Shown here: piece after piece, positions 1-64,000 of the stretch | Layout: every line of letters begins with the position of its first letter | How positions within the stretch are numbered: the first letter of the stretch is position 1 | NCBI RefSeq assembly: GCF_026802175.1 | Contig: NZ_CP113797.1 | Location: 4,441,026 to 4,505,025, forward strand | DNA length: 64,000 nt | DNA from: Thermocoleostomius sinensis A174 | Lineage (GTDB): Bacteria; Cyanobacteriota; Cyanobacteriia; Elainellales; Elainellaceae | Direction: 5' to 3' | The notes under the pieces: model-generated | Databases searched by the model: none | What the model saw: the letters and a program-made list of their open reading frames with translations, nothing else | What the model was told of the DNA's origin: nothing | Translations under genes and position numbers: made by a program

Positions 1-1430
1 TCGACCTGATGACACCACCCCATATCAAGACGGCGATCGGACTGCAAGTAAGCCTCTAACTTCTCAATCAACGCTTGATCTAACGAGCAATGGGGCGACC
101 ACGGCCAAATGATAATCAGGCGCTGATGCGTCTGGTCTAGTGCATCACTCAAGATCGAAGAGCCTAGCAGTTCTGGCGAATCAGTAGCATCCGCTTGAAG
201 CAAACTAGCATCGAATACCAACTCAGATTTCGGAGCCGTTGGCAGCGATCGTAATCGTAGGTTAATATACTCCAACTCTTGCTGTACCACTTGCCGTACT
301 CGCGTTTTGAAGGTGTTGAGCACGTTTTCGGTAGCGGGCAGCCGTTTGGACAAGTCTCGAAGTTGGCGTTGCAGGGCCGCTATATCCTGTGCAGGCGGCA
401 GGTCCTGCATCTGGACTTGCAATTGGCGCTGCTGGTCAGCCAATTTGTCGGCAAACAATTGCACTGATTCCAGTTGCGATCGAACGCGGCTTAAGTAAGC
501 AATGGCAACTTCCTGGAGGTTGGGATAAAAATTGGATTCTTCAGAATGCTGGGCATCTTCATCTGTGGAATGTCGATCGGCCGAAGCAAGTGTCCCTAGT
601 CGGAAGTTAGCCATTTCCATTGCTTGCAACAATTCCCGCAGGGCTTCTTGCTGTCGCTGAACATCTTGCACCTCTTCCGTCAACGACACCAGGTCTTGCT
701 TGGGAGCCAGTTCGGCAATCAGCTTGGTAATTTCATTCATATCCTGTCGGATCGAACTGATATCCGCCGGCGGTGGCAACTGACGAAATTCGCGATCGAG
801 GCGCGACAGTTGCTCTTGTAACAAGGTGAAATTGGGCTGAGTTTGGCTCGTCAAGGTTTCCAGCCCTCTTTGTACCTGAGTCACCTCCAAGTTAAGTTGC
901 CGGATCAATGCTTCTAGGTGTGCAACACGGGCGGAGTCGGTTCCTTGGGCCAATTCTTCGTGCAATTGCTCGAATCCTGCCATGATTAAGGTGTAGCGCT
1001 CGCCCAAAAACTGTAGATCTTGGCGAATGGTGTTAAATCCCTGCTCCTCTAACGTCACCAATCGTCGATGCAGTTCCCCTTGCACCAGAGCAACTTCCGC
1101 AAACAATTCCTCAGACAGTTCTCGGTTTTGCTGCATCATGCTTTTTTTCAACCGATGAATTGTCTCCGGCGACGGCAATGCCGCAATCTGTTGCTTCATC
1201 AGCCGGACTTCCAGGGTGAAGCGATCGTTGAACTCGGACAGCACAGTCTGTCCGTGCTGACGATTGTTGTGGTTTTCTCGACTGCGGTTTAAAGCGCCTA
1301 AGGCCAGGGCTAGGGTGAGTGGAGCCACCGCATAGGAGGCTTGATTGAGAACGATCGAGGCAACTGCGCCAACCCCTGAGCCAAGCAATGACGCATTTTC
1401 CAGATGTTTAAACCAGGGATTTTTCTTCAT
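1..1430 (-). CDS. Coiled-coil membrane protein, possible PLD-like C-terminus (partial)
   Basis: An open frame reads leftward from an ATG at 1430 and runs off the window edge, giving at least 476 residues. Residues about 12-48 hold two short hydrophobic stretches separated by a few polar residues, which suggests a membrane hairpin near the N-terminus. Residues about 55-370 are rich in Gln, Glu and Leu with heptad-like spacing, so a long coiled coil is likely. The last visible part (RLIIIWPWSP, then EKLEAYLQSDRRLDMGW) resembles the start of PLD-like or helicase-associated nuclease domains in cyanobacterial hypothetical proteins, but no HKD motif lies inside the window. I cannot assign a function. 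The gene is divergent from the gas-vesicle operon. Existence is well supported; the domain guess is weak. Confidence 0.8.
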   Translation of the reverse strand, partial: MKKNPWFKHLENASLLGSGVGAVASIVLNQASYAVAPLTLALALGALNRSRENHNNRQHGQTVLSEFNDRFTLEVRLMKQQIAALPSPETIHRLKKSMMQQNRELSEELFAEVALVQGELHRRLVTLEEQGFNTIRQDLQFLGERYTLIMAGFEQLHEELAQGTDSARVAHLEALIRQLNLEVTQVQRGLETLTSQTQPNFTLLQEQLSRLDREFRQLPPPADISSIRQDMNEITKLIAELAPKQDLVSLTEEVQDVQRQQEALRELLQAMEMANFRLGTLASADRHSTDEDAQHSEESNFYPNLQEVAIAYLSRVRSQLESVQLFADKLADQQRQLQVQMQDLPPAQDIAALQRQLRDLSKRLPATENVLNTFKTRVRQVVQQELEYINLRLRSLPTAPKSELVFDASLLQADATDSPELLGSSILSDALDQTHQRLIIIWPWSPHCSLDQALIEKLEAYLQSDRRLDMGWCHQV

Positions 1431-1829
1431 TTCTAGCCAACAAGATGATGGGTTTGAACAACCGGGGGCTGTAACATGTGGACACAGAAGGACACACCGC
1501 CAAACGATGCAACTCAGAAAAACAAGGACGATCGTGAGACGCTCTTTAGCTTGAGATTCTCTCTATATCGACTTTTCTTAAACTTGTTTGGCAATCAGGA
1601 AAACTATCATAAACTCACATAAGTCTTCATTATTTTCACCGCCGCCTCATCCTCATCACTGGCGATGGGGTGCATCCAAACAGAGGCAGCCTTCACCCTA
1701 AACCCCGCTCCCAATGCTAGGAGATGAAATCCGATCGCCCTGGCATTGTTACTGCACACTCGCCTTTTCTTTGTTAGTAGGAATTTTCCTTAGGGATGAC
1801 TAGATTAATGAGTAAGTAACAATGCAGCC
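1431..1829. other. Intergenic region between divergent genes
   Basis: About 400 bases separate the divergent coiled-coil gene and the AAA ATPase gene, so both promoters should lie here. The right half (about 1690-1724) carries a degenerate half copy of the CTCACCCTAAACCC...CTCCC intergenic repeat found elsewhere in the window. No tRNA, small protein or convincing promoter could be picked out by eye. Confidence 0.5.
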
Positions 1830-3704
1830 ATGAGCGAGTTATTTAAAGGACTTGAGCAGTTAATCGAGTTGGCAAAAGCATTAGAAGAAAAAGCAGAAAC
1901 CGGAGAAATCAAGACCGACGTTAAAACCGACGTGCAGTTTCGTGCTCGATCGCAGAGCAATATTCCTCGTTCAACCATTTCCTACTCAGGTAGCACTCGT
2001 CGAACCACCCGGGTTCCATCCAACTCAAACGGCTCACCAGGTGGTGCCTCTTCAGCAACGGATAATGGCCCAATCGTCACACCCACGGCCACACCCCCTA
2101 CCTCAGTCTCACTTCAACACGTAGGCGGACTACAGGCTGTCTTACAAGAACTTCGAGAATTAGTAGAACTTCCCCTCAAGCGATCGGATTTGTTGGCTCA
2201 ATTGGGGCTTGAACCAACGCGAGGCGTGCTGTTGGTGGGGCCACCAGGAACGGGAAAAACGTTAACCGCGCGGGCATTGGCTGAAGCGTTAGGCGTCAAC
2301 TTTATCGCAATCGTGGGACCTGAAGTCATCGGCAAATATTATGGAGAAGCTGAAGCACGATTACGCAATTTGTTTGAGAAAGCCGCCAACGCTGCCCCTT
2401 GTATTGTGTTTATTGATGAAATTGATAGCCTGGCACCCGATCGCACCAAAGTTGAAGGCGAAGTCGAAAAACGGCTAGTGGCTCAGCTTCTTAGCTTAAT
2501 GGATGGGTTTACGTCCATCAACGGCGTGATTGTGCTGGCGGCCACCAATCGGCCACATCATCTCGATCCAGCTTTGCGGCGTCCTGGACGGTTCGATCGC
2601 GAAGTGCAGTTTCAAGTTCCCGATCGCGATGGTCGTTGGGAGATTTTGAACATTCAAACCCGCGATATGCCCTTAGATGCATCGGTAGATTTGGCAACCA
2701 TTGCAGATTTAGCAGTCGGCATGGTAGGAGCCGATTTGAAAGCCCTCTGCCAAACAGCAGCTTACACGGCATTACGTCGCCAAGTCCCCGATCTGCAAAC
2801 CACCGACACAACCTCGCTCACAGTTAGCCACGCAGATTTTCAGCAAGCACTCAAAACAATCAAACCACCGGTGCTGCGATCGGTACAGGTAGAAACCCCG
2901 GCGGTAGCATGGGAAGAAATTGGCGGGCTAGAAACCATCAAACAGATTTTGCAAGAATCTGTTGAAGGAGCGCTGCTCTACCCAGAACTCTATCGGCATA
3001 CGGGGGCTAAGACACCTCGCGGTATTTTGCTATCCGGGCCACCCGGAACCGGAAAAACGCTGCTTGCCAAAGCCGTTGCTTCACAAGCCCAAGCTAACTT
3101 CATTGCTGTCAATGGACCGGAACTGATCAGTAAATGGGTAGGAGCGGCAGAACAAGCCGTGCGAGAACTCTTTACCAAAGCGCGACAGACGGCTCCATGT
3201 GTCATTTTTGTCGATGAAATCGATACCCTAGCTCCAGCACGCGGACAGTTCCAAGGCGACTCTGGCATCAGCGATCGACTAGTTGGACAACTGCTGACCG
3301 AACTCGATGGGCTACAAGACTCTACTAATGTGTTGTTGATTGCCGCTACCAATCGCCCGGAAGTCCTTGATTCGGCCCTGTTACGGGCAGGACGCCTCGA
3401 CTTGCATATCCCAGTAGACTTACCTCATGAGTCTAGCCGCTTGGCTATCTTGCGAGTTCACAACTGCGATCGACCGCTGGAAAATGCTGAGCCAGAGCAA
3501 GTTAATCTCCACTATTGGGCCCAGCAAACCGAAGGCTGGAACGGAGCGGATTTAGCTTTGCTGAGCAACCAAGCCGCCCTCGAAGCAGTCCGTCGATTTC
3601 GCCAGCAGAGACAACCTGACGACCTCTCATCTCTTCGGATTACGCACCATGACTTTGCCATCGCCTATGACCTGCTCAGCCGCCAAAAAGGGCACACCGA
3701 ATAA
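1830..3704 (+). CDS. Two-domain AAA ATPase (CDC48/VCP-like) heading the gas-vesicle operon
   Basis: The 624-residue protein has an N-terminal helix (about 1-28), a Ser/Thr/Pro-rich linker to about 95, and two AAA modules. Module one has Walker A GPPGTGKT at 137-144, Walker B IVFIDEID near 192-199, and a second-region-of-homology segment ending RRPGRFDR. Module two has Walker A near 403-410, Walker B VIFVDEID near 458, and a divergent second-region segment LLRAGRLD. This is the layout of Cdc48/VCP/NSF-type hexameric unfoldases, but without their N-domain. It lies 111 bases upstream of gvpA on the same strand. Other gas-vesicle clusters carry the MoxR-type ATPase GvpN. No GvpN is seen here, so this protein may fill a chaperone or assembly role. 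That role is inference from position. Confidence 0.9.
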   Translation: MSELFKGLEQLIELAKALEEKAETGEIKTDVKTDVQFRARSQSNIPRSTISYSGSTRRTTRVPSNSNGSPGGASSATDNGPIVTPTATPPTSVSLQHVGGLQAVLQELRELVELPLKRSDLLAQLGLEPTRGVLLVGPPGTGKTLTARALAEALGVNFIAIVGPEVIGKYYGEAEARLRNLFEKAANAAPCIVFIDEIDSLAPDRTKVEGEVEKRLVAQLLSLMDGFTSINGVIVLAATNRPHHLDPALRRPGRFDREVQFQVPDRDGRWEILNIQTRDMPLDASVDLATIADLAVGMVGADLKALCQTAAYTALRRQVPDLQTTDTTSLTVSHADFQQALKTIKPPVLRSVQVETPAVAWEEIGGLETIKQILQESVEGALLYPELYRHTGAKTPRGILLSGPPGTGKTLLAKAVASQAQANFIAVNGPELISKWVGAAEQAVRELFTKARQTAPCVIFVDEIDTLAPARGQFQGDSGISDRLVGQLLTELDGLQDSTNVLLIAATNRPEVLDSALLRAGRLDLHIPVDLPHESSRLAILRVHNCDRPLENAEPEQVNLHYWAQQTEGWNGADLALLSNQAALEAVRRFRQQRQPDDLSSLRITHHDFAIAYDLLSRQKGHTE

Positions 3705-3815
3705 TCTGCTATCGATTCGAGGATTGGTGGACTAGCAATTTGTTAGAACCTAGGAAAAAACGGGCAAGCTTGAGATAGTTCCATATCGTTTACTCCTTAA
3801 AAAAGGTAATAAATT

Positions 3816-4034
3816 ATGGCAGTTGAAAAAGTAAACTCGTCTTCTAGCCTAGCTGAAGTCGTCGATCGCATTCTGGACAAAGGGATTGTGATTGATGCCT
3901 GGGTTCGGGTTTCGTTGGTTGGCATTGAACTACTAGCTGTAGAAGCCCGTGTGGTAATTGCCTCGGTTGAAACATATTTGAAGTATGCAGAAGCGGTTGG
4001 GCTAACGGCTCAAGCAGCAGTTCCAGCAGCATAA
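3816..4034 (+). CDS. gvpA: Gas vesicle structural protein GvpA
   Basis: This 72-residue protein matches the nearly invariant cyanobacterial GvpA along its whole length: [18 protein letters not shown], then [18 protein letters not shown] and [14 protein letters not shown]. GvpA assembles into the ribs of the protein-walled gas vesicle that gives cells buoyancy. Length is normal for the family (about 70-72). An AAAAGG ribosome-binding site lies just before the ATG. A single copy is seen, whereas some cyanobacteria carry several. It is followed by a strong hairpin before gvpJ, which could let gvpA transcripts outnumber those of the accessory genes. Confidence 0.98.
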
Positions 4035-4042
4035 ACGGCGTT

Positions 4043-4070
4043 GTAGGATGGGCGCATGGGCCCACCCTAC
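4043..4070 (+). terminator. Hairpin between gvpA and gvpJ
   Basis: An 11-base stem (4043-4053 with 4060-4070, one A/C mismatch) with a 6-base loop begins 9 bases after the gvpA stop. No T-run follows, so it may act as a partial terminator or an mRNA 3'-end stabiliser rather than a full stop. The GTAGGRTGGGC...GCCCACCCTAC type also occurs as a dispersed repeat in cyanobacteria. Confidence 0.6.
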
Positions 4071-4096
4071 AGCTTTCTGGTTTCTAAGGAAATATT

Positions 4097-4432
4097 ATGA
4101 CCATTGCGGCTCAGAATCGATCGCCCATTCCCACAGCCACCGCCGGATCAACCCTGGCAGATGTTCTAGAACGAGTATTAGACAAAGGCATTGTCATCGC
4201 TGGTGATATTTCGGTTTCGGTTGGTTCTACTGAACTGCTCAGTATTCGGATTCGGCTCCTGATTTCGTCTGTAGATAAAGCTAAGGAAATCGGTATCAAT
4301 TGGTGGGAAACCGATCCAGCACTGAGTAGCCAAGCTCGCCAGTTACAAGAAAATCAGCAGCTTCACCGTCGAATTGAACAGCTAGAACAGGAATTACAAT
4401 TACTAAAATCGGAACAAAAAATAGACGAATAA
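4097..4432 (+). CDS. gvpJ: Gas vesicle protein GvpJ (GvpA paralogue)
   Basis: Residues about 18-72 are a GvpA-like domain (LADVLERVLDKGIVIAGD, then ELLSIRIRLLISSVDKA). It is followed by GINWWETDP and a Gln/Glu/Leu-rich coiled-coil tail, which is the usual cyanobacterial GvpJ layout. GvpJ is a minor gas-vesicle component related to GvpA and is thought to act in nucleation or at the conical tips. An AAGGAAA ribosome-binding site precedes the ATG at 4097. Many Nostocales GvpJ proteins have a longer repetitive tail; this one stops at 111 residues. GvpM is the nearest alternative, but the GINWW motif favours GvpJ. Confidence 0.92.
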   Translation: MTIAAQNRSPIPTATAGSTLADVLERVLDKGIVIAGDISVSVGSTELLSIRIRLLISSVDKAKEIGINWWETDPALSSQARQLQENQQLHRRIEQLEQELQLLKSEQKIDE

Positions 4433-4518
4433 TTGAATGAGGAAGACATCATTTTTGCAACTTTAAACCTCTACAGTCTTGAAAAGATACTATTTTGAAG
4501 ATCTAGTTATAAATCATC

Positions 4519-5031
4519 ATGGCTGACACTATTTCCAGGTTTGATAGCGTTTCAATGACTCCAATCTGTCCAGCAGCGAGACAAGCAGGATTGGCTTCCT
4601 TGGTGCTGACCGTAGTAGAATTGGTGCGCCAACTCATGGAAGCGCAAGTGATCCGTCGGATGGAAGCAGGGCAACTAAGTGATACAGACCTCGATCGCGC
4701 CTCAGAAAGTTTGCAAACTCTGCAAGATCAAGTTGTGCGGCTCTGCGAGATTTTCAATATTGATCCAGCCGATTTGAACCTGGACTTGGGCGACATCGGA
4801 ACGCTACTTCCAAAGTCTGGTGGTTATTACCCTGGCGAAACTTCCACAACCCCTACTGTTTTAGAATTGCTTGATCGTTTGTTGCACACGGGCGTGGTTC
4901 TTGACGGCAGTGTCGATCTGGGTCTGGCGCAATTAAACCTGATTCATGCCAAGCTACGACTGGTGCTGACATCGAAACCGCTTGAATTATATTCACTCGA
5001 TTGCAACAGCATTCTTCAGAAAGGATATTAG
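4519..5031 (+). CDS. gvpK: Gas vesicle protein GvpK with C-terminal GvpA-like segment
   Basis: Residues about 22-105 match GvpK: LASLVLTVVELVRQLMEAQ, IRRMEAGQLSD, VRLCEIFNIDPADLNLDL, then GTLLP. Residues about 115-157 (VLELLDRLLHTGVVLDGSVD, then AKLRLVLTSKP) resemble a GvpA/J domain. That combination is normal for cyanobacterial GvpK rather than a new fusion. GvpK is essential for gas-vesicle assembly in several systems, but its exact role is unknown. No strong ribosome-binding site is seen at 4519. The stop lies 4 bases before the gvpF start, so the two are probably translationally coupled. Confidence 0.93.
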   Translation: MADTISRFDSVSMTPICPAARQAGLASLVLTVVELVRQLMEAQVIRRMEAGQLSDTDLDRASESLQTLQDQVVRLCEIFNIDPADLNLDLGDIGTLLPKSGGYYPGETSTTPTVLELLDRLLHTGVVLDGSVDLGLAQLNLIHAKLRLVLTSKPLELYSLDCNSILQKGY

Positions 5032-5035
5032 CACT

Positions 5036-5776
5036 ATGGCGTCTGGACTGTATCTTTATGGTATCTTTCCCGCTCCTGGGCCACACAATTTACAGATCAC
5101 TGGCTTAGATCAACAAAGGGTTTGCGATCGAGAAATAGATGGGTTTGTGTTTCTTTATTCCGAAGCTCAACAAGAGCGCTATTCAGCTAGCCGTAAAAAT
5201 TTATTGGGCCATGAGCAGGTTCTAGAATATGCAATGCAGCAAGGTTTTCGCACTCTCTTACCCCTACAATTTGGATTGATTATTGAAAACTGGAAGATAG
5301 TCAAACAACAATTGATTACTCCCAAACGGCAAGAGTTATATCAACTGTTTACTAAGCTAACCGGGCGACGAGAAGTAAGCATCAAATTATTTTGGGACTT
5401 CAAGCAAGAACTTAATTTTTTGATGCAAGAAGATCAAGCAGTACGAATTGAACGCGATCGCCTAGAAGGGAAAAACCTAAGTATAGAAGAAATTATTAGA
5501 ATTGGACAATCAATTGAACGCGCTATGGAGCAACGTAAGCAAGAAATTATTACCACTGTTCAACATACTTTGAATCCGCTTGCAATTGAACTGGCAGAAA
5601 ACCGTCTCCTGACAGATGCCATGATTTATAACGCTGCTTATCTCATTCCATGGGATGCAGAAACTCGATTTAGTGAACAAGTAGAAACGATCGATCGACA
5701 GTTTGAGCATCGTCTGCTGATCCGCTATAACAACTTCACTGCTCCATTCAATTTTGCACATCTAGATCAGAACTAG
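5036..5776 (+). CDS. gvpF: Gas vesicle protein GvpF (GvpL/GvpF family)
   Basis: The 246-residue protein begins MASGLYLYGIFPAPGP, the characteristic GvpL/GvpF opening. It contains VLEYAMQQGFRTLLPLQFG and a charged helical middle part, as in structurally known GvpF. GvpF associates with GvpA during nucleation of vesicles. An upstream in-frame ATG at 4982 exists, but the start at 5036 is preferred. It follows AAAGGA and sits 4 bases after the gvpK stop. The N-terminus then matches the family without an extension. gvpG follows after 4 bases. Confidence 0.95.
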   Translation: MASGLYLYGIFPAPGPHNLQITGLDQQRVCDREIDGFVFLYSEAQQERYSASRKNLLGHEQVLEYAMQQGFRTLLPLQFGLIIENWKIVKQQLITPKRQELYQLFTKLTGRREVSIKLFWDFKQELNFLMQEDQAVRIERDRLEGKNLSIEEIIRIGQSIERAMEQRKQEIITTVQHTLNPLAIELAENRLLTDAMIYNAAYLIPWDAETRFSEQVETIDRQFEHRLLIRYNNFTAPFNFAHLDQN

Positions 5777-5780
5777 AACA

Positions 5781-6020
5781 ATGTTTTTCGATCTCATATT
5801 TTCACCTATTACATTACCTGTGAATGGAATTGCCTGGATTAGTGAAAAGATTTTAGAACAAACGGGTTCTCATCTTAACGATCGAGAACAGTTACAAAAA
5901 CAATTGCTTGCCTTGCAACTTGCCTTTGATTTAGGCGAAATCGATGAAGCTGTATTCGAAGCTAAAGAAGAGGAACTGCTATTAGCGATTCAAGCGCTTG
6001 AAGAGCAACCCAATTCATAG
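5781..6020 (+). CDS. gvpG: Gas vesicle protein GvpG
   Basis: This small acidic 79-residue protein has the GvpG signature: MFFDLIFSPITLPVNGIAWI, then REQLQKQLLALQLAFDLGEI and EAVFEAKEEELL. It sits 4 bases after gvpF and is the last recognisable gvp gene. Other GvpG proteins are assembly accessories that interact with GvpF/L. The operon ends here: the next gene is on the opposite strand. gvpC, gvpN, gvpV and gvpW are not in the window and could be elsewhere in the genome. Confidence 0.93.
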   Translation: MFFDLIFSPITLPVNGIAWISEKILEQTGSHLNDREQLQKQLLALQLAFDLGEIDEAVFEAKEEELLLAIQALEEQPNS

Positions 6021-6058
6021 AGTCGTATTAAGCCCCAAAGATAATCAAAAATAGGCGC

Positions 6059-6493
6059 TTACGCTTGTTCCACATACCGCTTCAGTTGGCGCGCCATGCG
6101 GCGTAGTCCTTGCTGTTCGTCTTGCCGCAAGAAAGGTAAAAACAGAACCGTCATTGGGCCCGAAAGCCGTTCCTGATGAATGTATTTCGTGCGATTTTGC
6201 CCAATTTCTTGAAGCTCAAACTGATGTTCGCTGCGAAATCCTGGAGCCGTATAAATCCAGCGCAAGCAAACGTTAGGTTGCAAAAATAAGATACGAGGCT
6301 CAAATTCCGTTTCAGCCTCTGCACTGACCCGTTTCAGCGACAATTGCACGGTGTGACCTTGCTTGAAAGGCATCTCTGGATTGCGATCGTACAAAAAAGT
6401 ATTCCAGTGCAACCACTTCTCCTTATGCACAAGTGCTTGCCAGACAAGCGACTTAGCAGCTTGAATTTCAATTTCAGTATATAGACTCGGCAT
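6059..6493 (-). CDS. SRPBCC (START-like) domain protein
   Basis: The 144-residue protein from the ATG at 6493 starts MPSLYTEIEIQAAKSLVWQA, the usual first strand and helix of the polyketide-cyclase/START-like fold. KWLHWNTFLYDRNP and a beta-rich body follow, with FLPFLRQDEQQGLRRMARQL at the end as the long C-terminal helix. Such proteins bind small hydrophobic ligands in a cavity. A longer version starting at 6520 would add nine residues that do not fit the fold. It is convergent with gvpG. The ligand is unknown. Confidence 0.75.
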   Translation of the reverse strand: MPSLYTEIEIQAAKSLVWQALVHKEKWLHWNTFLYDRNPEMPFKQGHTVQLSLKRVSAEAETEFEPRILFLQPNVCLRWIYTAPGFRSEHQFELQEIGQNRTKYIHQERLSGPMTVLFLPFLRQDEQQGLRRMARQLKRYVEQA

Positions 6494-6540
6494 ACAGTAC
6501 AGAGCACAAAACCAATGCAAATAGTACCCATTCCTTCATT

Positions 6541-6584
6541 ATTCCCCATCCCTCACTCCCTACTTCCTACTTCCCATTCCCCAA
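6541..6584. repeat. Short degenerate CTTCCC/CTCCC repeat tract
   Basis: A C/T-rich run of near-heptamer units (TTCCCCA, TCCCTCA, CTCCCTA, CTTCCTA, CTTCCCA, TTCCCCA) lies between the SRPBCC gene and the malic enzyme gene. It resembles the short tandemly repeated repetitive (STRR) sequences of filamentous cyanobacteria. The complementary type recurs at about 11767-11806. Confidence 0.6.
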
Positions 6585-6698
6585 TTGGTGCAACCGAGTA
6601 CAGTTGCGGCAAACACCCTTTTCTATACTGAGGCAATGGCAAGCGCTAAGATTTTAGGGTTTGTTACAAAATGTTTGCTGGAGAGCAGTCATAAATTT

Positions 6699-8090
6699 AT
6701 GGTCAGTCTGACGCCCAATCCTAGTTTTAGTTTGACGATTCGACTACAACTTCCCAACACAGCAGGGATGTTAGCCCCAGTTGTGCAAGCGATCGCCGAT
6801 GCTGGTGGTAATATCGGTCAGATTGATCTGATTGAGCAGAGCCGCAAAACCTTGATTCGCGATATTACTGTGGATGCTTTCAGTACTGAGCACGCAGGAG
6901 CCATCGTTGAAGCCGTCAAAGCGTTGACTGATATTGTGATTCTTGATGTGTACGATCGCACGTTTACATTGCATCGAGGCGGTAAAATTAGCGTACAAAG
7001 CAAAATTCCGCTGAAAAGCCAGGCTGATTTAGCGATGGCCTATACTCCGGGCGTTGGCAGAATTTGTACAGCTATTGCTGAAAATCCCCATGAGGTTTAT
7101 TCCCTCACTATCAAGAGCAACACTGTAGCGATCGTCACCGACGGCAGCGCCGTACTGGGATTGGGCAATTTGGGGGCGACTGGAGCATTGCCAGTGATGG
7201 AGGGGAAAGCCATGCTATTTAAAGAGTTCGCTGGAGTAGATGCCTTTCCCATCTGCTTGGCTACCCAAGACACCGATGCCATTGTGGAAACAGTCAAAAA
7301 CATTGCGCCTGTGTTTGGTGGTATCAACTTGGAAGACATCAGTGCTCCCCGTTGTTTTGAAATTGAAGCACGATTGCAACGCGAATTAGACATTCCCATC
7401 TTCCACGACGATCAACATGGAACGGCGATTGTATCTCTGGCTGCGCTGATGAATGCGCTCAAACTGGTTAAAAAATCAATAGATGAAATTCAAATTGTCA
7501 TTAATGGAGCCGGGGCAGCTGGCTTAGCCATTGCTCGTCTGCTACGCAAAGCTGGAGTTAACACAATCATTCTGTGCGATTCTCGCGGAATTTTGTCTAC
7601 TACCCGTCCGGATTTGAACCCCCAGAAACAAGAATTTGCTGTCGAGCAAAGCGGTTCCTTGGCGGATGCAATGGTAGGGGCTGATGTGTTTATGGGAGTG
7701 AGTGCACCAGGCGTAGTAACTCCAGCCATGATAAAAGCGATGGCGCGAGACCCGATCGTCTTCGCTATGGCCAACCCGATTCCTGAAATTCAACCGGAAT
7801 TGGTGGCTACCGATGTAGCTGTGATGGCCACAGGTCGCAGTGATTACCCTAATCAAATCAACAACGTGTTGGCGTTTCCAGGTATCTTTCGAGGAGCGCT
7901 TGACTGCCGCGCTAAAACCATGACCACTACGATGTTTTTAGAAGCCGCTTCGGCGATTGCCTCATTGGTTAACACCACAGATCTAGATAAAGAGCATATC
8001 ATTCCATCGGTGTTTGATGAGCGTGTTGCTCCTACGGTGGCTAGTGCGGTACAGCGAGCAGCGCGGACTGACGGTGTGGCAGACGATTAG
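6699..8090 (+). CDS. NAD(P)-dependent malic enzyme with N-terminal ACT domain
   Basis: Malic enzyme decarboxylates malate to pyruvate and CO2 while reducing NAD(P). From the ATG at 6699 the protein has 463 residues. Residues about 8-85 are an ACT-type regulatory domain (LPNTAGMLAPVVQAIADAG). The catalytic part follows: YTPGVGRICTAI, SAVLGLGNLGATGALPVMEG, FHDDQHGTAIV for metal and substrate binding, INGAGAAGLAIARLL as the dinucleotide fold, and NPIPEIQPE. GGAGAG lies 14 bases upstream of this ATG. The longer version from 6585 would add 38 residues of unlikely sequence. An ACT domain on malic enzyme suggests allosteric control by a small metabolite; the effector is not evident. Confidence 0.93.
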   Translation: MVSLTPNPSFSLTIRLQLPNTAGMLAPVVQAIADAGGNIGQIDLIEQSRKTLIRDITVDAFSTEHAGAIVEAVKALTDIVILDVYDRTFTLHRGGKISVQSKIPLKSQADLAMAYTPGVGRICTAIAENPHEVYSLTIKSNTVAIVTDGSAVLGLGNLGATGALPVMEGKAMLFKEFAGVDAFPICLATQDTDAIVETVKNIAPVFGGINLEDISAPRCFEIEARLQRELDIPIFHDDQHGTAIVSLAALMNALKLVKKSIDEIQIVINGAGAAGLAIARLLRKAGVNTIILCDSRGILSTTRPDLNPQKQEFAVEQSGSLADAMVGADVFMGVSAPGVVTPAMIKAMARDPIVFAMANPIPEIQPELVATDVAVMATGRSDYPNQINNVLAFPGIFRGALDCRAKTMTTTMFLEAASAIASLVNTTDLDKEHIIPSVFDERVAPTVASAVQRAARTDGVADD

Positions 8091-8180
8091 AAATTTCTGC
8101 AAATTCAACCTAATCGACTTTTGCCTAGGATAAAGTTGGGAAGCAACATAGCCCGATTTACCTTCTTTAGGCAAAATTTC

Positions 8181-8405
8181 ATGGATTGGATTGTGCTGAT
8201 AGCGGCGCTGATTGTCATGTTCTTAGTCCTTGGCTTTGTTGGTCAAGCGATCAAGTCGGCAATCAGTACCGCCATTCTAATCGCGATCTTGCTCTTAGTG
8301 TTGCAAGTTGTGTTCGGCATTAGCCCCACTGAGCTATGGCAAGAAATCTCGAACGTTGGGCAATCTCTGTGGCGCAATCTTCCCCGTGGGTTCAACTATC
8401 GCTAG
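8181..8405 (+). CDS. Small hydrophobic membrane protein
   Basis: This 74-residue protein starts MDWIVLIAALIVMFLVLGFV and has two membrane segments, about 4-22 and 30-50. A short polar tail ends NLPRGFNYR. It lies 90 bases after the malic enzyme gene on the same strand. Small proteins of this shape occur in cyanobacteria as hypothetical proteins. I do not recognise the family. The internal ATG at 8181 is chosen because residues before it look unrelated to a membrane protein. Confidence 0.65.
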   Translation: MDWIVLIAALIVMFLVLGFVGQAIKSAISTAILIAILLLVLQVVFGISPTELWQEISNVGQSLWRNLPRGFNYR

Positions 8406-9078
8406 TCCACCTCATCGGCGATCGGGCACGACGTAGGAAGTGAACACATCTGAGCGATTGAGAAAAGAGCCAATTGAGAAAATCGATCGCACTCTTGTAG
8501 TAGCATTCATCACATTGAGTAACGCAACTTTGTAAAGCTTAGAGAAGCTGACGATCTGAGTAGATGCTCTCGCTTTGTTCTTAAGGCTGACTTTAGTTAA
8601 TTTGTTCTCCAGGATGCATTCAAATTTAGGAACTCCGGCTATTCTGTTTCTACCGCTGGAACTTGCCATCTAGATTTGATTGTGAGCAAGTGTGACAAAC
8701 AAGTTAATTAATGTTACGATTCTTAGAAAGTCAAATCCAATCTTCAATCAAGAGTAGGAGTGATATATTCCTACTGTTTTTTGCTTAATCAACCAGAGTG
8801 CTCAATCTGCAGTTCACTTAACCAAATGTCTTGACCTGACGCCTCCAAGTAGCTGGCTATTCTCAGCTTCTAGTCGATTGCTCTGCATGGGACAGTGCAT
8901 TTGAACGCTGTTATCTCTATATATGTTGTTTGTGTTGATTGCTTCCTCACAGCAATATACAACTCCTTCTTTGGCTAGAAGGTTTCTTCAGCCACAACAA
9001 GTAAGCTAGAATTCTAGCCCTTGTAAAACTAGTACAATTGTCCTAAGCTAAGGTTCTCCTAGTTTACCGCTCAGTGAT
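8406..9078. other. Long non-coding stretch upstream of the sigma factor gene
   Basis: This 673-base AT-rich stretch separates the small membrane protein from the sigma factor gene. It probably carries the sigma factor promoter and a long leader. An 85-codon open frame on the minus strand (8412-8669) has no recognisable domain and was not accepted. No RNA gene was identified by eye. Confidence 0.4.
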
Positions 9079-10035
9079 ATGAAAGCCACTCAAACCTCTG
9101 CTGATATGGTACGAGCCTATCTACGAGAGATCGGTCGTGTCCCTCTGTTGACCCATGAACAAGAAATTCTCTTTGGCAAGCAAGTGCAACGCCTTAGTTC
9201 TTTGAAAGATATTCGTGAAGCTTTGAGCGATCGATTGGGGCGTGATCCAAGTTCAGAGGAGTGGGCTAAAGCGGCTCAAATCTCCATAATAGAACTGCAA
9301 GAAGCTTTGGCGGAGGGCGAACGAGCCAAGCGTAAGATGGTAGAAGCAAATCTGCGCTTAGTGGTATCGGTTGCTAAGAAGTATATCAAGCGCAATGTTG
9401 ATCTCCTAGATTTGATTCAAGAGGGAACGATTGGGATGCAACGCGGGGTCGAAAAGTTTGATCCGACTAAGGGCTATCGGTTTTCCACCTATGCGTATTG
9501 GTGGATTCGTCAAGCTATTACTCGCGCCATCGCTGAGAAAGGTCGCACAATTCGACTTCCTATTCACATTACTGAGAAATTAAATAAGATCAAAAAGACA
9601 CAGCGACAGTTAGCTCAGCAGTTGGGACGGACAGCGACAGCGGCTGAGCTGGCGGCTGAGTTGGATTTAACGCCTAAGCAAGTGCGCGAGTACTTGGAGC
9701 GGGCCCGACTACCGTTGTCTTTAGATCTGCGCGTGGGTGATAATCAAGATACTGAGTTGGGAGAGCTATTAGAAGATACTGGCCCGTCTCCAGAGGATTT
9801 TGCGGCTCAGTCTTCCCTCCGCGCTGAAATTGCTGAATTGATGGCAGAACTCACACCTCAGCAGCGGCAAGTGCTTTCTATGCGGTTCGGTCTTGAGGAT
9901 GGCCAGGCACTGACCCTAGCCAAAATTGGTGATCGACTCAACATTAGCCGCGAACGGGTGCGACAAATTGAACGAGAAGCATTGACAAAACTACGCAAGC
10001 GTCGTGCTGACATTCGTGAATATTTAGCCAGCTAA
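9079..10035 (+). CDS. Group 2 RNA polymerase sigma-70 factor
   Basis: The 318-residue protein has region 1.2 ([20 protein letters not shown]) and region 2 ([53 protein letters not shown]). Region 3 is [16 protein letters not shown], and the region 4 helix-turn-helix is [20 protein letters not shown]. It lacks the long region 1.1 and spacer of the primary factor, so it is a non-essential group 2 factor of the SigB/C/D/E type. Size and sequence look closest to SigB or SigD, but I cannot separate these by eye. Such factors redirect transcription during light, nutrient or stress changes. Confidence 0.93.
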
Positions 10036-10234
10036 CAGCCCCTTTCCTCCCCAAGCTTATTCTCGAGCGCAATTAATCTGGATGGAGACTTATGTTTGAG
10101 CACGGTCAATCGATCGTGCTTTACCGCATCAACAGAGCAAAAGCGGATTACAGGTCGTTTGGTTATCGTAGGGCTATGATCAGTAACGCGATGATCGACG
10201 CAAGCAACCTCCAACGAACAAGATCTAGAAAGCA

Positions 10235-10684
10235 ATGGCTGAACCAAACTTGTATCACGTCATCTATGACGGCAACTGTAATCTTTGTGTCAACCTAGTT
10301 CGATTGCTCGAAACGCTCGATCGTGGGCAGCGGTTCACCTATACCCCCATGCAGGATCAGGCAACGCTGGATCGATTCAATATCACGCCTGAAGATTGTG
10401 AGCGCGGTATGATTTTAATTGATGCGAAGTCTCCTCGCCAACGATGGCAGGGCAGCGAAGCGGCGGAAAAAATTGGGCAAATTCTCCCGATGGGCGCTAT
10501 TTTTGTCAATGCCTACCGATCGCTACCCGGTCTGAAGCAAATTGGCGATCGGGTCTATGAACAGATGCGTGATAATCGCTATGCGTGGTTTGGTCAACGC
10601 GCCATAACCTATCGATCGATCTATACCCAATCGGCTCATAACTGTGATATGGAAGCCTGCGATCGCTACTTTTCAGAGAGCTAG
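10235..10684 (+). CDS. DCC-family thiol-disulfide oxidoreductase-like protein (DUF393)
   Basis: The 149-residue protein begins with YDGNCNLCVNLVRLLETLD, the DGxCxxC motif that defines the DCC family, in a thioredoxin-like fold. The remaining features (MQDQATLDRFN, GSEAAEKIGQILP, NRYAWFG) agree with the family. The two cysteines suggest redox activity, but substrates are unknown. The start at 10235 is an ATG followed shortly by the motif, with a weak AAAGC upstream. Confidence 0.85.
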   Translation: MAEPNLYHVIYDGNCNLCVNLVRLLETLDRGQRFTYTPMQDQATLDRFNITPEDCERGMILIDAKSPRQRWQGSEAAEKIGQILPMGAIFVNAYRSLPGLKQIGDRVYEQMRDNRYAWFGQRAITYRSIYTQSAHNCDMEACDRYFSES

Positions 10685-10774
10685 CAATGATTTCTGCTTC
10701 TTTTTGCCCGTTTCCTGCAACTTTTGCCACCAACGTGTTCTACCGGTAATGTTGCCCTAGACCCCATCTACCGA

Positions 10775-11755
10775 CTACAAGGTGCCGGTTTGAAATACCT
10801 TCCCAATTACTTCTTCGATCGGCGGGTCGGTGACAGTTAAATCCACAACATCAAGATCCGATAGCAATCGCGCAATCGTTTGGGTTAGCTTTTCCTGCGG
10901 CACGATGAACTGCGCCATACGTCCGGTTACTTCTCCGAGTTGACCATAGGATTGTAGTTGTTCGGGCGATCGAGCTTCCCCTAGTTCAACGGTTACTTCA
11001 CGGCAAGGAGCAAACCGCTCCAGCAAGCCCTCTAGGCTACCGTCGTAAATTAATTGCCCTGCATAAATGACCAGCACCCGCTGACAGAGAGCCGTGATAT
11101 CTGCCATATAGTGGCTAGTGAGCAATACAGTAGCTTGATAACGCTGGTTATACTCCTTGAGAAATTCCCGCACACTGACCTGCGCGTTAACATCCAGTCC
11201 CAAAGTCGGTTCGTCTAGAAACAAGACCGAAGGGCGATGCACGAGAGCCGCCAAGAGTTCAGCTTTCATGCGCTCTCCCAGCGACAACTTGCGGACGGGC
11301 TGCGTTAACTTGTCAGTAATAGACAGCATTTCACCCAGTTCACTCACCCGATGTCGAAACTCGCGATCGGGAATGCCATACACCGCCGCATTGATCCGCA
11401 GCGAGTCCAGAGTGGGTAAATCCCAGAGCAACTGCTGCTTTTGCCCCATGACTAGCGTAATGGTTTGCAGAAATTCTGATTTTCGCTGAAAGGGTACTTG
11501 TCCTGCTACCATCACGCGCCCACTAGAGGGATACACCAAACCCGTCAACATCTTCAATGTGGTGGTTTTGCCAGCCCCATTCGGCCCTAAAAAACCAACC
11601 ACCTCACCTGCGTCAATTTGAAATGAAACAGATTGAACGGCGGCTACCGATCGATAGGTGCGGCGAAAAAAATGTAGTAAGGTTCCAGCCAGCGTTGGTT
11701 CTTTAACAGCGACCGGATAAACCTTGCTTAGGTTCTCAACGGTGATGATGGGCAT
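10775..11755 (-). CDS. ABC transporter ATP-binding protein (ABC-2 type export)
   Basis: The 326-residue ATPase has Walker A GPNGAGKTT (about 55-63), a Q-loop near VMGQKQQLLWDL, signature LSLGERMKAELL, Walker B VLFLDEPTLGLD and the H-loop LTSHYMAD. The extra C-terminal domain of about 90 residues is typical of ABC-2/DrrA-like ATPases that work with separate membrane subunits. No permease lies beside it in the window; in many cyanobacteria the DUF990/ABC-2 permeases are elsewhere. The substrate is unknown. Its promoter region carries a G-rich short-repeat tract. Confidence 0.92.
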   Translation of the reverse strand: MPIITVENLSKVYPVAVKEPTLAGTLLHFFRRTYRSVAAVQSVSFQIDAGEVVGFLGPNGAGKTTTLKMLTGLVYPSSGRVMVAGQVPFQRKSEFLQTITLVMGQKQQLLWDLPTLDSLRINAAVYGIPDREFRHRVSELGEMLSITDKLTQPVRKLSLGERMKAELLAALVHRPSVLFLDEPTLGLDVNAQVSVREFLKEYNQRYQATVLLTSHYMADITALCQRVLVIYAGQLIYDGSLEGLLERFAPCREVTVELGEARSPEQLQSYGQLGEVTGRMAQFIVPQEKLTQTIARLLSDLDVVDLTVTDPPIEEVIGKVFQTGTL

Positions 11756-11766
11756 TTGGGTTTGAG

Positions 11767-11806
11767 AGTGGGGAGTAAGGAATGGGGAGTCGGGAGTTGG
11801 GAAGAC
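11767..11806. repeat. Short degenerate GGGAGT/GGGGAGT repeat tract
   Basis: A run of near-heptamer units (GTGGGGAGT, GGAATGGGGAGT, CGGGAGT, TGGGAAG) lies just upstream of the ABC ATPase start. It is the complementary form of the C-rich tract at 6541-6584 and resembles cyanobacterial STRR sequences. The function is unknown. Confidence 0.55.
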
Positions 11807-11936
11807 TTCACAGGTTCTTCATAGGATTGCTATAGCGTTGAACTGAGATTCTCTTTTGTTGAGGACAAGATCTAGGCTGATGCAATCATAGAGCTTCTAC
11901 TAACCGCTTTGCCCGATGCTGTGGAGGGAAATAACG

Positions 11937-12329
11937 ATGATTTGGCGCTATGTATTGGCGTGGATTCCCATGATCGCTATTGGCATCATAAACGGTATCG
12001 TTCGAGAATTAATCTATGGAAACTATCTGAGTGAGTTACGTGCCCATCAGGTTTCAACGCTACTTGGCATTGGGCTATTGGGCGGGTATATTTGGTTGAT
12101 CACGCGCTGGTGGAGCTTTAAATCCGCCCATCAGGCGATCGTCATTGGGCTAATTTGGCTGGGGCTAACAATCGTGTTTGAATTGACCTTTGGACATTTC
12201 ATTGCAGGCTATTCATGGAAGCGGCTGCTTAGTGACTATAACATTCTGGCAGGGCGAGTCTGGCTTCTCGTCCTCCTCTGGATTGCCATTGCACCGTGGC
12301 TGTTTACCGTGCTTAAGAAACCTTCTTGA
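11937..12329 (+). CDS. Small integral membrane protein, unknown function
   Basis: The 130-residue protein from the ATG at 11937 has about four hydrophobic segments: residues 4-24, 42-60, 68-86 and 107-125. GGAGGGAA lies 7 bases upstream and supports this start over the upstream TTG at 11916. The pattern MIAIGIINGIVRELIYG followed by VFELTFGHFIAGYSWKRLL is seen in small bacterial membrane proteins annotated as hypothetical. No catalytic motif is visible. It lies between the divergent ABC ATPase gene and the convergent LOG-family gene. Confidence 0.75.
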   Translation: MIWRYVLAWIPMIAIGIINGIVRELIYGNYLSELRAHQVSTLLGIGLLGGYIWLITRWWSFKSAHQAIVIGLIWLGLTIVFELTFGHFIAGYSWKRLLSDYNILAGRVWLLVLLWIAIAPWLFTVLKKPS

Positions 12330-12370
12330 GCATCCCCTAGACGCAACACTTCCCCATTCCACTCCCGACT

Positions 12371-13444
12371 TTACTTTTGTTCAGGATGCGTCGTTTCAGG
12401 CTTCTTGCACCCCACTTGGTTGATCTCTCGAATCATCTGATAAAGCCGACCATGATCGCGTTGGTTAAAGTGCAACACCAACCGAAACAGATCGTCAGTT
12501 TTGCTGTGGTGTTCTTCGGGTAGGGTTTTGGTTTGTTGAATGTGCCCGTCGATCAAGAGATCGCGGTAATTCTGGTTCAGATATTCAATATCAGCCGGGG
12601 TCAGTTCAGTCTTCAGCCGTAAAATCAAGTACTCGCCAACATAGCGGCTAGAGTGAAAAACCCGATAGAAACTGGCGATCTCCTCGCAGGCCACATCCAC
12701 CCGATCGGTAATGGTATACAAGTACAAATCGTCAGGGCTAATCAACCCAGTTTTCAGCAAGTTATGACGCAGGTGTGCATCCCAGCTTTGCCAATAGTCT
12801 GACCCTGGTTTGTCAATCAATACCAGCGGCAGCAGAGCTGTTTTTCCAGTCTGCATCAGGGTTAAACACTCAAACGCTTCATCTTGCGTGCCAAAGCCAC
12901 CAGGAAACAGCGCCAAGGCATCAGTTTCGCGCAAAAAGAACAGCTTGCGGGTGAAGAAATACTTAAAATCAATCAGCTTGGGATCGCCCTCAATAAATGG
13001 ATTCGAGCCTTGCTCAAAGGGAAGCTGTATGTTTAACCCAAAGGATTTGTCTGCTCCTGCCCCTTCATTGCCAGCTTGCATGATACCTGGGCCGCCCCCT
13101 GTCATCACCATAAATCCCATTTCGACGACTGCCCGAGCAAACTCGACAGCCATCTGATACGTTGGATCGGCAGGGGCTGTGCGGGCTGACCCAAAAATGG
13201 TAATTTTGCGTACGTGACGATAAGGATAAAAGACGCGGAATGCTCGTTCCATGTCTTGCAGCGAGGCATTCAAGATCTTCCAGTCTAGGCGATCGGCTTC
13301 TACCTCTGCCATACGAACTAGAGTGGTCAAAGCCTGTTGAATCAAAGGTCCGTGCTCCATATTGGGCAACTGACTCAGCAGTTGAGCCACTTCGGCTTGA
13401 AAACTCTCCAGACTGGACGATGAGGATGAAAAGCTCATGGACAT
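12371..13444 (-). CDS. LOG-family protein (TIGR00730 Rossmann fold)
   Basis: The 357-residue protein contains the lysine-decarboxylase-like/LOG core: IFGSARTAPADPTYQMA, then MTGGGPGIMQAGNEGA and the defining LFPGGFGTQDEAFECL (PGGxGTxxE). Plant LOG enzymes release active cytokinins from riboside monophosphates; bacterial members hydrolyse nucleoside 5'-monophosphates. The protein has about 90 extra residues before the core and a C-terminal extension, as in the long cyanobacterial subgroup. The catalytic Arg and Glu of the PGG motif region are present. The substrate in this organism is inferred, not shown. A second ATG at 13438 would change the protein by two residues only. Confidence 0.88.
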   Translation of the reverse strand: MSMSFSSSSSSLESFQAEVAQLLSQLPNMEHGPLIQQALTTLVRMAEVEADRLDWKILNASLQDMERAFRVFYPYRHVRKITIFGSARTAPADPTYQMAVEFARAVVEMGFMVMTGGGPGIMQAGNEGAGADKSFGLNIQLPFEQGSNPFIEGDPKLIDFKYFFTRKLFFLRETDALALFPGGFGTQDEAFECLTLMQTGKTALLPLVLIDKPGSDYWQSWDAHLRHNLLKTGLISPDDLYLYTITDRVDVACEEIASFYRVFHSSRYVGEYLILRLKTELTPADIEYLNQNYRDLLIDGHIQQTKTLPEEHHSKTDDLFRLVLHFNQRDHGRLYQMIREINQVGCKKPETTHPEQK

Positions 13445-13530
13445 ACCTGAACTGGCAGCATCCTATTCTACCCAGATTTAAGAGGTATCCGCTTAAGAAT
13501 TCTTTTAGGAATTGCGGTATCAAACAAAAT

Positions 13531-13555
13531 GCCCCAATTACAGAACGGTTGGGGC
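13531..13555 (-). terminator. Rho-independent terminator after trxA
   Basis: On the minus strand GCCCCAA pairs perfectly with TTGGGGC around an 11-base loop, and ATTTTGTTT follows directly. It lies about 170 bases beyond the thioredoxin stop and upstream of the LOG-family gene, separating the two transcripts. Confidence 0.7.
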
Positions 13556-13722
13556 GAAGTAAGCGGCTAAGCTGTGCCGTTTAAGGAAACCTTAAAACAA
13601 TTGCGATTCAGTTCAACGCGCCTGATTGTCCTTGACAATTGTCCTTAACATCGATAAGCCAATCAGAACAGCTTCAGGAGGTGCTCCTGGCTGCATATGC
13701 CCACTTACAGACGACGGTGCGA

Positions 13723-14046
13723 CTAGAGATACTTCTCTAATGTGCTAGCTAAAGTGGTCTTTGGCACAGCACCCACCACCATATCCACTCGCTGCCCTTC
13801 TTTGAAGATCATGAGTGTGGGAATGCTGCGAATGCCATATCGACTCGCAACGTTAGGATTTTCGTCGGTGTTGACTTTGACAACTTTGACCTGACCAGCG
13901 TACTGCTCGGCAATTTCATCGACAACTGGTGCAACCATCCGGCAGGGGCCACACCAAGGGGCCCAGAAATCGACTAGAACCGGAACGTTGCTCTCAAGAA
14001 CTTCTTGATCAAAGGTTGAATCTGTAACTTGTGCGGCTGCTGACAT
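13723..14046 (-). CDS. trxA: Thioredoxin
   Basis: The 107-residue protein has the redox centre [13 protein letters not shown] near residues 28-40, the buried Asp in VLVDFWAPW, and the cis-proline loop [13 protein letters not shown]. Length and sequence match cyanobacterial m-type thioredoxin, which transfers electrons from ferredoxin- or NADPH-thioredoxin reductase to metabolic enzymes and peroxiredoxins in the cytosol. A hairpin terminator follows the gene. Confidence 0.96.
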
Positions 14047-14682
14047 GCCCGAAAACCCTTGCCTATGTTGTTTGACAAAATCTTACCATAGCGAAAAGTC
14101 ATGCTTCAGGCTACTTGCTCGATACAATCGGTCACAATTGTAAATGGAAGGTATCGAGAAACCACATCATTCTAGCTTTAAACACTGATTGGCAAGGGTT
14201 TCAGCCTCGATCGCCCAGGAAATTTAAGCTTTATAAACGATCGCCCTAGTTTTCGAACATTGCATTACTATCGCAGGTAGCGTGAGGAGAAGTGAAGTCT
14301 AGGAGTTGAGACCGTGGGTCGAGCGGTTGTGTAGAGGCAAACCATCTCTGCACAGCAATTAAGTTAACAGCAATTCAATGTTAGGGGCGCGATCGATTGA
14401 TAAATATTGAAAATTGATAGAACAGAAGTATGCAGGTCAATATCACGCTCAACAGATTGCTCTGACGTCGTTCCCTAAAGTCGTTCCCTAAAGAGGAACC
14501 GCCTGAACAGCAGTCCAGGCGGAGTGTGGTGTGAGGAGTGAACGGAAACATGCGTCTCCGCTATCTTCATTGTAACGACACTTATGGTTTTTCGCTTACT
14601 TTACCGTGGGCTGTCAATGAACTTATTTGAAGACAAGCCAAAGCTTGAGCGACTTCTACCGACCTTCAGACAAGGTTCTCGT
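14047..14682. other. Non-coding stretch between guaB3 and trxA
   Basis: This 636-base stretch holds the trxA promoter at its left end and the guaB3 3' region at its right. It contains a perfect 13-base direct repeat (14468-14480 and 14481-14493) next to a hairpin (14499-14522). No coding potential beyond short random frames was seen. Confidence 0.45.
14499..14522 (-). terminator. Possible terminator downstream of guaB3
   Basis: A 7-base perfect stem CCGCCTG/CAGGCGG encloses a 10-base loop. On the minus strand it is followed by GTTCCTCTTT, a weak T-rich tail. It lies about 160 bases past the guaB3 stop. Confidence 0.4.
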
Positions 14683-15846
14683 TTACTTACCCATTCCTAA
14701 CTGTTGAGCTTTCTGGTAAACCTTGCCTTCGGTAAGTAGCGATGGGGCAATCACAACTTCAACTTGTTGCATTTCGCGAATATTTTTTGCCCCTAACGTT
14801 CCCATACTCGTCTGCAACGCTCCTAGTAAGTTGTGCGTGCCATCGTCGAGTTGGGCTGGGCCGCGCAAAATCTGCTCGATCGTCCCCGTTGTTCCCACCC
14901 GAATCCGAGTACCTCGTGGCAAAACTGGACTAGGCGTAGCCATGCCCCAGTGAAACCCGCGACCGGGTGCTTCAGCGGCTCGAGCGATCGGTGATCCAAT
15001 CATCACCGCATCGGCTCCACAGGCAATACATTTGCAGATATCGCCACCCGTGATTAAACCACCATCGGCAATTACCGGGACATATCTGCCTGTTTCTTGG
15101 TAGTAGTCTTCCCGTGCCGCCGCACAATCGGCTACGGCCGTTGCTTGGGGAATACCAACGCCTAGCACCCCACGAGACGTGCAGGCGGCTCCCGGACCAA
15201 TTCCCACTAAAACAGCGGCGGCTCCAGCTTTCATCAAATTCAGCGTGACTTCATAAGTCACACAATTGCCTAACACGACTGGCATCGGCATTTCTTGGCA
15301 AAATTGCACCAAATCGAGGGGAGTAATCGACTCTGGCGAAAGGTGTGCAGTTGAAACCACAGTGGCTTGAATGAAGAATAGATCGGCGTCCGCTTCAGCA
15401 ACAGCCGTACCGTACTTGGCAGCCCCAACGGGAGTAGCACTGACGGCGGCAATGCCCCCCTGCTGTTTCATTTCCCGAATGCGTTGCTTCACCAATTCTG
15501 GTTTGATCGGTTCAGCGTAGAGTTGCTGCATCAGCGGCACAAATTCGTCTTTGTTCACCGAGGCAATGCGATCGAGCACGGGATTGGGATCATCGTATCG
15601 GGTTTGAATTCCTTCTAAATTCAAGACTCCCAAGGCTCCTAATTGAGCCAGCCTTGCTGCCATTCCCACATCCACCACGCCATCCATCGCACTGGCAATG
15701 ATGGGAATTTCGCGTTCAATGCCGCCGATCGTCCATCGAGTATCTGCTAGAGATGGGTCGAGGGTCCGCTGTCCTGGTACAAGCGCAATTTCGTCAATAC
15801 CATACGCCCTACGGGCAGACTTGCCCCTACCAATTTGAATGTCCAC
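14683..15846 (-). CDS. guaB3: GuaB3-type IMP dehydrogenase-related protein
   Basis: The 387-residue TIM-barrel protein starts with IQIGRGKSARRAYGIDEIAL and has the family landmarks: IASAMDGVVDV, VGIGPGAACTSRGVLG with the catalytic Cys and Thr, VIADGGLITGGDICK, and ADAVMIGSPIARA. It lacks the CBS (Bateman) pair of normal IMP dehydrogenase. GuaB3 from a model cyanobacterium has been shown to oxidise IMP to XMP in GTP synthesis despite lacking that pair. The GTG at 15846 is chosen as start because GGAAGGA lies 7 bases upstream and the protein then matches the family start. An upstream TTG at 15861 would place the Shine-Dalgarno inside the gene. Confidence 0.93.
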   Translation of the reverse strand: MDIQIGRGKSARRAYGIDEIALVPGQRTLDPSLADTRWTIGGIEREIPIIASAMDGVVDVGMAARLAQLGALGVLNLEGIQTRYDDPNPVLDRIASVNKDEFVPLMQQLYAEPIKPELVKQRIREMKQQGGIAAVSATPVGAAKYGTAVAEADADLFFIQATVVSTAHLSPESITPLDLVQFCQEMPMPVVLGNCVTYEVTLNLMKAGAAAVLVGIGPGAACTSRGVLGVGIPQATAVADCAAAREDYYQETGRYVPVIADGGLITGGDICKCIACGADAVMIGSPIARAAEAPGRGFHWGMATPSPVLPRGTRIRVGTTGTIEQILRGPAQLDDGTHNLLGALQTSMGTLGAKNIREMQQVEVVIAPSLLTEGKVYQKAQQLGMGK

Positions 15847-16024
15847 GCTGCTTCCTTCCAACGACTTAATAAAGCTAGACTATCAAATCTGGAGAAGAAG
15901 AGAACTGAGGTCGAGCGATCTTCATCCATCGCTAGACAAATTTTTTGTTAATTTTTGCAATATTTTTGATATCACTTCAATATAATTTTGCTACTTTTTT
16001 GAAGTCATCTATTTCATCATTCCT

Positions 16025-16912
16025 ATGAACTCCATTCGAGAAAAGGCTGCCTGGAGCGTTGGCGGTTTTCGTATCGTTCCGTTGGTGGTGTTGCTGTTGA
16101 CAACGGGAGGAAGCTTGATCATTAGTTCGGTTACGCTCGATCGCATTGTGGCTCCTGCTACCTTGGGAATTGGCGTGGCCATTGTGCTGGGGGCAGTTTT
16201 GCTGTTTCAAGGGTTCTTTTTGGTGCAGCCCAATCAAGCGCAAGTTCTGGTGTTCCTGGGGCGATATGTGGGTAGCGTGCGAGAACCTGGGTTTTATTGG
16301 ACATTGCCGCTGCTGATACAACAACGCCTGATTTCCCTGCGAGTGCGCAACTTCAATAGCGAAAAACTTAAAGTCAACGATGCTCAGGGTAGCCCGATCG
16401 AAATTGCAGCCGTGGTGGTGTGGCGAGTTGTGGACTCGGCCAAAGCCATTTTTGATGTGGAAAGCTACAGTGAGTTTGTGGCGATTCAAAGTGAAACGGC
16501 GATTCGATCGCTGGCCAGCCGCTATTCCTATGACATTTATGACTTAGAGACCCAATCGCTGCGCGGCAATCCCGATGAAGTCGCAGATGTGCTGAAACAC
16601 GAGGTGCAAACACGGCTAGAAGTGGCGGGTGTGGAAGTGGTTGATGCCCGTATTACCCATTTGGCCTATGCACCAGAGATTGCCCAGGCGATGCTGCGGC
16701 GTCAACAAGCCGTAGCGGTGATTGCTGCCAAAGAACGAATTGTGGAAGGTGCGATGGGAATGGTGGAGATGGCGCTACATCGCTTGAGTGAACAACGAGT
16801 TGTAGATCTTGATGAAGAGCGCAAAGCTGCCATGGTGAATAACTTACTGGTTGCTTTAGTGTCTGAAAGTGCAACTCAACCCATTATCAATACAGGTACG
16901 CTATACACGTGA
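16025..16912 (+). CDS. SPFH/Band 7 (stomatin-like) membrane protein
   Basis: The 295-residue protein has two N-terminal membrane segments (about 17-38 and 44-68). An SPFH domain follows: [42 protein letters not shown], and [20 protein letters not shown]. Proteins of this class form membrane-associated oligomeric cages that scaffold proteases or microdomains. Its last four bases overlap the next gene, so the two are translationally coupled. No NfeD-type partner is present. Confidence 0.9.
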
Positions 16913-17097
16913 AGGAGAAGAAACGGTTTTTACTGCGGCTTGATCCAGAGTTATATGCGGTGCTGGAAAAATGGGCCGCCGATGAGCTTCGCAGTGTCAA
17001 TGCTCAGGTTGAATTTCTATTAAAGGAAGCGGTACAACGAGCCGGACGATCGAAAGACAAGCTCGATACCCCCACAAATTCCGATCAATTAAAATAG
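16909..17097 (+). CDS. Arc-like ribbon-helix-helix protein
   Basis: The 62-residue protein starts at a GTG overlapping the SPFH stop (GTGA), with AAGGAG just inside. Residues 5-48 ([20 protein letters not shown], then [16 protein letters not shown]) fit the strand-helix-helix of Arc/CopG/HicB-type DNA-binding proteins. No toxin gene follows, so an antitoxin role is unlikely here. The tight coupling to a stomatin-like protein suggests either that it represses the pair or that it serves as a small partner protein. Function is inference. Confidence 0.8.
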
Positions 17098-17147
17098 CGA
17101 GCAGAATAGCGAGCGTTACGACCTCCTTGCTTTGGCTGTCAGTCTAA

Positions 17148-17233
17148 TCCTCATCCCCCAACTCCTGCTCCCAAACGGAGAGAAGGCGGATGGATTGAAT
17201 CCCTTGCTCTTTGGGAAAAGAATTTAGGGTGAG
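17148..17233. repeat. Dispersed CCTCATCCCCCA...TTTAGGGTGAG imperfect palindrome
   Basis: The segment begins CCTCATCCCCCAACTCCTGC and ends TTTAGGGTGAG, so its ends are partly complementary. The inner CTGCTCCC...GGGA parts can also pair. Related copies lie at 31458-31547 and 63227-63309, with a half copy at 1690-1724. It is a widespread type of non-coding repeat in cyanobacterial genomes. Confidence 0.65.
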
Positions 17234-17242
17234 TACGTGAGG

Positions 17243-18007
17243 CTATCCATCACTCCTCAGCACTAGTGGCCCTGCCGGAACAGGCGGTGCGGCTGTAGAT
17301 TCAGCCGTGATCAGCATTTGTGAGACATTTGCGCTACAGGCATTGGTGGGCATCTTCCATTGTGCGGTGCTTTGGCTAGACGGCAGATTAAATTCACCAC
17401 AATAGACGGGTTGTGTGTCTCCATCTGCCAGCGCCCAGAGACGATATGCTTCACCCGTTGGCAAGGGGGGCAGGTTTTGTACTAACACGATCGCGCTCTG
17501 ATTGTCTGGATCGACCACCAAGCGACCACGGGCATCACGGGCATTTTCCGTTCCCTGTAGCGCAAATACTTGAGCATTTGGCTGTTGCAGTGAGGCAATA
17601 ATGGCATCATTCGATCGAATCGTCTGCCGCAACCGATAATTATCGATCGCCAACGCCAGCACCAAAACAGCCGCCACGGCTCCTCCCATGCGGACAAGTG
17701 AAAATCGAGAAGATGCTTTGTAGGGTGAATGCACTCGGTGATTCGTATCTCCCGATCGGACTGCCTCAAGCAGATTGTCTCGTAGCGACGGTGGCAGTTT
17801 AGGGTCAGGCAAGGCATAAGGAACCAGGTTCAACACAGCTTGAAAGCGATCGAGTTCAACTATAAGGGCGGGGTGGGTATTAAGTAGCTGCTGTAATTCC
17901 TCTGCCTCGTCGGAACTCAAATTGCCGAGGGCATACCCTGCCATTAACTCTTGCCAGTATTCAGGCCACTGTTCAGACCCGTATTCAGGATGTGAGGAAT
18001 GAGTCAT
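17243..18007 (-). CDS. Anti-sigma factor (RskA-type) with one membrane segment
   Basis: The 254-residue protein has an N-terminal cytosolic part with an anti-sigma-like helical domain (ELMAGYALGNLSSDEAEELQ). One membrane segment follows (about 92-110, VRMGGAVAAVLVLALAID). The outer part (LPPLPTGEAYRLWALADGD and VYCGEFNLP) is typical of the RskA C-terminal domain. There is no HxxxCxxC zinc motif in the N-domain. It lies 43 bases downstream of the ECF sigma gene, the usual sigma/anti-sigma arrangement. The ATG at 18007 is preferred over 18121, which would overlap the sigma gene. It likely holds the sigma factor at the membrane until a periplasmic signal. Confidence 0.88.
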   Translation of the reverse strand: MTHSSHPEYGSEQWPEYWQELMAGYALGNLSSDEAEELQQLLNTHPALIVELDRFQAVLNLVPYALPDPKLPPSLRDNLLEAVRSGDTNHRVHSPYKASSRFSLVRMGGAVAAVLVLALAIDNYRLRQTIRSNDAIIASLQQPNAQVFALQGTENARDARGRLVVDPDNQSAIVLVQNLPPLPTGEAYRLWALADGDTQPVYCGEFNLPSSQSTAQWKMPTNACSANVSQMLITAESTAAPPVPAGPLVLRSDG

Positions 18008-18050
18008 TGGGACATGGGGGATAAAGGAAAACGGACGTGAGCAACACCTA

Positions 18051-18638
18051 CTACACACAGTCTTGCAAAATCTTTCGCAATTTGAGTAACCCTTGACGCG
18101 ATCGAGTTTTGACAGTGCCAAGGGGCATATTTAACCGTTGTGCAATTTCTGATTGGCTGAGTCCTTCATAGTAGGCAATTTGCAAGATTTCTCGTTCCGC
18201 TTCGGGAAGTTGGGCCAGGGCATGACGCACACGTTCCGATCGTTCGCTGATTGATGCCTGTTCCAACGGAGTAGACGAGGAAAGCTCTTCTCGGGTTAAG
18301 CCTTTCCAGCGTTGCAGAAATCGAAAGCCAGTGTTGCGCGATCGCAACTTATCAATGGAACGAGAACGGGTCATGGTCATGAGAAAGCTGCTTAAAGAGC
18401 CACGACTGGGGTCATAGGTTTGACGATGCCACAGCGATAGAAAGACTTCCTGCGCCACGTCCTCTGCTTCTTCAGTGTTAGACAGAATCCGCAGCGCCAG
18501 CCCATAAACCAATTTGGCGTAGCGATCGTAAAGCACACCTAATGCCTCAATCTGTCCTTGCCGCATGGCTTGGACAAGGTCGCGATCGGTGACGCTGAAA
18601 TGATCTACAGGTTCAGGGATGGGAGAGTCTGATGTCAT
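18051..18638 (-). CDS. ECF-type RNA polymerase sigma factor
   Basis: From the ATG at 18638 the protein has 195 residues. Region 2 is IEALGVLYDRYAKLVYGLAL with EEAEDVAQEVFLSLW and SFLMTMTRSRSIDKLRSR. Region 4 is LAQLPEAEREILQIAYYEG with SQSEIAQRLNMPLGTVKTRS as the recognition helix-turn-helix. This is a SigK-like extracytoplasmic-function factor. It is cotranscribed with its anti-sigma factor and divergent from a Tat-exported ferritin-like gene, a plausible target. An in-frame start at 18710 would add 24 residues without family support. Confidence 0.93.
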   Translation of the reverse strand: MTSDSPIPEPVDHFSVTDRDLVQAMRQGQIEALGVLYDRYAKLVYGLALRILSNTEEAEDVAQEVFLSLWHRQTYDPSRGSLSSFLMTMTRSRSIDKLRSRNTGFRFLQRWKGLTREELSSSTPLEQASISERSERVRHALAQLPEAEREILQIAYYEGLSQSEIAQRLNMPLGTVKTRSRQGLLKLRKILQDCV

Positions 18639-18882
18639 GCGCTTTAAAGAACCGCACTGGGGAAAATTGTTCGAGACAACCATCATCTCCTCTAGCCTAC
18701 CGTCTTTCAAAGGTCTCTTTAGAAACTACGCAACAGTCTTTAAATTGGATCGGGTTAAGCATCACAAAAACAATGCTTTTAAACAAATTCTTAAACAAAT
18801 TCAACCCCAAATCCGATCGATCGAGTTCAGCGTATATCCCTGTAGTTCAACGATGATTCATTGATTAGTACAGGAGACACTG

Positions 18883-19545
18883 ATGAATAATCCGATTCTG
18901 TTCACTGGCGCATCCTCTCGTCGTTCTAGGTCTTTATCTCGGCGGCATGTCCTTGCGGGTGGAGTGATAGCTGGAATTTCTACGGCGATCGGCACTTCTG
19001 TCTTTAAACCACGACCCGTCCATGCCAGTGATGCAGCGGCCAACGATGCTGAAATCCTCAATACAGCCCTCTATTATGAACATCAGGCAATTTGGGCCTA
19101 TTCATTTGCGGCTGGAGCTTTGAGTGATACCGAAGTTGGCAGAGCGGTCAAAGCTTTGGCATTGCGCAATCAAGCCGACCACATGGCCCACCGAGACACG
19201 TTGGCTAGTGTCATTGAAAGCTTGGGTGAAACGCCAGTTGAACCAGAAAATGAATATGATTTATCTGCTTATATTGAACGCGGTGAAGGCAATATTGATT
19301 CGGATGTCAACATTGCCAAACTGGCGTTAGCTCTAGAAACCGATGCCGCCATTGCCTATGCCAGCGAAGTTGCCCGTCTCAAAACTCCAGCATTAGTCAC
19401 GGCTGGAGCGAGTATTGGTTCCACCGAAGCCTCCCATGCCACCGCTATCCGAGCCGCCTTTGTTGCTTTAGGGGTTGATATTGATTATGTTCCAGCTGCG
19501 TTTGTTAGCAGCGATACTCGCGATGCTTGGATATTAAAGGTTTAG
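18883..19545 (+). CDS. Tat-exported ferritin-like protein
   Basis: The 220-residue protein has a twin-arginine signal: SRRHVLAGGVIAGISTAIG, then cleavage after PVHAS near residue 50. The mature part is a four-helix ferritin-like fold (ILNTALYYEHQAIWAYSFAA, LRNQADHMAHRD, NIAKLALALETDAAIAYASE, STEASHATAIRAAF). Glu/His pairs on the helices could bind metal. CAGGAGA lies 7 bases before the ATG. Export by Tat in folded form fits a metal-containing protein in the periplasm or thylakoid lumen. Its position opposite an ECF sigma gene suggests envelope or metal-stress control, which is inference. The substrate is unknown. Confidence 0.88.
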   Translation: MNNPILFTGASSRRSRSLSRRHVLAGGVIAGISTAIGTSVFKPRPVHASDAAANDAEILNTALYYEHQAIWAYSFAAGALSDTEVGRAVKALALRNQADHMAHRDTLASVIESLGETPVEPENEYDLSAYIERGEGNIDSDVNIAKLALALETDAAIAYASEVARLKTPALVTAGASIGSTEASHATAIRAAFVALGVDIDYVPAAFVSSDTRDAWILKV

Positions 19546-19974
19546 CTACTGGTTCAATTGATCTTAAAGTTAGAAAAGTTAGAGAGTTATCGTAGCTTGA
19601 GGGGCGATCGATTGGTTCGCCCCTTCAGATCATTTGTGCAAAACACCTTCACGTAAGTATCACAAAGGGCGGATAGATTTACTGATCTCACGGGTTTCAA
19701 CAGAAATTCAGGAATTTATTCCGAACGTCGTCGATCGTCACCACCAGAAATCGTTATTAATTTGTATTAATTTTTCAGCATGGCAACCGTTAGAGAGATA
19801 CAAATCGAAACTTTTTCTAACGATGCGCTGCACTTGAAGTGAAGGGTGCAATGCTAGAATCAAATGTGTTCCTAGTATTTACCCCTATTCCGACCGAAAT
19901 ACCGGAAATGAAATGGTGTTTTTCAGCAGGTCGGTTGCTTTTTTGTTTCAGTTTGCCTAGTTCTTAAGGTTGTG
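19546..19974. other. Intergenic region upstream of sulfite reductase
   Basis: This 429-base region contains an 8-base perfect stem AGGGGCGA/TCGCCCCT at 19600-19624, about 55 bases after the ferritin-like stop. It may be a terminator, though there is no clear T-run. The right part should hold the sulfite reductase promoter. No gene was recognised. Confidence 0.45.
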
Positions 19975-21942
19975 ATGGTTACTACTCCTACCCCTCCCCC
20001 TACCACCCCAAAAGTCTCTAAAGTTGAAGGCATCAAGGAGCGCAGTCAACAGTTGCGCCAGCCTGTTGCGACCGAGATTTTGCAAGATACCACCCATTTC
20101 AGCGAAGATGGGCTTCAGATCCTTAAATTTCATGGTTCCTACCAACAGGATAACCGCGACAATCGCGTCAAAGGGCAGGAAAAAGACTATCAGTTTATGC
20201 TGCGAACGCGCAATCCAGGAGGATATGTGCCGTCGCAACTGTATCTGGCGCTCGATCGCCTAGCCGATCAGTACGGTAATCACACCCTTAGAGCGACAAC
20301 ACGTCAAGGATTTCAACTGCATGGGGTGCTAAAGAAAAACCTGAAGACAGTGTTGGCTGAAGTCATTCGTAACCTGGGATCAACACTGGGGGCATGTGGC
20401 GATCTGAACCGAAATGTGATGGCTCCTCCGGCTCCGTTTAAGAACCGCCCAGAATACCAGTACGCAATGGAGTATGCCAACAATATTGCAGATCTGTTGA
20501 CGCCGCAAACGGGAGCTTATTACGAAATTTGGCTAGACGGTGAAAAAGCAATTTCAGCAGAACCCAAGCCAGAGGTAATGGCGGCTCTGCGACGCAACGG
20601 CAATGGCACGATTTTTCACAACCATGAAGAACCGATCTATGGCAATCACTATATGCCGCGCAAGTTTAAATGTTGTGTAACCGTGCCCGGCGATAACTCG
20701 GTCGATCTGTTCTCTCAAGATGTCAGCTTGGTGGTCATTACCAACGAGCAGGGGGATTTACAAGGCTTTAACGTTTATGCAGGTGGCGGTTTAGGGCGTA
20801 CCCACAACAATGAGGAAACCTTCGCCCGCATTGCTGACCCAATCGGCTATGTGGAAAAAACAGATGTGTATGATTTGGTGAAGGCGATCGTTGCCACCCA
20901 GCGAGATTATGGCGATCGGTACAATCGTCGTCATGCTCGTATGAAGTACTTACTGCACGATTGGGGGGTAGACAAATTCCGTCAAACTGTAGAAGGCTAT
21001 TTTGGTAAGTCCCTTCAACCTATGCAGCCCACCCTTCCCTTCAAGTACGAAGACTTTTTAGGTTGGCATGAGCAGGGAGACGGCAAGCTGTTTCTAGGTA
21101 TTTCTGTGCAAAACGGGCGCATCAAAGACGAGGGGACGTTGCAGTTGAAAACGGCGCTGCGCGAAATTGTGGAAACCTACTCGCTACCGATGTTCCTAAC
21201 ACCCAATCACAATGTCATTGTGGCTGAGATTGACCCAGCGCAAAAAGATGCGATTCAAGCAATTCTCGATCGCTGTGGCGTGCAAAAAGAGACAGAAATT
21301 GACCCATTGGTGCGCTATGCGATGGCTTGTCCGGCCCTGCCCACCTGTGGACTGGCGGTGACAGAATCTGAACGGGCGATTCCAGCGATTCTCAATCGCC
21401 TTCGGCTTTTGCTTGACAAAGTAGGTTTGCCACAAGAGCATTTTGTGACACGCATGACGGGCTGTCCCAATGGTTGTGCGCGTCCATATCTAGCTGAGTT
21501 GGGTTTTGTAGGGCAGAAACCAGGCTGCTATCAGCTTTGGCTTGGAGCCGATCCCAATCAAACCCGGCTGTCTGAACCCTATTTAGACAGTATGCCGATC
21601 GAAAATTTGGAAACAACCCTCGAACCGTTGTTTGTGTTCTTTAAGCAACAGCGACAACCGGGTGAAAGCTTTGGAGATTTCTGCCATCGAGTTGGCTTTG
21701 AATCCTTGCGCAATTTTGCTACAACCTATGTACCTGAGGCGGTGATGCTTGATGTAACCCCCCTTGAGGTGACTGCGCCTGAGGCTGCCACCATCGCTGC
21801 CACCATGACGAAATCACGTCATCGCATTGGTGTCCGCAACGAAGTTTACGATCGCCTAAAAGCCGCATCGATTAAGCAAGGCAAGCCCATGAGTGAAATC
21901 GTGAACGCAGCCCTGGAAGTCTATTTGCAGTCGCTCGAATAG
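19975..21942 (+). CDS. sir: Ferredoxin-sulfite reductase with C-terminal ribbon-helix-helix extension
   Basis: Sulfite reductase reduces sulfite to sulfide with six ferredoxin electrons, using a coupled siroheme and 4Fe-4S cluster. The 655-residue protein has the two repeats of the family. The cluster/siroheme cysteines lie in [11 protein letters not shown] and [10 protein letters not shown], and [12 protein letters not shown] is part of the siroheme pocket. Residues about 612-655 are additional: strand HRIGVR, helix [15 protein letters not shown], turn KPMSE, helix [14 protein letters not shown]. This matches a CopG/Arc-type ribbon-helix-helix DNA-binding fold. The ATG at 19975 is used rather than the GTG at 19972. 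Plant chloroplast sulfite reductase is known to bind DNA in nucleoids, which makes the tail notable. Confidence 0.96.
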
Positions 21943-21974
21943 GCCGACACAATCTTTACGAAGAGCAATATGCC

Positions 21975-22014
21975 AAGGGCATGATCCAATTGTGCCCTTT
22001 GTCTGTGCCCTTTT
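21975..22014 (+). terminator. Terminator after sulfite reductase
   Basis: AAGGGCA at 21975-21981 can pair with TGCCCTT at 21993-21999. It can also pair with a second TGCCCTT at 22006-22012, which runs directly into TTTTTCATTTTT. Two alternative hairpins share one left arm. The T-rich tail supports termination. Confidence 0.7.
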
Positions 22015-22077
22015 TCATTTTTCACTGCTGTGGTTAGGAGCATCTACTTGGTGTTCTCATCCGTTGTCATGCCTTTA

Positions 22078-22695
22078 TCAAGGGGCAGTAATGCGTCCAG
22101 CCTGACAATCTCTAAGCCACAGCCGAATCGCTTGAGCAATCACCCCCTGACTGGCATCCTGGGGCGGGGTAGGTGGTTCGTTGGCTGGTACATCGCCGAT
22201 CGCTGAAAACAACAAAACAAATTGCCAGCCTGCTGCCGTTCGGGTCAAAAATAACCAGTGATACTGCTGCAAGTTCACGATTGCATTAGATACATATTGG
22301 CGCTCGAGGGTCGTGAAAAAGATTTGCTGCGTCGTATTATCCTGTTGCGGCCATTGACGAGCAGTCAATTCGATCGCCTCATATTCCGGTTGTCCAGCCA
22401 CAATGATCGTACCAGGAAGATTGCGAGTGATGCGGAACTCGCGGCTATAGGCGCGTTGGCTGACCCGATTGGCATAGCTGGGCAAATCCCGCAACAGAAG
22501 CGGTATCAAGGTGTCTAACTGCTCAGGACAAGCAATGGGAGGGCGGATGAACTCAGCGTCTTCAGCCGAGCGCCAGGCCATTGGTTCTAGATTGGGCAGC
22601 ACGGCTAGAGTAGGCGAGCAGCGTAAAACCATCACCAACCCTAACCCAATCGCTCGTCCCCAACGCCTCACCTGACCTTCCACTGATTTATTCAT
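22078..22695 (-). CDS. Exported protein of unknown function downstream of pyrF
   Basis: The 205-residue protein has a basic N-terminus and a hydrophobic stretch (about 14-34, GRAIGLGLVMVLRCSPTLAV), consistent with a signal peptide. The rest is one soluble domain with YANRVSQRAYSREFRITRNL and YHWLFLTRTAAGWQFVLLFS. It resembles cyanobacterial hypothetical exported proteins, and no catalytic motif is seen. The start lies in the last of three perfect 16-base tandem repeats (22680-22727, described separately). It lies 46 bases beyond the pyrF stop, probably in the same transcript. Confidence 0.82.
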   Translation of the reverse strand: MNKSVEGQVRRWGRAIGLGLVMVLRCSPTLAVLPNLEPMAWRSAEDAEFIRPPIACPEQLDTLIPLLLRDLPSYANRVSQRAYSREFRITRNLPGTIIVAGQPEYEAIELTARQWPQQDNTTQQIFFTTLERQYVSNAIVNLQQYHWLFLTRTAAGWQFVLLFSAIGDVPANEPPTPPQDASQGVIAQAIRLWLRDCQAGRITAP

Positions 22696-22727
22696 CCACT
22701 GATTTATTCATCCACTGATTTATTCAT
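22680..22727 (-). repeat. Three perfect 16-base tandem repeats, each with an ATG
   Basis: Read on the minus strand, ATGAATAAATCAGTGG occurs three times head to tail (22727-22712, 22711-22696, 22695-22680). The first two ATGs open seven-codon frames (MNKSVDE) that stop at a TAA inside the next repeat. Only the third ATG opens the 205-residue gene. Because 16 is not a multiple of three, the three ATGs lie in different frames. Confidence 0.95.
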
Positions 22728-22741
22728 CCACGCATCCACCT

Positions 22742-23467
22742 CTACCCCAACTCCTCACAAATGCGATCGAACGCGGCAACTGGATCGGGTGATGCAGTAA
22801 TGGGGCGACCAATCACCAAATAATCAGCCCCGGCTTCGAGGGCAGCGGCGGGTGTCAGCGATCGTTGTTGATCGCCTGTTTCGGCCCACTTGGGCCGTAC
22901 ACCTGGACAAACGAGCACAAACTCTGGCCCCAGACTGTTGCGCAACTGTTTGACTTCTTGAGGCGAGCAGACAGCCCCCGCCAATCCGCTTTCCTGCGCC
23001 AACAACGCCATTTGTAGCGCATAGTCGGTTAGTTCTAGCGGAACCTTTAATTCAAATGCCAAGGCCCGCGCCGTCAAGCTAGTGAGGAGAGTAATCGCAA
23101 TTACCCTGGGAGGTTGTATCCCGATTGCGGCTGCCCCTTCGATCGCGGCTGTTTGGGCCGCCTTTAGCGCTATCTCACCGGCAACAGCATGTACTGTTAG
23201 CAGGTCTACCCCATAGCCTGCTGCCGATCGACATGCTCCTGCCATCGTGTTGGGAATGTCGTGAAACTTCAGATCTAAAAAGATGCGTTTTTGGCGCTGT
23301 TTCAGGATCTTTAGAATCTGAGGCCCTGCACCAACAAATAGCTCCAAGCCTACCTTCCAAAAGGTGACGGTGGGCAGACGATCGAGCCATTCTAGGGCAG
23401 TGGCCTCGGTTGAGACGTCTAGGGGAACAATGATGCGATCGACTGGGCACATAGAGGTAGCAACCAT
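22742..23467 (-). CDS. pyrF: Orotidine 5'-phosphate decarboxylase
   Basis: The enzyme converts OMP to UMP, the last step of pyrimidine synthesis. The 241-residue TIM-barrel protein has the catalytic Lys-Asp segment [24 protein letters not shown], the phosphate-binding VCPGVRP and [14 protein letters not shown]. It is the type 1 (short) form. Its ATG overlaps the stop of the upstream exported-protein gene by one base (TAATG), so the two are translationally coupled. A second exported-protein gene follows. Confidence 0.96.
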
Positions 23468-23916
23468 TAGAAAACATAAACGCCGCCGCTGGTATCAATG
23501 CGGATGGCTGTGCTTCCAGGAATATCACTGCGAGCTTGTGCCACCACTACTTGCACTACGTTATCTTCTACCGTAACGTAGAGGCTCAGTCCAATGTTTT
23601 GCTGTTCCGCAGAGGCTAAAAAGTTGATGGGTAAGGGCAAGTAGCTAGTTTGAGTACTCCCAAACGTAACGCGACTATTTGGTAATACGCGACGATCGTC
23701 GGTTGGAGGTTGGGTCAAGCGGCAAGTAATGGGCACGCCACCAGCGTTCAGCACCTCAATTTGAATTGGACGGCTTGGATCAACCGACGCCACAGGCTGA
23801 ACCGCCGATTGAGCTAAATCGATCGAACGATGCATTGGCATCGCTGTAACAACCAGCGGTGCGAGCGCTACACTCGCGACGGTTAGAGCACAAAAAGACA
23901 TAGAATAACAGTTCAC
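23467..23916 (-). CDS. Exported protein of unknown function upstream of pyrF
   Basis: Read from the GTG at 23916, the protein has about 149 residues. It begins with a signal peptide ([20 protein letters not shown], cleaved near residue 25-35) and continues as a beta-rich domain with [17 protein letters not shown] and [25 protein letters not shown] lies 7 bases before this GTG, which supports it over the TTG at 23931 and the later ATG at 23901. The role is unknown. Coupling to pyrF is by one-base overlap. Confidence 0.78.
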
Positions 23917-24037
23917 ACACCATCTCCTCAACGCGAAAGAGAAATCAATAAATTTGTTGAATTTGTTACCTTAACTGTCTGTACAACCCTGTCAGACAAT
24001 AAGGCTGAAATCCAGCGAAGATCTCTCCATGAGAAAT

Positions 24038-24148
24038 TTATACACCCGATCGTCCTCGATCGCGTAGTACCAGCCCCACAAATACCAAAATTGTCAGCAG
24101 TAGCGATCCGGCTAAGGCCAGCAAAACAGATGTCCAGGTGAGTTCCAT
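24038..24148 (-). CDS. 36-residue single-pass membrane peptide
   Basis: A short frame from ATG at 24148 to TAA at 24038 encodes MELTWTSVLLALAGS, then LLLTILVFVGLVL and the basic tail RDRGRSGV. It has one membrane helix with a charged C-terminus, the shape of small photosystem, cytochrome b6f and NDH-1 subunits. It does not match the psb, pet, psa or ndh peptides I can recall. No strong ribosome-binding site is visible. It lies between the pyrF operon and the large exoprotein gene, all on the minus strand. Confidence 0.6.
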   Translation of the reverse strand: MELTWTSVLLALAGSLLLTILVFVGLVLRDRGRSGV

Positions 24149-24422
24149 GGTTTAGTATGACTCCATGAATACAGCAATCAAATTGGCTTTCAGCCTATCA
24201 ACAAATCAAATTTCAAGGGATGAACGGAATTAACCGAGCATTGTTTATTCTTGCAGTTCGATACTCTGCTTGTCATGCAGTTGGGCATCGTTCAGCCCAC
24301 AATCGCTGTCGAATCTCACAGCCTTAGAAAACGTAGCCAAATAGTAATTTTATTGTTGTTGATTGTTTGTTTAACATCTCTAGAAGCACAATCAAGAAAT
24401 CTATAAGAAAGTGTGTAGAAAT

Positions 24423-27400
24423 TTAAATGAAATAATTGTTGACTGTTAGCACCCCTGCATGGCTGTCTCCCGGTTTGAATTGAATACCAGTGACATCAAT
24501 CACAAGGTCACGATTCACCGACATTCCTGCATTTTTGTCATTCACTGACAAATAAGTACGATTTTTCCACTTGAAGAAAACGGCTTCGTTGCTCTGCAAG
24601 CGCTGGCTGCCAGCTTGCCGCTGATTCTTATCGGCATAGGCTGCCTTCGTTGCGTTTATCAAAGTCTTACCGTTGACCTTGCCAGCATGAAATAGCCCTT
24701 GGGGACGGCTCCTAGAACCTAAATAGTTATCAGCAAGCTGACACTTATCTTGCTGCAACGCTTTGAAGTCCTTGACGCGATCGGGACCGTCTACCAAAGA
24801 AGATGCATGAGAAAATACAAACCGATCCTTGCCAGGTCCACCCTTGAGAAAATCTTCTCCGATGCCGCCAATCAACACATCGTTCCCCACACCGCCGATT
24901 AACTGATCGTTGCCTTGTCCACCATCCAATCGATCGTGACCGCGTTCGCCCAGTAACCGATCGCCGCAGTCCAACCCAATGAGGGAATCATCACCATCGC
25001 TGCCTAACAACGTATCGCGATCGGTCGTGCCCACTAATACATCCGCTGCGGGGGTGCCCCGGCGGAAAATGCCCGGATCGCAGGCATCGACTGTTGCTAA
25101 ATTCGTCCAGCGTTCTGCTAGATTGGCAATGAGGGGATTGCCAGCCGCGTCTGTAATCCCACTATCGCCCGCTGTCAACGAGAGAACATAGGTTCCTTTC
25201 TGATTTGTGAGTGTTTTGATGTGTCCCAGTGTCCAGCTAATCCCACCATCTGTAGATAAAGTAGCGCGGCGCAAATCGACGGCTCGGCCATTGCGAGTCA
25301 AGCGTAGATCTGTCAGATCAAACCCCTTCACCGCTTCACCAAATTCGATCGTCAGGGCGTTCACCTTATCACGACGAGGATTGGGAGCAACATTAACCAT
25401 TCTGGCGATGGGATTGGTTTTATCAACGCGATAGACTTGTCCAATGAAATTTCCGTTTGCAATTCCCCGTCCACCCAACGGTGTTCCCAACGAATTCAGA
25501 ATGGAATCATTGTCTTTGAGATTTAAGCCGATCGTGCCATCTCCTCGACCTGTATTGACTTGAATGGTATAGAATTTACTGTTAACGCGAGTAACAGAAC
25601 TAATACTAGCACCAGTTACACCATTGGTAACTAATTCAAAATCTGCTGCATTGACACGGCTTACATTCTCACTAAAAACAGCGGTAAACGTAACCATCGC
25701 GGCATTAGTTGGGCTTCTTTCTAATCGATTGATTTCAATGACTCTCGGTGGTGTTTTATTGATGGTATAGGTTTGTCCAACAAAGTTACCGTTATTGAGT
25801 CCTGTGCTACCCAATGCGGCATTGATACCATTGCGAATGGAGTCATTATCAATCAGATTTAATTGAAGGGTGCCGTTGCCAGTTCCGGTATTAACTCGCA
25901 CATTGTAATTGCTGCCACTACCCGTCACCGACGCAATACTTGCGCCAGAGACGCCGACGGTATTCAGTGCAAAATCACTAATGTCTACTCCCGTCACTGC
26001 CTGCGAGAATGATACGGCGTAGTCGATCGTACCTGCGGCTGTAGGATTGAGGTGAACTCGGTTAATGCCCGTGACGATCGGCGCAAATTTGATAATGTTA
26101 TAAGTCTGTCCGGCGAAATTGCCGTTATCTACTCCGCGTCCGCCCAACGGTACACCCAGCAGATTTCGCACTGTGTCGTTATCTTTCAGATCAAGACGAA
26201 TCGAGCCATCGTTGCTGCCCGTATTCACCAACACGGTATAGGTACGGCTATCGACCTGCTGAATGGCTGTCAGACTCGCGCTTCTGACACCCGTTGTCGT
26301 CAAGGTGAAATCATTGAGATCCACTCCCATGACATCTTGATCAAATCGCACAGTGTAGGCAACACTGCTGGCATGGGTGGGATTGGTTCCGGCAGCAGCG
26401 ATCGACACTACATTCGGTGGCGTTTTATCAATACTGTAGGTTTCGCCCGTCAGAAAAGTACCATTGCCCGTTCCGGTTCCACCCAGCGCAACCCCGCGAC
26501 TGTTCCTGATCGAGTCATTGTCAACTAACGTCAACCCAAGTTGTCCGTTGCCCGTTCCTGTGTTTACCGTGACATCATAGGTTTTGTTGTTGACCTTCTG
26601 AATAGACGTAACACTTGCCCCTAAAATTCCAGTGACGGCAACACCAAAGTCCTGCAAATCAACACCTGTGACATCTTGGTCAAAAATAACGCTGAACACG
26701 ACCGTATCATTGGCGCTGAGGCTGGGGCCCTTGCGATGAATCGCAAAAACGGCTGGCGGCGTTTTGTCCACGTTGTAGGTTTCTCCGGGTTTGTTGCCGT
26801 TTCCGGTGCCTGTGCCGCCTAGAGGTACTTCACTGCTGCTGCTTTTGATTGAATCGTTGTCCTTTAGATCTAAGCGCAGATCGCCTCGCCCAGTTCCCGT
26901 ACTAACTTCAACGGTGTAAATCCTGCCGCTGCCTGACACCGACAAAATTCCGGCGTTGACGATAGTGGCATCGGCTCCAAGCCGAAGCTCAAAATCTGTC
27001 CGATCGACACCGCTCACTTCTTGATCAAACGTCACCACATAACTGACCACATCCGCCGCCGTTTCTCTAGGCTGGGCCCGGGCGATTGACACCACACTGG
27101 GCGGAACCACTACATTCAGCGATCCGTAGATGTTATTGTCATCGCCAGCAACCCCTGTGGCATGGCTAGCCGTGTTTTGATCAAACGTGGGAGTGCGCTC
27201 AGCAATCACCGTTCCGCCATCGATAAAAATGGCTCCTCCTTTGCCCAGTCCTTGCCGACCATTCGTTTGGCCTTCGCCGCCCAACCCTGCCGCCGCCGAG
27301 TTATTTTTGAAGCTGCTGCTGCTAATGCGTAACGAACCACCACTGATATAAACCGCACCGCCTTCTCCATTGCCACCCCTTCCACCAGTGCCCGTCAAAC

Positions 27401-28313
27401 TGCCGCCGCCTTGCCCACCGATCGCTTGATTATGTCTGAACGTGACATTCACCAGCGTAACGTTGCCGCTTTGGATACGCAGTCCACCACCTCGCCCCAT
27501 CCCTCCATTGCCGCCAGTGGCAGATGTGCCAGTGGTTCCATTGCTGCCTTGCGCCAGACCATTAGCGATTGTCAGGCGAGTAAAGCGCACGCGGCCATTG
27601 CCCGCATCTACATAAAAGACACGATAGAGATCAGAACCACTGATCGTGGCATCGCCTACAAACTCGATATTGCTGGTAATGGTGGGTAATGCCCCTTCCA
27701 GAAAAACATTGCCGTTAATTTGAATAATGGCATCTCCGTCCGTGGCGTTGGCTTGCTCGATCGCCTCGTATAGTTCCTGGTAGCTGGTAACGTTGAAGCT
27801 ATTGAGCGTTCCGGGATAGGTAGCAACGGCAGACGGGGATAGAGCGAGTGAGGTTTCGATCGCTCCCGTCGTGTACTCTAGATGCCAATTGCCGCCGCGC
27901 TCAGTACTGCCAGTCCGATCGATCGACGCCGCTACATCCATTGCTGTTAGTTGGCCTAACCGCTGCACAAAAGCCTGTCCTGAACCTGCCGCCACATCAC
28001 AGCCATATAGCAACAGATCGGCATCAGCCGCCAGAGACTTTGACCACTGTCGCAGATAAGTATCGTAATAGCTGAGATTGCCAGCACTTAACGTTGTTGC
28101 ACCTAACTGTATATGCCCTGCTTGTCCATGAGAGATAATCTGAATGCTGCTCAGATTATTGAAATGAACTAAGCTCTGACTAATTTGAATAACGCCATCG
28201 GTCTCAGGATACAGAATAATAATCTGCGCATCCTTTTCATGTTCTTGAATTAGATGTTGATAGTTATCAAGATTAGCATCAACAAAAATCAGCCTAGAGA
28301 TAGGAGAGTTCAT
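24423..28313 (-). CDS. DUF4347/beta-helix/Ig-like repeat/RTX exoprotein
   Basis: The 1296-residue protein starts with a DUF4347 domain (about 5-170, LIFVDANLDNYQHLIQEH and LLLYGCDVAAGSGQAFVQRL). A Gly/Asn-rich right-handed beta-helix-like part covers about 180-400. Five tandem repeats of about 110-115 residues follow (about 405-985), each with the pattern VTGVDxxDF, VNTGTGNG, LxDNDSIRN, LGGTGxxNG and a final DKTPP. A sixth divergent Ig-like unit is followed by RTX calcium-binding nonapeptides near 1100-1166 (GDDSLIGLD, GGQGNDQLI, GGVGNDVLI). There is no N-terminal signal; DUF4347/RTX proteins generally leave by type 1 secretion, and no secretion genes are nearby. Probable adhesin or surface-layer protein. 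Confidence 0.9.
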   Translation of the reverse strand: MNSPISRLIFVDANLDNYQHLIQEHEKDAQIIILYPETDGVIQISQSLVHFNNLSSIQIISHGQAGHIQLGATTLSAGNLSYYDTYLRQWSKSLAADADLLLYGCDVAAGSGQAFVQRLGQLTAMDVAASIDRTGSTERGGNWHLEYTTGAIETSLALSPSAVATYPGTLNSFNVTSYQELYEAIEQANATDGDAIIQINGNVFLEGALPTITSNIEFVGDATISGSDLYRVFYVDAGNGRVRFTRLTIANGLAQGSNGTTGTSATGGNGGMGRGGGLRIQSGNVTLVNVTFRHNQAIGGQGGGSLTGTGGRGGNGEGGAVYISGGSLRISSSSFKNNSAAAGLGGEGQTNGRQGLGKGGAIFIDGGTVIAERTPTFDQNTASHATGVAGDDNNIYGSLNVVVPPSVVSIARAQPRETAADVVSYVVTFDQEVSGVDRTDFELRLGADATIVNAGILSVSGSGRIYTVEVSTGTGRGDLRLDLKDNDSIKSSSSEVPLGGTGTGNGNKPGETYNVDKTPPAVFAIHRKGPSLSANDTVVFSVIFDQDVTGVDLQDFGVAVTGILGASVTSIQKVNNKTYDVTVNTGTGNGQLGLTLVDNDSIRNSRGVALGGTGTGNGTFLTGETYSIDKTPPNVVSIAAAGTNPTHASSVAYTVRFDQDVMGVDLNDFTLTTTGVRSASLTAIQQVDSRTYTVLVNTGSNDGSIRLDLKDNDTVRNLLGVPLGGRGVDNGNFAGQTYNIIKFAPIVTGINRVHLNPTAAGTIDYAVSFSQAVTGVDISDFALNTVGVSGASIASVTGSGSNYNVRVNTGTGNGTLQLNLIDNDSIRNGINAALGSTGLNNGNFVGQTYTINKTPPRVIEINRLERSPTNAAMVTFTAVFSENVSRVNAADFELVTNGVTGASISSVTRVNSKFYTIQVNTGRGDGTIGLNLKDNDSILNSLGTPLGGRGIANGNFIGQVYRVDKTNPIARMVNVAPNPRRDKVNALTIEFGEAVKGFDLTDLRLTRNGRAVDLRRATLSTDGGISWTLGHIKTLTNQKGTYVLSLTAGDSGITDAAGNPLIANLAERWTNLATVDACDPGIFRRGTPAADVLVGTTDRDTLLGSDGDDSLIGLDCGDRLLGERGHDRLDGGQGNDQLIGGVGNDVLIGGIGEDFLKGGPGKDRFVFSHASSLVDGPDRVKDFKALQQDKCQLADNYLGSRSRPQGLFHAGKVNGKTLINATKAAYADKNQRQAGSQRLQSNEAVFFKWKNRTYLSVNDKNAGMSVNRDLVIDVTGIQFKPGDSHAGVLTVNNYFI

Positions 28314-28653
28314 AGCAAATGCATGGAGGGCTACAGAAGGCTTAAAGACATAGAAAATTGAATCAATCTATCTCAACTAAGGAGAGCTTAGAATGGTAAT
28401 TCTTTAAAAAATTTAGAACAATTATGTTGAAGCAGAAGAAAAATTGCTCTCGAGAAAATATACCCCCAAAGTAAAAAAATCTTGCATTAGTTGCAGAAAA
28501 CCTAGTGTAAGTACATGGGAAAGGTCTAAATGAAAAACAGCGAATTGCTACATAGAATTCCCAAATTTTGACAGGAAACGATCGCCCTTCTGAATTCATG
28601 GGCACTCTAACAAGGTAGTCATCCCAATATAGTTATCCCAGAGCGTTCAACCT
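28314..28653. other. Divergent promoter region, exoprotein and sensor kinase
   Basis: These 340 AT-rich bases lie between two divergent genes and should carry both promoters. No site could be assigned confidently. An 80-codon minus-strand frame here has low-complexity, aromatic-rich sequence and was rejected. Confidence 0.45.
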
Positions 28654-30108
28654 GTGGATTCGTTTTTACCCATCATGCCCATGCCACCTGCCAAACAATC
28701 TCATGCTCCCCTACCAATGCCATCGGTGTCTGAAGTGGGTCAGCCAGAATTAAGATTAGAGTCCACGTTGGCAGACTTGCGACTTTATCACTTCCAAATT
28801 GAACCGCACTATACTGGCATGGAAGTTCTTCAGGTGTTTGAGCGCTATTCTGCGTTGCCAGGAGTTGTGTTGCATGAATGCGGTCAATTTTTGGGCATGG
28901 TGTCACGAACGCAACTACTAGAGTTTCTAATTCGCCCACAAGGAGAGTTATTCATTTCCCAGCCAATGTCTGTGTTGCACAGGTATGTTCCTACCTATCG
29001 CCTAGTATTGCCAGAGCACACATCCATTTTGGTGGCGGCACAGTTAGCACTGCGACGATCGCTTCTGCATCAAAGTGAGCCAATTGTTGTGATGAAGAAC
29101 TCTGTGAATGAGTTCCCCCACTATTACTTACTGGATATTCACGAACTGAATATCGCTTACTGGCAAATTCGCGGTATTGAAACTCAAGTGCGGTATGAAC
29201 GATCGCAAATGCAAATGATTCAGTCTGAAAAGATGGCCAGCCTCGGCCGATTGGTAGACGGAGTAGCGCACGAAATTCTAGACCCCGTTAGCTTTATTTG
29301 GGGAAATTTGGTGCACCTTTCTGCCTACACAAACCAAATCATGCAGCTTGTTAGCACCTACGAGCAAGAATTTTCCGAATTGCCACCCACGATTCAAACG
29401 TTACATCACGAAATCGAACTGGATTATTTGCGCCACGACATTCCGCAAACGATCGCCAGCATTCGCACTGGGGCCGAGCGGCTGAGGAAACTGGCAACGA
29501 GTTTGCAGAATTTTTGTCATATTGATGATGTGTATCCAAAACCCGCTGATTTGCACGAGCATTTGGACGGTATTGTGCTACTGCTCAAGAGCCGCCTATT
29601 GGGTGAAATTGAGATTGTTAAACGCTATGGTCATTTACCACCCGTCAGTTGCTATGCCGGGCAACTCAACCAGGTGTTTATGAACATTTTGACCAATGCG
29701 GTGAATGCTCTGTTGAATCAAGTAATACGACAAGAACTGGCTAGAGACTTTGGTCATGACTCGATTGCAACATCACCCAATGAAGTTGCTTCAAAGCCAC
29801 AGATTATTATCACGACCCAAGTCCGGTCTGTTTCTGCTCACGGTTCCGCTGCTAGTTCGATCGTTCGTTGGGCGTCTGTTTGTATTGCCGATAACGGCCC
29901 GGGACTGTCGGCTGAAAAACGTCAGCAACTGATGGATTCATTCTCCGTTGAAAATCGGGCAGACACAGAGACCAGCTTAGCCGTGAGTTACCAGATTGTC
30001 ACAGCCAAGCATGGTGGGCAGTTTCATATTCGATCGCCCTTACGCCAAACTTCCACTGAACAGATTGCGATCGGCACTGAATTTGAAATCCTGCTGCCGC
30101 TGATGTAA
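28654..30108 (+). CDS. Sensor histidine kinase-like protein with degenerate catalytic motifs
   Basis: The 484-residue protein has an N-terminal CBS-pair-like region (about 40-165, with GVVLHECGQFLGMVSRTQLL and PEHTSILVAAQLALRRSLL). A dimerisation helix includes EKMASLGRLVDGVAHEILDP with the phosphorylatable His at 206. The ATPase domain has N-box LNQVFMNILTNAVNAL and G1 box CIADNGPGLS. The usual HEINNP is HEILDP, and the glycine-rich G2 lid (normally GTGLGL before SYQIV) reads TETSLAV. ATP binding may therefore be impaired. No response regulator gene is adjacent. The GTG at 28654 is an uncertain start; ATGs at 28675 and 28681 are alternatives. Confidence 0.87.
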   Translation: MDSFLPIMPMPPAKQSHAPLPMPSVSEVGQPELRLESTLADLRLYHFQIEPHYTGMEVLQVFERYSALPGVVLHECGQFLGMVSRTQLLEFLIRPQGELFISQPMSVLHRYVPTYRLVLPEHTSILVAAQLALRRSLLHQSEPIVVMKNSVNEFPHYYLLDIHELNIAYWQIRGIETQVRYERSQMQMIQSEKMASLGRLVDGVAHEILDPVSFIWGNLVHLSAYTNQIMQLVSTYEQEFSELPPTIQTLHHEIELDYLRHDIPQTIASIRTGAERLRKLATSLQNFCHIDDVYPKPADLHEHLDGIVLLLKSRLLGEIEIVKRYGHLPPVSCYAGQLNQVFMNILTNAVNALLNQVIRQELARDFGHDSIATSPNEVASKPQIIITTQVRSVSAHGSAASSIVRWASVCIADNGPGLSAEKRQQLMDSFSVENRADTETSLAVSYQIVTAKHGGQFHIRSPLRQTSTEQIAIGTEFEILLPLM

Positions 30109-30156
30109 TACCATACAAAGTTGAGTCAACGACGTTTTGGTGAGGTCTAGAGCACT

Positions 30157-31380
30157 ATGCATTTCTGGCGATCGGCTCCTCGAACCTTAATCAGCTTGTT
30201 GTGTGGATTATGTCTTGTGTTGATACTACACGCCTGCAACTCCAGCAAAGTGTCGCAATCCTCAACATTGACTTCAACCTCATCCACGGTTCCGTCACCC
30301 CAATCTCCTGTATCTCCCTTACCAACAAGCAAACCGATCGCCGCTAGTGACACGGCAGAAAATACAACCGAGGGATTGTATAACCCTTCTCGGGGTGATG
30401 TTCGCTTTGTGGTGATTAGCGATCTCAACAGCGCCTATGGTTCCACCGATTATGAACCAGAAGTAGATCGGGCGATCGCTCTGCTGCCAGCGTGGCAACC
30501 CGATGTAGTGTTGTGCAGTGGTGACATGATTGCTGGACAAAATTTATCTCTTTCTTCCGACCAAATTCGCGCTATGTGGGCGGCCTTTGATCAGCATGTA
30601 GCGGCTCCATTACGGCAGTCTGGCGTTCCGTTTGGATTTACGATCGGCAATCATGATGCGTCGGGTGCTCAAAGCAGCGGTGGCAGTTTCTTGTTTCAGC
30701 AAGAGCGAGACTTAGCAAGGGAATACTGGAACGAGCCAACCCATGATCCGGGTATCCAGTTTATCGATCGCGATGAATTCCCTTTTTACTACACCTTTGA
30801 GTTTGGTGATGTGTTTGTGATGGTGTGGGATGGATCTGCCGCAACTATTCCCCCTGAAAAGCTAGACTGGGTCGAAACTACCCTCACTAGCCCCCAAGCT
30901 CGACAGGCTAAACTGCGAATTCTATTGGGGCATTTGCCTCTTTATGCGGTGGCAGTGGGTCGAGATGCGCCAGGTGAAGTTCTCAATAGTGCTGATCAAC
31001 TGCGAGCAATGCTTGAACGCCATCATGTTCACACCTACATCAGTGGCCACCACCATGCCTACTATCCGGCTCACAAAGGCAATTTGCAACTACTCCACAC
31101 AGGCTTGCTGGGGTCAGGGCCACGCCCTCTAATCGACAGTGATGTGCCGTCTCCCAAAACGGTAACGGTGGTTGATATCCACTTCAACGCGCCCGATCGA
31201 ACTACCTACACCACTTACGATATGCAAACCCTGCAACCGCTTGAACTCGATCGCCTCCCGCGCTTTTTGGCAGGACACAATGGCATGGTGCTGCGCCGCG
31301 ATGTAACAATGGAAGATCTTTCTGCGACCGAGCGAGCGATTTGTGAACAACGGCTTAGCCGCGAACAGTGTTTAGCTTAA
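30157..31380 (+). CDS. Lipoprotein calcineurin-like metallophosphoesterase
   Basis: The 407-residue protein has a lipoprotein signal (LISLLCGLCLVLILHAC, lipid-modified Cys about 27). A Ser/Thr/Pro linker follows, then a metallophosphoesterase domain from about residue 85. Metal-binding motifs are VVISDLNSAYG, LCSGDMIAG, TIGNHDASG, GHLPLYA and SGHHHAYY. The first motif has Asn where DxH is more usual, a variant seen in related cyanobacterial proteins. The lipid anchor predicts a periplasm-facing location. The substrate is unknown; nucleotide, phospholipid and protein phosphoesters are all possible. Confidence 0.88.
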   Translation: MHFWRSAPRTLISLLCGLCLVLILHACNSSKVSQSSTLTSTSSTVPSPQSPVSPLPTSKPIAASDTAENTTEGLYNPSRGDVRFVVISDLNSAYGSTDYEPEVDRAIALLPAWQPDVVLCSGDMIAGQNLSLSSDQIRAMWAAFDQHVAAPLRQSGVPFGFTIGNHDASGAQSSGGSFLFQQERDLAREYWNEPTHDPGIQFIDRDEFPFYYTFEFGDVFVMVWDGSAATIPPEKLDWVETTLTSPQARQAKLRILLGHLPLYAVAVGRDAPGEVLNSADQLRAMLERHHVHTYISGHHHAYYPAHKGNLQLLHTGLLGSGPRPLIDSDVPSPKTVTVVDIHFNAPDRTTYTTYDMQTLQPLELDRLPRFLAGHNGMVLRRDVTMEDLSATERAICEQRLSREQCLA

Positions 31381-31457
31381 CGAACTGTCTTCATGTCGTG
31401 ATCTTTGGATAGCTATTAGTTATTAACCCAGCAATATTTGCTCTTGCCTTCCGGACC

Positions 31458-31547
31458 TCCCTCATCCCCCAGCCCTTGCTCCCAGAAAAAGAGAAGGGGA
31501 GCCGGGTCGGAAGTTCCTCACCCAGAGGGCAAGGGATTGAGAGTGAG
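31458..31547. repeat. Dispersed CCTCATCCCCCA...GAGAGTGAG imperfect palindrome
   Basis: The left end CCTCATCCCCCAGCCCTTGC is partly complementary to the right end GCAAGGGATTGAGAGTGAG. It is the same family as the copy at 17148-17233. It lies between the phosphoesterase and antiporter genes. Confidence 0.7.
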
Positions 31548-31656
31548 CACAGATGTCGTGACAACAGTTGCCGGGTTAATATCTCCTTTGAAAGAGGTGA
31601 ATCATCTCGTAAACTTCTTATTCTTGAGAAGCTGAAATGCGCACAATCAATTATTT

Positions 31657-32904
31657 TTGCTTCCTAATAACACCCTTGTGGATACTCATATTCTTAACCT
31701 GCTGGTTATCAGTCTGCTCCTGCTTGTCGTTACGCTTGGTTCAGGCTGGATCTCGCGTTTACCGTTATCCTATGCTTTGATCTACCTAGGAGTCGGTTTA
31801 CTTTTAAGCCCCTATGGGTTGAATTTGATCCAACTACGTCCTGATGCTGAGTTTTTGGAACGGTTAACGGAATTTGTTGTTTTAGTGTCGCTATTTAGCT
31901 GCGGACTGAAGATGAATCGTCCGTTGCGATGGGGAGCTTGGAATTCAACTGTACGGTTAATTGGGCTATTAATGCCAATTTCAATTATTGCGATCGCCGC
32001 GGTGGGTCATTGGGGCTTGGGGCTTGGCTGGGGAGAAGGCATCCTTTTGGGAGCTATTTTAGCCCCTACTGATCCAGTCTTGGCGTCTGAAGTGCAGTTA
32101 ACGCATCCAGAAGATCTGGACGAATTGCGGTTCGGACTCACTTCGGAAGGAGGACTCAACGATGCCTTAGCCTTTCCCTTTGTCTATTTCGGTCTACATG
32201 CCCTGGAAGATAGCAACTGGGAGAATTGGCTGAAACAGTGGGTCGCGGTGGATTTAATTTGGGCGATCGCCGCTGGGTTGGTGATGGGTATTGTAGTGGC
32301 CAGAGGTATAGTCTGGATTGATAAACGCCTCCAGACATTTCGACCCGCTGATGTCCTCATGGAGGATTTTGTTGCCCTCGGCATTATTTTAGCGACCTAT
32401 GCTCTAACTGAACTGGTTCATGGCTATGGATTTGTGGCTGTATTTGTGGCTGGAATTGTGGCACAACGCAGCTACCGCAATCCAGAAAAACACCTAAGCC
32501 AGCTAGAGTTTACAGAACGCATTGAAAAACTGCTGGAAGTAGGCACAATTTTGTTGCTTGGGTCACTATTGCGAGTTGAACCGATGTTGCGATTTGCCAT
32601 CCCGTCTGTGCTCGTGGCCGGAACCTTGATTGTCTTGATTCGCCCCTTAGGAACCTGGATTAGTACCATTGGAGCCAACTATCATCCAGCCCGGCGGTGG
32701 CTATTCGGCTGGTTTGGTATTCGTGGGGTAGGGTCACTTTATTATTTGTCCTATGCGCTAGGTGCAGGCTTGGAAGGTCAAACTGGTGAACTAATTGCTT
32801 GGGTCACTTATACAACCGTGGCTATCTCTGTGATCATTCATGGCATTAGTTCTACCCCTCTTATGAACTGGTATGAACGCCATGTTAGCCACCTTCGAGC
32901 CTAA
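31657..32904 (+). CDS. Cation:proton antiporter (CPA1/NhaP-like)
   Basis: The roughly 415-residue protein has about 11-12 membrane segments. The CPA1 landmarks are LLGAILAPTDPVLASEVQL and LTSEGGLNDALAFPFVYFG, where the Asp and nearby Asn-Asp take part in cation/proton exchange. A conserved ARG...GWFGIRGVGSLYYLSYAL segment lies near the C-terminus. Probable role is export of Na+ or K+ in exchange for protons at the plasma or thylakoid membrane. The start is uncertain: TTG at 31657 and GTG at 31678 are both in frame and neither has a good ribosome-binding site. Confidence 0.88.
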   Translation: MLPNNTLVDTHILNLLVISLLLLVVTLGSGWISRLPLSYALIYLGVGLLLSPYGLNLIQLRPDAEFLERLTEFVVLVSLFSCGLKMNRPLRWGAWNSTVRLIGLLMPISIIAIAAVGHWGLGLGWGEGILLGAILAPTDPVLASEVQLTHPEDLDELRFGLTSEGGLNDALAFPFVYFGLHALEDSNWENWLKQWVAVDLIWAIAAGLVMGIVVARGIVWIDKRLQTFRPADVLMEDFVALGIILATYALTELVHGYGFVAVFVAGIVAQRSYRNPEKHLSQLEFTERIEKLLEVGTILLLGSLLRVEPMLRFAIPSVLVAGTLIVLIRPLGTWISTIGANYHPARRWLFGWFGIRGVGSLYYLSYALGAGLEGQTGELIAWVTYTTVAISVIIHGISSTPLMNWYERHVSHLRA

Positions 32905-33010
32905 GTTGGGAGAATGCTGTTTTTGATTTCAAAATTTTCAGTTCCAAAATTCTTGAATTTGTTACGGTTGGATTGCAATTAATCGAGATCTCGCTAATCT
33001 TAAAAAGCAT

Positions 33011-33844
33011 ATGAGAACGCTTGATTTACCATCTGGGCACTCGATACCTGTACTTGGATTAGGTACATGGCGTATGGGCGAAAATTCCAACCAAAGACAC
33101 GCTGAAGTGATGGCGTTGCGATATGGGTTGGAATTAGGTATGACCTTGATCGATACCGCTGAAATGTATGGAGAAGGTGGGGCGGAAACTATAGTTGCTG
33201 AAGCCATCGCGAATCGTCGCTCCTCCGTATTTCTGGTTAGTAAGGTGTATCCGCACAATGCTTCCCGCCAAGGGGCGATCGCCGCTTGTGAACGTAGTCT
33301 CAAACGCTTAAAAACTGACTATCTAGACTTATATTTACTGCATTGGCGTGGAGCTATCCCACTTGCAGACACACTGGCAGCCTTTCAAACGCTTAAACAG
33401 ACAGGCAAGATTCGTGACTATGGTGTCAGTAACTTCGATGTCACAGATTTAGAGACAGCTAATCATCTCGCTGGAGGTGATGCGATCGCTACGAATCAAG
33501 TCCTCTATAATCTAATGCGGCGGGGAATTGAGTGGGACGTGTTGCCATGGTGTCGGCAGCGGCAGATGCCAGTGATGGCTTATTCTCCAATTGAGCAAGG
33601 GCGATTGCTGAACAACCGATCGCTGCAAGCGATCGCGCAAGATCGAGGGGTGACTCCGGCACAAGTGGCGATTGCTTGGCTCTTGCAACAGAATGGTGTT
33701 GTTGTCATCCCTAAGGCGAGTACGTTGACCCACGTTGAACAAAATCGAGCCGCCCTAGATTTGCAGCTTTCTGCCGATGAGCTAGCTGCCCTAGATGTAG
33801 CTTTTCCGCCACCCACTCAACCGACATCGTTGGAAATGCTGTGA
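33011..33844 (+). CDS. Aldo/keto reductase
   Basis: The 277-residue TIM-barrel protein has the full catalytic tetrad: Asp and Tyr in LIDTAEMYGEGGAE, Lys in FLVSKVYP, and His in LYLLHWRG. The NADPH-binding C-terminal segment VVVIPKASTLTHVEQN is also present. It is close to the YeaE/2,5-diketogluconate-reductase-like group, which reduces aldehydes such as methylglyoxal. Substrates cannot be read from sequence. It precedes the orphan permease gene by 133 bases on the same strand. Confidence 0.92.
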   Translation: MRTLDLPSGHSIPVLGLGTWRMGENSNQRHAEVMALRYGLELGMTLIDTAEMYGEGGAETIVAEAIANRRSSVFLVSKVYPHNASRQGAIAACERSLKRLKTDYLDLYLLHWRGAIPLADTLAAFQTLKQTGKIRDYGVSNFDVTDLETANHLAGGDAIATNQVLYNLMRRGIEWDVLPWCRQRQMPVMAYSPIEQGRLLNNRSLQAIAQDRGVTPAQVAIAWLLQQNGVVVIPKASTLTHVEQNRAALDLQLSADELAALDVAFPPPTQPTSLEML

Positions 33845-33977
33845 GCGATTCACCCAGCCTTCGCCCTTGCGCCATTGGTGAAGTCATAAGCTTCACCCCT
33901 TGCTTCCAGAACCCTGATATTTGGATATTTGCGCTGCGCGCCCAACCCAATGTCCCATCGTCACTGGAAACTCTAAT

Positions 33978-34868
33978 ATGACTGTTATCACTCCACCGCT
34001 CCAACGTCGCACTCGTTCTCAAACAGGTCTGTATGCCACATTGTTACCACCGCTGCTGTGGATGACGCTACTGTACTTTGTGCCGCTCGCCCTGCTCATC
34101 TCCTACAGCGTTTGGCGGCTAGAGGCGTTTGATATTGTCAAAGAGTTCAGCTTGGTCAATTTTCGCACTATTGTGACGAACACCGCCTATCGTACAATCA
34201 TCCTTCGCACGGTACTGACCGCACTGGGCGTGACGGCGATCGATGCCTTGCTTGCTATTCCCCTCGGCTACTTTATTGGGTACTATGCAGGGCGCTATCG
34301 CAGTCTGTTAACGCTGCTTGTCATTCTGCCACTATGGTCTAGCTATTTAGTGCGGGTGTTTGCCTGGAAAATTATCCTGGGCTACAACGGGGTGTTGAAC
34401 ACAGCCTTGATATCACTCGGTATTTTGCAACAGCCTAGTTCGGTGTTTTTATATAATCAATTCTCTACCATGCTAACGTTTGTGCATGTGTGGCTTCCGT
34501 TCATGATTTTGCCCGTAATAACAGCCTTCGAGCGCTTGCCCCGAACCCTATTAGAGGCCTCTGCTGATCTGAATGCGGCTCCACTGACCACTTTTCGCCG
34601 TGTCACCTTACCGCTAATTATGCCGGGAGTGCTCGCTGGTTCAATCAGTGTCTTTGCTTTAACAATGGGTGATTTCATTACACCCAGCTTGGTTGGCAGT
34701 CCCAGTGGCATCATGTTAGGAAACGTGATTTCCTCGCAGTTTGGCGTTTCGTACAATTGGCCGCTGGGAGCCGCTTTTGCGCTGGTAGTGATGCTGATCG
34801 TTTTTGCTGGATTGGCGATCGTTTTACGCCGAGGTGGGCTAAATAGAGGTGGGCTAAATAATTTATAG
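33978..34868 (+). CDS. Orphan ABC permease, PotB/spermidine-putrescine type
   Basis: The 296-residue protein from the ATG at 33978 has six membrane segments and the inner-membrane-component EAA loop LLEASADLNAAPLTTFRRVT followed by LPLIMPGVLAG. It is typical of PotB-like permeases that import polyamines or similar solutes with PotA, PotC and PotD. None of those partners is adjacent: an aldo/keto reductase precedes it and an opposite-strand gene follows. GGAAA lies 7 bases before this ATG. The last codons are a perfect 15-base tandem duplication (GGLNR/GGLNN). Confidence 0.87.
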   Translation: MTVITPPLQRRTRSQTGLYATLLPPLLWMTLLYFVPLALLISYSVWRLEAFDIVKEFSLVNFRTIVTNTAYRTIILRTVLTALGVTAIDALLAIPLGYFIGYYAGRYRSLLTLLVILPLWSSYLVRVFAWKIILGYNGVLNTALISLGILQQPSSVFLYNQFSTMLTFVHVWLPFMILPVITAFERLPRTLLEASADLNAAPLTTFRRVTLPLIMPGVLAGSISVFALTMGDFITPSLVGSPSGIMLGNVISSQFGVSYNWPLGAAFALVVMLIVFAGLAIVLRRGGLNRGGLNNL

Positions 34869-34937
34869 CGAGCAGGGCGTTTCGCGAAACCACTTGACGA
34901 GATTCATCCGATTGGCAACGCCCCTATCCTGACTCCT

Positions 34938-37900
34938 CTATCTCCACTCTTCGATTGCTTCATCTTTGGTGTTAGTGTTGCGGGTCGGAGTTTCTCGATT
35001 GAAGTCCATCCGGACCGATCGCCTTTGTTCGCCATCGGCGGCAATCGCTAAAATCGGGTAATTAATATCGCCATCGGGAAACGCTACTTGGAAGCGGAAG
35101 GTTCCGTCCGGGCTAAGTTTAATTTCACGATCGCCGATCATAACTGTGGCATCCGGTTCGGTTGCACCGTGCACAATTAATTCTGCATTGGCCACCAACC
35201 AAAACTTGCGCGGACGCATCGGCGGCATCGAGGCGCTAAACCCAATGCCCGACATGCCGACACCGGACATTGTCAAGCCCATCCCTACGCCGGACATCCC
35301 CACGCCAGACATCGTGGGGATACTGTACGGACCAACACCCGACATACCGATACCAGACAAGGTAGGAATACTGTACAGTCCCACTCCGGACATACCGATG
35401 CCTGACATCGTGAGTCCTATTCCCGACAGAGTAGACAAGCTCATCATGCCGACACCCGACATGCCGATACCAGACAGGGTAGGAATACTGTACAGTCCCA
35501 CTCCAGAGAGGTTTGACAGTCCCACACCCGACATGCCAGTAACACCGGACATGCTGTACATGCTGATACCAGACATCATCCCTATACCAGACAGACCCAT
35601 TCCCGATGCAGTTAAACCCATACCCACCTCTGACAGTCCAATGCCAGACATGGTAGGTAGGGATATCATGCCCACCCCAGACATTCCGATGCCAGAGAGG
35701 GTTACACCAGGAACTCCAACTAGTCCGGCCCCAGACATTCCGATGCCAGAGAGGGTACTGATGGCAGCACCCGATATCTCACTCATACCAATACCCGACA
35801 TGCCTGTGACACCAATACCAGACATGCTTACAACACTAATGCCAGACATACCCATGACACCCGCACCGGACATCATGCCAACGCCAGATTCTGTCATCGA
35901 TGACAGTCCAGATACCGAGTAGGAACTGATAGCTCGCTCGGGTACCTGCTGCATTGAACCAAACAGCGATCCGGTAATGCGCTGCTCTTCAGCCGCTTTT
36001 ACCAAGTTGAAAATTCGATCGTAGACGGGGTTACGGGAAGAGGTTGGTTGAGCTGGAAAAGATAGTTCTAATAGGGTTTGTCCTTGCAACTCGTCTTCCC
36101 AATTGACGGTGATGAATTGTTCATCTAACCAGTCCGCCGGATAAACAGGTGGGATGCGCGTTGGATTCGATCGCGCCATCATAAGCCATTGGCCATCGGT
36201 AGCAAGATAACCAATTTCAACAATGTAATCCCGATCGCTGACTGGAACCGGAATATACCAGTCTCGCGCCAATTCCTCACAGTCATACTGCTGTACTCCA
36301 TGAGGACGCTGTTCGTCGAGATCAATACCAGTAACATCGTAAAGCCGCAAGGCTAACCGGGTGCCACCCTGCTGCCGAATAGCTTCTTTATGGGTATTGG
36401 GGACATCCCAATAGGTGTAAGCCCAGTTGGGATCACGAGGCAGCAAGAAAATTTGACTTTCGCCATAACCGTTGGGCAGGTCAGGTAAGGTGGTATCTAC
36501 ATCTGCCAATGCCTCGCCGTGCAAGTCCGATTGCCCCACATCGAATTTGACGGCCTCTACCGCTTCTTGGTGACCATCCGCTAAATCAATTGGGTCTGGA
36601 GCGGAGGATACCACCCGAACAGGCGCAGACCGAGCCAGCAGCAACCATGCGTCGGTTTCTGTGAAATAGCCAATTTCAGCAATGTAGTCTCGATCGACGT
36701 GAGGTAGTGGAACAAGGCGATCGGTATCGGTTTCGCGGCAAGAGAACTGTTGTAAACTGTGGGGCGTTTGCCGATCTGGATCAAGCCCTGTCACATCGCA
36801 AACCCTGAGCGTGTAATAGAGGCCGCCTTGTTGCCGAGCAATTTCCTGATTTTCACTCGGAACATCCCAAGTGACATGGGCTTGCTGTGGTCCTTGCAAA
36901 CGCAGGGTGATGTAGTTCGGGGAGTGAGACAGCGCCGGTTGGGGTAAGGTATCACGGGTAAGCGCTATGCCTGGCAATGCACTTCCAGTTACCAAACCTG
37001 GATCAATCGGCGTTTCGGATGATGGGGCAGCACCTAGATCTGCTGAGAGAGGTTCAGGTGAAGGCTCGGTTGGGATTGGTTCTGGTAGCGAACTGATGCG
37101 AGGCATCCGAATCGGGGCCGATCGAGCCAGTAAATGCCACTGATTAGCATCAGTGAGGTAGCCAATCTCAGCTAGGTAATCCCGCTCGCTCTGCAAATTG
37201 GCAATGTGTCGATCGGTATCGGTGTCGGCACAGGCAAACTCTTGAATGCTGTGGGGCGGATGTTGTTCTAAATCAATATCAGTGACATCTAAAATCCGCA
37301 GTAAGTAGCGGCTATCTCCCTGTGGGCGCAAAAGTGCCTGATTTTCTTCCGATGTTTCCCAGTAGGCGTAAGCTTGGCTGGTTGTGCGCGGAGTCAGAAT
37401 AATGCGATTGGGGCGACGGCGGCCGGCCATGCCTGCCAACGCTGCTCCACCCACCAACATTCCACCCGCCACGGCTGCATCGCTAATTGCCGGGGAAATA
37501 GTGGCATCGACTGGAGGAACGGCTGTGGACGGCGTTGGAACAGATGGAGGGATGGGTTCTTGAATCGCTGTGCGATCGGCGGAAATGACTGTCCCTGTGC
37601 GCTCAGCCAGCGTGGGTTCCGCAGGCAATGTTGCATCGGTTGAGGGAACCGATGGCGGTGGTTCTTCTACAGCCGTACCTCGACGACCACGTAGCCACCA
37701 CCACAGCAACGGAATGCCCAGTAGCGGGAGCAGCAGCCACCACCAAGGATTGGACTGGCGATCGGTAGTGGTAGGAGTTGCACCTGTTGCCGCAGGGGAA
37801 TCGACTGGGGAAACCGGGTCTGGAGTTGCGGTAGTATCTGCGGGGGGGACAGCTACAGGAGCATCTGGACTGGGGGAGACTACCACCGGGGCATCCTCAC

Positions 37901-38855
37901 TGGGAACAGTGGGAACATCGGTGTCTATGGCGGCGGCAGGGGGAGCGGTCGTCGGTATAGTTGGACTCAATAGCGCGATTGTCCCGGCTCCAGCGGCGGC
38001 AACGGCATCCAGTCCGCTCGCGTTGGTTAGAAATCCCAGAAACGCGGCAACGGCAGGACTAGGTTCTCCTCGGTAAACGTAGATGAGAGGTTGGGAATAG
38101 GGATAGCGGGGATCGGTGGGCAAGGTTTGGTGCATGGGGATAATTCGCACCCCTGGGCGATCGATCACCTGGTTGGCAGCCACATAGCTAATACCATCAG
38201 TTCCCAATTCACTCACGATTGCATCCGCAGAATCCTCGGTGAGTTGCACGGCTGTATCTCCCGTTGCAAACGGTGCATTTTGAAACACCGGATAGCGGGG
38301 AAAAGCTTGGCGCGTGTCGCTGTCTTCGGGATGGTCAATTAGGCGAATTGGCCCTGGTTCTCCGCCCACTTCTGACCAATCCGTGATTTCCCCTCGAAAG
38401 ATTTGGGCAAATTGCTCAAAGGTTAGATCGCCATCAAAGGAATTACCTTCGCCAACAATGATGGCAATTTTGCTGCGTCCCACTGAAACTTCTGTCAGGC
38501 CTTGGGCTTTTTCTGCGTCGGTCAGCGGTCGCCCAATCGCCACCAAGTCAACTGTGCCATCTAATAGCGATCGCAGAGCAGCCGTAGAGCCATTGTAGTC
38601 AACTTCAACCGTTGTCCCAGCGTATTGCTCTTCAAAGCGCTGCTGCACAGATTGGTTGACGGCTGCCATACTATTGGAGCCATCAATACGAATCGTGGTC
38701 CCCTCTGTCACCGTATCAGGCAGGGGAAACGTGGGTGATGCCGACTGCGCCAGAATAGGGTTAGCTCCGAAGAACGCCGCTGTTGGCCGGGGGGCAACCG
38801 CAAAAGCAAACAGTAAAGCCAGTGCAACAACCGAGGAACCTTTGGTATATAACAT
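34938..38855 (-). CDS. Substrate-binding/DUF4912/MSGxG-repeat membrane protein
   Basis: The 1305-residue protein has a signal peptide (about 1-37) and a PstS-like binding domain (about 45-290, with IRIDGSNSMAAVNQSVQQ and VEVDYNGSTAALRSLLDGTV). An acidic Pro/Ser linker and one membrane segment of Trp and Leu (about 370-388) follow. Three DUF4912 units begin near 482, 643 and 798, each with AYxYW/VTW, LRxxDVTxxD, and RDYxAEIGYL. Residues about 975-1213 are some forty near-pentapeptides MSG(I/V)G interrupted by YSIPT or MSLPT. A C-terminal domain of 90 residues follows (FWLVANAELIVHGATEPDA). DUF4912 units may bind carbohydrate-like ligands; none of the functions is shown. Confidence 0.88.
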   Translation of the reverse strand: MLYTKGSSVVALALLFAFAVAPRPTAAFFGANPILAQSASPTFPLPDTVTEGTTIRIDGSNSMAAVNQSVQQRFEEQYAGTTVEVDYNGSTAALRSLLDGTVDLVAIGRPLTDAEKAQGLTEVSVGRSKIAIIVGEGNSFDGDLTFEQFAQIFRGEITDWSEVGGEPGPIRLIDHPEDSDTRQAFPRYPVFQNAPFATGDTAVQLTEDSADAIVSELGTDGISYVAANQVIDRPGVRIIPMHQTLPTDPRYPYSQPLIYVYRGEPSPAVAAFLGFLTNASGLDAVAAAGAGTIALLSPTIPTTAPPAAAIDTDVPTVPSEDAPVVVSPSPDAPVAVPPADTTATPDPVSPVDSPAATGATPTTTDRQSNPWWWLLLPLLGIPLLWWWLRGRRGTAVEEPPPSVPSTDATLPAEPTLAERTGTVISADRTAIQEPIPPSVPTPSTAVPPVDATISPAISDAAVAGGMLVGGAALAGMAGRRRPNRIILTPRTTSQAYAYWETSEENQALLRPQGDSRYLLRILDVTDIDLEQHPPHSIQEFACADTDTDRHIANLQSERDYLAEIGYLTDANQWHLLARSAPIRMPRISSLPEPIPTEPSPEPLSADLGAAPSSETPIDPGLVTGSALPGIALTRDTLPQPALSHSPNYITLRLQGPQQAHVTWDVPSENQEIARQQGGLYYTLRVCDVTGLDPDRQTPHSLQQFSCRETDTDRLVPLPHVDRDYIAEIGYFTETDAWLLLARSAPVRVVSSAPDPIDLADGHQEAVEAVKFDVGQSDLHGEALADVDTTLPDLPNGYGESQIFLLPRDPNWAYTYWDVPNTHKEAIRQQGGTRLALRLYDVTGIDLDEQRPHGVQQYDCEELARDWYIPVPVSDRDYIVEIGYLATDGQWLMMARSNPTRIPPVYPADWLDEQFITVNWEDELQGQTLLELSFPAQPTSSRNPVYDRIFNLVKAAEEQRITGSLFGSMQQVPERAISSYSVSGLSSMTESGVGMMSGAGVMGMSGISVVSMSGIGVTGMSGIGMSEISGAAISTLSGIGMSGAGLVGVPGVTLSGIGMSGVGMISLPTMSGIGLSEVGMGLTASGMGLSGIGMMSGISMYSMSGVTGMSGVGLSNLSGVGLYSIPTLSGIGMSGVGMMSLSTLSGIGLTMSGIGMSGVGLYSIPTLSGIGMSGVGPYSIPTMSGVGMSGVGMGLTMSGVGMSGIGFSASMPPMRPRKFWLVANAELIVHGATEPDATVMIGDREIKLSPDGTFRFQVAFPDGDINYPILAIAADGEQRRSVRMDFNRETPTRNTNTKDEAIEEWR

Positions 38856-39034
38856 CGTGTAAAGCTTTTAGTAAACCAACCCTAACTTACGTTAATTTTT
38901 GCAAAAGACGAGCTAATTATAAACTGCGCGTCAAGGGGGGATGTCAGTATCAAGCGCAACAAGTGGCAAATATCTAGACAACCTACCATCGATTGTCTAA
39001 AGTCTAGGCTAAGTCTCCAAGACGAAATGACCCC

Positions 39035-39484
39035 ATGCAAATGTCTTCCCTTAACTCCCTTTCCAATTCACCTGACCAACCCGTCATTCTAGGATTCGAT
39101 CCGGGACGCCAAAAGTGTGGGTTGGCAATCATGGGACTCGATCGCGGCCTATACTACCATCAGGTGATTCCGGCACAAGACGCCATTGCCACTATTCAAA
39201 CCCTGCGGCAAACTTTTCCCATTTCTTTGCTGGTGATGGGGAATCAAACTAGCGCCAAAGAATGGAAGCAAAAACTCGATACAGAACTGAGCGATCCGCT
39301 GCGAATTATTTTGGTCGATGAACGCTATAGTTCCCTGGAAGCTCGCGATCGCTATTGGCAAATGTTTCCGCCACGAGGATTAGTGCGCCTATTGCCCCAA
39401 GGCATTCGTACCCCCCCCCGCCCGATCGATGATATTGTGGCGATTTTGTTAATCGAGCGCTATTTAGAGCGGTTGACGAACTAG
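39035..39484 (+). CDS. YqgF/RuvX-like RNase H-fold nuclease
   Basis: The 149-residue protein has the RNase H-fold opening VILGFDPGRQKCGLAIM. LLVMGNQTSAKEWKQ, ILVDERYSSLEARDRYW and RPIDDIVAILLIERYL follow; each carries an acidic residue expected in the YqgF/RuvX active site. YqgF proteins process the 5' end of pre-16S rRNA or act on Holliday junctions. This is a divergent cyanobacterial version, so the exact activity is uncertain. An alternative ATG lies six bases downstream at 39041. Confidence 0.85.
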   Translation: MQMSSLNSLSNSPDQPVILGFDPGRQKCGLAIMGLDRGLYYHQVIPAQDAIATIQTLRQTFPISLLVMGNQTSAKEWKQKLDTELSDPLRIILVDERYSSLEARDRYWQMFPPRGLVRLLPQGIRTPPRPIDDIVAILLIERYLERLTN

Positions 39485-39602
39485 AGAGAGGAGTCACGGC
39501 TCTGGACTCTGCTTGTTAGCACGCTTCTGCTCGCGGCTCTGCCAGAATCAACCGCCTCTTGCTCCTCTCGAGGGATACTATGCAATTTCCTGACCAGACC
39601 TG

Positions 39603-41891
39603 TTAGACCTGTGCTACAGATACCGCACTGACATCAATGTGGCGATCGAACAACACACGTGGCCTAAGCAAGATGCGAAATAGGAGCCAGAGAGATTGAA
39701 ATTCATTAGGCGTGCAGCGACTTTTCCACTGCCCCGGACGACAGAATAGCATTTCTGTTAGTTGTCGCTGCTGCAATAAATTCATAGGTTCAAACATAAT
39801 CCGCACCGTGGGAAATTCTCCATCAAACCCGCTGCGAACGACTTCTCCTTGCAAATGCAAGCCATTTTCTTGTATTTCTAGGCAAACGGGTAAGGTCTCT
39901 TCAGGAGCTAAGCGCGGGAACCCTGCCTGCGTTAAGGCAAGTTCTGCCCCGACTTCCGACATCATGGTAGTGATGCCATAGAAAGTATGTTCACTCGTGT
40001 CCAGTACCGTTAGTTTTACGGTTCGCTGCAAATTAAACCACTCGTAGGGGCTAGGACGGGGCACATCCAGCAAAATCAACAGCGCGATGCCAATCATAAT
40101 CAAGTTGTAGGCGCTCCAGATCCAGCCCAATCCAATTCCTTTGATCTGTACGGCGATATCTGGAGGAACCGTTTCTGCCCAAGCGCCTTTAATCATACAG
40201 TTGCCCACGTTCACCCAGAGGCTCACCGCCGTTGCGACAAACAGTGCTAACAGGGGCCAAGCCAAATTCCAGTTGAAGGAAAACCGATCGCTGGCGGTTC
40301 CTTTGGGTGTCACCTTAAAGCCCCTCGAGAAAGGATTGAGCATGACTTGAATCACGGTCAACGCGAGGGGAAAGGCCAACACCAACGAATAGATATCAGA
40401 GAGTAAAGCCGATCGCGATCGATAGTTGAGCCAAGAGAAAACCGCAAGCTGTACTAGATAATAGGGCAAGAAGAAATACAGTAACTCGGCGGCGGTGGCT
40501 CGTAGGGGAATCACCCCCAAGAACGAATAGGCCAACGGCATCAGCAAAAAGCCAACCCGCGAAAGGCTAGTAAACCAGTGCAGTAATCCTTCTAAGTGGG
40601 CCAAGCGTTGCAGAAAATTCAGCCCTGGAATGGTCAGCGGATTTGCTTTAATGAAAAATGCTTGGAGCGTGCCTCGGGCCCAGCGCAATCGCTGTAACGC
40701 ATGAGCCGCTATGTTTTCGGCAGCCAGTCCGGCGCTAAGCTTCTCATCGAGGTAAATCAACCGATAGCCTTGAGCCGTCAGGCGAATTCCGGTGAAGTAG
40801 TCTTCGCTGAGGGAATCGGTGACAAACCCACCCGTTGCTTCCAGGGCGCTACGCCGCACGACAAAGGAAGTCCCAGAGCAAATCACACTGCCTGCGCCAT
40901 CGCGAATCGGTTGAATTTGCCGATAGAACACTTCTTCTTCAGGAGTAAGGATGTTTTCGAGACCCAAATTGCGGGCGATCGGGTCGGCGTTGTAGAAAGT
41001 TTGTGGCGTTTGCACCAACGCGACTTGTGGATCTTGAAAAAAGCCGATCGTTCGGGTTAGGAAGTTTCGCGTGGGCACAAAGTCCGCATCAAACACCACA
41101 ATCAATTCACCATCGGTTTGAGCAATGGCATGATTCAAATTTCCCGCTTTAGCAAAGCGATTATCCGGTCGAGTACGATATTCGCAGCCTAACTCTGCTG
41201 CTAGCGCTTCAATTTCCGGACGGCGGGTGTCGTCCAGCAAATAAATGGTTTTGAAAGGATAGTCGATCGCCTGACAACCGATAATGGTACGACGCAAAAT
41301 GAATGCGGGTTCATTGTAGGTGGGGATCATGACATCCACCGTAGGCGTGAAGCGCTTTTCGACGACATCCATTGCCAACCAGTCGGCCTCGCGACGGCGA
41401 TCGCGCACCCGCAACATCAAGAACAGTTGGATGCTTGTACTTGTCAGCATCAACAATTCCATGAAAAACAGCCCCAAACTGAACAGTCCGTTTATCGGGG
41501 TATTGAGGTTTAAAGTTGAGAGCGATCGCCACAAAAAATAGCGCAGAGTCAGCGCTAGCAGAATTCCCACAACAACAAAACGCGACCAAGCACGCGGTTG
41601 GGGCGACACCTTCATCACCACCAACACAATTACAAACAACATCACCGTTGGTACTAGTAAGTAGGCCCCAGCTACCAAAGGCACTTCTAACCACAGCGGT
41701 GGGTTGGACTGTAGTTGATTCAGTTGATTAAAGATGCGACTGATGGTTCCTTGTCCGGTGAACCAGGCAGCAACGATCGCCCCTGCCAGCAACACAACTC
41801 CTAGCAAAACCACGGTTGCAACTTGTGGTCGAAACAGGGGGCGCTTGGACGCCTTCACACCTTGGGTCTCTAAAGGAGAAGTTGTGGTCAT
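39603..41891 (-). CDS. Cellulose-synthase-like glycosyltransferase with PilZ-like domain
   Basis: The 762-residue protein has several N-terminal membrane segments. A GT2 core carries D190 (TVDVMIPTYNEP), VVFDADFVPTRN, LSEDYFTGIRL and QRLRWARGTLQ (QxxRW). More membrane segments follow, then a C-terminal PilZ-like domain near 620-720 (QRTVKLTVLD, MSEVGAELAL). The RxxxR motif for cyclic-di-GMP is degenerate. It is a BcsA-type processive synthase; in thermophilic cyanobacteria a comparable enzyme makes cellulose for aggregation. No bcsB or export gene is adjacent. The ATG at 41891 with GAGG upstream is preferred over the GTG at 41903. Numbering is from the GTG. Confidence 0.9.
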   Translation of the reverse strand: MTTTSPLETQGVKASKRPLFRPQVATVVLLGVVLLAGAIVAAWFTGQGTISRIFNQLNQLQSNPPLWLEVPLVAGAYLLVPTVMLFVIVLVVMKVSPQPRAWSRFVVVGILLALTLRYFLWRSLSTLNLNTPINGLFSLGLFFMELLMLTSTSIQLFLMLRVRDRRREADWLAMDVVEKRFTPTVDVMIPTYNEPAFILRRTIIGCQAIDYPFKTIYLLDDTRRPEIEALAAELGCEYRTRPDNRFAKAGNLNHAIAQTDGELIVVFDADFVPTRNFLTRTIGFFQDPQVALVQTPQTFYNADPIARNLGLENILTPEEEVFYRQIQPIRDGAGSVICSGTSFVVRRSALEATGGFVTDSLSEDYFTGIRLTAQGYRLIYLDEKLSAGLAAENIAAHALQRLRWARGTLQAFFIKANPLTIPGLNFLQRLAHLEGLLHWFTSLSRVGFLLMPLAYSFLGVIPLRATAAELLYFFLPYYLVQLAVFSWLNYRSRSALLSDIYSLVLAFPLALTVIQVMLNPFSRGFKVTPKGTASDRFSFNWNLAWPLLALFVATAVSLWVNVGNCMIKGAWAETVPPDIAVQIKGIGLGWIWSAYNLIMIGIALLILLDVPRPSPYEWFNLQRTVKLTVLDTSEHTFYGITTMMSEVGAELALTQAGFPRLAPEETLPVCLEIQENGLHLQGEVVRSGFDGEFPTVRIMFEPMNLLQQRQLTEMLFCRPGQWKSRCTPNEFQSLWLLFRILLRPRVLFDRHIDVSAVSVAQV

Positions 41892-42832
41892 CTCATGCCT
41901 CACAGCGTACCTGATGTTTACGGATTGCAGATTGGATATCTGGATTCATGCCTAGATTGATACTTGACCTCTATCACCACCAAGTGGTTATCACCAGCTT
42001 ATTGCTATCTGACATAAAGGATAGCCAACCTAACTTATAGATGTCTGCCTTTTAAAAGCGACCAACCATTTTGGCTTTGTTAATGTCTAGTATTTAGGCA
42101 GACTAGATTCAAAATAAGAATCTAATTTAAGTACGGATTAAATTTACCAATGCGAAGATTTTAAGAATTATTAACACCTGCGTTTAGGAAAAACTCATTC
42201 TATTTCTCACTCAAGGATTTATGGTATTTAATCAGAAATCTTCTGTTATTTTGTTTACCAATTTCGACGAATAGAGCGTGAGCAACGCTACGATCGTTGT
42301 TCCCATCGCTGACTATGATATTGAGGCAGGATGGTTCGGCGATATCTGTTGGGTTAGCTTTAACAGTCGTATTCAACTCTAGTGTGTCAACAGAAGCTGT
42401 GAGTGTAATGGGTTTAAATCACTGAAACATAAATCAGCGATTCGGCAATTAATGCTCTATTTATCCACAAGTCATTGGCTTCCCTCCTCTAGTTGTTTTC
42501 TTGCTTTTATTCCTCAACCTTCAATCAAGCTAATGAGTGCAACATCCAACTTTGACGTTCGATCGAATTTACAATGTAATGCCTAAATCAATCATTAATG
42601 GAGCAGCCTTAATAAGGTCGTGATGGATGAGTTTATAAACGTGAGTGTTAGGTCATGAAAGTCAGATGTTGAGTACAACAGTTTCCGTTATCGCACCATG
42701 CTCAGGCTACGAATCTAGTGAACTCGATTTAGGCAACAACAGTAACAACGTGGTGTAGTCGGTTCCTCTATTCAGAGGTGGTAATGCGAAATCCGTAACT
42801 TTATTACGATCAAAGACCCCGGAGAGATTTAC
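41892..42832. other. 941-base region without a recognised gene
   Basis: This AT-rich region lies between the divergent cellulose-synthase-like gene and the DUF4079 gene. The only protein-like frame I noticed is a 34-codon GTG-initiated one at 42278-42382 (SNATIVVPIADYDIEAGWF), for which I have no family. Promoters for both neighbours should lie here. No tRNA or other known RNA was recognised. Confidence 0.4.
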
Positions 42833-43576
42833 ATGAGTGCTACAGATATTACTGGGTTAATTCATCCTACGATCGCCGTTGCCCTAATTTTTCCATTACT
42901 GGGAATTGTGGCTTACTTTGCTTGGCAAACCCGTCAACGCCGGTTGCAGGCTAAAGCAACCGGTAAAAGCAAAATCCCCCCGACTGTCGGACCAGAGCAT
43001 TTAAGAATTGGGCGTTGGTTTAGTAATGCTGTTGTGCTATTGACGCTGATTGGCTTAGCTCATCCCATTTTCACCAAGATGGCTAGCAATGACGTTTGGT
43101 CTCAAGAACCAACCCGTGCTTGGTTTGTGGTGCTGCTATTTGGGTTGACGATCGCTTCGCTGGTCTTGCTGAATCGAGCCAAACCCAAACTATGGCGAGG
43201 GGTGTTCGCCACTTTGACTGGGATGGGGCTTGTAATTTTAGGCTGCCAACCCGAAGTGTTTCGGCGCGGGTTTGAATGGTACGTGTCACACTACTACTAC
43301 GGCATGACTGCTGCTCTACTGATGGTGTTTTCGCTGGCGATGTTTCCAGATATCTACCAAGATCGATCGAACCGTTGGCGGACTGTTCACATTGTGCTCA
43401 ACAGCATTGCGTTCCTTCTGTTTTTGGGACAAGGCTTCACTGGAACTCGAGATCTGTTGGAAATTCCCTTAAGCTGGCAACAGCCTTATATCGAACAGCT
43501 TTACATCAACAACTGCCAAACCCAAGACTGTGTGGTGCAACCCGTTCCTGCTGAGTCAGAAACAGCAGAGCCTTAG
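42833..43576 (+). CDS. DUF4079 membrane protein
   Basis: The 247-residue protein has about six membrane segments and matches the cyanobacterial/plastid DUF4079 family: IHPTIAVALIFPLLGIVAYF, GPEHLRIGRWFSNAVVLLTL, VSHYYYGMTAALLMVFSLAM and LNSIAFLLFLGQGFTGTRDL. Histidines in membrane segments suggest possible cofactor binding, but the function is unknown. GGAGAG lies 8 bases before the ATG. A perfect inverted repeat follows the gene. Confidence 0.88.
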   Translation: MSATDITGLIHPTIAVALIFPLLGIVAYFAWQTRQRRLQAKATGKSKIPPTVGPEHLRIGRWFSNAVVLLTLIGLAHPIFTKMASNDVWSQEPTRAWFVVLLFGLTIASLVLLNRAKPKLWRGVFATLTGMGLVILGCQPEVFRRGFEWYVSHYYYGMTAALLMVFSLAMFPDIYQDRSNRWRTVHIVLNSIAFLLFLGQGFTGTRDLLEIPLSWQQPYIEQLYINNCQTQDCVVQPVPAESETAEP

Positions 43577-43585
43577 AAGGGTAAA

Positions 43586-43640
43586 GGGTAAAAGAAGAGA
43601 GCACAGTGCTCTCTTATCCTTTATCTTTATCTTTTACCCC
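43586..43640. terminator. Bidirectional terminator between convergent genes
   Basis: A perfect 10-base stem AAGAGAGCAC/GTGCTCTCTT (43595-43604 and 43606-43615) is flanked by GGGTAAAAGA on the left and TCTTTTACCC on the right, which can extend pairing. It sits between the DUF4079 gene and the convergent methyltransferase gene and could end both transcripts. Confidence 0.7.
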
Positions 43641-44497
43641 ATTGCCCACTGTTCTGCTATCGTGCTCGCTTCTGGCTCAACCATTACAAACGATCGCGGT
43701 AAGGGTTTCATGCCACGGGTGACTTGATTCGTCCAAAAAACGTCTTCAGTGCGAATACTCTCAAAACCTGCCGCTCCCATCCAAGCATCCACACTACCTG
43801 CCGCATAGTCTTTGATGTATGGCTCTTCAAAGATCTCGGTAAGCCAATCAGCCCAGCGCAGGGTTGACTGATTGCCATCCAGAATCAACACCTCCCCACC
43901 CACGCTCAATAACCGAAAACATTCTTGCAAAATTCGGCAAGAAACCGCAGGCGGGGTTTCGTGGAAAAGTAACGAGGCCGTGACTAAATCAAAGCTGGCA
44001 TCAGGAAAGCCTGTCTGTTCAGCGTTGCCCTGCTGAAACTGAATATCCAGTTTTGCTTGCGTTGCCTTTTCGTCGGCAACCACCAGCATATAGGGCGATA
44101 AATCCAATCCCACCACTTCAGCGTTCGGAAAAGCTTGTTTCAGCCGCAGCGTCATCGAACCTGTACCACAGCCCAAATCAAGAATGCGCCTGGGGCGGCA
44201 GCGAATTCGATCAATTAGTCCTTGGCGTACCCATTCTTCGTTAGGAGGCAGCACATATTTTGTCACCGGATCATAAGTAACAGCCGCATCAGGGTTCAGA
44301 TAGCCTTGCGTGATGCCGTGGAAGGCTTGGGTTTGATAGTAGGCAGGATAGGTAAAATTGGGCAATCGAAACCGATCGGCTTCTTGTTCCCAGTCCTTAC
44401 TGTGGCGATATTGCAGTAAGGCATCTCGATCCATAAGAAATTGACTGAAAAGAGGCGCTAGAAATCGTTCAAAGAGAGTATCCTTCTGCACAGCCAT
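43634..44497 (-). CDS. SAM-dependent methyltransferase
   Basis: The 287-residue protein from the ATG at 44497 has the class I methyltransferase core: ILDLGCGTGSMTLRL (motif I), VVGLDLSPYMLVVADEKA, FPDASFDLVTASLLFHE and GGEVLILDG. The N-terminal region LFERFLAPLFSQFLMDRDAL and the C-terminal DYAAGSVDAWMGAAGF are seen in cyanobacterial members acting on small molecules or quinone-like substrates. The substrate is not evident. A GTG at 44515 would add six residues. Confidence 0.88.
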   Translation of the reverse strand: MAVQKDTLFERFLAPLFSQFLMDRDALLQYRHSKDWEQEADRFRLPNFTYPAYYQTQAFHGITQGYLNPDAAVTYDPVTKYVLPPNEEWVRQGLIDRIRCRPRRILDLGCGTGSMTLRLKQAFPNAEVVGLDLSPYMLVVADEKATQAKLDIQFQQGNAEQTGFPDASFDLVTASLLFHETPPAVSCRILQECFRLLSVGGEVLILDGNQSTLRWADWLTEIFEEPYIKDYAAGSVDAWMGAAGFESIRTEDVFWTNQVTRGMKPLPRSFVMVEPEASTIAEQWAMG

Positions 44498-44672
44498 ATG
44501 ATCCCGATGATCCACTTCAATAGCATTGATGACGTTATGCTAGCGATCGAATCGGCAGTTTGGGGAGGGGGCGCGACAAATTTGGGAAGAACGCCTGTAC
44601 GCAAATCCCTCTACCTGTAAAGCAGCAGAGGGATCAGTTTGCGTTTAGACCTCGTTTAGAGCTATGGCGGGG

Positions 44673-45125
44673 CTAGTCAATAAAGCCCATCAACGTTTCG
44701 CTATCGTCAATTTCGTTTGAAGCGATTGGACGACCACCCGGAAGCAAGCTTGCTTGCAGCAGCGTTGGATCACTCACCACAATCGGACGACCAGCAAAGT
44801 CGCTGCGGACAGTAATTTCACTGGCAAAAATCGGACGATTGCCAGCATAGCTGACAACTTCTAAGGGGCTGGCCAGAATCGGGCGATTATTCAAAATTGT
44901 GCCAAAAACCTCTAAATTACTAGAAGCAATAGGACGCAACCCAGCTACTGCATAGCTGCTGACCTCAATACTGGCTTTTGCTTGATTAGCATTTGCCAGA
45001 GACAATCCCGATTCGGTAGACTTCTTGCTGCCATTATCAGACTTACCGTTTTCGGACTTCGGGGATTGAGTCGAAGCCACCTTGGTCGCTTCACCATTAT
45101 TCGACACTTTCTCTTGATCAGCCAT
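44673..45125 (-). CDS. RPI-repeat protein of unknown function
   Basis: The 150-residue protein has a disordered Ser/Asn/Lys-rich N-terminal half and five copies of a motif centred on RPI: GLRPIASSNLEV, NNRPILASPLEV, GNRPIFASEITV, AGRPIVVSDPTL and GGRPIASNEIDD. They are spaced 18-25 residues apart. There is no signal peptide or membrane segment. AGGAGG lies 5 bases before the ATG at 45125, so it is likely well translated. Similar RPI-repeat proteins occur as hypotheticals in filamentous cyanobacteria. I do not know a function. Confidence 0.82.
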   Translation of the reverse strand: MADQEKVSNNGEATKVASTQSPKSENGKSDNGSKKSTESGLSLANANQAKASIEVSSYAVAGLRPIASSNLEVFGTILNNRPILASPLEVVSYAGNRPIFASEITVRSDFAGRPIVVSDPTLLQASLLPGGRPIASNEIDDSETLMGFID

Positions 45126-45774
45126 CACGTCCTCCTACTTACATCGCATCCGTAACCACTGCATCCATCATCCAATCTGTAGACCTACAGGAAGCTTACG
45201 ACCTCACAACTGAACCGCCTAAATCTTGGGAAACAGCGATCACTGCAACAAGTATGGTATCTATTGAAGCTACCACCCTAGACTACATCAATCACCTACA
45301 TCAATTCCCCAGAATCGTAAACGACTATAACGCCCTCTATAAAATTTGGTTATTGAGTAATGAGGAATCTTAGAAAGAACAAACTATGGGTAACATTATA
45401 GGCGCTAAATGGTCTAGCTCAACCCAGAATAAATGCGAGAAATGATAGGGATCTTTTAAGGGTTCGATTAGATATATTTCATTTCGGTTGATTGAAAAAA
45501 TCTATTGCAATAGATTGCAACATTTTGAAATCTTCTCAAACGTACAAGCTATTGAGAGTGTTTGGCTCGACCGTTAGTTCCATAGGCGGTGAGCGATAGC
45601 AACTGGCAAGAGACGTGGCGATGGCTCTATCTCCTGCGGCGGCATGGCTAAACTTGCTCCATCAGAGTCATAGGAGAGCGTCCTAGGGAGATAGTCCTAG
45701 CACCTTTGAAGATCAAGTGCAGAGCGAGCGGCAGCAACCCTGGGTAAACTTGAGGCGGTCTCTAGGCAGATGAT
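45126..45774. other. Non-coding stretch downstream of the psb32-like gene
   Basis: The left part (about 45340-45550) is AT-rich. The right part (about 45570-45770) is noticeably richer in G+C and contains short self-complementary segments such as TAGGA/TCCTA and CTAGG/CCTAG near 45670-45700. No coding frame or known RNA was recognised. A structured RNA is possible but not shown. Confidence 0.4.
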
Positions 45775-46509
45775 TTAAGACTGGAAAGCTTGATACAAAA
45801 AGTAGGTGGCCATCGGCACAATGGTTGCAATGGCAAGCAACACAACGACTACAATTGTGGCGCTTCTATCATTCGTTTCCTCGGCTTTGGCAAAGGTCCC
45901 CTCGGTTTGAATATCTACCTCAACCACGGGCGGGCCAGGATCGGGTTGTCCAGATAATACCGCCACCAATCGATCGCTCGCGTCTAGAAAAGCTTGGTTA
46001 TACTTATTGCCGTTACGTAGTGGTACCATCACCGTTTCTTGAGCGACACTTTCAGCCGTTTCTGGCGACAACCTGTCTTGCACTGCATTACCAATGTGAA
46101 TAGCGGCGCTGTTCGTTACATTATCTAGGACTAGCAAGACTTGGTTTGCTTGAGCATCAGGGGTAGAAAACCAGCGATCGAACAATTTGTCGGTGAAGCT
46201 TTGAACAGTCTCACCGTAATCTAAGCGGTGAATGGTGACAAGCCGCACTTCACGTCCCGTAGTTTGAGCGAGGTTGGCTAATTCTGCGTTAATTTCATTC
46301 TCGGTCAATCTGCTTAAGATATCGGCCTGATCAATCACCCAGGTTGAATCTCCTGCATTCAAGGCGGGCATGTTATAGATTCCAGTAGCGTTGGCTGAAG
46401 TAGTGCCCAGCAACCAGAGTTGTAAGGTTAGTATGAACCCGACAATGGGAATTAGTAGCGATCGAAAAGAAGTTTTCCGATTTAATATCTGGCTCAGGTG
46501 GTGTATCAT
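45775..46509 (-). CDS. psb32: TPM-domain protein, probable Psb32
   Basis: The 244-residue protein has an N-terminal signal or membrane anchor (SLLIPIVGFILTLQLWLLG, cleavage near SANATG). A TPM domain follows (DADILSRLTENEINAEL-like segment, TGREVRLVTIHRLDYGETVQ, NQVLLVLDNVTNSAAIHIGN). A C-terminal membrane helix lies near residues 220-240. This matches cyanobacterial Psb32, a lumenal, membrane-anchored protein that protects photosystem II and speeds its repair. The ATG at 46509 gives the family-typical N-terminus; an upstream ATG at 46551 would add 14 residues. Confidence 0.85.
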   Translation of the reverse strand: MIHHLSQILNRKTSFRSLLIPIVGFILTLQLWLLGTTSANATGIYNMPALNAGDSTWVIDQADILSRLTENEINAELANLAQTTGREVRLVTIHRLDYGETVQSFTDKLFDRWFSTPDAQANQVLLVLDNVTNSAAIHIGNAVQDRLSPETAESVAQETVMVPLRNGNKYNQAFLDASDRLVAVLSGQPDPGPPVVEVDIQTEGTFAKAEETNDRSATIVVVVLLAIATIVPMATYFLYQAFQS

Positions 46510-46830
46510 CCTACGCAATCCAATACTTTTTTTCAAAATACTACAGGTCATGCTCCAAATCGAGTCGCCATCCGTAATTGCCGCCAGATTGCTGTTCTAT
46601 GTTGCCTTGTTCTATAAGTTTTATTGATGAATTAGATAAATACAGATGTCAAAGTCTCCGAACAGTAGGACGGCAAGGCAGTTTCGGTGAACTGATAGGG
46701 ATTCGATCAGGGGTTAGGGTTGCTCTGATCACTGCTCTCAATCAGGGAAACTTGACCAAAAACCTGCTCGTCTTGTTTCAAGACTTGTAACTGCTCCACC
46801 AAAGTCCGCTGAATTTCCTATCCTGAAACT
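46510..46830. other. Divergent promoter region, psb32-like and DUF3038 genes
   Basis: About 320 bases separate two divergent genes. I see no additional gene, strong hairpin or assignable promoter. Confidence 0.4.
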
Positions 46831-47421
46831 ATGCCTTCCACCATTAAGCCAGATCCACCAAAGCCTGCCTGGGAAGAGTTGACCCTTGCCAGTCAACTTG
46901 ATTCGACTCAGCTTGATAACATCAAAGCTCAGTTGGACTTGGTTCTTCTTGCCCTGGAAGCCTTGGCGAATGTTGGTTCCGATGCGATCCTTCAGGCAGC
47001 CGCAGCCCTCAATTTGACCAACATTGTGGCCGATCGAGTTTCGCTGTGGCGGCTGCGCCAATCGAGTCCGTTACGGCGGGGGCAAGGACGAAAACGCTTA
47101 GACGTGGAAGAAGCACGAGCGCTGGTGTTAATTATTTGTCACTTGGCTAGGCAGCATCAGGAGCTGATTCGTCGGGCGGTTGCTTTGCTGGAGCAATTAA
47201 CTGAGCAGAATCGAGAGCCGCATCAAGCAGCCCTCCTGGGAGATTTCCTCGACACCTTCAGCAATACCTATCAGGAGCGCATGGAAGATGGCGAAAGCGT
47301 ATCTCCAGAGCAATTGACCCACTTAGCCCTAAAACTGCTGATTGATTTACTGTTTTATAGCGCTTCTAACGGATCTCGTCGTTTGTGGTTAGCGCTGCTC
47401 GATCGATCCATGCGAAGTTAG
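46831..47421 (+). CDS. DUF3038 protein
   Basis: The 196-residue helical protein matches DUF3038: LDNIKAQLDLVLLALEALAN, then DAILQAAAALNLTNIVADRV, VSLWRLRQSSPLRRG and EEARALVLIICHLARQHQEL. It has no signal or membrane segment. DUF3038 is found next to DUF4335 in cyanobacteria, as here, 292 bases upstream on the same strand. The joint function is unknown. Confidence 0.88.
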   Translation: MPSTIKPDPPKPAWEELTLASQLDSTQLDNIKAQLDLVLLALEALANVGSDAILQAAAALNLTNIVADRVSLWRLRQSSPLRRGQGRKRLDVEEARALVLIICHLARQHQELIRRAVALLEQLTEQNREPHQAALLGDFLDTFSNTYQERMEDGESVSPEQLTHLALKLLIDLLFYSASNGSRRLWLALLDRSMRS

Positions 47422-47713
47422 TTTGGAGTTAGGAATTAGAAATTAGGGATTCGCGGTAGATCTGTTTCGATCTCGTCCGTCCCATCCGGTCCAAGAATTC
47501 GCGATGATTTGTTTTTAAGGTAAATCTCGTTCTGTAAAAGTATTCAAAAAAAGCTGGTTTCTAGCCTGGTTCCTTGTGATGGTTGATTGTCTTACGCCTC
47601 TGTCTTCTTTAACATCGAATGGCGACCTTCCAAGCTCTATTGCTGAATCCTCGTTCCTATCTTCCATGCTCGCTTAGATTCCCCCTTGATCCTTAACCTG
47701 GTTACTTTTGCTC

Positions 47714-49162
47714 ATGGCTACATCCGTTCTACGTCGATATACGCCTCCAACCTGTACGCTGGAAATTGCTGCGACGGGTTCAGTATTGTCTCGTTGGACG
47801 GATCGCACGGTTCTTAAAAACCTGCGGTTCCAACTCAGTTTTGATGATCCAAAGCTGCCCCTCGATCAACAAACTATTGTTACAGGCAATCGACAGCAGT
47901 TAGAAGCGCTGTGCGAAGCAGTAGAAACCTACGTTCAGTCGTTGTTGAATCAAGCGTCTAGCCCATTTAACATACTGTTAGCGCAAGCTTCGCGACAGGA
48001 AAGCAGCACGATGGCTGCGACTGAATTCGAGACAGCAAAATTGCCTTCGCCACCCACCAGCGCGGCAACAGCGGGAATTTACCTCAAACCTAAAGGCAGG
48101 CTTACCCATGATTTGTGCTTGGGTTCTCTGGCTCGACACGAAGGACAGGGGATGGTTCGTTTATCGACCCTCCAGCTATTTGACCTAGCGAATGCCCTCG
48201 ACGAGTACCGCACCGAGTCCTTAACGTTACCGTCTCTGGGGCGTCCAGCATGGTTGCGATCGCCCGCAGGTTGGGCAAGAGTAGCCGCCGTGGTGGTACT
48301 AGCGCTTGGAGCAACCGGAGCCGTCACTAAGTTTGTTCTAGATATAGCGGCTCCAGGATCTCAAGTGGTTGCTGAGAGTGGTGATCGTGAGGTCGATATT
48401 AGCACTGCCCAGCGATCGGCCCCTGATTCGACTCTCAGGACGCTTCCTTCCCCCGGCATTGCCTCGTCTGATCTAAAACTTGATCCGTTGTTTCCTCCCA
48501 AACCACCTGTGGGTGCCATTCAACCGGAACCCGTGCCATCGGAAGCAACCGTTGGTTTACCTCCGACGGGTGTAACTACTGCCCCTCCTCCTGCTAGTGG
48601 AGTAGAGTCCTCTCCACCCACCGTAGAAGTTCCAGTAGCTGCCTCTTCAGATCCTAGTCAGGTAGTGGTTGTGCCTTCACCAACGGGTGATCTGTCTAGC
48701 GATTCACCCACCTCTCCGTTTGTAGATATTCCCCCCGAAGCTCTATCTTCGGCAGCCGTGTCACCGATCGCCACAGGCGAGGCCCGTTCAGTCGAACCAA
48801 CTACCATCACGGATGTAACTCAAACTGGAACGAGTGCCAATCCGCAAATTGCGACAAACCGCAGTACGGCCTTCGATAGCGTCCCTCAAATTGCAGAAGT
48901 GAGAGAGTACTTTTCGCGCACTTGGGAACCTCCCACTGAGCTAACGCAGACACTGGAATATCGACTGGTGTTGAATACAGATGGCACCATTCAACGCATT
49001 ATTCCGTTGGGAGAGGCCTCTGAGCGGTTTGTCGATCGCACTAGTATGCCCCTGATGGGCGATCCGTTCGTAACGCCCTTACAGGACATTCCACAACTGC
49101 AAGTCCGGTTGGTGCTGAGTCCAGATGGCCGGGTTCAGGCATTTCCCGATGGTCAACTATAG
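47714..49162 (+). CDS. DUF4335 membrane protein
   Basis: The 482-residue protein matches DUF4335 at its N-terminus: VLRRYTPPTCTLEIAATGSV, LKNLRFQLSFDDPKLP, and GRLTHDLCLGSLA. One membrane segment lies near 194-215 (RVAAVVVLALGATGAVTKF). A long Pro/Ser/Thr/Val-rich linker (about 225-385) leads to a conserved terminal domain, VREYFSRTWEPPTELTQTLE and LQVRLVLSPDGRVQAF. The linker suggests reach across a cell-envelope compartment. The ATG at 47714 is used rather than the TTG at 47708. It pairs with the DUF3038 gene just upstream. Confidence 0.87.
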   Translation: MATSVLRRYTPPTCTLEIAATGSVLSRWTDRTVLKNLRFQLSFDDPKLPLDQQTIVTGNRQQLEALCEAVETYVQSLLNQASSPFNILLAQASRQESSTMAATEFETAKLPSPPTSAATAGIYLKPKGRLTHDLCLGSLARHEGQGMVRLSTLQLFDLANALDEYRTESLTLPSLGRPAWLRSPAGWARVAAVVVLALGATGAVTKFVLDIAAPGSQVVAESGDREVDISTAQRSAPDSTLRTLPSPGIASSDLKLDPLFPPKPPVGAIQPEPVPSEATVGLPPTGVTTAPPPASGVESSPPTVEVPVAASSDPSQVVVVPSPTGDLSSDSPTSPFVDIPPEALSSAAVSPIATGEARSVEPTTITDVTQTGTSANPQIATNRSTAFDSVPQIAEVREYFSRTWEPPTELTQTLEYRLVLNTDGTIQRIIPLGEASERFVDRTSMPLMGDPFVTPLQDIPQLQVRLVLSPDGRVQAFPDGQL

Positions 49163-49315
49163 CGATCACGGACAATCACGCCTGGTTAGCTAGCCGTGAT
49201 GCGATCGGGCAAGATTGAGTAAAGTCACATCCTGTTTTTTCAATTAAGGAAGATGTACTTACGAGAATAAGTGTGAGATTCTAAGACGGGTGCTCTGAAC
49301 TCATAATTAAATTCT

Positions 49316-51304
49316 ATGAGAAGTTTATTTCTGGAACCCTCGGAAAAGCTTGCCTCTCCTCAAGCAGTCAATGGAAGCTATGACGATATTTTAGTTGTTG
49401 GTCAGCCACTGCTAATCTCTTTAGCTGATTTGGCTCCCAAAAAGGAGGCAAGGGTTCGTCTGAAGGTATGGGGAGAAATCGAGGTTTATTCAGAAGCAAA
49501 TCACCTGATTGACCCGCAAAGCTTGATTTCTGTTCAGGAATTCCCCAGAATTAAGCTTCTAGCTAGAACTTTTAGCGATCGGCCAAACGATCGTTGTTTG
49601 GAAATCACGTTTCAAGATCATGCGAATCATCCCTTGTGCCAAGTTCAACTGAAACTAACTTGCCTTCGGCTTTGTTTAGATGTAGATGCCGATCGCGATG
49701 GAATCGTTGATGACAATCATCCTGGCAAAGGAGAGTGGCACTGGGGCGCGAATGGACACGGCGCGATCTTGATGGTCACGACCGATCGTGATCATGTTCA
49801 TTCTGACAGCCAGTATGACGGACGCATGAACGGGCTTTTGGACCTTAAAGATGCTAGTTTTATGATTATTCGGAGGGTTGGTTTCAAACACCTACCTTCT
49901 GACTACGAAATTTACTTATCTGTTAGTCACGAAACCGCTAAACGAATTTGTATTTATAGCGAGTTAGAAAGAGCAGGCTATGAGCTAATCGGGCCAAGGC
50001 GAGCAAGAGCAAAAATTAGAGAAACCGATCGAGATATTCTCCTAGCCGTGAAGGGATTAAGTTATCCGGATGTGGATTTCAACGGGTTAGTTGAAATCTC
50101 GTTAGATCTGGTAAAAAGTGGAGAAACCATTCATAGCGATCGCGTCGTGTTTCGAGTCGCTCCATGGATGATGACTCCAAACACCTTGTCTCCTATTACT
50201 GTATTTGTGTCTCGACTATCGAAGGGAAAGAACGAAGCATTCATTGAGGATTTAAGAAAAGTCGTCAGCAAAGCAGATGCACAACTTGATCCAGTGCCCT
50301 ATGAGTATCACCACGATGATCCTTGGATGCGAGACGAAATTGAAATTGGATACACTCAAGCCCCAGGAAAGTATATTCACGTTGTTCTAGATTCGCCCCG
50401 CGATCGTGGATTAGATCACCTCACGAAACGGCAACTGATCGGCAGTGATTTTGGGTATGTAATTCGCAAAAGTCGTCATTCGGCTACGAAATTAGATTCC
50501 TTCGGCAATTTAGAAGTTTCTCCACCAGTGACAGTCAAAGGCATTCATTATCCGTTTGGTCGCCTAATCTTTGGTGGAACCCGTCCAGAAATTATCGCAA
50601 ATCCGCGTCGCAAGTTGAAAGTCTTGCGAGATTTCTTCTTTGCTCAAAAAATTCAGGCTCCTATTGAAATCTTCTCTGATTGGCTCAGTGTAGGTCACAT
50701 TGATGAATTTATGAGCTTTGTCCCTGCACCAAATCCTCACGGATTTAAACTCGTTCTTACTAGTCCTGCCAAGTGTTATGACTTGCTGAGAAGGTTGCGC
50801 CACGAAGGTCACGATCGGGCAATCTTGCGGCAGGGAAAGCAGCTTTACAACCAACCTGCCGACATCAGTGTAGCAGAGGTGCTTGACAATGAAGATTTAG
50901 CTCATCATAATCAGCGCTGTCAAGAGCATATCGATTGGAACCGTGAGGTATTGAAACAGGAATTAGGGTTGGACGAAGAAGATATCATCGATTTGCCCAG
51001 CTTGTTTCAACGGGATGAAAACGGACGAGCAGAAACCTTCTTCCCGAACATGGTTAATATGCTCGTTCTCAAGCAACATCTTGCGATTCCCAAGCCCTTT
51101 GGACCTGAAGTAAATGGTCAATGCCAATTTGAAGCGTATGTTAGAGGGGTTTTAGAACCTTTGGGCTTATTCTGTCACTTTATCGATGATTGGGAACCCT
51201 ATTTTCGAGGTGGTGGAGAAATTCATTGTGGAACGAACACTGGCCGACAACCCTTCCCTCAAAAATGGTGGGAGATCGAACCAACATTTTTGGAGTGTTC
51301 CTAA
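49316..51304 (+). CDS. Protein-arginine deiminase (vertebrate PADI type)
   Basis: PAD converts peptidyl-arginine to citrulline in a calcium-dependent reaction. The 662-residue protein matches the family through its middle and catalytic domains. The calcium-binding LDVDADRDGIVDDNHPGKGE is at 121-140. The catalytic Asp is D340 in DDPWMRDEIEIGYTQAP. H461 and D463 lie in DWLSVGHIDEFMSFVP, and the nucleophile C638 in GGGEIHCGTN. SLDSFGNLEVSPPV-type, IIDLPSLF and FFPNMVNMLVL segments are also as in vertebrate PADs. Length equals the human enzymes. Cyanobacterial PADs have been reported and proposed as donors of the animal genes. No signal peptide is seen, so it is probably cytosolic. Targets are unknown. 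Confidence 0.95.
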   Translation: MRSLFLEPSEKLASPQAVNGSYDDILVVGQPLLISLADLAPKKEARVRLKVWGEIEVYSEANHLIDPQSLISVQEFPRIKLLARTFSDRPNDRCLEITFQDHANHPLCQVQLKLTCLRLCLDVDADRDGIVDDNHPGKGEWHWGANGHGAILMVTTDRDHVHSDSQYDGRMNGLLDLKDASFMIIRRVGFKHLPSDYEIYLSVSHETAKRICIYSELERAGYELIGPRRARAKIRETDRDILLAVKGLSYPDVDFNGLVEISLDLVKSGETIHSDRVVFRVAPWMMTPNTLSPITVFVSRLSKGKNEAFIEDLRKVVSKADAQLDPVPYEYHHDDPWMRDEIEIGYTQAPGKYIHVVLDSPRDRGLDHLTKRQLIGSDFGYVIRKSRHSATKLDSFGNLEVSPPVTVKGIHYPFGRLIFGGTRPEIIANPRRKLKVLRDFFFAQKIQAPIEIFSDWLSVGHIDEFMSFVPAPNPHGFKLVLTSPAKCYDLLRRLRHEGHDRAILRQGKQLYNQPADISVAEVLDNEDLAHHNQRCQEHIDWNREVLKQELGLDEEDIIDLPSLFQRDENGRAETFFPNMVNMLVLKQHLAIPKPFGPEVNGQCQFEAYVRGVLEPLGLFCHFIDDWEPYFRGGGEIHCGTNTGRQPFPQKWWEIEPTFLECS

Positions 51305-51342
51305 TTGTTCCTAACTAATTGTTCCTAACTAATTGTTCCTAA
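51301..51342. repeat. Three perfect 14-base tandem repeats between convergent genes
   Basis: CTAATTGTTCCTAA occurs three times head to tail at 51301-51314, 51315-51328 and 51329-51342. The first copy contains the deiminase stop codon and the last contains the stop codon of the convergent oxygenase gene. The repeats fill the whole gap between the two genes. Confidence 0.95.
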
Positions 51343-52301
51343 TAAGTTGCCTGCAAGCGGCTGAGCAAATACTCACCAGAGGTAATGGGGGCATAGCGGG
51401 GTGGGTTGTCTGCGCTTAGACAACTTGGAAAGCAAACAATTTCCGCCTCGGCATCCGGTTGGCAAAAGAAAGCAATCGAATAGCGATCGCGTCTTGCTGC
51501 CTCACCTTGGGGCAAAGCTACCCGATGTTTGGTAGAGCAGAACACATCATTGCTCCAGCGCTGCATCAAATCTCCAGTATTAACGAGAATGGCACCGGGT
51601 ATGGCTGGAGCCGGAACCCAGTCTCCACTGGCAGTTTGCACTTCTAAGCCGCCTACGTCATCTTGAAACAGCAATGTCAATGAACCGTAATCGGAATGAG
51701 CACCCGCTCGAATCTGTCCAGGCTTGGGCACAGCCGCAAGCGGAGGATAATGCAACAGCCGCAAGGTAAAGTCCTGAGTGTGATGCTTCTCGACAATGTA
51801 GAACTCTGGCATGTTAAGGGCGATCGCAAAAGCTTGAAAGAGGCGATTGACTACCACTGCGCACTCGTCAAAAAAATGGCAAATTGTGTTTTTAAACAAA
51901 GGAAGATCCGCTGGCCAACGGTTAACCACCAGTGGCGGATTGACAGATTCCACTTCGGCTTCAGCCCGTTCCTTGCCCACGTTAAAGGCTTCTTTCAAGT
52001 CCCCCGGTTTTGTTTGGTCGAGGTGTTCGCGCTCCATGCCCACATAGCCGCGATTGCTAACTTCATTCGACCAGGCAATTTTCTGCTTAGTAGCAACGGG
52101 TAAGGCAAAAAACGCCCGCGATTGCTCAAAGGTCCGATCGATCACTCCCGGGTCAATGCCATGATGGGTCAAATAAAGAAACCCCACCTGATGACAAGCC
52201 TGATAAATTTCCTGGGCAACTTGGCGTTTGCTTGCCGCATCCCCTTGAACAAACGGGGCAACGTTGATAATGGGCAGCTCGATCGATTCATTCCCTAGCA
52301 T
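51339..52301 (-). CDS. 2-oxoglutarate/Fe(II) oxygenase, isopenicillin N synthase-like
   Basis: The 320-residue protein has the DIOX_N domain (LPIINVAPFVQG, CHQVGFLYLTHHGID) and the catalytic jelly-roll. The iron ligands are HSDYGSLTLL and STKHRVALP (HxD...H), and the 2-oxoglutarate-binding Arg-Ser is in RYSIAFFCQPD. GDLMQRWSNDVF and NRGYVGMERE are family-typical. These enzymes hydroxylate or desaturate small molecules; the nearest described groups act on hormones, nucleobases or antibiotics. The substrate is unknown. The gene is convergent with the deiminase gene and separated only by the 14-base repeats. Confidence 0.92.
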   Translation of the reverse strand: MLGNESIELPIINVAPFVQGDAASKRQVAQEIYQACHQVGFLYLTHHGIDPGVIDRTFEQSRAFFALPVATKQKIAWSNEVSNRGYVGMEREHLDQTKPGDLKEAFNVGKERAEAEVESVNPPLVVNRWPADLPLFKNTICHFFDECAVVVNRLFQAFAIALNMPEFYIVEKHHTQDFTLRLLHYPPLAAVPKPGQIRAGAHSDYGSLTLLFQDDVGGLEVQTASGDWVPAPAIPGAILVNTGDLMQRWSNDVFCSTKHRVALPQGEAARRDRYSIAFFCQPDAEAEIVCFPSCLSADNPPRYAPITSGEYLLSRLQATY

Positions 52302-52457
52302 GGCAACCCTCCGTCGTTTTCTGAGTAGGAGAATCTTTATTTATTGAGCACTATCCGCCGAATCAGTAGATTGTCTCAAGCGATTAACCGCGTGGGGTAC
52401 TGCTGGCGTCAGCGTCACCGCTTGCCTCGATAGACAACTCTCCGTACTGCTTACCAA

Positions 52458-52482
52458 AAAGAGCGGGATTCTCCCGCTCTTT
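52458..52482 (-). terminator. Terminator after the RNase J gene
   Basis: A perfect 11-base stem AAAGAGCGGGA/TCCCGCTCTTT with a 3-base loop lies 33 bases beyond the RNase J stop. On either strand the A/T-rich stem ends can give a T-run, so it may work in both directions. Confidence 0.85.
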
Positions 52483-52514
52483 GATTCATCAAAATAGGTT
52501 ACTCTAGGAAGCCG

Positions 52515-54269
52515 TTAGGAGGCAACTTTGGCAGTCGATCGTCGCCGACCACTAGCAACAGGCGGTTCTATGGGGGTTTGCAACAAGAACACTAGGGATG
52601 GATTGTTTTGCAATTCCCGCCGCAGCAGTCGCCGCAGTTCCATTTCAATATCCGATTGCAGCCTCGGCCAATTCAACTCACTCAGGTTATCAAGCGCTTG
52701 GGTGAGTTCTGCCCAACGACTACTGACTACCAGTTCAATCGTTTGGGCGATCGTCGCCTCTAATTTTGCCCGATCAATATTGGTTGCAACACCCCGCAGA
52801 TGTACCTGGGGCTTCGATATTAATTCACCGCTCCAGCCCAAAGTCGCTGCTATAGTGACAACTCCCTCCTCTGCCAAATGTTGCCGTTCTTTCAATACCC
52901 GTTCATTTACAACTCCCGAATGAGCCGCATCTACTAATTCAATTCCAGAAGGGACTTTATCAACAACCCGAATTGAATCACGGGTTAGCTCAACCACATC
53001 CCCGTTATTAATCACCACCATATTTTCAGCCGGAACCCCCATACTCTGGGCTGTCTCGGCATGTTTCACTAACATGCGATGCTCGCCATGAACAGGGAGA
53101 AAGAATTTGGGTTTGGTCAGGGCCAGCATCAGCTTTTGATCTTCCTGGGAGCCATGTCCGGATACGTGAATGCCCTTATCGCGGCCATAGATCACCTTGG
53201 CGCCCTGCATCATGAGCTTGTCGATCGTATTCACTACGGCGATGGTGTTACCTGGAATGGGGTTGGCTGAAAAGATCACCGTATCGCCCTCACGGATTTT
53301 GACTTGCCGGTGTTCTTGGCGGGCAATGCGTGACATGGCAGCCATCGGTTCCCCCTGAGAACCTGTTGAGAGAATTAACACTTGCTCATCGGGCAACTTA
53401 TTAACCATGTTGAGCGGCACGAATAGATCATCATCGCATTTGATGTAGCCCAGATTGCGAGCATGGGCAATCACATTCAACATCGATCGTCCCAACACCG
53501 AAACCACACGCTTGTGCTTCTTGGCTAATTCCAAAATCATATTGACTCGATGCACCGATGAGGCAAAGGTCGTAACAAAAACTCGCCCTGGTGCTTGGGC
53601 AATCGCGCGATCGAGATTTGGAAAGACCGATCGTTCTGATGGTGTAAAACCAGGCACTTCTGCATTGGTTGAGTCACTAATTAAGCACAACACTCCTTTC
53701 TCGCCGTGTTCGGCTAATCGCTGCAAATCAAAGCGCTCACCATCCACAGGGGTGTGATCGACCTTAAAGTCTCCCGTATGGATCACTACCCCCACAGGCG
53801 TATGAATCGCCACTGAAAAGCTATCAGCCATTGAATGGGTATTGCGAATATATTCCACTAAAAACGACGACCCAACCCGCACCATATCGCGAGGGCCAAC
53901 GGTTCTCAGTTCAGTTCGATCGCCCACACCGGCCTCTTCCAACTTGTCTTGCAACAGCGACATGGCTAGACGCGGGCCATAGATCACTGGAATATCAAAC
54001 TGCTTAAGATGAAAGGGAATCCCGCCAATATGGTCTTCATGACCGTGGGTGACAATCATACCCTTGATTTTGTGGCGATTTTCACGCAGGTAGCTCGTGT
54101 CGGGTAAAACAACTTGGATACCGTGCATTCCATCGGTTGGGAAGGCCAGTCCCGCATCAAGCAGCACAATTTCGTCGTTGTATTCAAAGACGCAGGTATT
54201 TTTTCCAATTTCATGAAGCCCACCGAGAGGAATAATCTTCAATGAATTTGAGGAAGCGTTTTGACTCAT
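52515..54269 (-). CDS. rnj: Ribonuclease J
   Basis: The 584-residue metallo-beta-lactamase/beta-CASP enzyme has IVTHGHEDHIGGIPF (zinc ligands), VVIHTGDFKVDHTP, SDSTNAEVPGFTPSE, FASSVHRVNMI, STGSQGEPMAAM and FFLPVHGEHRML. It degrades and processes RNA with 5'-exonuclease and endonuclease activity and is a central RNA-turnover enzyme in cyanobacteria. A basic C-terminal tail ends SGRRRSTAKVAS. It is the third gene of the asd-dapA-rnj cluster, an order common in cyanobacteria. Confidence 0.96.
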   Translation of the reverse strand: MSQNASSNSLKIIPLGGLHEIGKNTCVFEYNDEIVLLDAGLAFPTDGMHGIQVVLPDTSYLRENRHKIKGMIVTHGHEDHIGGIPFHLKQFDIPVIYGPRLAMSLLQDKLEEAGVGDRTELRTVGPRDMVRVGSSFLVEYIRNTHSMADSFSVAIHTPVGVVIHTGDFKVDHTPVDGERFDLQRLAEHGEKGVLCLISDSTNAEVPGFTPSERSVFPNLDRAIAQAPGRVFVTTFASSVHRVNMILELAKKHKRVVSVLGRSMLNVIAHARNLGYIKCDDDLFVPLNMVNKLPDEQVLILSTGSQGEPMAAMSRIARQEHRQVKIREGDTVIFSANPIPGNTIAVVNTIDKLMMQGAKVIYGRDKGIHVSGHGSQEDQKLMLALTKPKFFLPVHGEHRMLVKHAETAQSMGVPAENMVVINNGDVVELTRDSIRVVDKVPSGIELVDAAHSGVVNERVLKERQHLAEEGVVTIAATLGWSGELISKPQVHLRGVATNIDRAKLEATIAQTIELVVSSRWAELTQALDNLSELNWPRLQSDIEMELRRLLRRELQNNPSLVFLLQTPIEPPVASGRRRSTAKVAS

Positions 54270-54504
54270 GTGTATCCTTTGTGTTGATGTTTTTCCGTGA
54301 AGAAAAGATTAAAGATCTGAAATAGTGGTTGAAAATGAAAAATTCAGTCCATTCAATCGAGTTCAAGACCAGTTAAGACTTGGGTGCGTCTGAGGGAAGT
54401 CACTCAATCCGCCTTAAACCCGGCTTATTTAGTTGTCAGAAAATCTATAAAGCTAAACACTCACTTAAAGCTGACTGGGGCGACGCAAACAAACCGTTGG
54501 GACT

Positions 54505-55398
54505 TCATGGGGCTTCTATCAGTCCCAATTCAGACATCGCCGCTTGCAACGTGCGATCGTATCCAGAATCCTCGTCTATTAGCGGCAAGCGAGTGGCTCC
54601 AACCTGCCAGCCTTGCAACCGTAGAGCTGCTTTCACAGGAATAGGGTTGGTGGTAATGAATAGGGCTTTGAATAGTGGAAATAAGGCGATATGAATCTTT
54701 GCCGCAAGCTGGGGCTGTCCTTGCTCAAAGGCTTGAATCATCTGCTGTAATCGATCTCCAACCAGATGACTGGCTACACTTACGACCCCTTTTGCTCCCA
54801 CTGCCAGCATGGGCAGCGTTAGAGAATCATCGCCAGAGTAGATCGTAAATTCGGCTGGTGTTAACCGTCGAATCTGGCTAACTTGATCCAAATTACCACT
54901 GGCCTCCTTGACGGCAACAATATTGGGAATTTCAGCTAAACGAGCGATCGTTTCAGGTAGCAGATTTTGCCCAGTTCGCCCTGGAATGTTATAGAGCATT
55001 AAGGGCAAGTCTGAACTAGCGGCTGCAACGGCTTGGAAGTGCCGATACAAGCCTGCTTGGGGAGGTTTATTGTAATACGGAACGACTTGTAGCGTTCCAT
55101 CTAATCCTAGTTTATCGGCTTTTTGGGTTGCTGCGATCGCCTCCTGGGTTGAATTAGAACCTGTCCCAGCAATGACTTTTGCTTTACCTGCCACGGCTCG
55201 CTGCACCACACGAAACAGTTCGTACTCTTCGTCCCAGCTTAGGGTGGGCGATTCCCCTGTAGTACCGCAGACAACCAGTGTATCGGTACCGTGCGCTGCT
55301 AAATGATCAGCCAAAGCTTCTGCCACCTCATAATTGACCCGTCCGTCTGTTTGAAACGGCGTAACCATGGCAGTCAGAACACGTCCAAAATCAGTCAC
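54505..55398 (-). CDS. dapA: 4-hydroxy-tetrahydrodipicolinate synthase
   Basis: The enzyme condenses aspartate semialdehyde with pyruvate, the first dedicated step to lysine and diaminopimelate. The 297-residue TIM barrel has [16 protein letters not shown], the Tyr in [11 protein letters not shown] and the Schiff-base Lys in [13 protein letters not shown]. It starts at a GTG at 55398. It lies 149 bases downstream of asd, whose product it uses, and precedes rnj. Confidence 0.96.
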
Positions 55399-55547
55399 AA
55401 CTCAACTAACTCCTCACTATGATGGGGTGAGAGACGGAGAGCGGAAAGCCTAGATATCTCAGTGTCTAGCGCTGTCTATAAAATTGGCAGATGCTAGCTA
55501 GAGCATTGTTCAACGCATCACCCGTTTCCTTAAACTCTCCTCTCTGC

Positions 55548-56597
55548 CTACGCCTGCACACTAACAGGTTGCTTCGCAGAACGAATCAAATTTTGCTGAA
55601 CGAGTAATTCTGCAATCTGCACAGCATTAAGCGCTGCACCCTTACGAATTTGATCGCCACTCAACCACAGTTCCAACCCAGTAGGGTTTGAAATATCTTG
55701 ACGAATTCGCCCAACCAAGACCGCGTCCTGCCCACTCGCTTCAATTGGCATAGGAAAATGATTGGTCTTCCAGTCTTCCACAAGTTTGACACCAGGAGCT
55801 TGACCGAGAATCTCCCTTGCTTGCTCAACGTCAAACGGCGCATCAAAATCTAGGTTAACGGCTTCTGAATGGGCCCGTAGGACGGGAACCCGTACACAGG
55901 TTGCCGTAATTCGCAGATCAGGAACCCCAAAAATTTTGCGAGTCTCATTGACCATCTTCATCTCTTCCTCGCAATAGCCCAGATCATTCAGCGCAGAATT
56001 GTGAGGGAAAACGTTAAAGGCGATCGGGTGTGGAAAAATCTCAGGCCGTGGAGCTTGCCCATTCAGTATTGCCTGTGCCTGATTTTTCAACTCTTCCATA
56101 GCCCGTGCCCCCGCCCCACTGGACGACTGATAACTAGCAGCGACAATGCGACGAACAGGCTGAACCTGATGCAGGGGATACACCGCCACATTCATTAAAA
56201 TGGTTGTGCAGTTCGGATTGGCAATAATTCCCTGGTGGGCCGCTGCCGCTTCAGGGTTCACCTCTGGAACGACTAGGGGTACGGTAGGGTCCATGCGAAA
56301 GGCGCTGGAGTTGTCAATCATGACCGCCCCTGCCTCCACAATCTTAGTCGCCCAGGCTTTCGACACCGAACCACCCGCTGAGGCGAGGACGATATCTACA
56401 TCATCGAATGCTTGATCGTGAACGGCCTCGATCGGCAACGCTTCATCTTGGAACGGCAACCGCTGCCCAGCCGATTTGGCGGAAGCCAGTAGCTTAAGAC
56501 CAGACAACGGAAACGATCGTTCCGCTAACAGAGTTAATAGTTCGGTTCCAACGGCACCCGTTGCGCCTAAAATGGCGACTCGATAGGACTGAGGCAA
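55548..56597 (-). CDS. asd: Aspartate-semialdehyde dehydrogenase
   Basis: The enzyme reduces aspartyl phosphate to aspartate semialdehyde with NADPH, at the branch to lysine, threonine and methionine. The 349-residue protein has VAILGATGAVGTELLTLLA, VMIDNSSAFRMD, IANPNCTTILMNV with the catalytic Cys, and SYQSSSGAGARAME. The TTG at 56597 is chosen as start: GGAGGA lies 7 bases upstream and the N-terminus then matches the family (PQSYRVAILG). The longer frame from another TTG at 56612 would place that Shine-Dalgarno inside the gene. It heads the asd-dapA-rnj cluster. Confidence 0.95.
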   Translation of the reverse strand: MPQSYRVAILGATGAVGTELLTLLAERSFPLSGLKLLASAKSAGQRLPFQDEALPIEAVHDQAFDDVDIVLASAGGSVSKAWATKIVEAGAVMIDNSSAFRMDPTVPLVVPEVNPEAAAAHQGIIANPNCTTILMNVAVYPLHQVQPVRRIVAASYQSSSGAGARAMEELKNQAQAILNGQAPRPEIFPHPIAFNVFPHNSALNDLGYCEEEMKMVNETRKIFGVPDLRITATCVRVPVLRAHSEAVNLDFDAPFDVEQAREILGQAPGVKLVEDWKTNHFPMPIEASGQDAVLVGRIRQDISNPTGLELWLSGDQIRKGAALNAVQIAELLVQQNLIRSAKQPVSVQA

Positions 56598-57260
56598 GCG
56601 AATTTCCTCCAAATAAGATTTATTAAGATTGGTGAATTTGATGAATTAGTACTTAATTTTTGTTGCTGCAAGCGATGGGGATTATCTATCCTTCTTTGAA
56701 CCTACATCATTGAACTAGGGTTTCAGTCAAGTCGGAAACGTAGCTTCATCCTTTATCACTCATTCCATAAAGTTGGGTTGCTATCCGTGTTCGTTTTCAA
56801 TCTTTTTTAATGATGGCACTAGGCTCGTTAACCAAACTCAGCAACTAAGAAGCATAGGTCAATCATAGGTAGAACATTGTGGGTAGAACAATTAATAAAT
56901 TCACAATTAATAAATCAAAGGTTTATAACTGCATATTGAATAACACAATGTTAAAAATTAAGCTAGCTTGGTCAGAGGTCAGCATTGCCTTGCTGCCGTC
57001 TTGTTGCCGTCTTGTTGTCGGCACATAACCTCGCTTCTCTAGCGGGGTTACCATTTACTTCACTGACCATCTGTTAAAACTCAATAGCAGCAATGAACCA
57101 ATCATAGCGGACTTCTTCAGATTTGCTGATCCTTCCCCAAGATTCAGTCAGGATCAGTTACCATAGCTAATTGCGACAAAGTTAAGAGGGTCAATGCTGT
57201 CAGGACCCTTGTGACATCTGCGAGCAAAGCACGTTTAACCGTTACGAGACAAGAGATGCG
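56598..57260. other. Divergent intergenic region between asd and tig
   Basis: These 663 AT-rich bases should carry both promoters. They contain short repeats: an 11-base TTGYTGCCGTC unit at 56990-57011 continuing imperfectly, and AATTAATAAAT twice near 56890-56912. A 9-base stem with a 5-base loop lies at 57027-57049 in the tig leader. No gene was recognised. Confidence 0.45.
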
Positions 57261-58880
57261 ATGAAAGTTACCCAGGAAAAGTTACCCGCAAGCCAAATCG
57301 GACTAGAAATTGAAGTGACGCCTGAGATGTCCAGGCAAGCCTATGAAAAAACTCTACAGGAGTTTACTCGGTATGCCAATATTCCTGGGTTCCGCAAAGG
57401 CAAAGTTCCCCGTCAGGTGTTAATTCAGCGGTTTGGCTCGACCCGCATCAAAGCTGCCGCCCTCGAGGATTTGATTCAAGATACGCTAAAGAAAGCCGTT
57501 GAGCAGGAAAATCTAGAGACGATCGGGCAGTTTGAATTGCGATCGTCCTTTGATGATTTAATCAACCAATTTGCTCCGGGTGAAGCAATTACTTTCTCCG
57601 CGGCGATTGATGTCCCCCCACAAGCTACGCTCAAGCAATATACCGGGTTGCAAGTGCAGGCTGAGGAAGTGAAATACGACCCTGAGCGGGTAGATTCGGT
57701 ACTGGAAGACTATCGCAAGCGATCGGCTACGCTAGTTCCGGTGGAAGGGCGATCGGCTCAGATGGGTGATATTGCTACTGTTGATTTTTCCGGACGCATG
57801 ACCGAAGCTCCAGAGGGAGAAGAACCCGCTGAAATTCCTGGCGGCAGCGCGCAGGATTTTGAAGTGGAATTGGCCGAAGGACGCTTTATTCCTGGCTTTA
57901 TCGATGGCATTGTGGGCATGAACCCAGGGGAAACCAAGGAAATTTCGGCAACGTTTCCGTCTGAATATCCCCAGCCAGAGTTGGCCGGTCAGCCCGCTGT
58001 CTTTACAGTGACGCTAAAGGAACTAAAGGAACGGGAGCTTCCCGATCTGGATGATGACTTTGCGCAGGAGATCAGCGAATTTGAAACCCTAGCCGAGTTG
58101 CGAGAATCACTGGAAAAGCGCTATCGCGAAGAAGCTGAGGAGAAAACTAAAGCCAATAAGCAGGAAGCATTACTGACTGAACTAGTGAAGCACCTAGAGG
58201 TCGAGCTTCCTGAAACTCTGGTGAAGCGCGAGGTGGATTTTTCAATCACACAGACGGCAATGCGCCTCAGCGAACAAGGGCTAGATATCAAGAAAGCCTT
58301 TACTAATGATGTCATATCTGCATTGCGGCAACAGGCCCGTCCCGAAGCGATTACCCGGCTTCAGCGCACCATGGCGTTGGGTGAGGTGGCAAAACAAGAG
58401 TCGATTCAGGTAGCGCCAGAGGAACTAGAGGCGAAGGTCAACGAAATTTTGGGAGAATACTCTGGACAAGATATTGACGTCGAGCGGCTGCGGCAAGTAG
58501 TGGAAGAAGACTTGCTGAAGGACAAAATTCTGGGCTGGTTGGAAGAACATGGAACGGTGGAGTTGGTTCCAGAGGGAACGTTGAAGCCAGAAGCAGAAGC
58601 TGCACTGGAGACAGCCCTGACGGATGTTGACGCTGCATCAAACCCGCTCGAGCCTGGTGATGGGGTGGACTTAGAAGCTACGGATGCTGAAGAAGGTGAT
58701 GCGATCGAGGCTCAACCCACAGAAGTGACGGTCGATGCCATTGAAGTGGACGCTACCCCCGTTGATACGGCAGCAGCTAACTCCGATGCGGCAGCGATGC
58801 CAGAGTCATCTGATTCGGAAACCTCGTCCAAAGCGGCTTCCGGTGGAACTGGCAAGCGATCGAAGAAGGGAAAATCATAA
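57261..58880 (+). CDS. tig: Trigger factor with acidic C-terminal extension
   Basis: Trigger factor binds the ribosome exit tunnel and helps nascent proteins fold. The 539-residue protein has the ribosome-binding loop PGFRKGKVPRQVL (about 42-54). An FKBP-type prolyl isomerase domain covers about 160-245 (GDIATVDFSGRM, FIPGFIDGIVGMNPGETKEI), and the long helical C-domain runs to about 445. Residues about 450-539 are an Asp/Glu/Ala-rich tail ending in a basic cluster GTGKRSKKGKS. Such tails vary in cyanobacteria, and this one is long. The gene precedes clpP and clpX, a common order. Confidence 0.96.
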   Translation: MKVTQEKLPASQIGLEIEVTPEMSRQAYEKTLQEFTRYANIPGFRKGKVPRQVLIQRFGSTRIKAAALEDLIQDTLKKAVEQENLETIGQFELRSSFDDLINQFAPGEAITFSAAIDVPPQATLKQYTGLQVQAEEVKYDPERVDSVLEDYRKRSATLVPVEGRSAQMGDIATVDFSGRMTEAPEGEEPAEIPGGSAQDFEVELAEGRFIPGFIDGIVGMNPGETKEISATFPSEYPQPELAGQPAVFTVTLKELKERELPDLDDDFAQEISEFETLAELRESLEKRYREEAEEKTKANKQEALLTELVKHLEVELPETLVKREVDFSITQTAMRLSEQGLDIKKAFTNDVISALRQQARPEAITRLQRTMALGEVAKQESIQVAPEELEAKVNEILGEYSGQDIDVERLRQVVEEDLLKDKILGWLEEHGTVELVPEGTLKPEAEAALETALTDVDAASNPLEPGDGVDLEATDAEEGDAIEAQPTEVTVDAIEVDATPVDTAAANSDAAAMPESSDSETSSKAASGGTGKRSKKGKS

Positions 58881-58905
58881 TCCCAGCGGAGTCAAAGAAA
58901 GTAGG

Positions 58906-58926
58906 GGCAGGGGGCGGTTCCCTGCC
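58906..58926 (+). terminator. Hairpin between tig and clpP
   Basis: A perfect 7-base stem GGCAGGG/CCCTGCC with a 7-base loop lies 25 bases after the tig stop. No T-run follows. It belongs to a common cyanobacterial intergenic hairpin type and may be a weak terminator or an mRNA stabiliser. Confidence 0.5.
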
Positions 58927-59093
58927 GACCATACCGACGCATGAGTACGCATGAGTCATAATAAAGATCAAAGGAAAGCGCTCAAATTTGCTAAGTTAGT
59001 CCATAATCTATTCTGAATCCGAGTGCGCTAAAGTTCGTCTGCATTTTTTGCCAATTTGACGCCTTCCGCCCAATCTCTGAGTTCATTTCTCCT

Positions 59094-59822
59094 ATGCTGT
59101 TTTCTCAGTCTTTGCCTTTGCCTTTGTTTAGTGCTCGATCGTCGCAGATTCAATCGCTCCACTCTTACGATATGGAAATGGTTCCGTCTCGGCTGTCGCC
59201 TACGGCGGTGATTCCGATGGTAGTAGAACAATCAGGTCGTGGAGAACGCGCCTTTGATATCTACTCGCGCTTGCTGCGAGAACGGATCATCTTTTTAGGA
59301 ACAGCGATTGATGATACGGTCGCTGATTCGATCGTGGCTCAACTGCTGTTCCTAGATGCAGAAGAGCCAGAAAAAGATATCCAACTTTACATCAATTCTC
59401 CGGGCGGTTCTGTGACGGCAGGAATGGCTATCTATGATACCATTCAGCAGGTTCGTCCCGACGTTGCAACAATTTGTTATGGAATTGCCGCCAGCATGGG
59501 AGCTTTTTTATTAGCTAGCGGTACGAAGGGCAAACGCTTGTCGCTTCCTAGTTCTCGCATCATGATTCACCAACCATTGGGAGGGGCACAAGGGCAAGCG
59601 GTGGATATTGAGATCCAAGCGCGAGAAATTCTGTATCATAAGCGCACTCTCAACGAATTGTTGGCTTATCATACAGGACAGCCACTTGAAAAAATTGAGG
59701 CTGATACTGAGCGTGACTTCTATATGTCGGCAGAGGAAGCGAAAAACTACGGTTTAATTGACCAGGTGGTATCGCGCCAACCTTTGCCTATGCCAGGGCA
59801 GTCTGTTACCGCAGTCAAGTAA
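59094..59822 (+). CDS. clpP: ATP-dependent Clp protease proteolytic subunit
   Basis: The 242-residue serine peptidase has the catalytic Ser in [16 protein letters not shown], the His in [13 protein letters not shown] and the Asp in the following [10 protein letters not shown] region. [18 protein letters not shown] forms the oxyanion strand. It forms the proteolytic chamber that works with ClpX, encoded 9 bases downstream. The start is uncertain: ATG at 59094 is used, but ATGs at 59172 and 59178 would give a shorter propeptide closer to the usual length. Confidence 0.95.
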
Positions 59823-59831
59823 GGGGCAAAT

Positions 59832-61175
59832 ATGTCTAAATATGACTCCCATCTCAAGTGTTCATTCTGTGGTAAATCCCAAGAGCAAGTCCGCAAGTTA
59901 ATTGCTGGACCTGGGGTTTACATCTGTGACGAATGTGTTGATCTCTGCAATGAAATCTTAGATGAGGAGTTATTTGACTCTAGCTCATCGGTTCCACAAC
60001 CCTCGGCTCGTCGCGAACATCAGCCCGAAAAACGACAGGTGCGTGCGTCTGGGCTGTCAATGAATCAAATTCCCAAGCCACGTGAGATCAAAAAACACCT
60101 CGATGACCATGTAATTGGGCAAGATGAAGCTAAGAAGATTTTGTCGGTGGCAGTCTACAACCACTACAAACGCTTAGCTTATGCGCAGTCGAAAAACGGT
60201 GGCAAAGCTGGAGAAGACGCGATCGAACTACAAAAGTCCAACATTTTGCTGATTGGCCCTACAGGTTGTGGCAAAACACTACTGGCACAGACGTTGGCAG
60301 AGCTATTGGATGTTCCCTTTGCGGTTGCTGATGCCACTACCCTGACTGAAGCGGGGTACGTAGGCGAAGATGTTGAAAATATCCTGCTGCGGTTGCTGCA
60401 AGTGGCCGATTTGGATGTCGAGGCAGCCCAGCGCGGCATCATCTACATTGATGAAATTGATAAAATTGCCCGCAAGAGCGAAAACCCTTCGATTACCCGC
60501 GATGTTTCCGGTGAAGGAGTGCAGCAGGCTCTCCTAAAAATGCTGGAAGGAACCGTTGCCAATGTTCCTCCTCAGGGTGGACGCAAGCATCCCTACCAAG
60601 ACTGCATCCAAATTGACACCAGCAACATTCTGTTTATCTGTGGAGGAGCCTTTGTCGGGCTAGAGAAGGCGGTAGAACAGCGCACTGGCAAAAAATCAAT
60701 GGGCTTTGTTCAACCCGGTGAAATGCATCAGCCCAAAGAAAAGCGAACATCCGATGTGTTGAAACATCTGGAGCCGGATGATTTGGTGAAGTTCGGCATG
60801 ATTCCAGAGTTCATTGGGCGAGTGCCCGTCATTGCGATGGTCGAGCCGCTTGACGAAGACGCCCTAGCTGCCATCTTAACTGAGCCGCGCAACGCCCTAG
60901 TGAAGCAGTATCAAAAGCTGATGCGGATGGACAATGTACAGTTGGAATTCAAGCCAGATGCTGTGCGGGCGATCGCTAAGGAAGCCTACCGTCGTAAGAC
61001 AGGGGCTAGAGCTTTGCGCAGCATTGTTGAAGAGCTAATGCTGGATGTGATGTACGAACTACCATCTCGCAAAGATGTCACCCGTTGCTCGATCACACGC
61101 GAAATGGTGGAAAAACGATCGACTGCCGAACTGTTAATGCATCCTTCATCACTGCCTAAACCGGAATCTGCCTAG
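59832..61175 (+). CDS. clpX: ATP-dependent Clp protease ATP-binding subunit ClpX
   Basis: ClpX unfolds tagged substrates and feeds them to ClpP. The 447-residue protein has the C4 zinc-binding domain [10 protein letters not shown] with ICDECVDLC (about 10-40). Walker A is [14 protein letters not shown] and Walker [11 protein letters not shown]. The GYVGEDVEN pore-related segment, the [10 protein letters not shown] loop and the sensor-2 [12 protein letters not shown] are also present. AAGGGG precedes the ATG. It is cotranscribed with clpP. Confidence 0.97.
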
Positions 61176-61253
61176 TTTAGTGATGTGGCTGCCAACTATC
61201 TCGTCATCGATCCAATCCTCAGCCCTTAACTCTTGATCTCCCTGCCCTGACCA

Positions 61254-62156
61254 ATGCCCTACATTTCTATTCGGGGTGTGCCTCACTATTACGAATGGGT
61301 CAGCACCTCGGAGCGATTATCGACGGATTTAAAGCCTGGTTCAGATAAACCTGTTTTGGTATTTTTGCACGGCTGGGCCGGATCAACCCGCTATTGGCAA
61401 AGTACAGCGGCGGCGCTAAGCGATCGATTCGATTGCCTACTTTACGATTTGCGAGGGTTTGGTAAATCTTTGCTGCCGCGCCCAATTCCGCCCGATGTGG
61501 CAGGCTTAGGCTATGAGCTAGATAGTTATGCCGATGATCTGGCACTGTTTCTAGATGCCTTGAGTATTCCTCAGGTTTACCTCAATGCCCATTCGACTGG
61601 CTCGTCGATTGCCGTTCTGTTCTTGAATCGATATGCTCAACGGGTTAAACGTGCCGTTCTAACGTGCAGCGGCGTATTTGAATATGACGAGAAGGCGTTT
61701 AAGTCCTTTCATCGCTTTGGGGGCTACGTCGTTGGCTTCCGTCCGAATTGGCTGGTTAGAATTCCCGGCATCGATCGGATGTTTATGGCCAGGTTCTTGC
61801 GGCGCTCAATTCCAAAAACAGCACGAATTGCATTTCTAGAAGACTTTTTAACGGCAGATTATGAAGCTGCCTTGGGGACGGTATATACCGCCGTCAGCGA
61901 ACGAGCCGCTTTGGAAATGCCCCAGGAATTTGCCAACATTTGTGTTCCGACCCTGCTGATTTCAGGAGAATACGACAAAATCATTCCGGTGGCGCTTGGA
62001 GAGGCGGCGGCAGTCCTCAACGAGCGAATTGAGCATGTCATCATTCCCAATACGGCGCACTTCCCCATGTTGGAAGATACAGAAACCTATTTAAATCTAG
62101 TTAGAGCTTTTTTAGGTGTGGAACAACCCGTTACAGGAGCATCAGAGGCGGTATAA
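61254..62156 (+). CDS. Alpha/beta hydrolase
   Basis: The 300-residue protein has the oxyanion motif VLVFLHGWAGSTRYW, the nucleophile elbow NAHSTGSSIAVLF (Ser in HSTGS), the acid near LLISGEYDKIIP and the His in NTAHFPMLED. A lid-like insertion lies at about 145-190. Substrate cannot be read from sequence; esterase, haloalkane or lactone hydrolase activities are all possible. The elbow starts with Ala rather than Gly, a known variant. Confidence 0.88.
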   Translation: MPYISIRGVPHYYEWVSTSERLSTDLKPGSDKPVLVFLHGWAGSTRYWQSTAAALSDRFDCLLYDLRGFGKSLLPRPIPPDVAGLGYELDSYADDLALFLDALSIPQVYLNAHSTGSSIAVLFLNRYAQRVKRAVLTCSGVFEYDEKAFKSFHRFGGYVVGFRPNWLVRIPGIDRMFMARFLRRSIPKTARIAFLEDFLTADYEAALGTVYTAVSERAALEMPQEFANICVPTLLISGEYDKIIPVALGEAAAVLNERIEHVIIPNTAHFPMLEDTETYLNLVRAFLGVEQPVTGASEAV

Positions 62157-62224
62157 TCCTCGCTAGATTGAGGCCGCGATCGCGACCAGTTTGATCGCGC
62201 CAAGTACTGTGCCCGTGAGCTTCC

Positions 62225-62959
62225 ATGTCCCTGAAAGCGGTTTTGTTTGATTTCAATGGTGTCATTATTAACGACGAAGCCTTACACGAAAAACTGATTG
62301 AACAACTTTTGGTCGAGGAAAACCTCCGGATTAAACCCGGCGAATATCGAGAGGTTTGCTTAGGGCGCAGCGATCGGGCTTGTTTAACAGATCTGCTGAC
62401 TCGTCGCGGTCGTGTGGTGACAGACACCTATTTAACCAACCTGATTGAGCGCAAGTCTCGCGCCTATCAACAAGAACTGGCAACGCTTGAAACGTTGCCT
62501 TCATACCCGGGTTTGACTGAGTTGATGACACAGCTTCAAGCCGCACACATAGTAATGGGAGTAGTGAGTGGGGCGGTCCGGTCAGAAGTTGAGTATGTAT
62601 TAGCTCACCTCAATCTCCGAGAATTCTTTACGGTGATTGTGGCAGGAGATGATATCCAAGGCAGCAAACCCGACCCCGAAGGCTATTTGCTCGCGGTGAC
62701 ACAGTTGAGACAACATAGTCCTGCCTCACAGCTACAACCGTGCGAATGCTTAGCGATCGAGGATACATTGAGGGGCATTACAGCCGCCAAACAAGCCGGA
62801 ATGCAGGTTGTAGGAGTTGCCAATACCTATCCGTTCCATATGATGCAACGCTACGCTAACTGGGCGGTTGACTATCTGTCCGATCTTGAACTCGATCGCA
62901 TTCAAGCTGTCTTTGCCGAGGAACAGAATGTTAGAATGAAACCCGTTGAGGGGAGTTAG
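62225..62959 (+). CDS. HAD-family hydrolase (beta-phosphoglucomutase-like)
   Basis: The 244-residue protein has motif I LFDFNGVIINDE, motif II MGVVSGAVRSEVE, the Lys in GDDIQGSKPDPEGY and motif III LAIEDTLRGITAAKQAG. In motif I the second Asp of DxD is Asn (DFN), seen in some cyanobacterial members; it may favour phosphatase over mutase chemistry or lower activity. The stop codon at 62957-62959 lies inside the tRNA-Ala gene, so the last codons and the tRNA 5' end overlap by 10 bases. Confidence 0.9.
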   Translation: MSLKAVLFDFNGVIINDEALHEKLIEQLLVEENLRIKPGEYREVCLGRSDRACLTDLLTRRGRVVTDTYLTNLIERKSRAYQQELATLETLPSYPGLTELMTQLQAAHIVMGVVSGAVRSEVEYVLAHLNLREFFTVIVAGDDIQGSKPDPEGYLLAVTQLRQHSPASQLQPCECLAIEDTLRGITAAKQAGMQVVGVANTYPFHMMQRYANWAVDYLSDLELDRIQAVFAEEQNVRMKPVEGS

Positions 62960-63022
62960 CGCAGTTGGTAGCGCGTCGCGATCGCACCGCGAAGGTCAGG
63001 AGTTCGAATCTCCTACTCTCCA
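62950..63022 (+). tRNA. tRNA-Ala (anticodon CGC)
   Basis: A full cloverleaf can be drawn. The acceptor GGGGAGT pairs with ACTCTCC (one G-T pair), and the D stem is GCGC/GCGC. The anticodon stem TCGCG/CGCGA has loop ATCGCAC (anticodon CGC at 62983-62985), and the T arm is AGGAG/CTCCT with loop TTCGAAT. The discriminator base is A at 63022; CCA is not encoded. It reads GCG alanine codons. The HIP1 octamer GCGATCGC covers 62978-62985, inside the anticodon arm. Confidence 0.95.
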
Positions 63023-63180
63023 TGAAGCTAAATCACGCAGTGTTCAAACGGCTTGATCTCAAGGATCGAGTAATGATTCTCAACCGAGATTCGCTCACTG
63101 GATAGAGTTGCCATCCCACTAGAATCTTTCTCTAGGTAGGATGGATTTTGAAAAAAAACGAGTTGACTAATTAAAAGCAG

Positions 63181-63335
63181 GCGTTGCTGAACAGAGGTAT
63201 GATTCTCGGGCTGGCGCTTCTTGCAGCCCTCACTCTACCCCTCTCGCAAAAGAAAGGGAACGACAAGTCTGGCTCCCTGCTCCCAAGGGAGAAGGGTTGG
63301 AGATGAGGGCAATTCACCTCTGCATTCAGCAACGC
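63181..63335. mobile_element. MITE-like element with terminal inverted repeats
   Basis: The ends GCGTTGCTGAACAGAGGT (63181-63198) and ACCTCTGCATTCAGCAACGC (63316-63335) are inverted complements apart from a 2-base gap. About 155 bases in total, with no transposase frame. GCGTTGCTGA ends are common on cyanobacterial insertion sequences, so this is probably a non-autonomous derivative. Inside is a copy (63227-63309) of the CCCTCAC...GATGAGGG dispersed repeat. Confidence 0.7.
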
Positions 63336-63410
63336 ATAAACGCAAACGCTCTCAGTACAACTTCTTTGCATGTTTGCATTTGCCCATTCGCAATCCATGC
63401 ATTCATATCT

Positions 63411-64000
63411 ATGATGACGACGAATTTGAGCCAGCGATCTTTGAGCCACCCCATCACGCTACTGACCCGTCTTGCCTATGGTGTCGGGGACTTTGGACCC
63501 TCGATGGCCGGCAATACCTTAATGGTATTCTTCTTCTTTTTTTTAACCACAGTGGCAGGGTTATCACCCGATCGAGCCGGACTAATTTTATGCCTCAGTC
63601 AAGGTTGGAGCGCGGTCAGCACCCTGTGCATTGGAGCCTTGAGCGATCGCACTCAAAGTTCATGGGGACGCCGGCGAATTTGGTTATTGAGCAGTGCTCC
63701 AATCTTGGGCTTGAGTTTCTGGCTCCATTGGTGGGTACCACCAGGCGGTGAATGGTTGCGCTTTAGCTACTTTTTGCTGATGGCGCTGCTGTTTCAAACG
63801 GCCGGAAACGCCTTCACAATTCCCTATGGAGCGCTACTGACTGACCTGAGCGATCGTCATGATGAACATATTCGCCTCAATGGCTTTCGGTTTGGCTTTT
63901 CTCTGAGTGGTTGCATTCTGTCGCTACTGCTCGCCCAAGGCATGGATCGCTGGATCAGTCAGCCACAACAACGGGTGTTTAACTTGGGATTAATTGGTGC
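63411..64000 (+). CDS. MFS (GPH-type) transporter, N-terminal part (partial)
   Basis: An open frame from the ATG at 63411 runs off the right edge, giving at least 196 residues. It starts PITLLTRLAYGVGDFGPSMA and has hydrophobic segments near 30-55, 60-80, 90-110, 118-140 and 160-180. The loop ALSDRTQSSWGRRRIWLL is the cytoplasmic GxxxDR-type loop of the glycoside-pentoside-hexuronide/MFS_2 family. PYGALLTDLSDRHDEHIRLNG also fits that family. It is probably a sugar:cation symporter; the substrate is unknown. A second ATG follows directly at 63414. Confidence 0.88.
   Translation, partial: MMTTNLSQRSLSHPITLLTRLAYGVGDFGPSMAGNTLMVFFFFFLTTVAGLSPDRAGLILCLSQGWSAVSTLCIGALSDRTQSSWGRRRIWLLSSAPILGLSFWLHWWVPPGGEWLRFSYFLLMALLFQTAGNAFTIPYGALLTDLSDRHDEHIRLNGFRFGFSLSGCILSLLLAQGMDRWISQPQQRVFNLGLIG

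Follow-up and report, generated by a model that had tools for sequence, protein, structure and literature searches.

Does the deiminase gene of Thermocoleostomius sinensis A174 encode an enzyme that works, and is switched by calcium, as the animal protein-arginine deiminases (PADs) are, and how did a cyanobacterium come to carry it? How PADs become active at cellular calcium is an open question in the field, since activation in vitro takes more than 1 mM calcium and cells hold about 100 nM (PMC11555231). The gene was examined in a stretch of 64,000 nucleotides of contig NZ_CP113797.1, called the window from this point on. Coordinates are collected in Table 1.

Table 1. Features of the PAD locus, in window positions
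Feature	Position	Strand	Basis
PAD gene	49316..51304	+	ORF, Pfam, phmmer, tree
Putative degenerate PAD_N, residues 19-117	49370..49666	+	Profile alignment and isolated-domain model; Pfam misses PAD_N
PAD_M domain, residues 118-267, with Ca3, Ca4 and Ca6 ligands	49667..50116	+	Pfam, PADI2 alignment
T155, in place of Ca3 ligand Asn (PADI4 N153)	49778..49780	+	Alignment; role from PMC3559651
PAD_C catalytic domain, residues 272-653	50129..51274	+	Pfam
R339, in place of Ca1 ligand Gln (PADI4 Q349, PADI2 Q350)	50330..50332	+	Alignment; role from PMC5445078
D340, catalytic Asp	50333..50335	+	PADI2 alignment
D378, calcium-switch Asp (PADI2 D389)	50447..50449	+	PADI2 alignment
H461 and D463, catalytic His and Asp	50696..50704	+	PADI2 alignment
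G633; almost every cyanobacterial PAD of the Q type has Arg here	51212..51214	+	Column comparison
C638, catalytic Cys	51227..51229	+	PADI2 alignment
G643; Q-type PADs without exception, and human PADI2, have Arg here	51242..51244	+	Column comparison
Convergent 2OG-Fe(II) oxygenase, PAD neighbour	51339..52301	-	ORF list, Pfam

A complete PAD of the three-domain type

The gene is an intact ORF of 662 codons with an ATG start, and encodes a PAD of the three-domain, clade-Ai type. A first-pass annotation had called a complete, full-length PAD here, and its coordinates proved exact; the ATG is supported because most orthologues begin with M(R/K)xLL. Pfam detects PAD_M (E = 6e-41) and PAD_C (E = 5e-153), both far over cut-off, and a search of NCBIfam returns no matching model. 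Queried with phmmer against solved structures, the protein finds human PADI2 as its best match (E = 3.9e-160, over residues 78-657), and all 27 PDB sequence matches are PAD1-4 and PAD6. The catalytic residues proposed in the first reading are all present: D340, H461, D463 and C638 align with PADI2 D351, H471, D473 and C647, giving PAD_C the Asp, His, Asp, Cys set that defines the class. By analogy with the human enzymes, D340 and D463 would hold an arginine of the target protein while C638, assisted by H461, attacks its guanidinium, and the products would be citrulline and ammonia.

Pfam misses PAD_N here, in line with what Cummings and colleagues reported for clade Ai (PMC8826395). A profile of 25 clade members nevertheless aligns with PADI2 from PADI2 residue 14 onwards. 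When the N-terminal segment is modelled in isolation (mean pLDDT 68), its best 22 structural matches are all PADs; PADI2 is matched over 12-105, and the rmsd to PAD N-domains is about 3.8 Å across about 78 residues, with Z-scores that are modest (up to 4.9) and candidates that are Foldseek's own. This exclusive PAD ranking, in conjunction with the profile alignment, supports the reading of the region as a degenerate PAD_N. Comparison with the nearest relatives gives a dN of about 0.18, a dS of 1.35-1.44, which is close to saturation, and a dN/dS of about 0.13, a ratio that indicates purifying selection on the gene.

Relatives and distribution

In a tree of 52 PADs, the window protein, human PADI2 and the clade-Ai sequences from cyanobacteria group together (SH-aLRT 100), PADI2 being the one animal sequence in the tree and lying on a long branch; the divergent cyanobacterial and actinobacterial PADs stand apart from this clade. 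The term 'vertebrate-type', applied in the first-pass annotation, hides that the class has already been published as a clade of cyanobacteria, one member of which was tested and proved active. That member is the PAD of Cyanothece 8801: the purified enzyme acts on histone H3 and on mouse proteins, citrullinating both, and needs calcium (Cummings 2021, PMC8826395); it is the only cyanobacterial clade-Ai protein for which calcium-dependent activity is described. A literature search for work on cyanobacterial PADs found this single study and a review. Cyanobacterial PADs are known, as had been said, and they are uncommon as well: of 386 cyanobacterial genomes, 25 carry a PAD of any type and eight the clade-Ai type (window genome counted in both), with no genome among the 386 carrying both types.

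Several relatives have unusual architectures. The open frames that hold divergent cyanobacterial PADs (L015-L026) run to about 750-900 codons, more than the PAD_M and PAD_C domains would require. Divergent PAD domains also form the C-terminus of a protein of about 4000 residues with N-terminal repeats in a Verrucomicrobia MAG (L066, 2-12019) and of a 1123-residue protein in a Phycisphaerales MAG (L060, 8288-11656). Five further copies (L048, L052, L057, L059, L067) are split, internally deleted or fragmentary, as assembled, and suggest that cyanobacteria have lost the gene repeatedly.

Calcium sites

The published PADI4 calcium ligands, placed on the alignment of the window protein, comprise Q349, E353 and E411 for Ca1; E351, D369 and N373 for Ca2; and N153, D155, D157, D165, D176 and D179 for Ca3, with D388 in Ca4 (PMC3559651, PMC5445078). 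The window PAD retains the Ca2 ligands and the switch Asp (E341, D359, S360, D363, D378), together with most Ca3, Ca4 and Ca6 ligands. Among the latter is the segment DVDADRDG, rightly singled out earlier as calcium-binding, which the PADI2 alignment identifies as the Ca6 loop. The Ca5 region can be aligned only in part; Ca5 may be dispensable for PADI4 activity. Judging from the conserved ligands, Ca3, Ca4 and Ca6 in PAD_M and Ca2 near the active site would order the cleft in an animal-like manner.

Two ligand sets that are said to be conserved in full in all PADIs are incomplete in the window PAD, Ca1 by a Gln-to-Arg change (R339) and Ca3 by an Asn-to-Thr change (T155). We treat these as variant features, full sets being no requirement for clade-Ai membership. 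The codon for residue 339 is cga, and R339 is not an alignment artefact, because its flanks align without gaps (WMRDEIE in the window versus WIQDEIE). The Ca1 ligands E343 and E400 are invariant. Catalytic contexts had been called 'nearly identical to animal PADs'; this is not true of Ca1, Ca3 and the flanks of the catalytic Cys, because R339, T155 and two Cys-flanking arginines differ. In PADI4, a triple mutant of the Ca1 site has 0.1% efficiency (PMC5445078) and the N153A change cuts kcat to 2% of the wild-type value (PMC3559651). A literature search found no description of PADI4 Arg650 or of a PADI2 Q350A mutant; by their titles, the structure entries 4n2k and 4n2l are of PADI2 Q350A.

An R-type subclade

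Arg at 339 is found in 13 rows of the clade alignment, namely the window, L010, L029-L033, L035-L037, L049, L053 and L148, and in additional loci (L146 and L150-L155, for example), some of which come from the same genomes as the 13 rows. Culturable strains of the R type include Chlorogloeopsis PCC 6912 and Calothrix PCC 7103. The remaining 22 clade rows, like PADI2, have Gln at 339 and Arg at 643. The further columns that distinguish these R-type and Q-type sets almost perfectly include 633 (Cys -5), where Arg becomes Gly, and 643 (Cys +5), where Arg becomes Ser or Gly. The combinations at 339/633/643 are R/G/S in 12 rows, R/G/G in one, Q/R/R in 21 and Q/G/R in one, with Q/L/R in PADI2. In a tree built without the diagnostic columns the R-type rows still form a single clade (SH-aLRT 99). 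This implies a single ancestor in which an Arg entered the Ca1 shell and the two arginines flanking the Cys disappeared; since the three linked changes all lie on one branch, they amount to one historical event. R339 may be functionally coupled to the losses at 633 and 643. The R-type variant of Ca1 is new here; the PAD class itself was already known.

Drift of the calcium network goes further among the closest R-type relatives in the window PAD's group: the switch Asp is replaced by Gln in L032 and Ser in L010, and the Ca3 Asn, Thr in the window, is His in L032. For clade Ai this switch Asp has been described as conserved; in the cyanobacterial PADs L050 and L051 it is Asn.

The Ca1 site would thus have been remodelled in the R-type subclade, with Arg339 replacing Gln, both Glu ligands kept and two arginines beside the Cys gone. 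Around the active site the structure model falls below pLDDT 50 (residues 335-399 and 628-662), so Arg339 cannot be placed in it. Most simply, the guanidinium of Arg339 would lie at the Ca1 position, with E343 and E400 on either side; there it would occupy or weaken the site, and the enzyme would then run without Ca1 or at a different calcium threshold.

Gene neighbourhood

As noted at first pass, the gene converges with that of a genuine 2-oxoglutarate oxygenase and has no substrate gene beside it. The oxygenase was considered as a PAD partner and rejected, being unlinked to PAD in relatives. When ORFs were clustered across 31 clade-Ai loci, generic kinases and synteny among close Calothrix loci were all that recurred next to PAD. 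Between the two genes, positions 51301-51342 hold CTAATTGTTCCTAA, a 14-bp unit in three perfect copies, of which the first lies at the PAD stop codon.

At 44673-45128 (minus strand), a gene without Pfam or NCBIfam match encodes a small protein in which an Arg-Pro-Ile motif (GxRPIxAS-like) recurs five times, and it keeps its order with TPM, DUF3038 and DUF4335 genes in several family members. This protein was rejected as a cognate substrate by association because it is conserved in family genomes that lack PAD. Searches for mobile carriers of PAD returned no match in phage and viral contigs, and in plasmids only divergent actinobacterial PADs, with none of clade Ai. By default, we assume that the natural targets are general proteins; the arginine polymer cyanophycin was also considered as something the enzyme might citrullinate.

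Horizontal history

Only one of 36 genomes of the order, that of the window, has a clade-Ai PAD; one member of the window's family has a PAD of the divergent type. The gene is low in GC (0.446, GC3 0.398) relative to nine neighbours (0.465-0.535, GC3 0.436-0.523). The upstream order of repeat protein, TPM, DUF3038 and DUF4335 is preserved in many family members, and PAD sits at a breakpoint, because in family members PAD and the oxygenase gene do not follow DUF4335. In an RpoB tree the window falls among family members without clade-Ai PAD, whereas the PAD tree joins it with G066 and two Leptolyngbya inside a heterocystous R group. RpoB rejects the clade of these four (p-AU 2e-6) and the PAD data moderately reject monophyly of Nostocales-type PADs (p-AU 0.024), the clades for both tests having been picked after the trees were seen.

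Patchiness, low GC, the breakpoint and the RpoB conflict together argue for a horizontal gain of this PAD and for its spread among cyanobacteria. The cyanobacterial PAD tree has been claimed to mirror the species tree (PMC8826395); the RpoB conflict argues against this. The evidence for lateral spread of PAD among cyanobacteria is new here, and such mobility of three-domain PADs matters for the question of the donor in the transfer from a cyanobacterium to animals that has been proposed.

Alternative explanations

On balance, we lean towards a working three-domain PAD, gained horizontally, in which Arg339 has remodelled the Ca1 site and the dependence on calcium is altered, the last point being inferred from the ligand changes. 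The most serious competitor, which we doubt but regard as a real possibility, is an ordinary calcium-dependent clade-Ai PAD in which Arg339 and its linked changes are neutral and the behaviour is that of the Cyanothece enzyme. Every other Ca1 and Ca2 ligand is retained, so that Ca1 could still be held by E343, E400 and backbone carbonyls; the Gln-to-Arg change may indeed be tolerated because the two Glu ligands and the backbone contacts remain. The Cyanothece relative is moreover strictly calcium-dependent (PMC8826395). Against neutrality, all other clade-Ai members and PADI2 have Gln at 339, the R-type branch also lost its two Cys-flanking arginines, and PADI4 mutants of the Ca1 site are almost dead. 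Because these mutants and N153A are nearly inactive while the lineage is under purifying selection, the R-type lineage has probably compensated for its changed ligands. A bolder version, in which the Arg339 side chain replaces the Ca1 ion in R-type PADs and permits activation at much lower calcium, or with no active-site calcium, is a tentative idea that we think rather improbable as stated.

That the enzyme is weak or dead, serving another role or on its way to loss as its calcium network decays, is unlikely. Ligands have been lost successively in the window's group (T155 in the window; the switch Asp in L032 and L010), and the five split or fragmentary copies point the same way, but the frame is open, the four catalytic residues are intact and dN/dS is about 0.13. 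Dedicated tailoring of a peptide encoded elsewhere in the genome, comparable to the citrulassin lasso peptides of Streptomyces, seems quite unlikely: modification of lasso peptides by PADs has been described in bacteria (PMC12971885), but the 31 loci have no conserved small neighbour gene, and the window PAD is much nearer to the animal protein-modifying PADs than to those of Streptomyces. Finally, PADs share a pentein fold with agmatine and free-arginine deiminases, and this alone favours such an activity. Raised at first pass, it is hardly conceivable for a protein with PAD_M, PAD_C and calcium ligands whose structural matches are exclusively PADs; PPAD, a pentein without PAD_M, is ruled out likewise by the PAD_M domain. 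Returning to the preferred reading of a remodelled Ca1 site, a residue that grips Ca1 has been replaced by Arg in one sub-branch, and calcium switching of PADs therefore becomes testable there: in a lineage whose site naturally holds a charged residue, the role of Ca1 can be tested directly by mutation, in both directions.

Comparison with known PADs

L005, presumably the protein of Cyanothece sp. 8801, is 54% identical to the window PAD and has Q339, R633 and R643, whereas the window has R339, G633 and G643, plus T155. The Cyanothece cyanoPADI, the type example of clade Ai (PMC8826395), is like the window protein in its three domains, catalytic residues, Ca2 and switch Asp. The human enzymes PADI2 and PADI4 (45% identity over 573 aligned residues in the PADI2 alignment) share the catalytic residues, Ca2 and most Ca3, Ca4 and Ca6 ligands, but differ at Ca1 (Gln rather than Arg), at Ca3 (Asn rather than Thr) and in the poorly alignable Ca5 region. 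PADI2 R347, which departs from the active site upon activation (PMC8599989), corresponds to P336 in the window. The divergent cyanobacterial and actinobacterial PADs (e.g. L002-L004, L012-L027, L061-L064) have PAD_C in common with the window PAD, and are 25-32% identical to it in a separate clade. The citrulassin PAD of Streptomyces (PMC12971885) is likewise a bacterial PAD, with a peptide as its substrate; the PADs that the searches located on Streptomyces plasmids show about 28-30% identity to the window protein.
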